Part shown: piece by piece, positions 1 through 38,139 of the stretch | Layout: every line of letters begins with the position of its first letter | Numbering within the stretch: position 1 is the first letter of the stretch | Origin: a virus | Virus record (IMG/VR): IMGVR_UViG_3300046012_000303 | Coordinates: 1-38,139 of that record | DNA length: 38,139 bases | Strand: one strand, 5' to 3' | Position numbers and translations under genes: made by a program | Notes under the pieces: generated by a model | What the model was told of the DNA's origin: nothing | What the model saw: only the letters and a program-made list of their open reading frames with translations | Databases searched by the model: none

Positions 1-126
1 GACTAAAGGTATCCCCCCATTTTTTTCTAAAGGACTTTTCAAAAGTTTTATTAATGAAGAAAGTGAGAGTATAGTAATGTTCTGTTCTCGTTTTAACCCT
101 ACTTTACAACTAAAGATAATAGATAA

Positions 127-144
127 TTCTTCAGTACTGAAGAA
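127..144. promoter_or_regulatory. 18-bp perfect palindrome, candidate operator
   Basis: The 18 bases TTCTTCAGTACTGAAGAA form a perfect palindrome. A copy with one mismatch lies at 6170-6187 in a divergent promoter region, and a weaker copy lies at 21684-21701. The site is in an AT-rich stretch just beyond the 3' end of the leftward gene at 180-716. Perfect symmetry and recurrence suggest a binding site for a dimeric regulator; the regulator is not identified. Confidence 0.5.
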
Positions 145-179
145 CACCATCGAACCACTGGTCACAACCAACCATGGTA

Positions 180-716
180 TTACCGAATTCCATACTGATC
201 GACTCTCAGCTCCGAATTATCCTCAAATCGGAACTTTGCCGAAGTGGTCTTACCACAACCATCAATGGTATTACTCAGCATCAATCCTTTCCGAGACTGA
301 GCTAATTCAAGACAGAGGTAAATAAATTCAAAAGAATTCACTACCATCTTCTTGTTGGTTCGATGTAAAACCACAGCAGAGATTAAGGTCTCTACTTCAC
401 CAGCTATTCCTGGCAAAGCTTGCTGATTTGTTCTCGTTTTGAACTTTTCTTCAAGTTGGACCCGGAGCTGCGCGTGACACGGGACCGGTCGCACCCGCTG
501 GTCGGATTTCACACAAAAATCCATGTAGTTTCCACCGCGCTGCTCCAGGTCGGTATCACCCGATCGGGTTAACTTAATCCGATTAAGGTCCGCGTTTCGA
601 TCTTCCACAACCAGTGATTGAATACGTTCATCCCATTGCACCTGTTGCGATACAATCGTATCGCTCGTGTGGCGTGCAACGGCCTGAGAATAACCCTGGT
701 TGATCTCATAGATCAT
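180..716 (-). CDS. hypothetical protein (178 aa)
   Basis: I do not recognise this protein. It starts at an ATG preceded by AAGGA ten bases upstream, a plausible ribosome binding site. The product is mixed in composition, soluble-looking, with no signal peptide or membrane segment. Its last third is more AT-rich than the rest. It lies downstream of, and on the same strand as, the gene at 885-1562, separated by a GC-rich structured spacer. A smaller rightward ORF (77-325) overlaps its 3' end, but the leftward frame is longer and has the better initiation site. Function is unknown; regulatory or early-gene roles would fit the position but are guesses. Confidence 0.6.
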   Translation of the reverse strand: MIYEINQGYSQAVARHTSDTIVSQQVQWDERIQSLVVEDRNADLNRIKLTRSGDTDLEQRGGNYMDFCVKSDQRVRPVPCHAQLRVQLEEKFKTRTNQQALPGIAGEVETLISAVVLHRTNKKMVVNSFEFIYLCLELAQSRKGLMLSNTIDGCGKTTSAKFRFEDNSELRVDQYGIR

Positions 717-753
717 CTGAAAATCATCCTTAATCGCGGATTAAGAACAGTCC

Positions 754-796
754 GGTTTGGCTTCGCGTCTATCAAATGCAGACGCGAAGCCAAACC
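754..796. repeat. 17-bp perfect inverted repeat with 9-nt loop
   Basis: Bases 754-770 (starting GGTTTGGCTT) are exactly complementary to 780-796, around the loop 771-779. In the leftward transcript this hairpin lies about 40 bases before the start codon at 716 and downstream of the gene ending at 885. No U-tract follows on either strand, so it is not a standard rho-independent terminator. It may be an mRNA-processing site, a leader structure or a protein-binding site. Confidence 0.75.
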
Positions 797-803
797 CGGC
801 CCC

Positions 804-876
804 GGCGCAGAGCCAGGGCCGAGTCGGCCGGCCAGGGCCTGCCGCACGTGGGGGGACGCGCGGCAGGCTCTGCGCC
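804..876. repeat. nested GC-rich hairpins in the spacer
   Basis: An 11-bp perfect outer stem pairs GGCGCAGAGCC (804-814) with 866-876. Inside it are competing stems: 817-822 with 824-829, and CCTGCCGC (838-845) with 860-867. The 9-mer GCCAGGGCC is repeated at 812-820 and 831-839. With the hairpin at 754-796, nearly the whole interval between the two leftward genes can fold. It may be a terminator or attenuator for the gene at 885-1562, although there is no U-tract. Confidence 0.65.
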
Positions 877-884
877 AGGGCGGG

Positions 885-1562
885 TTAGGCCGCTTTGTCA
901 AGTTGCTCCGCAACCTCCGCCTGCCGCTTGGCAAGTTCCGTGTTCAGCGCGTCGCGCATATAGGCCAGGGTCGCCGCGTCCAAGGCGTAATTGGCGCCTT
1001 CATCGGGCAGGCGCTCTGACAAGCGCCCGACTAGGTGCTCGACAATTTCCAACAGGGTTGCACTCGCCTGGGCTTCGCCACCCTCACCACCCTCACCACC
1101 CTTGTCACCCTTGTCACCCTTGTCACCCTCACCACCCTTGGCGCGCTCCTTGGGCTTGCTATCCCGACCCGCCGCCTTGATCGCGGCAATCGTTCCCCAA
1201 TAGGTTTGAAACAAGGGGAACATGGCATCAATAACGGTATCAAGTTCCGCGTTGGTGTCGATCGCACCCAGCCCAGCCGCTTTCCAATTATCTTCCTTTG
1301 CAGCGGCGAAACACCGCGAGGCGTAATTCTTTGCCGTGGCAAAGTGCCTATCCAACACCTTGTTACCCTGCCCGGCCAAGGCTTGGGCGAAACCCGTTTC
1401 GAGCAACCCGCGAACTGCTTTGCTTTCGTCAGGCTTAATCCGAACTAAGACTGAACCAATCAGAACGCCGCGCATGGAAGACGTGTTGCCGCTCGCGGCG
1501 AGCATGGCAGCATGGGAAACCATGCTGGCGTCCGTCATTGAGGAAATAACCTTGGAAGTCAT
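885..1562 (-). CDS. hypothetical protein with collagen-like Gly-X-Y linker (225 aa)
   Basis: The protein has an Ala-rich N-terminal region of about 135 residues, then seven consecutive Gly-X-Y triplets (GGE and three GDK, then GGE three times) at about residues 143-163, then a helical C-terminal region of about 60 residues rich in Ala, Glu and Leu. The triplets are encoded by a 9-base-type tandem repeat around 1080-1138, so their number could change by slippage. The start ATG has CGGAG nine bases upstream. It is transcribed away from the divergent region at 1.6-2.0 kb. I do not recognise either flanking domain; the linker probably joins two folded parts, and collagen-like trimerisation is possible but unproven. 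Confidence 0.75.
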   Translation of the reverse strand: MTSKVISSMTDASMVSHAAMLAASGNTSSMRGVLIGSVLVRIKPDESKAVRGLLETGFAQALAGQGNKVLDRHFATAKNYASRCFAAAKEDNWKAAGLGAIDTNAELDTVIDAMFPLFQTYWGTIAAIKAAGRDSKPKERAKGGEGDKGDKGDKGGEGGEGGEAQASATLLEIVEHLVGRLSERLPDEGANYALDAATLAYMRDALNTELAKRQAEVAEQLDKAA

Positions 1563-1690
1563 AGCGTTAAACTCCGTTTCAGTGTGGAAAACTAAAGCCT
1601 TAATTCAGAACTAAGCCTGCGCTTTACCTAAGACACACCTGTAGCGTGGTGCGCCTAGCGCGGGTGAATGAAGGCCGTAGTTCTCCTGTC

Positions 1691-1726
1691 ACGGGAAACC
1701 GCCCGTTCCGGTGGGGCGCACGCCCC
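1691..1726. other. hairpins in the divergent intergenic region 1563-1800
   Basis: The interval from 1563 to 1800 has no convincing gene. It contains two short hairpins: ACGGG (1691-1695) with 1702-1706, and GGGGCG (1713-1718) with CGCCCC (1721-1726). It separates leftward from rightward genes, so promoters for both directions are expected here. I cannot place them with confidence; an origin or small RNA would also fit. Confidence 0.3.
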
Positions 1727-1800
1727 GTTCACAAGTCAGAGTAACCCGGCTGGGGGAGGGATGTTGGGGAATTTTCTGAGTGGGAAACAGGAAGGATACC

Positions 1801-1902
1801 ATGTTTTTCAATGACTTAGCGGGTGGTCGGCCCCGCGAGGATGCCAAATTCAGCCCGAAAAAATTTTCAGAAATTCGGAAACTTCATAATACTTATAAGT
1901 AA
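1801..1902 (+). CDS. possible small protein, 33 aa
   Basis: A short ORF with a very good initiation site: AGGAAGGA ends five bases before the ATG. The peptide has a GGRPRED segment followed by a basic amphipathic stretch (SEIRKLHN), which resembles the beginning of a Hin-type helix-turn-helix, but the frame stops before a recognition helix could form. It may be a genuine micro-protein, a leader peptide for the downstream operon or a remnant of a DNA-binding gene. No continuation of the domain was seen in other frames after the stop. Confidence 0.4.
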   Translation: MFFNDLAGGRPREDAKFSPKKFSEIRKLHNTYK

Positions 1903-1998
1903 TTCATAGTAACGACAACCTGCGGGGCAGTAACAACTCCTGGTGAGCCGAGAGGACCGTGGTCACTGATTAATCAAACCCCCTCACGGACATTGAAG

Positions 1999-2025
1999 GG
2001 GCCGGCACCTACGGGTTGCCGGCCC
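1999..2025 (+). terminator. 9-bp hairpin before the small-gene operon
   Basis: GGGCCGGCA-type sequence at 1999-2007 pairs perfectly with 2017-2025 around a 9-base loop, followed by GCCTTTC. The tail is short in T, so termination would be weak. It ends 25 bases before the ATG at 2051 and may instead be a leader structure for that operon. Confidence 0.35.
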
Positions 2026-2050
2026 GCCTTTCAAACCCAAGGACCCAACC

Positions 2051-2227
2051 ATGAAGCTCCTTTTCCCCGCCCTCCTGCTTCTGGCCCTAGCGGCGTGTAG
2101 CGGCACCGACGTCCATCAAGTGCTCCCGTCGCCCCCGAGCTATCAGGCCGACGACGGCAACGTGTACCCGTGCCCGGACCCGGCCAACTGTCCTGCGCAG
2201 GGTGCGCCAGCCCCCGATGGCCAGTAA
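2051..2227 (+). CDS. small lipoprotein (58 aa)
   Basis: The peptide begins with MKLLFPALLLLALAAC, a short signal with a clear lipobox (L-A-A-C), so Cys16 should be lipidated after signal peptidase II cleavage. The mature part is about 43 residues, Pro-rich, with two further Cys residues. AAGGA stands seven bases before the ATG. Its last codons overlap the next gene. Phage lipoproteins of this size include Rz1-type outer-membrane spanins and superinfection-exclusion proteins such as Llp. There is no Rz-like partner here, so I leave the role open. Confidence 0.7.
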   Translation: MKLLFPALLLLALAACSGTDVHQVLPSPPSYQADDGNVYPCPDPANCPAQGAPAPDGQ

Positions 2228-2336
2228 GCCAGCCACCAAAGTCTTCGTGCGCCGGACGCCCAAGCGGCGTCCCGGTAGCACGTCGAAGCCGCGTGGCATG
2301 AAGTCGGGGGCCTTTGGGGGAAAGCATGCACGATGA
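2217..2336 (+). CDS. small highly basic protein (39 aa)
   Basis: This ORF starts inside the end of the lipoprotein gene and ends in an ATGA overlap with the next gene, a pattern of translational coupling. The product is extremely rich in Arg, Lys and Gly (RRTPKRRPG, then GGKHAR at the end) and has no hydrophobic core, so it is probably disordered and nucleic-acid binding or bound to an acidic partner. I do not recognise a family. Its place in a stack of overlapping short genes supports it as real. Confidence 0.5.
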   Translation: MASKPATKVFVRRTPKRRPGSTSKPRGMKSGAFGGKHAR

Positions 2337-2614
2337 AAGCCTCCATTCAATGGCTCTGTGAAAAGGATGGCATCATCCGCATTCACCCCGACGAGCCCGA
2401 GGATGGAGACATCTATGACTATCGGCACCCGTACGATTGGGCGCTGACGGTCGAGAAGCGTGGCGATCAACTCTGGATGATGGGCATGTGCAAGAAGCCC
2501 AGCATCTCACACGGCCACGCCCTCAAGGTTCTGTACGCCGCGCTGAACCTGAAGCCCAAGTGGGAACGGATCTTCACCAAACTCGATCGGGAGACTGGCG
2601 TTGCCCTATCGTAG
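2333..2614 (+). CDS. hypothetical protein (93 aa)
   Basis: The start codon overlaps the stop of the preceding basic ORF (ATGA). The product is soluble and mixed in charge, with an acidic patch (PDEPEDGD) near residues 19-26 and several Trp, Met and Lys residues. No motif was recognised. It overlaps the following membrane-peptide gene by 14 bases. It belongs to the rightward small-gene operon at 2.05-3.03 kb. Confidence 0.65.
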   Translation: MKASIQWLCEKDGIIRIHPDEPEDGDIYDYRHPYDWALTVEKRGDQLWMMGMCKKPSISHGHALKVLYAALNLKPKWERIFTKLDRETGVALS

Positions 2615-2714
2615 GTCCCGCTCCCACATCAGCAACGATCAGCTCGCCGCAATCATCGTTGGGTGGGCTGCAGCCATCGCACTAATGGCCCTAACACTGG
2701 TGGTGTTCCAATGA
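2601..2714 (+). CDS. small single-span membrane protein (37 aa)
   Basis: The proposed start is TTG with GGGAG seven bases upstream; the stop overlaps the next gene's start in ATGA. The peptide has a basic N-terminus (PYRRSRSH) followed by one hydrophobic segment of about 22 residues (LAAIIVGWAAAIALMALTLV). Basic residues before the span predict an N-in orientation. The gene fills a gap that would otherwise separate the two neighbours, which supports it. Function is unknown; it is too short for an ordinary holin. Confidence 0.5.
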   Translation: MPYRRSRSHISNDQLAAIIVGWAAAIALMALTLVVFQ

Positions 2715-3025
2715 AGCTCAAAATAATCCGAGAGGGCAAAGTCCTCGCCTACTGGTGCCAGGGCTGCAACCACGCCCATACCGTGCCGATCGACGGCTCA
2801 CGCGGCTGGAGCTGGATCCCTGCTACGCAGACGCTGCTGCCTAGCGTACGTCAGTTCAAGCCAGCCTGGACGGACACGCGAGGCACGGCGCATCCCGAGT
2901 TCACCCTGTGCCACCACTGGCTGAAGAACGGCAAGCTCGAGTTCCTCAACGACAGTGGCGGTCATGAGGTCAGGGGCGTGCACGAGCTGCAGGACATCCC
3001 CGAGAACTATGGTGGGCTTGACTAG
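2711..3025 (+). CDS. DUF6527-like protein (104 aa)
   Basis: The protein has the layout of the small phage family annotated DUF6527: an early CxxC-H motif (WCQGCNHAH, residues about 15-23), a Trp-rich middle (RGWSW), and CHHWLKNGKLEFLNDSGGH near the end, matching the usual C-H...DG.I.FL.DS.H pattern. The Cys and His residues are probably a metal site. The biochemical role of the family is not known to me. The ATG at 2711 was chosen over an in-frame upstream start because it overlaps the preceding stop codon. Its TAG lies within a CTAG shared with the convergent ORF. Confidence 0.7.
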   Translation: MKLKIIREGKVLAYWCQGCNHAHTVPIDGSRGWSWIPATQTLLPSVRQFKPAWTDTRGTAHPEFTLCHHWLKNGKLEFLNDSGGHEVRGVHELQDIPENYGGLD

Positions 3026-3144
3026 CCATCAATCTCCGTCTCTGAATTCTGCACCGCCAAACTTAGCCACTCATAGAGCGGCGCCCACTCATCTTTCCAG
3101 AAGCTCACCACACCGCCTAGCGGACAAGTGTGATGTTCTTCCAT
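3022..3144 (-). CDS. possible 40-aa protein at the end of the primase operon
   Basis: This leftward ORF begins inside the 3' end of the primase-helicase gene, with AGGAG five bases before its ATG, and runs into the gap between the convergent genes. The peptide is rich in Trp, Glu and aromatic residues (SFWKDEWAPLYEWL) and looks like one amphipathic helix. The tetranucleotide CTAG at 3022-3025 provides TAG stop codons on both strands. No family is recognised. The good ribosome binding site and tight packing argue for it. Confidence 0.5.
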   Translation of the reverse strand: MEEHHTCPLGGVVSFWKDEWAPLYEWLSLAVQNSETEIDG

Positions 3145-5618
3145 CCGCTCTCCTCCATTCCTCGCCCGAGCGGTATCATAACTTTCTTGAGTCCCTTTTC
3201 TTCGGCGATCTCTTTCATTCTCATTTGAAATGTCCTCAATGTAACAGGCCTTGCAACCCCCTGATTGAGTGAGAAACCGGAGTAGGCTTCGTACAATTGG
3301 GTTTCGGAGGTGGGGGGAGAACTCTTCGACCCAGTTTGAGCCGCCTCCCGGCCGAAAGGGTCGACGCGCACTGCCGCACTGGCCTCCACCCAATACCGAA
3401 CGCTGTCATTGTTGTGCGCCACGTCCTGAAGGTGTTCCTCATGGCTCTTCGGCAGCGTGTAGTCGTTGTTTTTCAGAAGCCGTGTGATACCCCGCACCGC
3501 CCACGCCGCAATCTGTTCCCGCTCCTCGGCCACGATCTGATTGGCCAGATCGGCGATGCGCTCTTCACGGCTGATCTTGTTCCAGAAGCCGATGATCAAC
3601 CAGCGACGGTTGAAGCCAGCACTGGTATCAGCCGACTTCGGTAGATGGTTCGATGCAAACCAATGCATCGACTGCGGCCGGAAGTGGAAGAGGGGTCCGT
3701 TCTTGCGCTGGGCTTCGATGCTCGATCCATCGACGATCTGCTTGAAGCTATCACCGGCTATCTTGTCTTTCTCCGACAGCTCACCCGCGATGTTGAGCAG
3801 CTTGCCGACGAGCGCCGAGGGTCCGAACTTGTCACCCCACATTTCCGGCTTGAGAGCCGAGACGACTTCGGGCGGCATCAACGCCTCGACGATGTTGAGG
3901 AGCTGAGACTTGCCGGTGCCTGCCATCCCGTAGAGCAAGGCCACGCGGGCGTACCGAGTGCCGACGCCGAACATCGTCGCCGCCATCAGTTCCTCCAGGG
4001 CCATCTTCTTCTCGGTGATGTCAATGTCCGGCCCAGCCTCGTCGTTCGTCCAGCACCGGTCGAGGAACGTCTGGAAGCGCTTTGCCCGGTCGGACTCCTC
4101 GGGGAGATACCGATATGGCATCGTGTAAGTGCAACCGTAGCTCGGGTCGTGTGGCAGAATTCTCAGTTCTTCGGTCACGTAACCGTTGGCGAAGTTGATG
4201 CCACAGCGGGGATCGGTGCGCAGTTCCTTCGTGCACAACGTACCCATCGTAGATACGATCCCGGTGTGATCGCCTCGTTTCTTCGCGGCGGGGAGACTGC
4301 CGAACTTGTCGGCAACGATCCGCATCAGGTCTTCGCGATCGACCTTCCTCCAGTGCGACCCGCTCCATTGCCAGAACGTGTCGGTGTGGAAGCGCAGCTC
4401 ACCGTAGGAGCTGACATCTTCGATGACCGCCTTGGCGATCTCAGTGTGGTCCATACCCTTGATCTCACCCTGGCGGGATTCCCGAACGCGGGTCTTGAGG
4501 ACCGACATCGTGAGTTGCTTACCCGAACTCTCGTGAATGAAGCGGAGCAGGCGCTCCGTCCGCATCGGGTCGAGAGATTCCGACCGTGAGATGCGATCGA
4601 GCACGTAGCTCGCCGTCTCCATCCAGGCGTCCGTATTAGCTGAACTCTTACTGAACTCGGACGTCATGTAGGCAATGAGCTGATCGTACGACCACTCTTC
4701 GTGCTCGATGGTGAACTCGAGCCCGTATTTCTTCTTGGTCTCATCGTCGATACCGGCGTCCCAACCCTTCGGCAGCGTCTTCTTGCGCTCAAGGACGTCA
4801 CGAACGAGGAACCCGATCAGGCTGGAGACGCCTTTCTGGATGTCCAGTTCGTCGCCGGCGATCTTCTCGACACAGCTCTCATGCCACGCCGCCATGCGCT
4901 CGATGGCTTCCTTGAGGGACAGCTCGCCGCGTGTCACACCTTGCGCCCAGAGACCGGCGACCTTAATCATCTGGTTGTCGCGGGAGCCGAGCGACACGTA
5001 ATCGGTGACTCGGGTCCAACCCGAGTGGCTCAGCTCGACGCCGTGCGCCAGTAGCGCTTGACGCAGCAGATTCTCGATCTCACGCGGGATGTGCGGGAGG
5101 TCGTCTAGGATATCGAGCAGTTCACAGTTAGCGATGTAGGGCCGCTTCGTGTCCGGATGGATCGATGGCGGCAACACGATCTGTGTCCGCGTGGAGAGCA
5201 ACTCGACGATCGTCTGGCTCTCTTGCATGTTCGGATCGGGATGAGCCTTCTTGATACGGAAGGTTTTCAGCGGGCCGCTGACCGGCTGCTTGAAGGCGAG
5301 GGCCATACCCTTGGAGCCGATACGCTGCCACGGGCTCATGCAGGGTGAGAGCACCTGCATGATGACGTCCTTGATCGCTTCGTCGGTGCTGTCGATGTCG
5401 ACCATGCACAGGCCGGACTGCGGGCCGAGTACGATACCGATGTTCGAGAGCGGATAGGCCTTCAGCCAGTACTCCTGCTCAGCAAGGGACGGCATCTTCT
5501 CGGCGTAGTACTGCCAGCCATCTGTCAGTGGCATCTTGTCATTCTGCTTCAGCGGAATGACTGGCAGGCCGCGCTTCCAATACTCAGGGGCGTTGTCAGC
5601 GAAAATCATGTTAGTCAT
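3117..5618 (-). CDS. Prim-Pol / SF3 helicase replication protein (833 aa)
   Basis: This is a two-domain replicative primase-helicase. The N-terminal archaeo-eukaryotic Prim-Pol domain (about residues 5-190) has the catalytic DxD in MVDIDS (D74, D76) and the family signature VLPPSIHPDT. The C-terminal superfamily 3 helicase has Walker A GMAGTGKS (about 564-571), a Walker-B-like region NIAGELSE (about 609-616), motif C FASNHLP (about 654-660) and an arginine-finger pair FNRRW (R671, R672). It should unwind and prime phage DNA, as P4- and D5-type proteins do. The ATG at 5618 is preferred over one 24 bases upstream because AGGAAGG lies just before it. It overlaps the upstream gene by eight bases. 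Confidence 0.93.
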   Translation of the reverse strand: MTNMIFADNAPEYWKRGLPVIPLKQNDKMPLTDGWQYYAEKMPSLAEQEYWLKAYPLSNIGIVLGPQSGLCMVDIDSTDEAIKDVIMQVLSPCMSPWQRIGSKGMALAFKQPVSGPLKTFRIKKAHPDPNMQESQTIVELLSTRTQIVLPPSIHPDTKRPYIANCELLDILDDLPHIPREIENLLRQALLAHGVELSHSGWTRVTDYVSLGSRDNQMIKVAGLWAQGVTRGELSLKEAIERMAAWHESCVEKIAGDELDIQKGVSSLIGFLVRDVLERKKTLPKGWDAGIDDETKKKYGLEFTIEHEEWSYDQLIAYMTSEFSKSSANTDAWMETASYVLDRISRSESLDPMRTERLLRFIHESSGKQLTMSVLKTRVRESRQGEIKGMDHTEIAKAVIEDVSSYGELRFHTDTFWQWSGSHWRKVDREDLMRIVADKFGSLPAAKKRGDHTGIVSTMGTLCTKELRTDPRCGINFANGYVTEELRILPHDPSYGCTYTMPYRYLPEESDRAKRFQTFLDRCWTNDEAGPDIDITEKKMALEELMAATMFGVGTRYARVALLYGMAGTGKSQLLNIVEALMPPEVVSALKPEMWGDKFGPSALVGKLLNIAGELSEKDKIAGDSFKQIVDGSSIEAQRKNGPLFHFRPQSMHWFASNHLPKSADTSAGFNRRWLIIGFWNKISREERIADLANQIVAEEREQIAAWAVRGITRLLKNNDYTLPKSHEEHLQDVAHNNDSVRYWVEASAAVRVDPFGREAAQTGSKSSPPTSETQLYEAYSGFSLNQGVARPVTLRTFQMRMKEIAEEKGLKKVMIPLGRGMEESGWKNITLVR

Positions 5619-6096
5619 TGGGACCTTCCTCAATACACGCACGCAGCCGGTCCACGATGCGCGTACGCATATCGGGATCGAGTTCAGTGGCGAAGATGTC
5701 CAGGATCAGCTCCTGGAACTGGTGAATACGCTTCAGCCCAACGGCTCGCTCGTTGATCGAGACGACTTTTTCGAGCAGCGCCGCACTGGTTCGGAACCAA
5801 GACATGCGCTCGGCGACGTCTTCATCGCTGATTTTGTCGCCGAAATTGCTCATTTCGTCGTACAATTTGGTCGCTTCTTGCTCCAAAACAGCCCATTTAT
5901 CGGCGTTTTCACCGAAAAACAGGCCATTTTTGGGGATTTCCGGCGCTTTTTGACCGAAAACACGCAGAAAGTCCCGTAATTCAGGTGAATACGGGCAATC
6001 TTCTGCATCTAGGTAGGTGGGGTCGTTAGCGAGGGATGCGGCGATGATCCGGAGCGGTGTGAGGCTCTTCGGATCCAGGGTGGGGTACTCGGACAT
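5611..6096 (-). CDS. hypothetical helical protein upstream of primase (161 aa)
   Basis: The product looks almost entirely helical. The C-terminal half (about 95-155) has a long heptad-like pattern (SAALLEKVVSINERA and onward) ending in TRIVDRL. It is the first gene of the leftward operon and overlaps the primase-helicase gene by eight bases, so the two are probably co-translated. Small helical proteins of this size can be replication accessory factors or small terminase subunits. Its position, divergent from the large terminase, does not settle which. No motif decides the function, and the ribosome binding site is weak. Confidence 0.7.
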   Translation of the reverse strand: MSEYPTLDPKSLTPLRIIAASLANDPTYLDAEDCPYSPELRDFLRVFGQKAPEIPKNGLFFGENADKWAVLEQEATKLYDEMSNFGDKISDEDVAERMSWFRTSAALLEKVVSINERAVGLKRIHQFQELILDIFATELDPDMRTRIVDRLRACIEEGPND

Positions 6097-6169
6097 GGGC
6101 TACCGGCGGTTAATGTGGCGATAAAGCCATGTTTAAGCGAGGTAGTAACTGGGTACCAGGGGAATATAC

Positions 6170-6187
6170 TTCATCAGTACTGAAGAA
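6170..6187. promoter_or_regulatory. near-perfect copy of the 18-bp palindrome, candidate operator
   Basis: TTCATCAGTACTGAAGAA differs at one position from the perfect palindrome at 127-144, and the identity extends to 16 contiguous bases (6174-6189) in inverted orientation. The site is in the 136-base region between the divergent primase operon and the small genes leading to the terminase, where a repressor could control both directions. Confidence 0.55.
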
Positions 6188-6232
6188 TTAAGCTTCTTTG
6201 CTTTTTATCTAAGTAAAGCGTAGTGCTTGTAC

Positions 6233-6463
6233 ATGAGCACTACATTCTGGTCCGACATGCGTGCTGAGCGAAAGCACCCTCCGGAACGAATCTCCTCGGA
6301 GGAGTTCTTGGCACTCCCGACCCAGGCGCCTGGGGGTTACCGCGTCCATTGGCGGGAGCTGCGTAATGGCAAGTGGTTCGTCGTCTACCGAGGGATGAGC
6401 TGTGGGATGCCCTACCAGTACTGCTATCGCCCCGTCATAACGCTTCGTGCGGAGGCGGCATGA
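6233..6463 (+). CDS. hypothetical protein (76 aa)
   Basis: The first gene of the rightward packaging operon. I chose the ATG at 6233; a TTG six bases upstream is possible, and neither has a strong ribosome binding site. The peptide is basic with several aromatic residues (GKWFVVYRGM) and two Cys, possibly a small beta-rich fold. Its stop overlaps the next gene's start in ATGA. No family is recognised. Confidence 0.55.
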   Translation: MSTTFWSDMRAERKHPPERISSEEFLALPTQAPGGYRVHWRELRNGKWFVVYRGMSCGMPYQYCYRPVITLRAEAA

Positions 6464-6591
6464 GAGCCCCCGAAGGTTGGACCCCACCACCGCTTCGTCC
6501 ACGGATAAACAAGCCCAGTGACATGCCGTTCCGGCTGATTGTCCTCGCCTTGTATGCGGGCGTCCTCTTCGCCGTTGCGTTTTTCAAGTGA
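6460..6591 (+). CDS. small single-span membrane protein (43 aa)
   Basis: The start overlaps the preceding stop (ATGA) and the stop overlaps the GTG start of the terminase (GTGA), so three genes are coupled in a row. The N-terminal 25 residues are Pro- and Arg-rich. The C-terminus is one hydrophobic segment, RLIVLALYAGVLFAVAFF, ending in Lys. A C-terminal membrane anchor with a short cytoplasmic tail is predicted. The role is unknown. Confidence 0.55.
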   Translation: MRAPEGWTPPPLRPRINKPSDMPFRLIVLALYAGVLFAVAFFK

Positions 6592-8360
6592 GCAACCCCT
6601 TCGTCTCCGCGCTGCTGGGCCGGCTGGAGAACCGATACTCGGTCGACCGCCAAGGCATGACCACGGCGCAGTGGATTGAGATGAACACGACGCTGATGAA
6701 GCGTCCGTTCTCGTTCAAGGGCTATGAGTTCCAGCGGGCGATCGTCGACGATCTCCACCCCAAGCTGAGCGTCATCAAAATCTCCCAGGTTGGCATGACC
6801 GAAGTGCAGATCCGTAAGATGCTCGCGATGCTCTCACGGAACAACGGAACGAAGGGCATCTTCACGATGCCCAACGAGAAGATGTTTAAGCGCATCTCGA
6901 AGACGCGTATTCAGCCAACTATCGAGGGGAGTGACGTATTCAATCCGGAGGGCTCGAAGGATTGGACGCGGGCCATGGACCTGATCCAGTTCGATCAGTC
7001 CTTTCTCTATATCACGGGTGCCACCGAAGGTGATGCGACGTCAATTGACGCCGATTTCCTCTTCAACGATGAGGTCGACCTCACCGACAAGGACATGCTC
7101 GCCCTGTTCCTGTCACGTATGCAGAACAGCCGCTGGCGTATCAATCAGCGCTTCAGCACCCCAACCCACGTCGGTTTCGGCATAGATCAGGACTTCGGTT
7201 CGTCAGATCAGCTCGAGTACCTGTGTCGCTGTCACAGCTGCCGCTACTGGGAGAACATCCCAGACTTTACGCTGGAGTACGTCGATATCCCTGGTCTGCC
7301 GGACCACATCGAAGATCTGTCTCAGATAGACGTCAAGATGCTTGATAAGCTCGACATCAAGCATGCCACCATCAAATGCAAGCGCTGTGGTGCACCGCTC
7401 GATCTCGACGGCGTCGAGAACCGTCGTTGGGTTCCTCGCTTCGCTGAACGATCCGACATCTCGCGGGGCTACTACGTCCGGCCGTTCGTCACATCGCGTC
7501 TCGATGTGCCCTACATTGTCACACGGTTGTTCGACTATAAACAGAAGGACTTCCTGCGCGGCTGGTACAACACCGTGCTCGGTAAGGCTTACACCGACAG
7601 CAATTCTCGTCTGAGCATTCCGGACATCAAGGCGAACCTAGTCCATCCTGAGCCGATTGATATTGGGCCGGATGACCCCTGCTTCCTTGGCATCGACGCG
7701 GGTCTCGTTTGTCACGTTGCTGTTGCCAAGGATACTGCGGAAGGCCCGGTTGTCTGCCGAATGGAGACTGTACCGGGTGACAAAGATCAGATCGTCAAAT
7801 GGGTCGCCGAGTTTGAGGCTTCTCATAGGCTCATTTCGGGGGCGATGGATCGTGCTCCGTTTACTCCGACTGCAAACGCAGTGTTCGAGGCCTCAAAGGG
7901 TAAGGTCTTCCCCGTAGAGTACCGAGGGTCGAAAGAGATCAACCCAGTCAAGAACCTGCAGGGCGAAACGATCCACTTCCAAGCCGATCGTACGGCACTG
8001 CTCGACGCGGTGGCTAAGAGAATTCAGGGCCACAAACTACCGATGGCTGGCTATGGCCACTATGAACATATCGTTGTTGAGCATCTTCGTGACATGGTCC
8101 GGGATGAACAGCAGGAGCGTTTTCAACAGGACGCTCGCCGTGCGGCAGTTGCCACCTGGATAAAGCTCAATGGCAACGACCATTACTTCCATGCTTTAGG
8201 CTTCCTCTTGTTCTCAATGAAAATTCCTGACGTCCTAGAACTTCTTAGTGATGCAGAAGTAAGAGAAATGGTGAGCATCATTGGGGTTGACTTGAAACAG
8301 TCAACCGATGTTCTTTCAGGTACGAGTAAAAGAGGCCTCGGCTTCCGGAGATTTGGATGA
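6588..8360 (+). CDS. terminase large subunit, GpA-like (590 aa)
   Basis: This is the packaging motor and nuclease that pumps phage DNA into the prohead through the portal. The ATPase half has a deviant Walker A region (ISQVGMTE, about 65-72) and Walker B (FLFNDEVD, about 157-164). Between the domains are two CxxC pairs (C215/C218 and C264/C267) forming a probable zinc site typical of GpA-type proteins. The nuclease half has acidic residues in GIDAGL (D370) and AMDRAP (D421) and the late DHYFHAL motif (D531, H535). The GTG start is coupled to the preceding membrane-peptide gene. The last 130 bases are less GC-rich than the rest. No obvious small subunit precedes it on this strand. Confidence 0.92.
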   Translation: MSNPFVSALLGRLENRYSVDRQGMTTAQWIEMNTTLMKRPFSFKGYEFQRAIVDDLHPKLSVIKISQVGMTEVQIRKMLAMLSRNNGTKGIFTMPNEKMFKRISKTRIQPTIEGSDVFNPEGSKDWTRAMDLIQFDQSFLYITGATEGDATSIDADFLFNDEVDLTDKDMLALFLSRMQNSRWRINQRFSTPTHVGFGIDQDFGSSDQLEYLCRCHSCRYWENIPDFTLEYVDIPGLPDHIEDLSQIDVKMLDKLDIKHATIKCKRCGAPLDLDGVENRRWVPRFAERSDISRGYYVRPFVTSRLDVPYIVTRLFDYKQKDFLRGWYNTVLGKAYTDSNSRLSIPDIKANLVHPEPIDIGPDDPCFLGIDAGLVCHVAVAKDTAEGPVVCRMETVPGDKDQIVKWVAEFEASHRLISGAMDRAPFTPTANAVFEASKGKVFPVEYRGSKEINPVKNLQGETIHFQADRTALLDAVAKRIQGHKLPMAGYGHYEHIVVEHLRDMVRDEQQERFQQDARRAAVATWIKLNGNDHYFHALGFLLFSMKIPDVLELLSDAEVREMVSIIGVDLKQSTDVLSGTSKRGLGFRRFG

Positions 8361-8638
8361 TGAAACGTGAAACCGAGGACGGCTTCATTGGCGATGGGGG
8401 CACGGCTGGCTCGAAGCCAAAATGCGCTGGCACTGAAAAGGGTGGCATGTATCCGCCCGACGGTGGTCTTCGTGAACCAACCCGTTCGCTCTACGAAACC
8501 ACGAGCCTGCGTCAAGTCGTGCGACAACACTTCCTCGGCAACGCTGGTTCTCGCATGATCGACGGCGGTTCGGTCTTTCTCGGCGCCGGCGGCTGCACCT
8601 ACGTTGATGGTGATATCGACGGCGGCTCCGTCATCTAA
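8357..8638 (+). CDS. hypothetical Gly-rich protein (93 aa)
   Basis: The gene overlaps the terminase stop (ATGATGA) and its own stop overlaps the portal start (TAATG), so it is locked into the packaging operon. The protein is Gly-rich, notably in the last third (DGGSVFLGAGGCTYVDGDIDGG), which looks like short beta strands separated by turns. Position suggests a small head-completion or portal-associated protein, but no family is recognised. Confidence 0.7.
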   Translation: MMKRETEDGFIGDGGTAGSKPKCAGTEKGGMYPPDGGLREPTRSLYETTSLRQVVRQHFLGNAGSRMIDGGSVFLGAGGCTYVDGDIDGGSVI

Positions 8639-10137
8639 TGGCTGGCACCGGTCTCCTCAACAAGGTGATGGCGATCGTTCTTCCGCGCACGCAGAAGAAG
8701 GGTGGCCTGTCACTCACTGGCACGTTCACGCCGGCCGCTGCGACGGCTGTCCTTCCGACACCGGCGTTCCAAGATCATCTCACAGACATCTTCGCCACAC
8801 GTCAGGCGTCCGACAGTCGGACTCTGATGCAGCTGCTCGCAACCCAAGACCCCGACGTCTCGGCCGCGTTCAACGCATATCTGACGACCGCGAACACACC
8901 GATGGTGATGTACGCGAAGAATATGGACGGCTCGATAGACCCGACCGCCACACAGCAGCTGCAGCAGATCATCCTGCTGCTGACGAAGCAGTTCGATTAC
9001 ACGCAGGGTTTCCAACTACGCCGTTCACTCGAGACCATCTGCACCGAGCAGCGGTACATGGTCCTGATGCGTGGTGCGATTGCGAACGAGCTGGTCTTCG
9101 ACAAGAACCTATCGCCTTACGATGTCCGTATGACGGACCCCAAGTTCCTGTTCTGGTGGGAAAAGCTACCCGGCCAATACAAGCCCGAGCTGCGCCAAGC
9201 TGGCCAGATCATTGAGCTGGACATCCCTTCGTTCTTCACGTCGTTCTACCACCGTGATCCGACGACCATTTATCCGAACAGCCACCTGGTTTCGGCGATC
9301 AACACCATTGCGGCTCGCCAGGAAGTCATCAACGATCTCTACCGCATCATGCGGATCACAGGGTTCCCTCGTCTCGATGTGACGATTGTTGAAGAGATCC
9401 TGCTTAAAAACGCACCAGCAAACATCAAAAATGACGTGGAGAAGCTGAAAGCCTGGAAAAACACCCGCATGAGTGAGATCGCGGGTAACGTCGCCAATTT
9501 GCGGCCTGATCAAGCGTTCATCCACCCTGACAGCGTCACGATGGGTATGGTGAACGACAAGGCGCCGGGTGCCCAGATGGACATCACTCCGGTCATCAAC
9601 ACGCTCAATGGCCAGAACCAAGCCGCTCTGAAGATCATGGCGACGATCATTGGTCGCGGTGAGAGCGGCGTGAACACGGCTTCGGTTGAGAGCCGGGTTT
9701 TTTCGATGAACTGCGACGAGTTGAACAAACCGCTCGCAGAACTCTGGTCGAATATGATGACGTTCGCCATCCGTCTGCAGGGTTTTCAGGGCTACGCCGA
9801 GGTTAAGTTTCTCCCTGCCGAGCTGCGCCCCGCCACCGAACTCGAGCCGATGCTCTCGATCAAGTCGTCGCGTCTGAAGCAGGACCTGTCGGAAGGCCTG
9901 ATCGCCGACGAAGAGTATCACTTGCAAATGTACAACAGGCTTCCGCCACCGGGCACGCCACAGCTCTCTGGGACCGGCTTCATGCAACCGCAGACCACTT
10001 CGGGTGTGCCTGACGCGAACGCAGGTACGGCGCCGAGCGCTGGCGGTGACAGTCTCGCACGTAGTGCGACGACCCCGGGTGCAAAGCAAGCGACATCAAA
10101 AGCGAATAAGACGGGTCCGGCGAATGCCAAAAAGTAG
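8638..10137 (+). CDS. portal protein (499 aa)
   Basis: The dodecameric portal forms the DNA entry channel at one capsid vertex and docks the terminase. The call rests on length, its place directly after the terminase, and the content: an Ala-rich N-terminus, a central alpha/beta region, a long helical stretch followed by QNQAALKIMATIIGRGESG (the usual stem/wing transition of portals) and a low-complexity Ala/Thr/Pro/Lys tail of about 60 residues. It begins in a TAATG overlap with the preceding gene, and its end is overlapped by the metallophosphoesterase gene. Confidence 0.85.
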   Translation: MAGTGLLNKVMAIVLPRTQKKGGLSLTGTFTPAAATAVLPTPAFQDHLTDIFATRQASDSRTLMQLLATQDPDVSAAFNAYLTTANTPMVMYAKNMDGSIDPTATQQLQQIILLLTKQFDYTQGFQLRRSLETICTEQRYMVLMRGAIANELVFDKNLSPYDVRMTDPKFLFWWEKLPGQYKPELRQAGQIIELDIPSFFTSFYHRDPTTIYPNSHLVSAINTIAARQEVINDLYRIMRITGFPRLDVTIVEEILLKNAPANIKNDVEKLKAWKNTRMSEIAGNVANLRPDQAFIHPDSVTMGMVNDKAPGAQMDITPVINTLNGQNQAALKIMATIIGRGESGVNTASVESRVFSMNCDELNKPLAELWSNMMTFAIRLQGFQGYAEVKFLPAELRPATELEPMLSIKSSRLKQDLSEGLIADEEYHLQMYNRLPPPGTPQLSGTGFMQPQTTSGVPDANAGTAPSAGGDSLARSATTPGAKQATSKANKTGPANAKK

Positions 10138-11260
10138 TGAGAAGAAAGTTCCACTCTCTGAGAACGAGCGTAAGTTTCACGCTAATTGGACAAAGGAGCA
10201 GTGCGTTGAGCATCTGCGCGCGATGGCCAAGGCCCATCCCGATCAGGTGATCTCTCGCAATTTCTTTCGAGTGCATTCCGATATCTCGGAAGCAACCTGG
10301 AACCGGTTCTTCGGAACCTTCCAGCAATTCAAGCGCTCGGCGGATATCACGCTCTCTCGCCATCAACATCGGCTCGAACTTGACGTGGCCAAGCACGCCG
10401 GCGCCGACAACTACCGCGAGATGAACGAGCAGAAGAAGGGGTGGGAAGACAAGTACCTACGCCCTAGCAAGTCTCGCTTCCAGACGATCGTCAGTGCGAG
10501 CGACATCCACGACAAAGAATGCGACCCGTTTCTACGCCGCGTCTTCATCGACACACTGAAGCGTGTTCAGCCCGAGAAGATCGTCCTCAACGGGGACATC
10601 TTCGATCTGCCCGAGTTCGGCAAGTTCTCCGTCGACCCCCGGGAGTGGGACGTCGTCGGCCGCATCCGCTGGGTGCACGAGTTCATGCGTGACATCCGCA
10701 AGGCCTGTCCGAACGCTGAAATCATCTTCGTCGAGGGCAATCACGAGTATCGGCTGCTGCGGCACATGTCCGAGGGCTCTCAGGCGATGAAGGTCGTGCT
10801 CGATGAGCTGCACGGTATGACAGTGCCGAAGCTCCTCGGCCTCACCGAGTTCGAGGTCAACTACATTTCCCGGTCGGACCTTGGCACCTTCACGGTCGCC
10901 GACACGAAAAAGGAAATCGCGAAGAACTACTACATCGCCTACGACGCGATCCTTTGTCATCACTTCCCCGAAGGGGAGCGGATGGGGTATCCCGGCTGGA
11001 ACGGGCACCACCATCGTCATCATTCGAGCAACCACTACTCGCCGGCCTTCGGTGCATACGAATGGCACCAGCTCGGTTGCGGTCACCGCCGGGCGGCGAC
11101 CTACTGTGCGGGTGAGAACTGGGGCTTAGGCTTCATGATCTGCCACGTCGACAAGCTCACCCGTCGCAGTCAGATGGAATACGTCCAGCTGCAAGACCAC
11201 GTTGTTGTTGGCGGACGTTGGTACACTCGGTCCGAACAAGAATTTGTGCATCATTCCTAA
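10124..11260 (+). CDS. calcineurin-like metallophosphoesterase with N-terminal HNR-like region (378 aa)
   Basis: The C-terminal 260 residues carry the metallophosphoesterase motifs in order: SDIHD (D127, H129), NGDIFD (D158), GNHE (N206, H207), CHHF (H279) and GHHHRHH (from H295). These bind two metals and hydrolyse phosphoester bonds. Residues about 22-75 end in SEATWNRFFGTFQQFKRSAD, which resembles the homing-endonuclease-associated repeat (S.tTw.r.FGsf), a DNA-binding helical module. The ATG at 10124, inside the portal gene's end, is the first start giving this architecture; its ribosome binding site is weak. The position between portal and structural genes is unusual. DNA repair, trimming of DNA ends or nucleotide metabolism are possible roles. 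Confidence 0.88.
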   Translation: MPKSSEKKVPLSENERKFHANWTKEQCVEHLRAMAKAHPDQVISRNFFRVHSDISEATWNRFFGTFQQFKRSADITLSRHQHRLELDVAKHAGADNYREMNEQKKGWEDKYLRPSKSRFQTIVSASDIHDKECDPFLRRVFIDTLKRVQPEKIVLNGDIFDLPEFGKFSVDPREWDVVGRIRWVHEFMRDIRKACPNAEIIFVEGNHEYRLLRHMSEGSQAMKVVLDELHGMTVPKLLGLTEFEVNYISRSDLGTFTVADTKKEIAKNYYIAYDAILCHHFPEGERMGYPGWNGHHHRHHSSNHYSPAFGAYEWHQLGCGHRRAATYCAGENWGLGFMICHVDKLTRRSQMEYVQLQDHVVVGGRWYTRSEQEFVHHS

Positions 11261-11334
11261 GTATAAAACTTCTTTGAACTAGGTGTTACTTGCAGGGTAC
11301 CAGTAGAGCATCTCGAACCTAGAGGTGTTTTACT

Positions 11335-11991
11335 ATGGCCGGCATGACTGATTACACCGCGACCGCGTTTCTCAAGTGGCTCTCCGGTCAGACGGCGATG
11401 CCGAGCCTTCCGACCCACGTCTATCTGGCGCTGTTCACGGCGGCTCCTGGCGATGCGAGCGGCTCCGCAGGCACGGAAGTCAGCGGCACTGGCTACGCCC
11501 GCGTCGCGATCGAGACCTTGATGGCGGTCCCGGCGAGCAGCGGCCCGACGAGCGATCAGAACAATGCAACCGTCTCGTTCGCGCAGGCCGGGTCCGATTG
11601 GGGCACCGTTGTTGCGTGGGCGCTCTTCGACGCGTCAACCGCTGGCAATCGTCTCGCTTGGGATTATCTGGGCGACAACCCGTGGTGCCCCTTCACCTGC
11701 ACGCTCGCCTCGCCCGGTGTCATCAACGCTCCCGGTATCACGTCGGGTTCGACACCGAACCTCGCGAACGGCGACAGCGTCGTGGTCACTGCCGAATTCG
11801 GTGGCACGCTCGCGACCGGCATGTCGGCTGGTACCGGCACCGTAGCGAGCTTGTCGAGCGACACCTTCAACATCGCTGAGAACACGACCTCGGTGGGCTC
11901 GGGCATGGTCCGCAAGATCACGCCGCAGGCGATCCCGAACGGTGTCACGGCCAGCTTCGCGTCCGGCAGCATCAAGCTGTTCGCGGCGTAA
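11335..11991 (+). CDS. tail-fibre-like structural protein (Gp77-type, 218 aa)
   Basis: The N-terminal half matches a widespread phage family annotated as tail fibre or Gp77: a short helix, then THVYLALFTAAPGDA, EVSGTGYARV and a later WGTVVAWALFD. In the usual family a short strand pair follows; here an extra Gly/Thr/Ser-rich segment of about 90 residues intervenes (about 118-205). GAGGTG precedes the ATG by seven bases. It heads a group of four fibre- or decoration-like genes between the portal region and the protease. A virion surface role is likely by family. Confidence 0.7.
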   Translation: MAGMTDYTATAFLKWLSGQTAMPSLPTHVYLALFTAAPGDASGSAGTEVSGTGYARVAIETLMAVPASSGPTSDQNNATVSFAQAGSDWGTVVAWALFDASTAGNRLAWDYLGDNPWCPFTCTLASPGVINAPGITSGSTPNLANGDSVVVTAEFGGTLATGMSAGTGTVASLSSDTFNIAENTTSVGSGMVRKITPQAIPNGVTASFASGSIKLFAA

Positions 11992-12001
11992 GGAGCAGTA
12001 G

Positions 12002-12745
12002 ATGCCTTGGGCTGCGCAAATTTCATCGCCGACGAAGGACGCGTCGAACGTCAACATCCTGTTGACGTTCGACTTCACCAACGCCGATACGGGCGAAAGT
12101 CAGACGCGAGTCGTGCCGAGTTCAACTTGGGACGCCGCCGCTATTGCTGCCTATGCGCAGATTATCATCGCGCAGCTTGACGCACGCGACGCAGCTTTTG
12201 CCGCGATCCAGACAGGAGCGGTGGCGATGCCTTCCGGCGTGACGACTGCGTTGCAAGCGGTATGGAGCCTGACCGCGCTCCCGACCGATGCTTCCGGCGA
12301 CGCGTTCGCCGATGGCGACACCGCAGCGCAGAAGCTCGTGAAGCTTAACGCGTGGACCGTCGCGGGACCAAAGCAGGACGTACCGTTCTCTAGCGTGATC
12401 GGCTACCTCGGCCTTCAGGGCAAGACCGCGATGTTGCAAGCTTTTGCTAAAACTGCACAAGCGGTGGAAAGCGGATCACAAACGCCGGCGCAGGTCGCGG
12501 CTATCTCTCTGGTGTCCACACTCGCCAACCCAAACGCGCAGGTCTTCCGCACGGCCGACGATACGGTCTATGCCGCTATCGGGACCATGCTTACAGCCCT
12601 TGTCTCGGATGAGGGTACCGGCCTTACGGCTGATGACAAAACGGCGCTCTTGGCACTTGCGGACAGCACTCTGCCGTGGTGGAAGTTTGTTGGTAGCGCC
12701 GCGCCTTTCAGCACGAGCGTTGTGGCCGCTGCCAGCCTGAGCTAG
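12002..12745 (+). CDS. hypothetical structural protein (247 aa)
   Basis: AGGAG precedes the ATG by seven bases, and the gene follows the Gp77-like gene closely. The protein is Ala-, Thr- and Ser-rich with few charged clusters. A beta-like N-terminal part (NVNILLTFDFTNADTG) is followed by mostly helical segments. Composition and location suggest a virion component, but I recognise no family. It ends four bases before the repeat-protein gene. Confidence 0.65.
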   Translation: MPWAAQISSPTKDASNVNILLTFDFTNADTGESQTRVVPSSTWDAAAIAAYAQIIIAQLDARDAAFAAIQTGAVAMPSGVTTALQAVWSLTALPTDASGDAFADGDTAAQKLVKLNAWTVAGPKQDVPFSSVIGYLGLQGKTAMLQAFAKTAQAVESGSQTPAQVAAISLVSTLANPNAQVFRTADDTVYAAIGTMLTALVSDEGTGLTADDKTALLALADSTLPWWKFVGSAAPFSTSVVAAASLS

Positions 12746-12749
12746 GGCG

Positions 12750-14435
12750 ATGAACTTTAGCTACGTTATAGGTGTAGCTGGTTCGGGCACGTTTAGCACC
12801 CTTACCACGAGTGCCATCGACACGACGGGCGCTGATCTTATTGTCATCGCGTTTTCCGGCGCTGTCTCGCCCACCATCACGGATAACAAAGGAAACACGT
12901 ACACCATGGCGGTGGCTAGTGCCGCCGGTGCCCCAGGTGAGCGCTCTCGCGTATACTTCTGTCAGAACCCAACGGTCGGCAGTGGGCACACGTTTACTGC
13001 AACTGCGAATTTTGGCCTTCCGTCAATATCGGTCGCTGCATACAGTGGCAGCGCAGCGTCACCCGTAGATGTCACGAGTTCATCTGCCACAACGTCGCCG
13101 GGGTCCGTAACGCCTACCGCCAACGACGAACTCTTAGTTTCGGGCGTTGCACTCAATACCACTTCGGCCGGTATCCCCACGATTAGTGGCGGTGGGTTTT
13201 CAACCGTTCGTCAGAGCCAAGCCTCAAGCGGTAGTTGGTATGGGTCTGCGCTGGCGGACAGCATTCAGACTACCGCCAGTGCCAGTAACCCCACATGGTC
13301 ATTTGGTGATGCTACAACCATTGTCTCCTTCAAACCTGCTGGTGGCGGTGGTGGCGGTTCCACTGTTGACCTCGCTGCGCGAGCTTACTTTGCATTACAG
13401 GGTCGCGTTCTTTCAGCCGCGAGCACCGCGCTTAAAGCTCGAAGCAAACTTAAACTAGCTGGCCGAGCGCAGCCCTCTCCGACTACGGATCTATCAGCTC
13501 GTTCCGAGATAGGCCTTCGTGCTCGTGCACCGGTAGCAGCGACTGCAGACCTTACTGCAATAACGCGTGTCAAACTCACCGGTAAGGCCCCTGTGGTCGC
13601 TTCCGCATCGCTCGCCGGCCGAACCGTGGCCCAAATCAAAAGCCGAGTTAACGCGGTTGGAACTGCGTCACTCGCAGCTCGCTCGAACATCACCACGCAA
13701 GGTCGGTTCTTCCTAACCCAAGGCCTCATCCTTCTGGCTGGCCGCACGATGCTGACGCTCCGTGGTCGAGCTGCTTCAACCAGCACTGCTACGCTTCATG
13801 CTCGTACGAATATCCAGGTGCCCGGCGCGGCCAAAGTGGAGGGGACGACCAGCCTCGCAGCCCGTACTCAGGTGTCCGCACATAGCCGGGTGTTCAGCAC
13901 TCAGGGATTGATCCTTCTGACCGGTCGCATGATGCTGACATTGCGTGGTCGTGCGTCGACCCCAACCGGCACTGCCGCTCTTCATGCACGTACGAACGTT
14001 AAGGCATCCGGCCGGGCCAAAGCAGCCGGTGTGACGAGCCTTGCTGCACGAACTCGTGTATCGGCGAGAGGTCGCTTGTTCGCCACTCAAGGCGTGCTTC
14101 TGCTCGCCGGCCGTACGCTCTTGACGCTGCGTGGCCGAGTGGCAACCCCAACAGGTGTGGCGTCTCTTCATGCTCGCACAGCCCTTAAATCCAAAGGCAG
14201 CGCTCGTGTTTCCGCTACGACAAGTCTGCATGCACGCACCAAATTCACGGTACGTGGTCGGGCACGCACGACGGCAACCGGTGTTCTGCACGCTGCAGCT
14301 CGTACCATCTTCCGTCTCCAGGCCCGTGCCCGTATTCGCGTTCAGCAGACGGGTGAGGTGCTCCAAGGCCTCAGCATGACCGTGCTCCGTGCACCGGTTC
14401 GCCATTACGTCATTCGTGCGAAGAAGAAAGGTTGA
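12750..14435 (+). CDS. Arg-rich repeat protein with N-terminal beta-sandwich (561 aa)
   Basis: Residues 1-197 look like a beta-sandwich domain of the kind found in secreted and phage proteins (DNKGNTYTMA, FCQNPTVGSG). A six-glycine linker at 198-203 follows. Residues 205 to about 530 are about 16 tandem units of roughly 20 residues with the consensus sLaARt.v...GRa, each probably two short beta strands. From residue 305 the units form a 61-62-residue super-repeat (starts at 305, 366, 428, and again at 490). Within it the pattern is SLAART, GLILLAGRT.LTLRGR, SLHART. The repeat region is strongly basic with almost no acidic residues. A beta-solenoid stalk or nucleic-acid-binding fibre is possible. 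No family is recognised for the repeats. Confidence 0.8.
   Translation: MNFSYVIGVAGSGTFSTLTTSAIDTTGADLIVIAFSGAVSPTITDNKGNTYTMAVASAAGAPGERSRVYFCQNPTVGSGHTFTATANFGLPSISVAAYSGSAASPVDVTSSSATTSPGSVTPTANDELLVSGVALNTTSAGIPTISGGGFSTVRQSQASSGSWYGSALADSIQTTASASNPTWSFGDATTIVSFKPAGGGGGGSTVDLAARAYFALQGRVLSAASTALKARSKLKLAGRAQPSPTTDLSARSEIGLRARAPVAATADLTAITRVKLTGKAPVVASASLAGRTVAQIKSRVNAVGTASLAARSNITTQGRFFLTQGLILLAGRTMLTLRGRAASTSTATLHARTNIQVPGAAKVEGTTSLAARTQVSAHSRVFSTQGLILLTGRMMLTLRGRASTPTGTAALHARTNVKASGRAKAAGVTSLAARTRVSARGRLFATQGVLLLAGRTLLTLRGRVATPTGVASLHARTALKSKGSARVSATTSLHARTKFTVRGRARTTATGVLHAAARTIFRLQARARIRVQQTGEVLQGLSMTVLRAPVRHYVIRAKKKG
13662..14216 (+). repeat. three tandem ~185-bp coding super-repeats
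   Basis: Within the repeat-protein gene, intervals 13662-13844, 13845-14030 and 14031-14216 encode the same 61-62-residue pattern, and a fourth copy begins at 14217. Protein similarity is much clearer than DNA identity, so the duplications are old and selected at the protein level. Confidence 0.7.
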
Positions 14436-14438
14436 GCC

Positions 14439-14792
14439 ATGCCGTTTGTGAGAAACTTCCCCGAGATGGACGAGGGTGACACGCAGACGATCGGCATCGA
14501 CTTCGTCGACGAGATCCCATCTGGGGTAACGATAAGCGGTTCACCAATCTGTGTGATCGAAGTTTCGAAGGGCACGGACCCAGACAAGGACAGCCGCATC
14601 ACTGAAGGGCCTGTCGTCCAGACCGCATCGACCACCACCGGCGGCTCGGGCGTCGAGAACATGGCGATCCTGGTGACGATTAGTAATCCTCCCTCGACCG
14701 TCGACGAGTACATGGTCCAGCTCAAATGCCTATTGAGCAATGGCAACACGGCCGACGGCTGGGGCCATCTTCCCATCAAACACCCGAAGTAA
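14439..14792 (+). CDS. small beta-rich structural protein, fibre-adaptor-like (117 aa)
   Basis: The protein resembles short immunoglobulin-like phage proteins that accompany Gp77-type genes and are annotated as fibre-tail adaptors: an N-terminal strand pair (TQTIGIDFVDEI), a central SGTDPD-like region (here VSKGTDPDKDS), GSGVENMAILVTI and a late YMVQLKCLLSNG. It starts three bases after the repeat protein's stop codon, with no strong ribosome binding site, so it is probably coupled to it. Family match is tentative. Confidence 0.6.
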   Translation: MPFVRNFPEMDEGDTQTIGIDFVDEIPSGVTISGSPICVIEVSKGTDPDKDSRITEGPVVQTASTTTGGSGVENMAILVTISNPPSTVDEYMVQLKCLLSNGNTADGWGHLPIKHPK

Positions 14793-14875
14793 AAAGAAGT
14801 TAAATAATTCTTTGAACCGGCCCCCTTTACTCGGTTACTTGTTCATTACTTGTAACCCTTCGAGTAAATCGAGCC

Positions 14876-16042
14876 GTGGCAAAGCAGGTTCAAAAGACAC
14901 CCGAGATCCTCTCGCAGATGACGAAAGTCCTCGGCGACGGTGTGGATGTTCAGAACCTCCCAGTTTGGGAGGCCGTTGCCGCTAACTCGCTCCCCCTTCG
15001 TAAGAAGGGTTCGATCTTCGAGAAGGCCGTCATTCAGCAGTCCACGATGACTGCGCTCTCCGACGCGATGAACGCGGGCGGCGCTCCGATGCAGGTCATG
15101 CACGACGGCGGTCAGTTGCCGGTTGGCAAGGCCTTCATGGCACAGATGGCCGGCGGTGACGCAGCGCCCGAACTGCGCGTTCTCTTTTACGTCGACCCGA
15201 CCAAATCAGACTTCATCGCGCAGTTGGACAACTCGACGATTGATGAAGTCAGCCTGGGGTTCATGGCCGCACACTTGCTCTGCAGCGAGTGTGGCTGGGA
15301 CTACATGGGTGACGACGCCACGTCCGCGAACCTTTGGGATCGCGTCTGTGCAAATGACCATGCGATCGGCCAGGACGGTGTTCACCTGAACCTCTCGGGT
15401 CTTGATCGTCTCTACGAGCTGTCGCTCGTCAGTACCGGTGCTGTTCAAGGCTCGAAGATCGTGCCGCGCAGCAAGCAAACCAACATGAGCGACATGGGTA
15501 GGCGTCTCGCCGCCAGCGGCGTCGACCTAAACGCCATCATCTTCGACACCAAGTTGAAGTTGTCGTCCGACCCTCGTGCCTTAGCGGCGTCTTCCCAGGA
15601 GAAACAAGTAATGGCTGATGTGAATATGGAGCTGATCACTCAGCTCACCGATGCGAAGTCGGCAGGCGCGGTGAAGGATGTGAAGATCACCGAGCTGAGC
15701 GGTCAGGTCACTGCGCTCACCGCGCAGGTCACCGAGCTGACGGCGAAGGTTGCGGCTTTCCCAAAAGACGCGGCCGAAGTTCAAGTGAAACTTGACGCGA
15801 GCGTCAAGCAGACCGAAGCGGCCCTCACGTTCCTCCGTGATCAGGCGACCAAGATCGCGAACGCCACCGGTGGTGACGTGTCGAAGATCGCCGAGATGTC
15901 TGTCGAGGACCTGAGCAAGTCGATCGTTGAGGCGCAAGCGAAGCTCGCCAGCCTTATCCCGGTTGGCGGCGTAACGCCGACTACCACGAAAACCGACGCC
16001 GACGCGAAGCCTTCTCGCGCGGCCTTCAAGACCCGCGACTAA
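14876..16042 (+). CDS. prohead protease fused to scaffold (388 aa)
   Basis: The N-terminal 200 residues look like a U35-type prohead serine protease: MHDGGQLPVGK supplies a His (H76), EVSLGF a Ser (S126), and RLYELSLVSTGA matches the E.SLV motif before the family's end. Residues 134-170 hold an insertion with C136, C139, C158, H162 and H170, a possible zinc site not usual in the family. Residues 246-345 are helical with a coiled-coil pattern and no Cys, as expected of a scaffold, and end in a Lys/Asp/Thr-rich tail. The protein should direct capsid assembly and then clear the scaffold. The start is GTG with a poor ribosome binding site. Compare lambda C/Nu3. Confidence 0.8.
   Translation: MAKQVQKTPEILSQMTKVLGDGVDVQNLPVWEAVAANSLPLRKKGSIFEKAVIQQSTMTALSDAMNAGGAPMQVMHDGGQLPVGKAFMAQMAGGDAAPELRVLFYVDPTKSDFIAQLDNSTIDEVSLGFMAAHLLCSECGWDYMGDDATSANLWDRVCANDHAIGQDGVHLNLSGLDRLYELSLVSTGAVQGSKIVPRSKQTNMSDMGRRLAASGVDLNAIIFDTKLKLSSDPRALAASSQEKQVMADVNMELITQLTDAKSAGAVKDVKITELSGQVTALTAQVTELTAKVAAFPKDAAEVQVKLDASVKQTEAALTFLRDQATKIANATGGDVSKIAEMSVEDLSKSIVEAQAKLASLIPVGGVTPTTTKTDADAKPSRAAFKTRD
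15611..16042 (+). CDS. nested scaffold protein from internal start (143 aa)
   Basis: An in-frame ATG inside the protease gene (residue M246) is preceded by AGGAG nine bases upstream, a better initiation site than that of the full-length gene. Starting there would yield the helical scaffold alone, in excess over the protease-scaffold fusion, as with Nu3 within the C gene of lambda. The product begins MADVNMELITQL and runs to the shared stop. The arrangement is read from the sequence; independent expression is inferred. Confidence 0.6.
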   Translation: MADVNMELITQLTDAKSAGAVKDVKITELSGQVTALTAQVTELTAKVAAFPKDAAEVQVKLDASVKQTEAALTFLRDQATKIANATGGDVSKIAEMSVEDLSKSIVEAQAKLASLIPVGGVTPTTTKTDADAKPSRAAFKTRD

Positions 16043-16056
16043 AGGAGAATTGAACT

Positions 16057-16476
16057 ATGGCAATCGGTAAGGTTTCGCTCAACGGCATGGTGGAAGAAGA
16101 TTCCATCTACACGTTCCTCTGCTCCAGCACTGTCGTGGCCGGCACGGATGAAGGCAAAGCGGTGTCGCTCGACACCTCTGCAGCCAACACCGTCAAGCTC
16201 GCAGCGGCCAACGATCGGCTCTTCGGCTACATCGACACGATCGAAGTACGAGCGGTTGAAGGCGTCACTGTCGTCGCTGTCGTGACTGAGTTCATTCGGT
16301 CGCTTCCGCATCTGAGCGGTGAAGTCTTCGAAGTCGGCGACACCGCCGTTGGCGGTGGCAGTGGCCAAGTGAAAGTTCTCAAGAGTGGCTCGCCTGCGGC
16401 GTCTGCTCCCGACCCGAACCAGAACATCGTCCTCGAAGTTCTCGCGAGCGGCGATCCTGTCGTGATGATGCGTTAA
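16057..16476 (+). CDS. head decoration protein, DUF2190-like (139 aa)
   Basis: The size, beta-rich content and position between scaffold and major capsid protein fit capsid decoration proteins. Features in common with DUF2190-type proteins are a short N-terminal strand region, AVSLDTSAANTVKLAAANDRLFGYID, and GGGSGQVKVLKSG near residue 100. AAAGGAG lies ten bases before the ATG, indicating strong expression. It would bind the outside of the expanded shell. No membrane or signal segments. Confidence 0.7.
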   Translation: MAIGKVSLNGMVEEDSIYTFLCSSTVVAGTDEGKAVSLDTSAANTVKLAAANDRLFGYIDTIEVRAVEGVTVVAVVTEFIRSLPHLSGEVFEVGDTAVGGGSGQVKVLKSGSPAASAPDPNQNIVLEVLASGDPVVMMR

Positions 16477-16493
16477 CCGGAGGTACCTGAATT

Positions 16494-17654
16494 ATGAATT
16501 TCCTTCCTCTCACCGATATCAAAAAGCGTGCCGCCGGTGAGGTTCTCAAGGGCCTCCTCAGTGCATCGCCGAACGAGTCCATGGATGCCGGCGTCAAGCT
16601 GTGCCGCGATGCGGCGCAGTACGGTGTCAGCCTCCCGGACTTCCTCAAGCTCTCGATCAAAGGCGAGGGCGATCTCAGTGGCTTCGAAATGGCCCTCTCC
16701 GAGCTGAACCTCCCGGTTCGCAACGACTTCGCGAACGGTGTGGTGCTGCAGGCGGCGTCCGAGACGTTCCAGACGTTCCCGGGTACCCGGGCGATTTTCC
16801 CGCCGGTGATCGATGAGATCCTTCGCTGGGCGAACCGTCAGGACCAGTTCGAGAAGATCGAAGCCCTGGTCGGCAACAGCCGTCCGATGTCGGGCAACGA
16901 GCTGATCTCGACTGTCGTCACCGACGACAGTGGCGAGCGCGACACCTTCACGGTGGCGGAAGGTGCCAACATTCCGGTGCAGTCGATCCGTGCAACGGAA
17001 CACGCCGTGAAGATGTACAAGCACGGTTCGGCGATCCGTACCACGTACGAATTCAGCCGTCGTGCCTCGCTCGACATGCTGACCCCGTATGCGGCCCGCA
17101 TTGCCCGTCAGATGGAGATCTCGAAGGTTGCTCACGCGACCAACCTTCTGGTCAACGGCGACGGCATCAACGCGGGTGCGACTGTCATCAACCAGTCGAG
17201 CTACAACTCGGCGACCGGTATCACTGCGGTCGCCGGCACCCTCTCGTGGCAGAATCTCCTGTACTGGCTGGTTCAGCGTGCGAAGGCGGGTGTGGCCGTC
17301 GACACGGTGGTTGGTAACTGGGATGCGGCCTTCCAGTGGGGCATGCTCTTCTCGGTGACGACCACGAACGCGGCGGGCACCACGGCGGCTGCGAACCTGC
17401 AAGCGGTGGCGAAGCAGGTCGGCAATCTGACGATCCCGTTCCCGACGTTCGCGGTCTCTTCGCAGGCTCCCGCCAGCAAGTTGATCGGTATCACCAAGGC
17501 AGAGACCCTGGAAGAGTTGACCGAAAACGGCTCGCAGATCAGCGAGAACGAGCGTTCGATCCGCAACCAGACGATCGTCTACACCAAGACCGAGAACACC
17601 GGCTATCGCCTCGTCTACGGCGATACCCGCTCGATCTTCAACTACAACGCCTAA
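16494..17654 (+). CDS. major capsid protein, HK97-like (386 aa)
   Basis: This is the shell subunit. Its size, its location after protease/scaffold and decoration genes, and the strong terminator immediately downstream support the call. The N-terminal 80 or so residues are helical and may be a delta-domain removed by the protease. The rest follows the HK97 pattern: QTFPGTRAIFPP, a long E-loop region around FTVAEGANIPVQ, a spine helix region ASLDMLTPYAARIARQ, and an A-domain ending in YRLVYGDTRSIFNYNA. GGAGG precedes the ATG by ten bases. Codon use is strongly biased, as expected of the most abundant protein. Confidence 0.85.
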   Translation: MNFLPLTDIKKRAAGEVLKGLLSASPNESMDAGVKLCRDAAQYGVSLPDFLKLSIKGEGDLSGFEMALSELNLPVRNDFANGVVLQAASETFQTFPGTRAIFPPVIDEILRWANRQDQFEKIEALVGNSRPMSGNELISTVVTDDSGERDTFTVAEGANIPVQSIRATEHAVKMYKHGSAIRTTYEFSRRASLDMLTPYAARIARQMEISKVAHATNLLVNGDGINAGATVINQSSYNSATGITAVAGTLSWQNLLYWLVQRAKAGVAVDTVVGNWDAAFQWGMLFSVTTTNAAGTTAAANLQAVAKQVGNLTIPFPTFAVSSQAPASKLIGITKAETLEELTENGSQISENERSIRNQTIVYTKTENTGYRLVYGDTRSIFNYNA

Positions 17655-17677
17655 CACTGGGCGTTCGGACATCGGAG

Positions 17678-17709
17678 AAACCCCATCCACATCGCGGTGG
17701 GTGGGGTTT
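17678..17709 (+). terminator. rho-independent terminator after the capsid gene
   Basis: A 13-bp stem (17678-17690 with 17697-17709, one G-U pair, loop ATCGCG) is followed by T5-C-T3. It sits 24 bases after the capsid stop codon and should separate high-level capsid transcription from the connector genes. Confidence 0.9.
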
Positions 17710-17729
17710 TTCTTTAAGGAGAAGTAGTA

Positions 17730-18050
17730 ATGGCCGATAAGATTCTCGTCGAAACCACTGGCGACTTCATGCTGATGGATGGTACGACGGGCTGCGACAT
17801 CGAGGCACATCGCCCGACAGTCGTCACCCAGTCTGGTTTCACCCACGTCCGAATCGCGATCTCTCAGTTGCGTGTCCTCGCGAAACTGAAGCCGGAAGCG
17901 ACCGACGTCGAGCTGCAGAAATATATCGCCGAAGCAAAAGGCGACATGGAGCTGGCCGTCGAGAGCTTCAAGTCGAAGTTCGAAATCGTCGACAAGCTGA
18001 CCCGCAAGAAGGACAAGCCTTTCGTCCCGGATGAAACTTTCGGGGGTTAA
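17730..18050 (+). CDS. hypothetical head-tail region protein (106 aa)
   Basis: AAGGAG precedes the ATG by nine bases, directly after the capsid terminator. The first 60 residues look beta-rich; residues 55-95 look helical and the C-terminus is Lys-rich. Genes at this place often encode small head-completion proteins, but no motif confirms it. It lies seven bases upstream of the putative connector gene. Confidence 0.65.
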   Translation: MADKILVETTGDFMLMDGTTGCDIEAHRPTVVTQSGFTHVRIAISQLRVLAKLKPEATDVELQKYIAEAKGDMELAVESFKSKFEIVDKLTRKKDKPFVPDETFGG

Positions 18051-18056
18051 TCCAGG

Positions 18057-18764
18057 ATGGACATCTACGCCGGCGACGCATCCTCTTTGTTGTTTGAGTT
18101 CAAGGTCGACGGCGAGTTCGTGACGCCGTCGACCGCGACTTACACGCTGCGTGGAAACAGCGGAGCCGTGATCGTCGCCGATCAGGCTGTCTCTCCGTTG
18201 GGCACTCAGGCAGTTATTGGCATTGATGCCGGTTACAACACCGTGGCCGATGGCTTGGACTTCGAGCAACGCTTCGTCGACGTCAAATTCGTCTTCAATG
18301 GCAATACCCAACGTGTGCAGCAGAGTTACCGTGTGCGGCCATTCATCCCCCTCACCGGGGACGTAGTGGCTGTACGCTCGTCTCTCGGCGTCCTGGATCA
18401 CGAGCTGTCGGACGACGACGTCGACCTGTACTCGGCCTATCTCGTTGTGCGGGACCGTGTTGGCTCCGATCTTATGGCAACGGCTCTGGCCTCCGGAACA
18501 CGGCTGAGTGATGTGGCCAATCAGGCAGTGGTTCTATACGCCGCCCTGGTCACCGTGCCGATGCTCATGCTGCGGGCTGCTCAATCGAGCGGCGACGACA
18601 CGCTGACGTTCGAGCGGCTGGCCAAGATCGATCTCGATGCGCTCGCCAAAAGCATCACTGATTCCTACGAGCTGGCCGTGACCAGTATCGACCCGAACTT
18701 CGTCGCGCTTGAGCAATTTGTTGTGACGCTATCGACGCCGACCGATCCTGTCACGGGTGCTTAA
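18057..18764 (+). CDS. head-tail connector-like protein (235 aa)
   Basis: The N-terminal 100 residues are beta-rich. The C-terminal part resembles helical head-tail adaptors: VRSSLGVLDHELSDDDVDLY, then a hydrophobic helix with many Ala and Met residues, then a helix of about 30 residues. Such adaptors bind the portal ring from below. Position right after the capsid gene and before the stopper-like gene fits. The end overlaps the next gene by eight bases. Confidence 0.65.
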   Translation: MDIYAGDASSLLFEFKVDGEFVTPSTATYTLRGNSGAVIVADQAVSPLGTQAVIGIDAGYNTVADGLDFEQRFVDVKFVFNGNTQRVQQSYRVRPFIPLTGDVVAVRSSLGVLDHELSDDDVDLYSAYLVVRDRVGSDLMATALASGTRLSDVANQAVVLYAALVTVPMLMLRAAQSSGDDTLTFERLAKIDLDALAKSITDSYELAVTSIDPNFVALEQFVVTLSTPTDPVTGA

Positions 18765-19302
18765 CGTGAATATCAACGACGTCGCCCGATCACACACGAC
18801 CCGGTATCGGACTGACACCGGTGAGACGTTCTACGGTGAGATCCTCAAACTAACACGCAGTACACCACCGGATAATTTCGACTTACCCCGGATGGTGCTG
18901 CGCGTTGGCCTGAACTGCGCCATCGTGCCCGGCAAGATCTTCGTGACCCAGACCGGCCGCTACTATCTGACGGCCGACAATGATGGAGAAGAGACACCCC
19001 GCATGGCGGTGCGTAGCCTCCGACTGTTTGACGTCCCACAGCAAGTCAGTTGGGAGCGACCGGCTTCCGTCACTGACATGGTGACAGGGCTCGAGAAAGG
19101 TCTGACGAAGGTCTCGAAGGGTAACATTCGCTGCTCGTTGGAAAAGCCGGTCACCATCAAGGAAGAGGCGATCGGCGTCCGCAACGCCACATATCGGTTG
19201 ATCTCGAACCAGGACCTGCAGATCAAGGACATCATTGACGGTGACAAGCGTGTCGTGTCCGTGTTCAAGCAGCTCGGGGTGACTTTTGCGGATCTCGAGT
19301 GA
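18757..19302 (+). CDS. head-closure (stopper)-like protein (181 aa)
   Basis: The call is by order between connector and neck genes and by beta-rich composition (FYGEILKLTRST, RMVLRVGLN, GRYYLTADN). Two GTG starts are possible, at 18757 and 18766, and the second is nine bases downstream with a similar leader; neither has a strong ribosome binding site. No catalytic motif is present. The product is probably a ring component that seals the portal before tail joining. The TGA overlaps the next gene's start. Confidence 0.55.
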   Translation: MLNVNINDVARSHTTRYRTDTGETFYGEILKLTRSTPPDNFDLPRMVLRVGLNCAIVPGKIFVTQTGRYYLTADNDGEETPRMAVRSLRLFDVPQQVSWERPASVTDMVTGLEKGLTKVSKGNIRCSLEKPVTIKEEAIGVRNATYRLISNQDLQIKDIIDGDKRVVSVFKQLGVTFADLE

Positions 19303-20075
19303 TGAGAGTTACCTTTCGCAAGGCTGAGAAGCGTGTCCAGGCTGCACAGGGTAGGGCCAACGTCCTGGGCTTATCACCCGACACCGCGTGGTCGTGGACC
19401 GCCATTGACCCCAAGGGACAATCCGTCACTACCCAAAGCCTGGAATTCGTCCAACGCATTATCAATCCAGATGTCCAGAAGTTCATTGCCGATGCCCAGA
19501 AGGTTGCCGCCTCGGTAGCGGACACCCTGGTCGACAAATTCTTCAATTGGATCGGCCATACCTTCATGGGAAACGACGGTCCCGGTGAACTGGCCGAGTT
19601 TGGTGTGATCTGGAAGGATTTGGAACCCCGATATGCCGCGATGAAACGTGGCTCGGGCTTCTGGGTCAACACCGGCAAACTGCGTCGTCAGTTCTACGCC
19701 CGCAGTGGCATCAAGCTTCTAGGACAAACGGAACTTCAAGCGATCGCACCAACGCTCGACCGAACGCTCTACCAGGGGATCAAGACGCCGACGAACGTCT
19801 TCAAGCTGAAGCTTATGCCCCGATTGGGAACTAGTGTAGGGAATACAACCGATCTTGAGGATGCGATCACCCGGTTATTGAGCGATGAGGAACGGCGAAA
19901 GCTGCAAGGCAAGCGCAGCTACTATCGAGCGCTCCTGGGACCGGCCCTGGTTCTTTTCCTCCGGAACTATATTCCGGCGGCGATCACCGAAGAGCTGGCG
20001 CGTCAAGGGTACAAAATCAACGCAACACGTCAGCGAGTTCAGACCAATGGTCTGGGCAACGAATTCGGAGTGTAA
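19302..20075 (+). CDS. neck / tail-completion-like protein (257 aa)
   Basis: A mixed alpha/beta, Arg/Lys-rich protein with a helix-rich C-terminus (SDEERRKLQGKRSYYRALLG). A central segment (GSGFWVNTGKLRRQF) resembles the G.l..S... core of HK97 gp10-like neck proteins, but the match is loose. The ATG at 19302 follows a GTG at 19299; the stop of the preceding gene lies across both (GTGATGA). Role is inferred mainly from gene order between the stopper and the tail terminator. Confidence 0.55.
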   Translation: MRVTFRKAEKRVQAAQGRANVLGLSPDTAWSWTAIDPKGQSVTTQSLEFVQRIINPDVQKFIADAQKVAASVADTLVDKFFNWIGHTFMGNDGPGELAEFGVIWKDLEPRYAAMKRGSGFWVNTGKLRRQFYARSGIKLLGQTELQAIAPTLDRTLYQGIKTPTNVFKLKLMPRLGTSVGNTTDLEDAITRLLSDEERRKLQGKRSYYRALLGPALVLFLRNYIPAAITEELARQGYKINATRQRVQTNGLGNEFGV

Positions 20076-20077
20076 TC

Positions 20078-20539
20078 ATGGCCGCTCATCTTCTGTTCAA
20101 GACCAGCATCATCAAATTCTGTCAGGCCTCGATCCAGGCGATGCGGGAGGCTGGGCTGACCGATGAGTGCGACTACATCAACTTCGATGCCCACTCGCAG
20201 ATCGACAAGCTGCCGACCACTGATCTGGTCGGGCATGCCAACCTACACCACGTCAACGAGGGCAAGTTCTACACGGTGGGTGTTTCGATTGGGGTGTCGG
20301 CCTGGGAAGATCCGAATCTCTTCCGGCACGATGCAATGCTCGACTACCTTGAGCAGAAGCTGAAGCCCGAGAGCAAGCTCCCGCTGATCGACCCGGATAC
20401 GGGCGCGGTGTCAGGCTGGTTGATCTCGACGAATGGAACGTCGGTAATGCCGTTACTCAAGACGGATACACGAAGCTTGAGCTTCGTGATGGTCAGTTTT
20501 CAGACGTCGCAGACGTCGCAGACGTCGCAGACGGGCTAA
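20078..20539 (+). CDS. tail terminator-like protein (153 aa)
   Basis: Length, an N-terminal helix followed by a beta sheet (FYTVGVSIGVSAW), and the location before the tail-tube gene fit a tail terminator, which caps the tube and joins it to the head. The C-terminus is an unusual tail, three QTS triplets followed by QTG, encoded by a 9-base tandem repeat that is also coding on the other strand. The gene starts two bases after the preceding stop, so initiation is probably coupled. Confidence 0.6.
   Translation: MAAHLLFKTSIIKFCQASIQAMREAGLTDECDYINFDAHSQIDKLPTTDLVGHANLHHVNEGKFYTVGVSIGVSAWEDPNLFRHDAMLDYLEQKLKPESKLPLIDPDTGAVSGWLISTNGTSVMPLLKTDTRSLSFVMVSFQTSQTSQTSQTG
20469..20488. repeat. perfect 9-bp hairpin
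   Basis: CACGAAGCT pairs with AGCTTCGTG around TG (a 4-base loop if the inner pair opens). It is coding for the tail-terminator protein and also lies just beyond the stop codon of the leftward regulator gene, where it could stabilise or end that transcript. No U-tract follows. Confidence 0.5.
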
Positions 20540-20717
20540 GGGTCTGCATATTCCGCAGCAGCTCCAGGTCTGTCTCGATGGTCCGGTCGATCGAATTCTG
20601 AAGCAGGATCTCGACCATCTTCGTAAATGAGCGGCGGGTGACGAGGGCCATCTGCTCGACCTGCTGGACGAGCGAATCTGGTAGACGAACTGTCTTGACA
20701 GTCATCGGGATACTCAT
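20493..20717 (-). CDS. ribbon-helix-helix DNA-binding protein (74 aa)
   Basis: This is an Arc/MetJ-type regulator on the opposite strand to all neighbouring genes. The fold is read from VKTVRLPDSLVQQVEQMA (beta ribbon then helix 1), TRRSFTKMVEILLQNSID (turn and helix 2), followed by a helix (ETDLELLRNMQ). Dimers of such proteins bind palindromic DNA, and antitoxins or phage repressors commonly have this form. AGGAA precedes the ATG by eight bases. No toxin gene lies next to it. The last 15 codons overlap the tail-terminator gene tail to tail, ending in an SAT-repeat tail. It is a candidate repressor for the palindromes in this window. Confidence 0.8.
   Translation of the reverse strand: MSIPMTVKTVRLPDSLVQQVEQMALVTRRSFTKMVEILLQNSIDRTIETDLELLRNMQTLSPSATSATSATSEN
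20501..20536. repeat. 9-bp tandem repeat coding on both strands
   Basis: CAGACGTCG occurs three times in perfect tandem (20501-20527), followed by a partial copy. Rightward it encodes the QTS tail of the tail-terminator protein; leftward it encodes the SAT tail of the ribbon-helix-helix protein. Because the unit is nine bases, expansion keeps both frames. Confidence 0.9.
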
Positions 20718-20778
20718 TTTGAAGTTTCCTAAATACAAATAACTCATAGCACAGTAATAAATGCTTGGATTACATACA

Positions 20779-20802
20779 AGGAGAATTTCTGTTCTTTCTC
20801 CT
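20779..20802 (+). promoter_or_regulatory. leader hairpin before the tail-tube gene
   Basis: AGGAGAA (20779-20785) pairs with TTCTCCT (20796-20802). The first arm looks like a ribosome binding site but has no suitable start nearby; the functional GGGAG follows the second arm. The hairpin may set the translation rate of the tube protein. The surrounding 20718-20814 region must also hold divergent promoters, which I could not place. Confidence 0.35.
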
Positions 20803-20814
20803 GGGAGTAAATCC

Positions 20815-21624
20815 ATGGCCGGTGAAGCTAAAACCTCTACGTTTCTCTTGGGCTCCGCGACGGTCATGATTGGCCCGGTCGCGGACCTTTGGGATATGGA
20901 ACCGTCGACCCATTCCATCGGCTTGGTGAAAAACTTTTCGATCACTGCGGCTCCGACCTATACGGAACTTACGCAGGGCACGAAGAACCAGCTCGTCTAT
21001 TCCGTGCTGACCGACAACAAGGTCACCGCGAGCATGGAAGTGTACGAGTACACGGCCAAGAACCTCTCTTACGGCCTCGGCCTGGACGGCTCGGCCCTGG
21101 AGACGATCAGCCTCACCCACGTCTCCAATGCAGACGTGGTTGGTGACGGTACGATCGCCACTGTTGTGATTGCCAGTGTGAGCGACATCCACGCCGACTT
21201 CCCGGTTGGCGGCGCTGTGATGGTTCAGGAACTTGGTGGTACTGATCAGGTGCACATCGCCAAGACCGTGTCGGCGACCTACGCCAGTACCGCGCTCACG
21301 CTGGTCCTGGACAAGCCGTTCCCGGACGGTGTGACGTTCCACTCGGGTTCACTCGTCTCGCCAGTCAACACGGTGGCCGTCGGTGCGAAGACGGATCAGC
21401 CGTTCTTGGCGGCAAAAGTGGTTGGCATCCTGCCGCAGAACAACGAGCCGTGCGTCATCCTGATGCCGAAGCTCCGCATCTCGAAGGGCTTCACGCTGGC
21501 CTTCCAGACCAACCAGTTCGGCAATCTTCCGTTCGAGTTCGAGCCGTACGAACTCACGTCGGTGGACGCGAATTATGCCGAGTTCGCTGGGCAAGGCGTC
21601 GCTAAACTCTATGCACGTACGTAA
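20815..21624 (+). CDS. major tail (tube) protein (269 aa)
   Basis: The call rests on beta-rich composition, length, a strong terminator behind, and position before the G/GT chaperone genes. Features include IGPVADLWDMEPSTHSIGLV near the N-terminus, a long beta region that could include an inserted immunoglobulin-like domain (about 120-190), and FGNLPFEFEPYELT near the end, similar to the closing strands of tube proteins. I chose the ATG at 20815, with GGGAG seven bases upstream, over an in-frame ATG at 20761 that would add an unstructured leader. The tube forms the DNA channel of the tail. Confidence 0.75.
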   Translation: MAGEAKTSTFLLGSATVMIGPVADLWDMEPSTHSIGLVKNFSITAAPTYTELTQGTKNQLVYSVLTDNKVTASMEVYEYTAKNLSYGLGLDGSALETISLTHVSNADVVGDGTIATVVIASVSDIHADFPVGGAVMVQELGGTDQVHIAKTVSATYASTALTLVLDKPFPDGVTFHSGSLVSPVNTVAVGAKTDQPFLAAKVVGILPQNNEPCVILMPKLRISKGFTLAFQTNQFGNLPFEFEPYELTSVDANYAEFAGQGVAKLYART

Positions 21625-21653
21625 CGGTTAGTCTGACGTCCCTTGACCTGGAT

Positions 21654-21682
21654 GCACCGGAGCTTCGGCTCCGGTGCTTTTT
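21654..21682 (+). terminator. rho-independent terminator after the tail-tube gene
   Basis: A perfect 10-bp stem (GCACCGGAGC with GCTCCGGTGC) closes a TTCG tetraloop and is followed by five T. This is a textbook terminator, 30 bases after the tube stop codon, and it isolates the tube gene from the HNH gene downstream. Confidence 0.95.
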
Positions 21683-21683
21683 A

Positions 21684-21701
21684 TTGTCCAGTACTGTTGA
21701 A
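21684..21701. promoter_or_regulatory. degenerate copy of the 18-bp palindrome
   Basis: TTGTCCAGTACTGTTGAA matches 14 of 18 positions of the palindrome at 127-144, keeping the core CAGTACTG. It lies between the tube terminator and the HNH endonuclease gene, where a promoter for that gene would be expected. Confidence 0.35.
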
Positions 21702-21748
21702 TCAGAAAAGACTTGAGATCAGGATTCGGCGGGCGTACTGGCTTGAGC

Positions 21749-22585
21749 ATGTACGCGACACGAGCTGAAGCAAAAGCGGCGGGGGAGAAGTATTACTTCA
21801 CGGGGAAGCCGTGTAAGTATGGGCATGTTACTAATCGGCTCGTATCTGTTGCCGGATGTATTATGTGTGACCAAGCTAGGAGAGGTTTGTCCACTGACCG
21901 CGCTGGTGCCCGATTACGGTCTCGACGCCTATGTGAAGAGGCTAAAAAAAGAGGTGAATCTGTTTTCTTCACCGGGAAACCGTGCAAACGCGGCCACGTA
22001 GCTAAGCGACTTGTGAGTTCAGGCGGGTGTACAATTTGTAACTGTGAGTTACAGCGTAAGCACCATTGGTTGAACATAGAGGCAAGCCGGGAGACGGATC
22101 GTCTAAGGAGCATGCTGAAACGCCGCAACCCCGAGAAGAATGCCATAATTATTGAACGACAAAAACAATGGGCCAAGAAAAATAAGGGCTATATTAATTC
22201 CTTGGTAGCGGCCCGCAAAGCCCAAAAACTGAAGGCCACACCACCCTGGGCTGACCTAGAACGCATCACTTGGATTTACGACTTAGCCGCTCGCCGCTCC
22301 CGGCGAGAGGGGGTTCGATACGACGTTGATCACGTCCTTCCACTTCAAGGGAAGAATGTATGTGGTCTTCATACCTACGAGAACCTCGTTATCCTCCCGG
22401 CCTCCGACAATATTGCCAAAGGTAATCGTGTCAGCCCCGAACTGCTGGCCCAGCTCGAAGCCCAAACCACCCGGTGGGCCAATATTCAGATAGAAATTGA
22501 CCGGCGAGAAGCGCTAGAACGGTTCCAACAGGAGGACCTTTCATGTCCCGATACCCCATCTTTGCCGCAACCATCGGTTGCCTAA
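21749..22585 (+). CDS. HNH homing endonuclease with two zinc modules (278 aa)
   Basis: The C-terminus has a complete HNH nuclease motif: VDHVLPL (D194, H195), GLH (H208), ENLVIL (N212) and DNIAKGN (N221, K224). The N-terminus has two copies of a zinc-binding module, FTGKPCK.GHV...RLVS..GC..C (C22, H26, C37, C40 and C79, H83, C94, C97). A Lys/Arg-rich helical region links them. Free-standing HNH enzymes of this kind cut DNA at intron-less sites and spread between phages. The gene is less GC-rich than its neighbours and interrupts the tail module, consistent with transfer. The ATG at 21749 is preferred to a TTG at 21713; its ribosome binding site is weak. Confidence 0.88.
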   Translation: MYATRAEAKAAGEKYYFTGKPCKYGHVTNRLVSVAGCIMCDQARRGLSTDRAGARLRSRRLCEEAKKRGESVFFTGKPCKRGHVAKRLVSSGGCTICNCELQRKHHWLNIEASRETDRLRSMLKRRNPEKNAIIIERQKQWAKKNKGYINSLVAARKAQKLKATPPWADLERITWIYDLAARRSRREGVRYDVDHVLPLQGKNVCGLHTYENLVILPASDNIAKGNRVSPELLAQLEAQTTRWANIQIEIDRREALERFQQEDLSCPDTPSLPQPSVA

Positions 22586-22842
22586 TACTGACAACACCAA
22601 TTGCTTTTGCCCAAGTCAATTGTCCACCTCTTCCCCCCATCGGAAAGGCGACCAAGTCCTGTGGCGGCGATTGCCAGTTCAAGATCTGGAAGAAGGCTGC
22701 TGACGCAAATACAGTTTGTGGTGAACAGGAGTGGCAGAAGTTCAAGAAGGAAAGCGATGACCTGATGGAGTCGATCGATAGCGCCAATGCACGGCACGTC
22801 ACCCGGTGTTACCCGGACGGCCGTTGCTATCAAGTCAAGTGA
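22543..22842 (+). CDS. secreted Cys-rich protein (99 aa)
   Basis: AGGAGG lies six bases before the ATG. The first 23 residues form a signal peptide (YPIFAATIGCLILTTPIAFA) with probable cleavage after AFA. The mature part of about 76 residues is hydrophilic with six Cys (C27, C40, C44, C59, C89, C95), so three disulphides in the periplasm are likely. The start overlaps the HNH gene by 43 bases in another frame, and the gene ends with its own hairpin terminator, which suggests it travels with the HNH gene. No family is recognised. Host-surface or periplasmic targets, including exclusion of other phages, would fit but are guesses. Confidence 0.7.
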   Translation: MSRYPIFAATIGCLILTTPIAFAQVNCPPLPPIGKATKSCGGDCQFKIWKKAADANTVCGEQEWQKFKKESDDLMESIDSANARHVTRCYPDGRCYQVK

Positions 22843-22867
22843 AGTAAAACTCCTTGCGAACACTCAA

Positions 22868-22891
22868 AAGGCCGCAGTAAAATGCGGCCTT
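22868..22891 (+). terminator. terminator after the Cys-rich protein gene
   Basis: AAGGCCGCA pairs perfectly with TGCGGCCTT around GTAAAA and is followed by the AT-rich ATTCATTT. The T-tract is interrupted, so strength is uncertain. It lies 26 bases after the stop codon and before the tail chaperone gene. Confidence 0.7.
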
Positions 22892-22916
22892 ATTCATTTA
22901 GAGGCAAGGTGAAGCC

Positions 22917-23306
22917 ATGGTTGATACCGTTACCGTTCAAGTGAACGGTGAGGACCGGGAACTATTCATGTCGTTCGGCATCCTCAACGCCATTGCGGGG
23001 GCCATCGACAACAATGTCGAGAATGTGGGCTTGGTAGCCATCAACCCCCTACTGCGCCAAGCGGTCCTTGAGGCGCTGCTGTCGCCCCGGAACGACAAGG
23101 GCAAGGTTGTTCCGGAAACGAAGTTCGACCCGGATGCCGATCGTGTCAGCATCGAGGACGTGAACAAGGTCCTGGAGTGGGCTGCTGAGAGTGCCCTGGA
23201 TTTTTTTCTGTCAGCGATGGAGACGCAGAAAAAACTCCTCGAGAAAAACGCGGATCGGGCAAAGAAGTTAAACTCGACGCTTTCTCCAGCTGGCTCTCCG
23301 AGCTGA
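22917..23306 (+). CDS. tail assembly chaperone, G-like (129 aa)
   Basis: A small protein immediately upstream of a -1-frame extension and the tape measure gene, the hallmark of G/GT tail chaperones. It has an N-terminal beta strand region (TVTVQVNGEDREL), a helical core, and a basic C-terminus. G coats the tape measure before tube polymerisation and is absent from the finished tail. Its reading frame contains a T7 run and an A6 run near the end where slippage could occur. AGGCAAGGTGAAGCC precedes the ATG, giving a modest ribosome binding site. Confidence 0.8.
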   Translation: MVDTVTVQVNGEDRELFMSFGILNAIAGAIDNNVENVGLVAINPLLRQAVLEALLSPRNDKGKVVPETKFDPDADRVSIEDVNKVLEWAAESALDFFLSAMETQKKLLEKNADRAKKLNSTLSPAGSPS

Positions 23307-23602
23307 CCTTCGAAGACTTGGTCTGTTGGGCTTTTGACGTAAGCCCGAGTTATCTCCCGGTGCTCTTCTTCACGAAGAGTCACCGGGACATAAAATCAAA
23401 GATACGGCTGCGAAGCAGTCACGAGCAGGTGCATCTAAATGCATCTTATCAAATCATGGCAGAGATCGTGTCTGCTGTGTTTGGATCAAGCGACGATAAA
23501 CCAAGTTCAACTCCGACGTCGTCTGAAAACCACACCGTCTTAGAGCCTAAAAACTTGAAGGACGCTTCGTGGATGCTGAAGAGGGTGCTGGCCGGTGGCT
23601 GA
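22917..23602 (+). CDS. GT-type frameshift fusion chaperone (about 228 aa)
   Basis: A second ORF in the -1 frame is open from about 23190 to the stop at 23600-23602, without a convincing start of its own. Joined to G by a -1 shift it would add about 131 residues (LDAFSSWLSELTFEDLVCWAFD, then a Ser/Thr-rich region). This reproduces lambda gpG/gpGT: the T part recruits tube subunits to the tape measure. The T frame's stop overlaps the tape measure start. If the shift is at 23201-23207, the fused product is 97 residues of G followed by the T part; the exact point is inferred. Confidence 0.7.
23201..23207 (+). promoter_or_regulatory. candidate -1 slippery site (T7)
   Basis: The codons GAT-TTT-TTT place a T_TTT_TTT heptamer in exactly the register X_XXY_YYZ, and the -1 frame is open here (its last stop is just before 23190). 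A second candidate is the A6 run at 23229-23234 (CAG-AAA-AAA), which is less canonical. Either would yield the fusion chaperone. Confidence 0.55.
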
Positions 23603-26600
23603 CAATGAAATCCAGATCTCACTCGACGCAGCGGCTGTAGACGACAGCGCCAGTAAAACTGCGAGGCAAATCGCTGAGATCGTCACCGCCGGTGACAAGG
23701 CCCAGACCTCACTGAAGCGGGTAGGCAAGGAGGTCACTGATCTCGGAAGTGCTCTTCGGAACATTACTGACAGCAAGGGTCTCAAAGCCCTTGGTCAGAT
23801 CAATCAGGCATTAGCCGGCAACTTCTCGGAAGCCCAACTGAAGATCAGCGCCGTCAAGGGCACGCTGAAGGAGCTACAGGCTCAGGCTGTCAACACGATC
23901 AGCACGATCACCAATGCTCAGACCAAGATGTTCGCCGATATGGCGAAGGCGATCAAAGAGCGGCAGGTCCAGGCGTTCCAGAAGAGCGGCTCGCTTCCGA
24001 TCGGGCTGGACCAGGACCCGAACTCCCTCAAGCAACGTATCGAGGCACAGAACCGAGCGATCAACTCTGCAAAGATCACTGGTGCTGAGCCTGCCGCTGC
24101 TGAAACCGCGCAGCTCAAAGCCCTTGAAGCCCAGCTTGCGAAAGTTACGGCTGCTCGTGAGTTCGATCTGAAGGTTCAGAAAGAAGGTATTGCTGCCTAT
24201 CGACTGACACCGCAGGTCGCCGGCCCGAGCCAACCACTTGGCCAGAGCCCCCAAGCTCAACAGCAACGTGCGCAGCAATCGAATCAGCAGACTTTGGCAA
24301 AGTTCGGACTGAATGGTGGCGCTGATTTTGTGAAGGTACAGGGTACCATCCTTGCGAACTACGCCTTGATGGGTGCTGCATTCTCGACACTGAAAAATTC
24401 CTTCGACTTCGTTGTCGGTTATCAGTCAGCACTGAAACAACTCCAAGCAATCGTGGGAGCCACGGATTCTGAGGTCGCAGGTCTTTCTCAGCGGTTCGTT
24501 GAGGTGAGTAATAATAGCAAATTTAGTGCCACTGAGATCGCAAGTGCCGCGACTATCATGGGACAAGCGGGTCTCTCATCACAGGACATCGAAGCGTCGA
24601 TCGCTGACGTCGTCAAGCTCGCTACTGCTACAGGGACGACATTAAAAACGGCGGTGGACCTAAGTACGACGGCTATGAACGTTTGGAACCTCCGCGTCCA
24701 AGAGATGGGATCGTTTAGTAATGTCGTTTCTGCAGCGTTGAACGAGTCCAAACTCGATGCCGACAAGCTGTCGACGGCTCTTACGTATGTTGGTAACACT
24801 GCTGCAGATGCAGGGGTTTCATTCAACGAAGTAGCAACGGCTCTGTCCGTTGCCAGTAACGCAGGTATAAAAAGCGGCTCAACTCTCGGCACGGGTCTTC
24901 GTCAGATCATTGAGGCCCTTATCAATCCGAGCCAGAAGTTCAAAACTACATTGGACGCACTTGGGCTCACACTATCCGATGTTGACATTCACTCTCAAGG
25001 TTTGTTCGGCTCACTACGCAATCTTTCGGATGCCGGGTTTAGCGTCGCAGACGCGTTTCAGGATTTTGGGGTGAGGGGCGGAGGTGCTGTTGCAGCCTTC
25101 ATCAATCAAGCCGGTAACCTGAGCAACTTCCAGCATGTTCTTGAGACCTCCGGTGATGCTGCAAAAGCTCAAGCAATTCAGATGGACAGTGTAGCGTCCC
25201 AGGCCAAGCGGGTGACGTCGGCTGCTGGGGCTCTTGCGGTATCGATGAGTGGTCCTCTACTCACGGCGCTTAAGGACACGTTGAGTGTCTTTGCAGATTT
25301 CGTTAGCGGTCTTCAGGGTATCAGTGGTGTGTTGGGAGTGGCCGCGACGGCCCTTGCGGGTGCGGCTACCATCATGGTTACGAAGTGGGTTACTGGGCTG
25401 GCCGCTGGCCTGCTGGGTGTAAAGAATTTGTGGGCTGGCATGCAATTGTTGGTCGAAGGTTTTGCTGTTGCGACTACTGCGACTGAAGTGTTTGGGGTTG
25501 CTCTTTCTGTCCTGGGTAAGTCTAACCTCATCCTGCTCGGTCTCACTGCGGCGGTTACTGCAGCCATCACAGTTTGGGAAGTTTTTGGCAACTCGACTGG
25601 CAAGCTCGATGCCCAGATGGACAAGCTCCAGACGTCGTTTGATGAGACTGCTGGGCGTGTTCATGACTATCAACAAGGCATCACCTCAATCGGCACGGAG
25701 ATTGATAACCTCACTAACCGCCATGACCGATTGGCGAACCACAGCGACGAACTAGCCAATGTTATTGAGGCGCTCAACACTCAGTTTAAAAACATGGGCT
25801 TCTACGTCGATGCAAATAGTACCAGCATTGACGAACTTATCACGAAGATGGGGAATCTTCGTAAGGCACAACTCGACGAGATGGCGGTTGCCAACTCACA
25901 ACAGCAGTCGATATTGAAGGACCAGATCGACCTTTCTCAGCGAAAGACGAACACACTATTTGGCTCGAACGGGGCGAACCACTTTCTTGGACAAGCGGGG
26001 GTGTTTGGTACGATCAATGATCTTCAGGCGCATGGCCTTGGCAATGATCCGGCGACGAAGGCTATCCAAGGCACTGCTGACTTGTTCACAGGCCCAGCGC
26101 CTCAGACGGACCCAGAGATCAGTGCCTTTAACGCCCAGGTGGCGGCAAAATCCAAAGAGCTTACCGATCTTCAGGAAAAACTCCGGGCCTCGCTGGGGGA
26201 CGCGTCTACCGAGGCCCGGAGTGAAATTTCAGCCACCATCAAAGCCCTGAATGATGCAGCGACGATCGTCAACCAAAAGACAGGTCTTGAAGGAAAGCTC
26301 TCTCTAACGACCGGTCAGGGTAATGCGGATCACGCTGCGGCATCGTCCGTGGGCTTAGGGTTGGAGTCACTCAAGGATGATACGTCCAAGGCACTTTCTG
26401 GCTATGAAAGTGCTTATACGGGCGCCGGGGGTAACGCGAATGAGGCTGCTAAACGCCAGCATGCAGCCAACCTAGAGAAGCTCTACCAAGACGCGACGAA
26501 CCAATATGCCGCAGTCCTGTCTTATGTTGATACCAACACGTTGAATGATCTGAAGCAGGCTGGCGTCATTGGTGACGTTGACAAGGCCCTGGCTGACCTA

Positions 26601-28235
26601 AAACAACGTGGCATCACGGCGGGTCTCGATGTTAATAAACTTAACCAGATAAAATTAGAGGGAGAGAAGAAAGTTGTCCAGGCGACGATTGATCGTTTGA
26701 ACAGCCAGCTCAATAATAAATCGTCATACTCCACCCTCGAAGCAATTCCTGGTGGCTTGGACACTGCTTATACCAAATTACAATCCCTTACGGTGCAAGA
26801 GAATTCCGTAAAGCAGAAGCGCACTTCCCTTCAGCCTCAGGGTGATTCAAGTACCATCGGTGATCAAGAGGACATTAATGCCCTGAAGGAGAAGCAGTCC
26901 CAGAATATCGATCGTGCCAAAGCCTTCATGGATGATCTCAACCAGTCCACGAAGGAAGCTGCCGACAAGCTTGGTAGCGATCTGCCCGGCCAGTTCAAGA
27001 AGTTCACAGCTGGCATTAAGGCGATGACCGAGAGTTTCAAGATTGCCAACGACAACATTCAGCAGCCCGTGAAGCAGCAGCAGGCGCTGATCGCAAGCAT
27101 GAATACGTCGGCCAACAAGAACCGATATTCGGATGTGCAGCGGCAGCAGGAACAGGAGAAGCTAGATACCCTGAAAGAACAGGCTGCACGCCAGCAACTT
27201 GCTGAGTACCAAGCTGAAGTTCTTGAGACACAGGCGAAGATTGACGCTTCGAAGGCATCAGCTGACACATATCAAAAACAAATGGACGATCTGCAGAAAC
27301 AGATCGACACGAAGGATCAGTTGGGTCTGACACCTAATGCGGTCAAGGGTCTTCAATCAAAGCAGGGAACAGATAAAACCCAACGGGACGACTACCTTCA
27401 ACAGGTTGCGAACCTTGAGAAGCAGATCACCGACCTGAAGCAGAAACAAAAGGACATCGGTGACATTATCACTGCGCAATACGAGACCCAGGTCCAACCC
27501 CTGAGCATCATCGACGGCTTTCAACAGTCGTGGAAGCAGTATGCCGACGCCAACCTGACCGTTGACGCGATGAACAAGTCGACGATCGACAGCTTCAAGG
27601 GTATGTTCTCGAGCATCCAGAACGGCATGTCGACGTTCATCACCGATATGGTCAGCGGCAACAAGACTGTCGGCCAGTCGTTCCAAGCACTGGCAACGAG
27701 CATCCTACAATCGATGCTGAAGATCGAGAGCGACAACCTTGCGAAGCAGATCATGGGAGCTGCTGGCTCAGGTGGTACTGGTTTGTTGGGCTTGTTGGGA
27801 TTGGGTGGTAGCTCATTGACGGGCACAGGGGCGGGTGCGGGCGTCGATGGATTTGGCGCTCTTGGCCTCGGTAATGCTGGGTATCGCAGTGGCGGTCCCA
27901 TCCGCATGGCTGGTGGTGGCGGCGTCCCCACCCGGGACAGCGTAAACATCCTTGGCATGCCCGGCGAGTACATGGTCCAGAAATCTGCGGTAGATGCCGT
28001 TGGTATGGATTACATGAACAGGCTCAACAGCATCGCAGGACCGAGACGGCCTACCAATACACCAGCAAACATGAACCAGCAGCCCCCACAGCAGCAGCTT
28101 GTGAATGTTTATGTCGTCTCGCCTGACCAAGTTCCGCCTCCGAGCCCCCGAGATATTGTTGCCCATGTTGCTACGGACCTAGCTCAGGGCGGCGTGACGA
28201 AGAGACTGGTCAAGCAGATTGCGAACGGTGGTTGA
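23595..28235 (+). CDS. tape measure protein (1546 aa)
   Basis: The largest gene, starting at GTG and overlapping the T-frame stop. Residues about 275-490 are the TP901-type core (YQSALKQLQAIVGATDSEV through the FGVRGGGAVAAF segment). Hydrophobic segments lie at about 573-595 and 642-663 and may enter the host membrane. Residues about 1180-1300 form a long coiled coil. The C-terminus is Gly-rich (about 1387-1446) and ends in the usual PGEYMVQKSAVDAVG region. By the rule of about 0.15 nm per residue the tail would be about 230 nm long. The middle section uses more A/T-ending codons than the ends, hinting at recombination. Confidence 0.93.
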   Translation: MADNEIQISLDAAAVDDSASKTARQIAEIVTAGDKAQTSLKRVGKEVTDLGSALRNITDSKGLKALGQINQALAGNFSEAQLKISAVKGTLKELQAQAVNTISTITNAQTKMFADMAKAIKERQVQAFQKSGSLPIGLDQDPNSLKQRIEAQNRAINSAKITGAEPAAAETAQLKALEAQLAKVTAAREFDLKVQKEGIAAYRLTPQVAGPSQPLGQSPQAQQQRAQQSNQQTLAKFGLNGGADFVKVQGTILANYALMGAAFSTLKNSFDFVVGYQSALKQLQAIVGATDSEVAGLSQRFVEVSNNSKFSATEIASAATIMGQAGLSSQDIEASIADVVKLATATGTTLKTAVDLSTTAMNVWNLRVQEMGSFSNVVSAALNESKLDADKLSTALTYVGNTAADAGVSFNEVATALSVASNAGIKSGSTLGTGLRQIIEALINPSQKFKTTLDALGLTLSDVDIHSQGLFGSLRNLSDAGFSVADAFQDFGVRGGGAVAAFINQAGNLSNFQHVLETSGDAAKAQAIQMDSVASQAKRVTSAAGALAVSMSGPLLTALKDTLSVFADFVSGLQGISGVLGVAATALAGAATIMVTKWVTGLAAGLLGVKNLWAGMQLLVEGFAVATTATEVFGVALSVLGKSNLILLGLTAAVTAAITVWEVFGNSTGKLDAQMDKLQTSFDETAGRVHDYQQGITSIGTEIDNLTNRHDRLANHSDELANVIEALNTQFKNMGFYVDANSTSIDELITKMGNLRKAQLDEMAVANSQQQSILKDQIDLSQRKTNTLFGSNGANHFLGQAGVFGTINDLQAHGLGNDPATKAIQGTADLFTGPAPQTDPEISAFNAQVAAKSKELTDLQEKLRASLGDASTEARSEISATIKALNDAATIVNQKTGLEGKLSLTTGQGNADHAAASSVGLGLESLKDDTSKALSGYESAYTGAGGNANEAAKRQHAANLEKLYQDATNQYAAVLSYVDTNTLNDLKQAGVIGDVDKALADLKQRGITAGLDVNKLNQIKLEGEKKVVQATIDRLNSQLNNKSSYSTLEAIPGGLDTAYTKLQSLTVQENSVKQKRTSLQPQGDSSTIGDQEDINALKEKQSQNIDRAKAFMDDLNQSTKEAADKLGSDLPGQFKKFTAGIKAMTESFKIANDNIQQPVKQQQALIASMNTSANKNRYSDVQRQQEQEKLDTLKEQAARQQLAEYQAEVLETQAKIDASKASADTYQKQMDDLQKQIDTKDQLGLTPNAVKGLQSKQGTDKTQRDDYLQQVANLEKQITDLKQKQKDIGDIITAQYETQVQPLSIIDGFQQSWKQYADANLTVDAMNKSTIDSFKGMFSSIQNGMSTFITDMVSGNKTVGQSFQALATSILQSMLKIESDNLAKQIMGAAGSGGTGLLGLLGLGGSSLTGTGAGAGVDGFGALGLGNAGYRSGGPIRMAGGGGVPTRDSVNILGMPGEYMVQKSAVDAVGMDYMNRLNSIAGPRRPTNTPANMNQQPPQQQLVNVYVVSPDQVPPPSPRDIVAHVATDLAQGGVTKRLVKQIANGG

Positions 28236-28236
28236 G

Positions 28237-28623
28237 ATGGATACCTTCGACTTCTCATATCACCGCGTTAGCCATACATATCCACAGAACTCAAACCAAA
28301 TCGGGTTCGGCGGTGGTTATGTTTGGGCCTCTCAACCTGATGCGCCACCGCAGCGCACGTTCACCTTGAAGCTCCCTGGCTTTAAATGGTACGTAAATAA
28401 CGACGGTACGCCGGACAAGACGACGAACGCAGCGATCAACAACGCAGGTGTGCTCGACGACTTCTACAAAGCTCACCAGCTCTACGCGACGTTCGTCTAT
28501 CCACATCCGTACTTCGGCAACATTAACGTTAAATTCAAAAGTCCTCTGCAGTTCCCCGATCCTATAGCCGGTGGGGGCGGTGTGATTCCTGAATTCGACC
28601 TGGTCCCGATCGAGCAGCCCTAA
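28237..28623 (+). CDS. minor tail protein, M-like (128 aa)
   Basis: Position between tape measure and the L-like gene, size, and beta-rich content match lambda gpM, the distal tail component under the tape measure. Residues about 1-60 carry aromatic beta segments (DFSYHRV, FGGGYVWAS); the C-terminus is Pro/Gly-rich. I chose the ATG at 28237, one base after the tape measure stop, rather than an upstream in-frame start within that gene. Sequence identity to M is not obvious. Confidence 0.65.
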   Translation: MDTFDFSYHRVSHTYPQNSNQIGFGGGYVWASQPDAPPQRTFTLKLPGFKWYVNNDGTPDKTTNAAINNAGVLDDFYKAHQLYATFVYPHPYFGNINVKFKSPLQFPDPIAGGGGVIPEFDLVPIEQP

Positions 28624-28626
28624 GTC

Positions 28627-29112
28627 ATGACCGATCCGATTGAACAAGTAACTGACGCGCACAAGCTCGAAGCTCAGGGCCTCATTATCCTGTTCGAGAT
28701 TTGGACGCGCAGCGGTGGCCGGATATACATGAAGAACAACAACGACGTGACTTGGCAGGGGCATCTTTACGAGGGCACGACCATCCAGATGACCGGCTAC
28801 TCCCGCCGGGCTGATGGTCAGGCGTCGCGTCCCCAGCTTCAGGTCGTGAACCCAGGCGGCGTGTTTGGTCCTCTTATTCGTGATGGCGAAATGGACCGTG
28901 CCCAGGTCTTCAAGATTGAAGTGTTGAAGGAGCACGTCGACGCGGACGTCGGAATTTATCGCCGCATGCAGTGGACGATCGGACGCGTCGTAGCCTTGGT
29001 GGCGAACAAGGGAATCTCGTTCGAGCTTCGGGCGATCACTGATGGTGTGAACTTCATCCTACCGAAGCGGCAATATATTCCGCCTCAGTTTCCGTTCGTG
29101 AGCCTCCAATGA
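28627..29112 (+). CDS. minor tail protein, L-like (161 aa)
   Basis: An L-type distal tail protein by gene order and content: LIILFEIWTRSGGRIYMKNNNDVTWQGHLYEG at the N-terminus and the repeated beta segments LQVVNPGG and RMQWTIGRVVAL. L-family proteins sit at the tail tip, and some carry an iron-sulphur cluster; the expected set of Cys residues is absent here, so that property should not be assumed. The TGA overlaps the next gene's ATG. Confidence 0.7.
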   Translation: MTDPIEQVTDAHKLEAQGLIILFEIWTRSGGRIYMKNNNDVTWQGHLYEGTTIQMTGYSRRADGQASRPQLQVVNPGGVFGPLIRDGEMDRAQVFKIEVLKEHVDADVGIYRRMQWTIGRVVALVANKGISFELRAITDGVNFILPKRQYIPPQFPFVSLQ

Positions 29113-29600
29113 AGAAGCTCCGTTACGATCATCTTGTGGGTAAGACCTTCATCCATGGTACGCAGGACTGCTTCTCGCTGGTTCGCGACTTCTACAAGGA
29201 TAACTTTGACATCGAGCTGACGAACTATGCCCGCCCCGACGACTGGTGGCGGAAGGGCATGAGCCTGTACCGGGACGCGATCTCTCCCGAAGGGTTCGAA
29301 GTTCTGATGACGAAGAACGTGAAGCAGTTGCGACCGGCCGATGGGATGCTCATGTGCCTCATCTCGACCGAGCCGAACCACGCGGCGATCTACCTGGGTG
29401 AGGGCAAAATTCTACACCACGTCTATGGACGGCTCTCGTCAGTCGACATGCTCGATATCAAGTGGCAAGGCCGCGTCACCAACTATCTGCGCCACACCAA
29501 GGTCACGAGCATGGAGCCTGTAGCCGAGCCGTTCGATCTCCTTGGCGACCCCCGAGTGAAACGAGTGCTGGATTATCATGCGTCACGCCGAGCTTCTTGA
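29109..29600 (+). CDS. NlpC/P60-type tail-tip peptidase (163 aa)
   Basis: Catalytic features of the NlpC/P60 papain-like fold are visible: DCFSLVRDFY (Cys21, start of the first helix), NHAAIYLGEGK (His91) and a following ILHH (third polar residue near H103). Such peptidases cut peptidoglycan cross-links during tail penetration, or process tail-tip proteins. The start overlaps the L-like gene's stop (ATGA). In lambda this domain is the C-terminal half of gpK; here it is a separate gene preceding the JAB domain gene. Confidence 0.85.
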   Translation: MKKLRYDHLVGKTFIHGTQDCFSLVRDFYKDNFDIELTNYARPDDWWRKGMSLYRDAISPEGFEVLMTKNVKQLRPADGMLMCLISTEPNHAAIYLGEGKILHHVYGRLSSVDMLDIKWQGRVTNYLRHTKVTSMEPVAEPFDLLGDPRVKRVLDYHASRRAS

Positions 29601-29928
29601 ATACTACACTCTGGAAGGTGTAGAACGGGTTGGGTTCATCCTGATCGACGGTTCGATAATAGAGGTTGAGAATATCTCAAGTACTCCGTATCTTACGGCA
29701 AGTGTAGATCCAGCATTTTTGGTCGAGAACGAAGACCGATTACTTGCGTCGTGGCACTCCCATCCGGGAGCCACCTCTCAGTTGTCGGGCGATGACTATC
29801 AGGCGTTCTCGAACTGGCCGGATTTGAAGCACTACATTGTTGGTTCTGACGGCGTCTCTTCGTACATCGTCGTCAAAGGCAAGGTCGTCCATGAGGCTGA
29901 AGATCATCCTCCACGGTGCACTTCGTAA
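29578..29928 (+). CDS. JAB/MPN-type tail-tip metallopeptidase (116 aa)
   Basis: The JAMM motif is complete: E16, then HSHPG (H60, H62), S70 and D72/D73 in SWHSHPGATSQLSGDDY. Zinc-dependent isopeptidase-type domains like this are found in the N-terminal half of lambda gpK. The gene overlaps the NlpC/P60 gene by 23 bases and the I-like gene by 38, so the three are tightly coupled. Together with the preceding gene it is a split K, in reversed domain order. Confidence 0.85.
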   Translation: MRHAELLEYYTLEGVERVGFILIDGSIIEVENISSTPYLTASVDPAFLVENEDRLLASWHSHPGATSQLSGDDYQAFSNWPDLKHYIVGSDGVSSYIVVKGKVVHEAEDHPPRCTS

Positions 29929-30481
29929 TCTGCAACGTGACCCTGTCGAAATCGAAGCAAAGACGCCCTTAGAGGCGCTTAAGACCTACTTCACCCAAGC
30001 GAAACAGTTTGCGCCGACGCCAGGAAACCTACCCTGGCGTGTCAAGGTTGCGGGCTTTGAAGACATTGGGGCTCTCTCAAGCCCCACAGAGAAGACCGAG
30101 TTGCATGTCGTCCCCGACTTCGATGTTAGCGGCAAGTCTCCGCTGATTGCGATCGGTATTGGCATCGTCTTTATCGCCGCTTCCTTCATCCCGGGTCTGA
30201 ACGCCGCGGTCTGGGCCGGGGGTCCGACGATTGCATCCATCGTTCTCGGTATCGGCGTCAGCATTGCCCTTGGTGGGCTGATGCAGCTCATCAGCCCGGC
30301 ACCAAGTGCTGTGACTTCGAGCGGCTCCAACGCAACGGGTGACCCTGCTGCCTCGAAGTATCTCGGTGCCCCCAAGAACACCGTGGCGATCGGGACACGT
30401 ATTTCCATCCTCGTCGGGCGCTACCTTGGGGCTGGTCAGTATCTCTCCTTCGACATTCAAGCAATGGACGTTGCAGTATGA
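29891..30481 (+). CDS. tail assembly protein, I-like (196 aa)
   Basis: Order (after K functions, before J) and layout identify this as gpI-like. Residues about 1-75 form a ubiquitin-like beta domain (RLKIILHGALRNLQ). Two hydrophobic segments follow (LIAIGIGIVFIAASFIPGL and a second at about 115-140). The Ser/Ala/Gly-rich C-terminus includes AIGTRISILVGRYLG. The ATG at 29891, within the preceding gene, starts at the domain boundary. The product assists tail-tip assembly and may not remain in the virion. It overlaps the J-like gene by four bases. Confidence 0.75.
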   Translation: MRLKIILHGALRNLQRDPVEIEAKTPLEALKTYFTQAKQFAPTPGNLPWRVKVAGFEDIGALSSPTEKTELHVVPDFDVSGKSPLIAIGIGIVFIAASFIPGLNAAVWAGGPTIASIVLGIGVSIALGGLMQLISPAPSAVTSSGSNATGDPAASKYLGAPKNTVAIGTRISILVGRYLGAGQYLSFDIQAMDVAV

Positions 30482-33400
30482 GACCCCTTATTTTCGCAAA
30501 GGGCAGCGCACCCGCACCCCCGCCAGCTCCAACGCGCACACCTGACAATCTCCGGTCTCAAGATACGATTGAGGTTGTCCTCGGGATTTCCGAAGGCCCC
30601 ATTAAAGGTCTTGTCACCGATGGTGGTATTCCCGCTGCAGCGAGCTTTCGAGTTGGTGATACGACACTGGCCAACTCCGATGGTAGCTTCAACTTTCCCA
30701 ACTTCTCGCTGACAGAATACAAGGCACAAGGTGCATCGGCTGACGTCATCCCACTAGCGCTTGGAGGCAATGCCAGCTCCCACTCGGTTGGCGTCAATCT
30801 TGCGACGAACACGCCGGTCACACGTACCACCGTTCAGCACAGCATCAACTACATCGATATCCGCCTCGCGTTCAGCCAACTTTATAAGCAGAACGATCAA
30901 GGTATCTTCAACAACGATGTTCAGTTCAAGGTCGAATACAAGCCGACAAGTTCCGCCCAGTGGACAACCTTCCAGGCGCTCAACACTGTAACCACTACGT
31001 TGACCCAACAACTACCACCCTCGGGTGGCGGGTTTTTTGAGGGTCTGATGGCGGCGTTCATCACCATTTGGAACGCACAAGCTCCAACCATCACCAGCGA
31101 GGTGGTCAGCGACGTTTTCGACCTAAATGGAAAAACCACATCGACGTACGTCAAGCAGCTCCGTGTCCCTGTGCCGGTGATCGATGATACCTGGGATATT
31201 CGTATTACGAAGCTCAGCGCCGCGAGTGATGGTGTCGCAAACTTCACGGATATGCAGTGGGAGAGCTATCAGGAAATCGTCGCTCAAAACTTGAGCTTTG
31301 ATAATCTCGCATGCATCAGACTTTACGGCACTGCCTCAGATCAGTTCTCGTCGCTGCCAGACTTCACGGGTATCTATGACGGCCTCATCATGGATGTGCC
31401 GTCGAACTACGACCCGATTGCTCGGACATATACCGGCGTGTGGGACGGCACCTGGAAGAAAGATTGGACCAACAATCCCGCACTATTCCTGAACGAGCTG
31501 GTCAATAACCGGACCTGGGGCATGTCCGCATACTTCCCCATCCAGATTGATCCCGCCGACGTCTATGCCGCCGCGCAGTGGTGCGACGGGCAGGTGCCTG
31601 ACGGGCAGGGCGGTACGCAGCCCCGCTACACTTTCAACATGTACATCACTGACCCACAAAGCGGTCAGGACTTCGCCCGCTACGTCGCCGGCACCTTCAA
31701 TGCTCTCTTCTATGACAACCTCGATGGCACCGCTCGCCTGATCGTTGATAAAGACGATGCTGCTGTTCACCTCATCACACCTGAAAACACGCTGGCCGAT
31801 CCGGGTTTCCAATATAGTTATACCGACAGCCTTCAGCGTTTCAACGATTACAGCGTCGCGTTTACTAACCCAGACTTGATCTATAACACCGACTATCGTC
31901 GTGTCTTCGATCAACCCGACATTGATCTGAACGGCAGCATCCCCGACAACTTCGTGGCTGTTGGATGCACGAATGCTCATGAATCAATTCGTCGAGCGAA
32001 GTACAAACTCATCTCCAACCTAACTGAGAAGGAGATGGTCACCTTTCGCATGACACGTCTTGGCGCCTATGTGCGTGAGTGGGACGTGGCGCTGATCTGT
32101 GATCCGTTGATGGGTTACTCGATGACGGGCCGTATCAAGGGCCTCGACGACACGCGGAAGATCATCACGCTACGTGAACCAATATACTTCGAGGTGGGTG
32201 TCACCTATCCGGTACGGTTCTGGTCACCCAGCGAAGGCATCATCACCCGAACCATTAGTGCGGAGTCGGGCTCTCAGTTTACGTTCAGCGTCGACGAAGC
32301 TTTGCCAGATGATCTTCCGGAGTTTGCGGAGTTTTCGATCGAGCAGGAGGGGTCGGGTTTCGGCGTACCGAAACCTTATCGCGTCATCTCGAACGAAGCC
32401 GTCGATGGCGTGCCTGACGTCTACGAGATCAATTGTATTGAGATCAATCGTAATAAATGGAACGACGCGGACAACGTCACGGACACTGGGGTTCCGCAGT
32501 ATTCCTTCGTCCCAAATCCACTCAGGATTCCAAGCCCAGACGACGTTCAGTTCGCCCCGCACTACGTGAAGGCGCTGAAGCAGCTGTGGCTCGATGTCAA
32601 TCCAACGTTCAACCCAAACACCTACCGCTTCTACAACGGCCAGTTCGATGTCTACAGCCGGGCGCACGGCACAACTGGCTGGTTCAAGTGGCCTCTCCTG
32701 AACGGCAACACGATCGTCAACCACCCCGAGGGGGACTACGACTTTGCCGTCACACCGCACAACTACCTTGGTGGCGTGCAGGACGTCGATGCAACTACGG
32801 TATGGCGCTACACCGTTGCGTATCCAGTCACACCAAACCCACCTGTTGCTGACTTCACCGTCGCTCAGTCGCCGGCTGGCCTTGAGTGGAATTGGACTGC
32901 TACGACTGCGCCCGACAATGAGGGGTACGAAATTCGTAGGGGCTCGAACTGGGCGTCTGCAGAGCTGGTCGTCACCGACCTTCAGTCGACCCATTATGTT
33001 CAGTCGAAGACAGCAGCGGCCTCCTACACATTCTTGATCGCCGACTTCTTCACGGTCAACGGTACGCGTGTCTACTCCAACGCAACCTCTGTCACGATCA
33101 CGTTGCCGTTCCCGTCCGCTGTCAAGGACTTTGTTGTTACCAGTAATCTCAACATGCTGAATGGAAACTGGACGCCAAATCCAGAGACCAACATCAACCA
33201 CTACACAATTAGGGAAGGTGACGATTGGTCCGCGAGTACCGTGGTCATTGAGCAGTTGTACGTGACACATTTCCAGGTGCCGTCGAACTACAAGAAAACC
33301 CGCACCTTTTGGATTAAAGCAGTCGACAACTCGGGCAACGAGAGCCAGCAGGCTGCGGCCTACATATTCCAAACGGTACCAACCGACGACTACAACATCA

Positions 33401-34194
33401 TCGTCACCTCGGACGAGCAAACCGGCGGCTACGCTGGGACTAAGATAGACACTGAGGTGGATGCTGGAACGCTGATCCTTTCTACGGGCAAGCAACGCGG
33501 TGAGTACATTCATCCGATCTCTCTCGGCGGCACGGTCTACGCTCGTAATGTCTTGACGTTTGATTTCGATGCTGTTGTCCGCAGCGGTCTGACCTGGGAC
33601 GACATGACGTTCCCCTGGACTGATCCTCGAGCCCATCGGCCATGGGTCCTTGGCGGTGACATCGGCTCGGTGGTGGTGAAGCGACAGGTGTCGTTCGAGA
33701 AAGCCTTGGCGCCACCTGTGATCGAGGGTTTCGACCTCAATGGTGCACTCACCGGCCTCAATGGCACGACAGCTTCGAGCAGCACCGGTGCGGCCTACGA
33801 AGCGGGCCGCTTCCGGCAGGGTCTCAGTATCACCCCGGGGACGTCAACGATCGCCTACACCATGACGATCCCCTCGTCGTTTAATTTAAGTGTCTGGGTC
33901 CGGCCGCGTGACCCAGCCGTAGACCTGACGATCCTGACGCTGCACGGCAGCTCGGGTGATCTGATCCTCAAGTACGATGGGACGGCGAAACAGTTCTACC
34001 TAATCGACCCGTCAAGCAATCGTGTCACTTCACCGACAGTGGTTTTCGAAGCCGGTGACCCCGTGCTGATCGCCATCGTCCAGACCTCGACCACCCGCCG
34101 TATCCTGGTCGGTATCACCAAGGAAGAGGCCGTGGTTTCGAACAGCGGGGCCTTCACCCCCGTGGGCGCCTTCACCGATCTGAGGTTCTACTGA
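30478..34194 (+). CDS. central tail tip / host specificity protein, J-like (1238 aa)
   Basis: A lambda gpJ-type protein: the N-terminus has SQDTIEVVLGISEGPIKGL, and the middle holds the tail-tip core (LFLNELVNNRTWGMSA, GTFNALFYDNLDG). Two fibronectin type III modules are at about 785-880 and 880-970 (GYEIRRGSNW and HYTIREGDDW). The last 155 residues look like a LamG/concanavalin-type fold and probably contact the host receptor. It forms the tail tip and controls host range. The fibre genes follow with a one-base overlap of stop and start (TGATG). Confidence 0.88.
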   Translation: MRPLIFAKGSAPAPPPAPTRTPDNLRSQDTIEVVLGISEGPIKGLVTDGGIPAAASFRVGDTTLANSDGSFNFPNFSLTEYKAQGASADVIPLALGGNASSHSVGVNLATNTPVTRTTVQHSINYIDIRLAFSQLYKQNDQGIFNNDVQFKVEYKPTSSAQWTTFQALNTVTTTLTQQLPPSGGGFFEGLMAAFITIWNAQAPTITSEVVSDVFDLNGKTTSTYVKQLRVPVPVIDDTWDIRITKLSAASDGVANFTDMQWESYQEIVAQNLSFDNLACIRLYGTASDQFSSLPDFTGIYDGLIMDVPSNYDPIARTYTGVWDGTWKKDWTNNPALFLNELVNNRTWGMSAYFPIQIDPADVYAAAQWCDGQVPDGQGGTQPRYTFNMYITDPQSGQDFARYVAGTFNALFYDNLDGTARLIVDKDDAAVHLITPENTLADPGFQYSYTDSLQRFNDYSVAFTNPDLIYNTDYRRVFDQPDIDLNGSIPDNFVAVGCTNAHESIRRAKYKLISNLTEKEMVTFRMTRLGAYVREWDVALICDPLMGYSMTGRIKGLDDTRKIITLREPIYFEVGVTYPVRFWSPSEGIITRTISAESGSQFTFSVDEALPDDLPEFAEFSIEQEGSGFGVPKPYRVISNEAVDGVPDVYEINCIEINRNKWNDADNVTDTGVPQYSFVPNPLRIPSPDDVQFAPHYVKALKQLWLDVNPTFNPNTYRFYNGQFDVYSRAHGTTGWFKWPLLNGNTIVNHPEGDYDFAVTPHNYLGGVQDVDATTVWRYTVAYPVTPNPPVADFTVAQSPAGLEWNWTATTAPDNEGYEIRRGSNWASAELVVTDLQSTHYVQSKTAAASYTFLIADFFTVNGTRVYSNATSVTITLPFPSAVKDFVVTSNLNMLNGNWTPNPETNINHYTIREGDDWSASTVVIEQLYVTHFQVPSNYKKTRTFWIKAVDNSGNESQQAAAYIFQTVPTDDYNIIVTSDEQTGGYAGTKIDTEVDAGTLILSTGKQRGEYIHPISLGGTVYARNVLTFDFDAVVRSGLTWDDMTFPWTDPRAHRPWVLGGDIGSVVVKRQVSFEKALAPPVIEGFDLNGALTGLNGTTASSSTGAAYEAGRFRQGLSITPGTSTIAYTMTIPSSFNLSVWVRPRDPAVDLTILTLHGSSGDLILKYDGTAKQFYLIDPSSNRVTSPTVVFEAGDPVLIAIVQTSTTRRILVGITKEEAVVSNSGAFTPVGAFTDLRFY

Positions 34195-34655
34195 TGACCG
34201 TCACACACGTTCTCTCGGATGCGATCGTCAGCGTCGGTGACATCGACACCGCCACGTTCCTGAACATGCTCACGAACGGGGGTCCTGCTGGGTATGGACC
34301 GTTCCAGGCGTTCATCGACGGCGACTATCAGTACGACAATGCAGTGTTCCGCGAGGTTCTGACTGCGGCCGGCCCTGACCGGCCTCGCATACAGAACCTC
34401 AAGCTGGCGGTCGATGTGCCTGATGTAATCGATCGGGGAACGGCAGTCATCGACAGCACTGGCACGCTGACGGTTACTTTCGCCCGTACCTTTATCACGA
34501 CACCCCAAGTCGCAATTGGCAGTGAGGTGGTTGATGATGACGTGCTCGTGAAAATCACTTCGAAGACAAATACTTCATTCACAATTACCGCAAAACATAC
34601 GTCTACTGGTGACCCGGCCACAGCGACTGTGGGCTGGATTGCTCACGGGTATTAA
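34194..34655 (+). CDS. small fibre protein with lectin-like C-terminus (153 aa)
   Basis: The C-terminal 75 residues resemble phage fibre tips of the H-type-lectin-like kind: strands TLTVTFARTFITTPQVAIGSE and SFTITAK, closing with ATATVGWIAHGY. The N-terminus is a short alpha/beta part that may bind J. Trimerisation and receptor binding are inferred. It lies directly after the J-like gene, so it is probably part of the adhesion apparatus. Confidence 0.65.
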   Translation: MTVTHVLSDAIVSVGDIDTATFLNMLTNGGPAGYGPFQAFIDGDYQYDNAVFREVLTAAGPDRPRIQNLKLAVDVPDVIDRGTAVIDSTGTLTVTFARTFITTPQVAIGSEVVDDDVLVKITSKTNTSFTITAKHTSTGDPATATVGWIAHGY

Positions 34656-34658
34656 TCG

Positions 34659-36308
34659 ATGCAAGACTTCTCCGTTATCCCAAGCAGCGACAATATCGAC
34701 GACAGCCTTCCGCTGTTGTTGGGCAACGATGAAACGTGCATCTCCTGCAGCGCCGGCAGCAGCTTCCCGACGAGCGACCTCTACATTGGTATGATCTGCT
34801 TCCGTACCGATCAGCCCACCGATTCTGGTGGCGACTACAAGCTGATCGCTACCGACCCCTCGGCCGATTGGGTCCTGATGCGGGACTATTCGAAGACGGT
34901 CGTCCATCTCGAAGACATTTCGATCCCGGTTTTCGGCGCTGCAGGCGGAAGCCATTCCTCGGGCCTCGTCCCGGACCCGGGCGCGACCACTGGCTCTAAG
35001 CGTTTCCTTTGCGAGAATTCGTCCTGGGTCGAGATCGATCCGGGCCGTGAAGCCAACAAGTTCAAGCCTTCAGCCGCAAGCCCCGCCGCGATGAGTGTGG
35101 TTGTAGCAGCGGGCTTCTTCTCATCCGTGAAGCCAGACGGCACGCAGGCCCGGACGGAATACAGCCAGCAGACTGTTACCATAACATCGGCTCCGACCAC
35201 CACCGGTCAGTCCCGCATCGACTTGATCGTGATCGACCCCACGACAGGCGTTGCCGACAAGATTACCGGCACCGCAGGCACGTCGCCCTCGGCTCCCGCG
35301 ATGACCGCCGGCAAGCTCCTTATCGCCACTGTTGCGGTCGGCAACAGCGTCTCATCAATCGACGCCACAGCCATCACGGATACACGGGCCGTCTGGCAGC
35401 AGGACGTGCCCGGCACGCGGTGGTGTATAGCCGGGGGCACTGCCGATGCCCTGACGATGACTTACTCTCCAGCGTTCACCGCTCTCTCTGACGGGCTCGA
35501 GATTTCATGGCGGAACCCTAATTCCTCGAACGCCACCACAGCACCGACTGCCACCATTGGCAGCTTCTCGGCCCTGACGATCACCAAGAACGGCGGACAG
35601 GCGTTGGCGATCGGCGACCTGCCGGCCAACGCCGAGATGCGCGGCCGGATCAACGCGACGACGAGCCACCTGGAGCTGGTCGGAGGCGGTGGGAGTTTCT
35701 CTTCGTTCGATACGGGTGACGTTAAACACACAGCGAAATCCTCGGCCCCTTCGGGCTGGGTGCTGATGAACGACGGCACCATTGGTGACGCGAGTTCGAG
35801 CGCCACGACCCGGGCGAACGCCGACTGTCATGCACTGTTTGTACTGTTGTGGAACAACATCTCGAATACCTACTGCCCGGTTGCGGGTGGTCGAGGTTCT
35901 TCAGCAGAAGCGGACTGGTCGACCCACCATCAAATTTCGATACCGAAGGCCCTTGGCCGTGCATTGGCATCGGCCGGTGCTGGCAGCGGGCTCACATCGC
36001 GGGCTCTTGGTCAAATCCTGGGTGAAGAAACACATACGTTGACAGCCGCCGAACAGGCGAGCATGTCGGTGTCGGGTAGTGCATCAGGAACGGTCAGTAT
36101 CGGAATTAATCTTCCGGTCCAGGAAACCGAAGGCGACGGAGGTGGCGCAAATAGCCTTCAAGGTTCGTCTGATGGTGCCGTCACAACTATGGCGGTGTCC
36201 GGCTCATCAAGTGTAAGTTTGGGCATTTCTGGTACGGCAGCAGGCAGTGGGGCTGCACATGAAAATATGCAGCCCACCCTGTTCCTGAACTTCTTGATGA
36301 AGCTCTAA
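34659..36308 (+). CDS. tail fibre with tail-collar domain (549 aa)
   Basis: The protein is Ser/Thr/Ala/Gly-rich and beta-rich throughout. Residues about 365-545 match the phage tail collar domain: SGWVLMNDGTIG, LFVLLWN, ALGRALA, then GEETHTLTAAEQ and the usual end HENMQPTLFLNFLMKL. It is the main candidate for a side or central fibre that binds the host surface. The TAA overlaps the TAG of the convergent oxygenase gene (CTAA at 36305-36308). No chaperone gene is seen next to it. Confidence 0.85.
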   Translation: MQDFSVIPSSDNIDDSLPLLLGNDETCISCSAGSSFPTSDLYIGMICFRTDQPTDSGGDYKLIATDPSADWVLMRDYSKTVVHLEDISIPVFGAAGGSHSSGLVPDPGATTGSKRFLCENSSWVEIDPGREANKFKPSAASPAAMSVVVAAGFFSSVKPDGTQARTEYSQQTVTITSAPTTTGQSRIDLIVIDPTTGVADKITGTAGTSPSAPAMTAGKLLIATVAVGNSVSSIDATAITDTRAVWQQDVPGTRWCIAGGTADALTMTYSPAFTALSDGLEISWRNPNSSNATTAPTATIGSFSALTITKNGGQALAIGDLPANAEMRGRINATTSHLELVGGGGSFSSFDTGDVKHTAKSSAPSGWVLMNDGTIGDASSSATTRANADCHALFVLLWNNISNTYCPVAGGRGSSAEADWSTHHQISIPKALGRALASAGAGSGLTSRALGQILGEETHTLTAAEQASMSVSGSASGTVSIGINLPVQETEGDGGGANSLQGSSDGAVTTMAVSGSSSVSLGISGTAAGSGAAHENMQPTLFLNFLMKL

Positions 36309-36886
36309 GCGTACGTAGGCCCGTCAACCCAAGCCACGAGGCTGCGCCGTTTGCCGCTGATGATCGGCGTCACACGGTGCAACATAAAGGACGGGAAGAT
36401 GATTGCCGCCCCTCGCTTGCGGAGCTGCTCCTGGTCCACTCGCGCTGAAGCGAACTCCAGGTTGCCACCCTCGTAGTCTTTCGGGTCCGATAGCTGGATC
36501 GAGATTGAAAGCTTCCGCGTCTGGCACTGTCCAGGACCGTAGTCCATGTGCCAGTCGTAGTGCGAGCCTTCGTCGGTGTACTCAGTGAACTGAACCTCCG
36601 ACACCATGCCATCGACTCGCATGTTCCAGATTTGATTGTTGGCCCCGATAACCAGCCGGCCAAGGCGCTCGTAGAGCCCCTTGGTTGCTGCGACGAGCGG
36701 AATCCACCGAATGGTGTTGTTCCGCATCATCAGGTCCTGATCTTGATCCTCGATCTTCGCCTGCTCGGCCTGCAACTTCTCGCCGATCTCCAGGATGCGG
36801 TCGCACTCCTTGTCGTTAAAAGCGTCTGGCATCGATTGATAGAAGCCGAAACGCCCTGGCTCGCGGAGGTTAAACAGCAACGCCAA
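36305..36886 (-). CDS. 2OG-Fe(II) oxygenase, PKHD/PiuC-like (193 aa)
   Basis: A non-haem iron, 2-oxoglutarate-dependent hydroxylase. Iron ligands are H113 and D115 in YDWHMD and H170 in LHRVTPI; R180/R181 (GKRRSLVAW) should bind 2-oxoglutarate. The N-terminal NLREPGRFGFYQSMPDAF is typical of PKHD-type hydroxylases. The start is TTG (36886, or 36880), overlapping the end of the GapR-like gene, so the two form a leftward operon. Substrate is unknown: phage homologues are thought to modify proteins or nucleotides, and nothing here decides. Confidence 0.85.
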   Translation of the reverse strand: MALLFNLREPGRFGFYQSMPDAFNDKECDRILEIGEKLQAEQAKIEDQDQDLMMRNNTIRWIPLVAATKGLYERLGRLVIGANNQIWNMRVDGMVSEVQFTEYTDEGSHYDWHMDYGPGQCQTRKLSISIQLSDPKDYEGGNLEFASARVDQEQLRKRGAAIIFPSFMLHRVTPIISGKRRSLVAWVDGPTYA

Positions 36887-37373
36887 CCGCCGTCAGGTAA
36901 CTGCTAAGCAGCACAGAGTTCTCCTTATAGGAGTCCGGATCCTTACGGATCTCGCACACCTGCGGGATCAGCTTCGATGTGAAGCCCTCGGCCTTCGCTT
37001 CCTTGAGCAGTTCCTTCACGTCTTCGCCGACGCTCTTGATCTGGGTGTCGATCTCATCCAGCTCCTCGACCTTCTCCTGCGCCCAACTCTTATCCTGGTC
37101 GGAGAAGGGGTCATCTGTCGGAGTTGCCTCGGCAGTATAGACGGTCACACCGAGCAGGACCGCAGCAGACTCCATCTCCTTGCGCTGCTCTTCAGCGTTC
37201 TCTTTCTTCTTTTCGGCACGGATCTTCTGGATGCCCGAGACCGGCATATTGAGATTCTTCATTTCAGCAACGACCGACTTACGGTTCTCGGTCAGTTCCT
37301 TCTTGGTCTCAAGCAGGCGATCGAAGCGATCGCAAAAGTCTTTGAGAGCACCAGCTACGTTGTCACCCATCAT
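36870..37373 (-). CDS. tandem GapR-like (DUF2312) DNA-binding protein (167 aa)
   Basis: Two GapR-like modules occur in one chain: residues about 8-76 and 97-165. Each has the family layout: a helix (FDRLLETKKELTE; ELDEIDTQIKSV), a K/E-rich middle with an AEAKG-type turn (VVAEMKNLNM; LLKEAKAEGF), an RK segment (IRAEKK; EIRKDP) and a closing helix ending LLGV or TAVGV. GapR is a nucleoid-associated protein of alphaproteobacteria that clamps overtwisted DNA; normally it is a single-module tetramer. The ATG at 37373 is chosen for AAGGAG six bases upstream; a GTG at 37403 lies inside the operator. A DNA role during replication or transcription is inferred. Confidence 0.75.
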   Translation of the reverse strand: MMGDNVAGALKDFCDRFDRLLETKKELTENRKSVVAEMKNLNMPVSGIQKIRAEKKKENAEEQRKEMESAAVLLGVTVYTAEATPTDDPFSDQDKSWAQEKVEELDEIDTQIKSVGEDVKELLKEAKAEGFTSKLIPQVCEIRKDPDSYKENSVLLSSYLTAVGVAV

Positions 37374-37388
37374 TTCGATCTCCTTACA

Positions 37389-37467
37389 AAAATGATTCAG
37401 CACTATTGTTGAATCGATCTGGATTTGTCTTGGCCCAAATAATTCAACAATAGTGCTGAATCATTTT
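37389..37467. promoter_or_regulatory. 26-bp inverted repeat, mirrored operators between divergent genes
   Basis: Bases 37389-37414 are exactly complementary to 37442-37467, with a 27-base spacer. Each arm is itself a weaker dyad (TTCA...TGAA: GATTCA at 37394, TGAATC at 37410). The arms stand just upstream of the ribosome binding sites of the leftward GapR-like gene and the rightward gene at 37485, so one protein bound at each arm could control both promoters symmetrically. Confidence 0.7.
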
Positions 37468-37484
37468 CTCAGGAGTGGTTCAGC

Positions 37485-37832
37485 ATGACCCAAATCGATC
37501 TGACGACGCTTTCGCAAGAGCAACTCTTGGCCCTTGCGGTAACCATCCCCCAGTTGGGGGAGGCTGTGAACGAGGAGCTGGACTGCCGCACCGCCTACTT
37601 CAGTATGGCCGAGGGCCTACACCATCTGGCCGTGGTTGTTGCCCGTGTCGAAGCCTTCCTCAAAGACACACGTCACACCGAGAGCGTCCGCGCCTTCATC
37701 ACTATGGGTGTGCCTGAAATTCTCAAGCGCGTGTTGGTAACTGCGCGCGTAGAGGGTGTTACGTACGAACCGCCAACACTCGACGAAGTGATGCAAAAAA
37801 CTTCATTGAATGAAGGTGACCCTGCCAAATAG
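37485..37832 (+). CDS. hypothetical protein (115 aa)
   Basis: AGGAG precedes the ATG by nine bases. The product is mostly helical (LSQEQLLALAVTIPQLGEAV, and a long helix around 30-65) with no membrane segment and two Cys/Met-rich spots. It is the first rightward gene after the mirrored operators, so it should be co-regulated with the GapR-like gene. No family is recognised. It is followed by the membrane protein gene 29 bases later. Confidence 0.65.
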   Translation: MTQIDLTTLSQEQLLALAVTIPQLGEAVNEELDCRTAYFSMAEGLHHLAVVVARVEAFLKDTRHTESVRAFITMGVPEILKRVLVTARVEGVTYEPPTLDEVMQKTSLNEGDPAK

Positions 37833-37861
37833 ATTCGCCCTTATTACTTTGGTGTGAGTAA

Positions 37862-38134
37862 ATGGGCAGCGTTCAAGACATCCTGACGATCATCACGATC
37901 CCGCTTGTCGCTGCCCTTCTCGCCTATATCGAGGGCGTTCGTCGTAGCTCCAACACTTCAATCCGTGAAGTTTGGCAAGCCGTCGACGACGTGCGCGAAA
38001 AGCACGCCACCTTCGCGATCAAGGTCGCCACTGAATACGTGCATGGCGATCGCATGAAAGAATTCGAGACCCGGGTAATGCAAGCATTCGAGCGTCTCGA
38101 GAAGAAGGTCGATCGCATCTCGGAGGCTGAGTGA
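37862..38134 (+). CDS. membrane-anchored coiled-coil protein (90 aa)
   Basis: One hydrophobic segment at the N-terminus (ILTIITIPLVAALLAYI, residues 7-23) is followed by a charged helical region with heptad spacing (VWQAVDDVREKH, FERLEKKVDRI). Small phage proteins with this build are common near lysis genes, but I see no lysin in the window and cannot assign holin or spanin function. The stop overlaps the next gene's ATG. Confidence 0.6.
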   Translation: MGSVQDILTIITIPLVAALLAYIEGVRRSSNTSIREVWQAVDDVREKHATFAIKVATEYVHGDRMKEFETRVMQAFERLEKKVDRISEAE

Positions 38135-38139
38135 TGGCC
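38134..38139 (+). CDS. start of a gene cut by the window edge
   Basis: ATGGCC at the right edge overlaps the preceding stop in TGATG, the same coupling seen elsewhere in this genome. Only two codons are visible, so nothing can be said of the product. Confidence 0.45.

Follow-up and report, generated by a model that had tools for sequence, protein, structure and literature searches.

Fibre I of Ralstonia phage GP4, treated by Zheng et al. in 2023, is said to be built of gp80 dimers joined by an elongated rope protein. In Alishewanella phage LSH1, genes gp34-gp36 form an optional extra structural module of three genes, encoding a payload protein with a poorly predicted C-terminal domain, a homologue of the GP4 fibril and an Ig-fold protein (PMC13243795). 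The head of this payload is a beta-helix resembling polysaccharide lyases, and the nature of the poorly predicted C-terminal region was left unsaid in the study of the module (PMC13243795). The DNA analyzed here (the window) is an IMG/VR virus record of 38,139 bases, from a phage related to Seussvirus and to Achromobacter phages 2-1 and JWF. It carries a Gp80 homologue and, one gene away, a protein with an arginine-rich array of ~20-residue repeats (Table 1).

The terminase, portal-position, phrog_37797, major capsid and tail genes of the window are syntenic with those of Caulobacter phage Seuss and Achromobacter phage 2-1. Between the portal and scaffold genes lies a four-gene cassette (11335-14792), composed of genes for the Gp80 homologue, a 247-aa protein, the repeat protein and a 117-aa protein, in this order. 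The Gp80 homologue also matches the head protein family phrog_240 (E 2.6e-17). A Gp80 homologue matches chain a of PDB entry 8jou, which is present there as 10 chains. Chain D of the same entry is matched by gp57 of Burkholderia phage BcepIL02, and the comparison of gp57 with the 117-aa protein gave z 1.8, with 28 of 500 shuffles scoring as well.

The cassette is absent from Seuss, 2-1 and five other phages (L092, L093, L095, L096 and L097), in which the portal gene leads directly to the phrog_37797 gene, save for one small reverse-strand gene in Seuss. In the closest relative, L091 (capsid protein 80% identical), homology extends through the phosphoesterase to about position 11270 and resumes at 14827; the genes between are unrelated, and the window repeat protein has no match in the whole L091 record. 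Since most relatives lack these genes and L091 has unrelated ones at the same position, region 11335-14792 was recognized as an exchangeable cassette. Its replacement in L091 (L091:4336-8280) encodes two proteins with signal-peptide-like N-termini; one replacement protein, of 847 aa, has apparent internal domain repeats, and none of the proteins of this region matched Pfam or PHROGs. An otherwise unrelated phage (L067) has the same gene order, from portal through Gp80, a small gene and an N-domain protein with 20-residue repeats to scaffold. The window also encodes a lambda-J-like tail protein, adjoined by a protein with an H-type lectin domain (34194-34655), and the cassette thus supplements a tail tip of the usual kind.

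Table 1. Features of the repeat protein and of its genomic surroundings in the window.
Feature	Position	Strand	Remarks
Portal-position gene, left neighbour	8638..10137	+	inferred from position after terminase and from synteny
Calcineurin-like metallophosphoesterase, flanking the variable cassette	10124..11260	+	conserved in close relative L091; start codon inferred
Gp80 homologue (Podophage GP4 fiber I protein), predicted fibril subunit	11335..11991	+	Pfam PF23140, E 2.5e-26
247-aa cassette protein	12002..12745	+	no family found
561-aa protein: beta-sandwich, poly-Gly hinge, ~16 basic repeats of ~20 residues	12750..14435	+	
N-terminal beta-sandwich domain (N-domain), residues 1-197	12750..13340	+	pLDDT about 95
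Poly-Gly hinge, residues 198-204	13341..13361	+	
Repeat array, residues 205-540, 16 units	13362..14369	+	basic residues confined to even columns
Super-repeat 1, residues 304-364	13659..13841	+	
Super-repeat 2, residues 365-426	13842..14027	+	
Super-repeat 3, residues 427-488	14028..14213	+	
117-aa acidic protein	14439..14792	+	same relative position as BcepIL02 gp57 / PDB 8jou chain D
phrog_37797 protein, probable scaffold, right neighbour	14876..16042	+	PHROGs match; scaffold name by position and synteny
Major capsid protein	16494..17654	+	phrog_3922; 51% identity to Achromobacter phage 2-1

An earlier note on this DNA had described the open reading frame, its hinge, about 16 units of ~20 residues, three super-repeats beginning near residue 305 and a very basic composition, and our analysis reproduced this architecture throughout. 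Self-similarity of the protein peaks at lag 20 (z 8.3) and lag 62 (z 10.8) against composition shuffles. Residues 205-561 contain 44 Arg and 15 Lys versus 3 Asp and 3 Glu (59 basic and six acidic residues), this tail being the most basic among all N-domain relatives examined. The poly-Gly hinge is found in several of these relatives too.

The super-repeats share 57-63% protein identity. At four-fold sites under identical residues, super-repeats 1 and 2 agree in 16 of 28 cases (57%), while super-repeat 3 agrees with the first in 10 of 30 and with the second in 7 of 32, the chance value being 0.26. Tandem Repeats Finder detected no DNA tandem repeat in the array, its sole match being a 19-bp stretch coding for poly-Gly. 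As the four-fold sites of super-repeat 3 stand at chance despite the conserved protein, the array consists of old duplications kept by selection at the protein level. When the units were aligned, even columns contained all 53 basic residues and odd columns none, a pattern reached in 0 of 20000 shuffles, and hydrophobic residues occupied 104 odd versus 40 even positions. Columns 5, 11 and 17 are hydrophobic in every unit, and arginine is near-invariant at two outward sites. This strict in/out alternation was missed in the earlier note. As judged from the sequence, the repeat unit is a strictly alternating beta element, and the array is a selected protein feature encoded in the + frame, with recent slippage excluded. 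That it might instead be a translation artefact or a non-functional low-complexity tail, as the low confidence of its predicted fold and the lack of any homologue found for the exact repeat could suggest, deserves hardly any credence, since both the chance-level four-fold sites under 57-63% protein identity and the alternation of basic and hydrophobic residues require selection.

In the full-length AlphaFold model, the N-domain is a confident beta-sandwich, and each repeat unit forms three short strands, whose register is constant in nearly every unit, with the AR and GR motifs at the corners. The pLDDT of the repeats was 50-65 in this model and averaged 51 in a second model of eight units, and a shifted self-alignment used as AlphaFold input did not raise it. 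Neither the full nor the repeat model found a PDB fold match reaching E 0.001; the non-significant matches of the eight-unit model were mostly beta-solenoids. The earlier note had considered a beta-solenoid and proposed structure prediction as a check: the periodic, three-stranded pattern of the models and the strict alternation agree with a beta-type repeat, but the confidence is low, and the predicted solenoid is a lead, short of a result. Against PDB, the N-domain likewise gave no fold match at E 0.001, and its profile matches to antibody light chains were weak (best E 0.0087). The full model had 47 matches at E up to 0.001 in BFVD, several of which are minor tail proteins of mycobacteriophages and Gordonia phages, aligned along the length of the N-domain.

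These models raise the alternative that the array is a stalk standing by itself, a three-sided beta-solenoid with one unit per coil and arginine at two corners, serving as a spacer for the N-domain as binding head, and that Gp80 is a mere neighbour. In favour of such a stalk are the constant register of the three strands, the corner positions of AR and GR, and the solenoids among the weak fold matches. We nevertheless consider it somewhat unlikely, as the pLDDT is low, all PDB matches fall short of E 0.001, ladders of arginine would need counter-ions or a ligand, and the association with Gp80 would be left unexplained.

The repeat gave no significant profile match in Pfam, NCBIfam or PHROGs, and the N-domain belongs to no family of these three collections. 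The claim of the earlier note that it knew no described family is therefore borne out there, and the profile search that it had recommended for the repeat unit led to no characterized family. No homologue of the exact repeat came from phage tblastn at E values up to 10, from two scans of IMG/VR with proteins and profiles, or from plasmids, and a scan with a degenerate AR/GR pattern yielded none among the matches listed; low-complexity filtering by BLAST may hide repeats. No signal was obtained when the profile of the repeat was compared with other N-domain tails, and the controls were unstable. Only two other repeat proteins were enriched for a motif derived from the repeats, with 2 and 3 matches, and two more had single matches.

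The N-domain has 94 relatives in IMG/VR, and 85 ORFs matched it among the fetched loci. Tandem repeats with the strongest lag at 20-24 residues or a multiple, and of unrelated sequence, are carried by 14 of 29 distinct tails of at least 70 aa, the window protein included, and most of the remaining members stop shortly past the domain. A Gp80 homologue is present in 8 of 80 N-domain loci versus 3 of 120 contigs from the pattern scan. One N-domain protein, with GIASAEALGTPTV-type 20-residue repeats, is encoded in a Variovorax genome (L220), and this isolate alone has the domain among 399 genomes of its order. The tails of N-domain relatives are acidic or neutral, which bears on a further suggestion of the earlier note, namely that the protein is an internal virion component binding packaged DNA through its arginine face. 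The highly positive charge (+14.5 per 100 aa) and the location among head genes would fit this role, yet the neutral or acidic tails elsewhere, the exchange of the gene within a fibre cassette, its linkage to Gp80 and the minor tail proteins among the BFVD matches make it very improbable.

A match to a Gp80 homologue is present in 532 phage records, and Gp80 matches were counted in 461 records of Mycobacterium phages. We fetched the surroundings of Gp80 homologues in 16 other annotated phage records and searched them for repeats at z>5, a threshold passed by 1 of 43 background ORFs. A nearby gene with 20-22-residue repeats was present in eight of the 16 (ctjtQ328, ct2t2046, MEP401, C72C1, Ochrobactrum OH, BcepIL02, Spoonbill and DB2), in seven of them adjacent to the Gp80 homologue and in DB2 a few genes downstream. 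Weak repeats (z about 3) were found in three records (phiM5, CRP-4 and PVJ1) and no passing repeat in five (Mvi-JY20, ACP17, Venkman, ctXG6705 and Lietuvens). In BcepIL02, gp55 (Gp80), gp56 (20-residue repeats, z 8.3) and gp57 are all annotated as virion-associated, and the Gp80 protein of phiM5 was detected in the particle proteome. When the window repeats were compared with the eight Gp80-adjacent ones, three scored z 4.0-4.7 and the rest lay at or near noise; what these repeats have in common is their period, with weak sequence homology across phages. Since genes next to Gp80 in many phages also encode ~20-residue repeats, though of other sequence, the architecture of the window protein is not unique, and its unusual part is the arginine-rich face.

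Several of these neighbourhoods have features of their own. The repeat protein of ct2t2046 is named a serine-rich adhesin. In Mycobacterium phage Spoonbill, the repeat gene lies on the upstream side, and gp20 (L231:4739-5941), beside the Gp80 homologue, is a minor tail protein with 20-residue repeats; given the 461 Mycobacterium phage records, the pairing may be common in this group. In Octadecabacter virus DB2, the 22-residue repeat protein (L224:6208-7734) is of virion type, and its ribonuclease E annotation is probably wrong. Basic arrays beside Gp80 were seen in L213 (net +11 to +12 per 100 aa) and L019 (+7.5). In L213 (L213:4899-6836), the Gp80 homologue is followed by a Gly-rich ORF and, beyond a stop codon in the same frame, by an independent R/K-rich array of 20-residue repeats, open to the contig end. 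Basic N-termini with 20-residue-like spacing and weak periodicity also occur beside Gp80 in ORF27 of Sporosarcina phage Lietuvens (L235:4370-5293, annotated DUF2313; +12 per 100 aa) and in PVJ1_58 of Psychrobacillus phage PVJ1 (L236:4327-5352, annotated putative portal protein; +14).

Charge complementarity between the repeats and Gp80 was rejected (rho 0.28, p 0.30 across 16 pairs; the pairs of L066 and L067 are to be ignored, their reading frame having been wrong). Because the charge of Gp80 does not explain that of the repeats, a ligand outside the virion is weakly favoured. The same result bears on the idea that the arginine face is an assembly glue on acidic surfaces of the phage itself (capsid, Gp80, or the 247-aa and 117-aa proteins) and binds nothing on the host. 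The acidity of P0003, P0002 and P0004 (-3.2, -3.6 and -7.7 per 100 aa) is in its favour, but a mild acidity of Gp80 homologues is seen in nearly all phages, irrespective of repeat charge, and we regard such a glue as improbable.

In our preferred reading, to which we give a probability of roughly one half, the window protein supplies the repeats of an accessory virion fibre that is exchangeable and of Gp80 type, being packed through its hydrophobic face and holding envelope polyanions with its arginine face. The repeat, its alternation, the selection on it, the exchange of the cassette and the association with Gp80 are shown by the present data, while the mode of packing, the assembly with Gp80 and the receptor chemistry are inferred. 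The virion module and surface or adhesin role envisaged in the earlier note gain support from a cassette that lies between the portal and scaffold genes and includes Gp80, from the alternation and from the regular, low-confidence solenoid model. A rope-like role is suggested by the matches of a Gp80 homologue to 8jou chain a and of gp57 to chain D, together with the rope reported for GP4. Each ~20-residue unit would be an amphipathic beta element with an inward face of hydrophobic and small residues (L-x-A-x-T-x-V-x-L-x-G-x-A). This face would pack either against the neighbouring coils of a solenoid or, if the array is a rope that links Gp80 subunits, against these subunits. On the opposite face, arginine at two nearly fixed sites and other basic residues would form rows of positive charge along the array, and the N-terminal beta-sandwich on its Gly hinge may be a head or docking domain. 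Positive charges on one face would probably stick to negatively charged bacterial surfaces; the basic face could thus keep the virion reversibly attached to envelope polyanions of the host (LPS or acidic capsule) before the lambda-J-type tail tip engages.

More broadly, we tentatively suggest that Gp80 and ropes of ~20-residue repeats may constitute a widespread, undescribed class of accessory fibres, with one face of the unit retained for packing and the chemistry of the other free to vary; in this phage, the latter would be a polyanion-binding strip of arginine. Gp80-type proteins are left hypothetical in many phage genomes, and their link to a partner with a 20-residue period gives both a testable role. 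The arginine-face variant lends itself well to the question of whether the charge of phage fibres is adjusted to the chemistry of the host envelope.

Among known systems, the likeness to fibre I of Ralstonia phage GP4 (Gp80, PF23140, 8jou) lies in the Gp80 homologue of the cassette, and the 20-residue repeat chain would suit the part of the reported rope protein, for which a sequence search of PDB with two Gp80-adjacent repeat proteins found no chain. The window adds a beta-sandwich head and 16 arginine-rich units and, unlike the Podophage GP4, its phage is of siphovirus type with a lambda-J-like tail. BcepIL02 gp55-gp56-gp57 show the same succession of Gp80, a 20-residue-repeat protein and a small protein, but gp56 has no detected N-domain, a net charge of zero and repeats without detectable sequence similarity to those of the window. 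The Ig-like accessory domains of phages (Hoc, pb10 and N4 gp17) are comparable as optional beta-sandwich modules of the surface that presumably help in adhesion, whereas the N-domain was not matched to an Ig family and the repeats are a separate element. The nearest published parallel to the cassette is the LSH1 module, which differs in the beta-helix head of its payload and in its location after the lysis genes (PMC13243795).

Follow-up and report, generated by a model that had tools for sequence, protein, structure and literature searches.

A two-module GapR-like protein and its divergent partner gene next to the lysis genes of a phage: a possible single-chain dimer-unit

The viral DNA studied here, 38,139 nucleotides of IMG/VR record IMGVR_UViG_3300046012_000303 that are referred to as the window, was described in an initial annotation as encoding a protein in which two modules resembling the nucleoid-associated protein GapR of Caulobacter (DUF2312, UPF0335, PF10073) are joined in one chain. 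Which job could such a fused GapR have in a phage, and which of its neighbours belongs to it? The features of the locus are collected in Table 1.

Table 1. Features of the tandem GapR locus, with positions counted from the first nucleotide of the window
Feature	Position	Strand	Basis or remark
Tail protein	34659..36308	+	phrog_8763 tail protein, E 7e-27
2OG-Fe(II) oxygenase, prolyl-hydroxylase-like, accessory	36305..36886	-	PF13640, HxD...H...R intact
Tandem (two-module) GapR-like protein, 167 codons	36870..37373	-	PF10073 match, two stretches
GapR module 2	36882..37073	-	DNA-level PF10073 search and alignment
GapR module 1	37173..37355	-	DNA-level PF10073 search and alignment
Left arm of perfect 26-bp inverted repeat; contains GANTC sites and an imperfect palindrome of 20 bp	37389..37414		Repeat search
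Right arm of perfect 26-bp inverted repeat	37442..37467		Repeat search
orf115, divergent gene, 115 codons, conserved partner of tandem GapR	37485..37832	+	Homologs facing tandem GapR
Short protein, hydrophobic N-terminus	37862..38134	+	phrog_29007 (function not assigned)

Two GapR modules in one chain

The GapR gene probably starts at ATG 37373, with AAGGAG six bases upstream, in favour of which GTG 37403 was set aside; ATG 37370 is also possible. The claim of two modules is borne out by profile searches. At a Pfam cut-off of 22.6 bits for PF10073, the whole protein scores 64.4 bits with two passing stretches, and each half passes on its own, module 1 with 27.9 bits (E 1.7e-6, profile positions 2-62 of 72) and module 2 with 44.0 bits (E 1.7e-11, positions 8-72). 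Both were recovered by a DNA-level search and are still detected by an HMM from which the window's modules were left out (23.8 and 42.3 bits), and module 2 matches 6cfx, 6jyk and other solved GapR sequences (E 1.6e-7 and weaker). Nevertheless, the protein differs from Caulobacter GapR in staying below the 140-bit cut-off of the NCBIfam equivalog NucAsocGapRCau (52.3 bits), and its modules share about 27-30% identity with host-type GapR.

In agreement with the earlier statement that GapR is normally a single-module protein, one GapR place each was found in all 156 annotated phage records, while one other GapR-GapR fusion occurs among 385 alphaproteobacterial genomes. The fusion of an alphaproteobacterial prophage (L185/L195) likewise has two PF10073 modules in a chain of 174 residues and is 29% identical end to end, but both its modules, at about 100 bits each, are typical and have Tyr at the Tyr82 position, and its neighbours are dNMP-kinase-like and DNA-ligase-like genes (Tyr and neighbours read by eye). 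As to the origin of the window modules by duplication or separate fusion, a tree of 50 GapR domains gave no starred placement for them, and their branches are very long (6.29 and 2.66; median 0.32).

Full-length homologs of the tandem protein are encoded in three related phages (L240, L243 and L248; 64.8-71 bits, phmmer). With the window protein they make four, each of which has a PF10073 match at E <= 0.01. Alignment of the four indicates that the two modules are specialised differently in every case. Module 1 invariably carries Lys at K42, K49 and K66, Arg at I41 and Ala in place of Tyr82, a residue conserved in 61/61 single-module GapRs of the same alignment; module 2 invariably retains K42, K49 and Tyr82, with Ile or Leu at K34. 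Net charge ranges from +3 to -2 for module 1 and from -6 to -10 for module 2 (-9 in the window). In the window, module 1 keeps K34, K42, K49, K60 and K66, has Lys at R65, Gly at V57 and Glu at I64, and thus retains six of the nine basic channel residues (K34, K42, K49, K56, K59, K60, R63, R65 and K66) when R65K is counted, while module 2 keeps K42, K49, K56, R65 and K66 (five of nine) and has lost K34, K59, K60 and R63; fewer of the nine are present in the relatives' modules. Across all four proteins K59 is lost from both modules and K56 from module 1, and the R63 position of module 2 is acidic or Gln. Since so many channel residues are gone, DNA binding by the tandem protein may be weak or even lost. 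The dimer core of module 2 is partly polar (L20 is Ala in 3/4; I23 is replaced by Lys, Lys, Arg and Ser), and of its other interface residues E74 is kept in two of the four and L81 in none.

Predicted structure of the tandem protein

The AlphaFold2 model of the tandem protein (pLDDT 90.7) repeats the alpha1 then alpha2/alpha3 layout of Caulobacter GapR. Module 1 consists of alpha1 and one unbroken alpha2 (residues 44-73), and module 2 contains a split alpha2/alpha3 (134-143 and 145-161). According to PMC7498317, a long as opposed to a split alpha2 distinguishes open from closed GapR, and each dimer-unit contributes one alpha2 to the open tetramer. When the model was compared with PDB and BFVD by Foldseek, GapR was not retrieved and nothing was found at E <= 0.001, so that the reading of the model as a dimer-unit is one that we infer. 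Among the VIA-align matches listed, GapR is likewise not represented; the best-scoring ones, which reach Z 10.8, belong to unrelated proteins with long helices and lie below that program's level for helical models. In several of them, two-helix coiled coils are superposed on residues 1-131 (for 4afl, 83 aligned residues at Z 10.2 and rmsd 2.4); intrachain pairing of the alpha1 helices is compatible with this but not proven by it.

On this basis, two GapR modules would have been fused and then specialised, one chain corresponding to one dimer-unit with an antiparallel alpha1 pair. Module 1 would bring much of the positive charge and lack the Tyr82 tetramer contact, and module 2 would supply the contact that remains. 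AT-rich or overtwisted DNA might then be bound either by a single dimer-unit or by an open, C-shaped pair joined via module 2; as only module 2 has the tetramer contact, the protein would not close into the full ring of GapR. PMC8510090 describes a laboratory-made counterpart, GapR without its C-terminal 17 residues, which lacks the tetramer helix and yet, as a dimer-unit, continues to bind DNA and prefers AT. This counterpart consists of two chains, in contrast to the single chain of the phage protein, where one tetramer face is kept.

A divergent partner at the lysis boundary

In accordance with the original description, the GapR gene diverges from an uncharacterised gene, orf115, on the opposite strand, the two being separated by 111 bp. 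Nothing in Pfam matches orf115, PHROG yields nothing better than E 0.2, and a low-confidence model (pLDDT 44) makes its product mainly helical. Relatives were selected by their tail-fibre J protein. Of the 26 records obtained, three carry orf115 (27-41 bits by phmmer, also found by profile), and these are the same three that carry the tandem GapR. In each of them the tandem gene follows J/tail genes and diverges from the orf115 homolog, after which endolysin and/or spanin-like genes come next; the slot of the short downstream gene in the window is occupied in relatives by endolysin, spanin and other lysis genes. Judged from gene content and order in four phages, tandem GapR and orf115 are the two genes conserved together, placed immediately ahead of the lysis genes.

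Several database scans came back empty. The tandem protein, orf115 and J as single queries had no match in the viral contig collection, nor had the tandem protein in the genome contig collection; neither module 1 by itself nor the tandem protein of L248 as query had a match in phages. orf115 was detected in 0/385 alphaproteobacterial genomes in a search run without a positive control. The window has no near match among phages, and L243 has none among plasmids.

Because the tandem gene and orf115, which directly precedes the lysis genes, point away from each other across a gap richer in AT (intergenic GC lies below locus GC in all four tandem loci), shaping or regulating the divergent late/lysis promoter region appears to be the likeliest job of the tandem protein. 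We therefore favour, with a probability of roughly 0.4, a GapR dimer-unit made of a single chain, binding AT-rich or overtwisted DNA and regulating or shaping this region. A parallel is offered by DsbA of phage T4, named a GapR homolog in PMC7824862 and reported in PMC2988020 to bind A/T-rich late-promoter sites, just as the tandem gene lies in a late/lysis neighbourhood. However, DsbA is a single protein of about 10 kDa encoded next to gene 33, the likeness is drawn from papers, and PMC2988020 also describes DsbA as non-essential and without effect in vitro, which counts against the favoured reading. More doubtful is the extended proposal that the fused dimer-unit has kept one tetramer face and shed the other, so as to be a clamp locked open, and forms with orf115 a conserved switch of two genes where the late and lysis genes of Seuss/JWF-like phages meet. 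Ring closure versus an open clamp in GapR action has so far been argued from structures of the symmetric protein; a natural GapR with a single tetramer face, if real, would open this question to a test in which two proteins are compared. At their lysis boundary phages would then possess a DNA-topology protein, and the orphan family of orf115 would gain a function to look for.

The same distribution bears on a different proposal, namely that the products of the two genes form a complex of helical partners, perhaps a lysis-timing or inhibitor pair, in which DNA binding has been lost. The divergent layout in 4/4, the joint occurrence in 3/26 records and the predicted helical nature of orf115, which has no known domain, speak in its favour, but K42 and K49 persist in both modules of all four proteins and divergent neighbours are often merely co-regulated, and we regard such a complex as improbable.

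A further proposal concerns the host. GANTC is strongly depleted in positions 1-36304 of the window (36 observed, 192.5 expected), as in a Caulobacter phage, which fits an alphaproteobacterial host bearing CcrM, and GapR is carried by 274 of the 385 alphaproteobacterial genomes. Together with the restriction of Tyr82 to module 2, this would be in line with a decoy that joins host GapR through its module 2 face, while the Tyr-less module 1 caps the assembly, blocks ring closure and disturbs host chromosome replication. Such poisoning seems unlikely, as the module 2 interface is altered elsewhere (E74, L81), resemblance to host-type GapR is low and a late, lysis-side location is odd for a takeover gene.

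The oxygenase and the inverted repeat

Downstream of the GapR gene, the predicted Fe(II)/2OG hydroxylase proved to be an intact oxygenase (PF13640, 54.6 bits, cut-off 27) that also matches phrog_61, which includes cyanophage 2OG-Fe(II) oxygenases; H113, D115, H170 and R180 are invariant in a six-row alignment. It shares PF13640 and the HxD...H...R signature with PKHD-type hydroxylase/PiuC but stays below all four equivalog cut-offs of PRK05467 (PiuC/YbiX; 70.3 vs 143, the others lower still). Its frame opens at TTG 36886 within the GapR frame, the true start being uncertain, and the tail gene converges on it with stops overlapping by 4 bp. As the overlap with the GapR gene amounts to 17 bp on the same strand, co-transcription of the two is likely.

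The initial annotation had gone further and combined GapR and oxygenase into what looked like a host-takeover cassette. In such a unit the enzyme would hydroxylate the tandem protein or host GapR. The overlapping genes, the intact catalytic residues and one other viral locus (L141), where a distant oxygenase lies upstream of a single GapR at a distance of two genes, agree with this, but the co-occurrence check in related phages argued against the pairing: the oxygenase is absent from all 24 J-related records included in this count and from the GapR slot of 3/3 tandem relatives, in which orf115 is the actual partner (3/3), and GapR is absent from 50/50 oxygenase-bearing viral records (50 of 80 loci). 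Neither does any GapR family appear among the best 25 families matched by 82 oxygenase-flanking proteins, drawn from 147 listed neighbour proteins (40 of 81 loci). A functional cassette is accordingly very improbable. The commonest matches among the 82 are other oxygenases (8/82); a role as tail-modifying enzyme, prompted by two close homologs of the oxygenase that adjoin tail-like genes (read by eye), was not supported, each of two tail-fibre families being matched by just 2/82. Because 0/24 J-related records carry it, the oxygenase looks like a separate passenger added to the locus in this phage.

The perfect inverted repeat reported between the divergent starts was confirmed, its arms being complementary at 26/26 positions and 27 nt apart. 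No other in the window is as long (next longest 17; at most 12 in eight simulated 38-kb sequences). Each arm forms an imperfect 20-bp palindrome (16/20), a level reached by 69 of 5000 shuffled arms. The mirrored palindromes might serve in this phage as operators of some regulator acting in both directions. The right-arm 20-mer has no exact match in the viral contig collection. As the repeat is absent from all three tandem relatives, it also looks like an addition in this phage. This absence speaks against the favoured reading of the tandem protein, and so does the fact that a strong sigma-70 promoter was not seen.

In positions 36305-37832, GANTC is not depleted (8 observed, 9.2 expected; 9 successive sites within 1528 bp have p 0.010 in 5000 random placements). 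By gene the counts are small, with 2 vs 3.1 expected for the oxygenase, 4 vs 4.0 for GapR and 0 vs 1.2 for orf115. Recent acquisition of the whole cassette was dropped, since tandem GapR and orf115 are conserved at the same slot in relatives; recent acquisition of the oxygenase alone is possible on these counts. Methylation control through GANTC in the operators was likewise set aside (3 sites in 80 bp, p 0.157 given 45 sites; 1, 0 and 0 in the relatives).

The two-module GapR protein and its relatives

In agreement with the initial annotation, which had proposed two GapR modules, each half of the tandem GapR protein on its own exceeds the Pfam cut-off for PF10073, the model of GapR (DUF2312). 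Both modules are recovered by an HMM built without the window's own modules, and module 2, the C-terminal one, matches solved GapR chains by sequence (best E 1.6e-7). Since the whole protein scores 52.3 bits and misses the NCBIfam GapR equivalog cut-off of 140 bits, it is, as judged from its sequence, GapR-like and not an ordinary GapR.

Genes at the right end of the window and the DNA primase gene
Feature	Position	Strand	Remark
Tail protein	34659-36308	+	convergent with oxygenase gene
2OG-Fe(II) oxygenase	36305-36886	-	frame overlaps tandem GapR gene
Two-module GapR	36870-37373	-	diverges from orf115 across 111 bp
orf115, 115 codons	37485-37832	+	divergent partner of tandem GapR
Short protein with hydrophobic N-terminus, function unassigned	37862-38134		after orf115
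DNA primase	3117-5642	-	strand opposite late genes; phrog_1156, E 4.5e-96

Scanning with an aligned set of tail-fibre J proteins yielded 23 viral loci that, together with phage Seuss, make up a set of 24 records. Eight of these match PF10073 (seven above the cut-off); an ordinary single GapR accounts for five, and L240, L243 and L248 have an open frame of 181-191 codons instead. The window's tandem GapR aligns end to end with the latter three proteins (64.8-71.0 bits, ~30% identity); their tandem nature rests on this full-length alignment, because their single halves match GapR weakly (12.6-25.4 bits with an HMM including the window's modules). On these alignments, tandem GapR is assigned to a phage lineage. 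In all three loci the gene, encoded on the minus strand, follows J or tail genes and is transcribed away from a divergent orf115 homolog (27-41 bits), beyond which endolysin and/or spanin-like genes are found. The orf115 profile matches three of 26 records, namely the same three that contain tandem GapR. Several large relatives contain neither gene, Seuss and JWF (L246) among them, and phages 2-1 and Lumi, searched for orf115 only, lack orf115; other relatives without the two genes are incomplete sequences, so a loss is possible there.

The earlier statement that GapR is normally a single-module protein holds for all 156 annotated phage records retrieved with a GapR query from the phage collection, each of which has a single GapR place, and the tandem form is absent from 82 other GapR frames (80 viral-contig loci and two Microcystis phages). 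This number of annotated records also shows that GapR is widespread in phages, although a 2025 paper describes it as new to them (PMC12185513). Among 385 alphaproteobacterial genomes, 274 contain GapR; rechecking the 28 with at least two matches left one same-frame pair, in genome G104. This fusion (L185:7045-7569) lies in a prophage-like locus, with the same sequence in L195, and looks like a separate and younger one, because both of its halves are typical GapR modules (~100 bits each). In genome G068, two loci (L186 and L187) have a normal GapR gene next to a divergent one, the two being unfused. No published account of tandem GapR was found in titles and abstracts of open-licence papers.

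Oxygenase gene and inverted repeat

The proposal that GapR and the oxygenase form a takeover cassette was not borne out: the oxygenase was unmatched in all 24 J-related records, in a search run without a positive control, and none of 50 oxygenase-bearing viral records (out of 80 oxygenase loci) contained GapR. The perfect 26-bp inverted repeat noted earlier between the divergent starts is real and far beyond chance; the longest comparable repeats in the relatives' intergenic regions measure 9 bp (L248) and 7 bp (L243), with none of at least 7 bp in L240. Oxygenase and predicted repeat-based operators thus look like additions outside the tandem GapR-orf115 unit. In the window, a ribosome-binding-like AGGAG follows each repeat arm after 3-4 bases, one in each direction, and each arm holds an imperfect 20-bp palindrome, an arrangement that would suit two copies of one predicted operator controlling both genes. 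Among seven small ORFs of the window's left arm, searched for a candidate repeat-binding regulator, none had a Pfam match. In the viral locus L141 (2121-3294), a single GapR is preceded, two genes upstream, by a distant 2OG oxygenase, and the next gene downstream resembles, by eye, a terminase small subunit.

Module specialization and likely role

Alongside Caulobacter GapR, the alignment of the tandem modules included 60 further single-module domains. In all four tandem proteins, module 1 (N-terminal) has Lys at 42, 49 and 66, Arg at 41 and Ala at 82, and module 2 has Lys at 42 and 49 and Tyr at 82, with Ile or Leu at 34. Module 1 carries net charges of +1, +1, -2 and +3, and module 2 of -9, -7, -6 and -10; the family averages -2.5. 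Several features count against reading the protein as a simple DNA clamp: K59 is missing from 8/8 modules and K56 from 4/4 first modules, R63 is replaced by Glu, Asp or Gln in 4/4 second modules, and module 2 has polar residues at some positions of the dimer core. That tandem GapR acts as a decoy of GapR is retained as a rival explanation.

Residue 82 is part of the GapR tetramer interface, and in its open form on DNA the tetramer uses one alpha2 per dimer-unit (PMC7498317); GapR shortened by 17 residues at the C-terminus is dimeric and retains a preference for AT-rich DNA (PMC8510090). In an AlphaFold2 model of tandem GapR (pLDDT 90.7, pTM 0.72) the second helix is unbroken in module 1 and split in module 2. 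From residue pattern, published GapR work and modeled helix layout we infer that one tandem chain may represent one dimer-unit with one tetramer face. Fold searches with the model by Foldseek (PDB and BFVD, nothing at E <= 0.001) and by VIA-align listed no GapR, a result that speaks neither for nor against this reading.

The tandem GapR-orf115 pair lies where tail genes give way to lysis genes, and the DNA between the divergent starts is AT-richer in 4/4 cases (38, 44, 52 and 44% GC vs. 54-60% for the loci). T4 DsbA, termed a GapR homolog (PMC7824862), binds A/T-rich sites over late promoters, with no effect shown in vitro (PMC2988020). Because of this position, the AT-richer gap and the T4 DsbA precedent, we favor over host takeover, with moderate confidence, a role in which tandem GapR would be a local DNA-architecture or regulatory part at late/lysis promoters. 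A complex of tandem GapR with the orf115 product is kept as a further rival to this promoter role.

Phage relatives, host and further palindromes

The window, an IMG/VR virus record of 38,139 bp, is a tailed-phage fragment whose large terminase and J are nearest to those of Achromobacter phages JWF and 2-1, Xylophilus phage Lumi and Caulobacter phage Seuss. As the genomes of these phages span 81-85 kb, about half of the window phage's genome is probably missing. GANTC is the site of CcrM, an alphaproteobacterial methylase. It is the sole strongly depleted word among 16 tested in the window (45 observed vs. 97.9 expected under the stricter model), is down about fivefold in positions 1-36304 (36 vs. 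192.5) and tenfold in the stretch of Seuss examined (11 vs. 109), with only mild depletion in beta-proteobacterial relatives. This pattern makes an alphaproteobacterial host likely. Loss of GANTC has been reported for pelagiphages (PMC9516812).

At 127-144 and 6170-6187 the window holds an 18-bp palindrome, once perfect and once with one mismatch; the one at 6170-6187 lies between the terminase gene and the early genes, which run leftward. Two such palindromes appeared in 0/100 shuffles, and the pair looks like operators for a different regulator of the phage.
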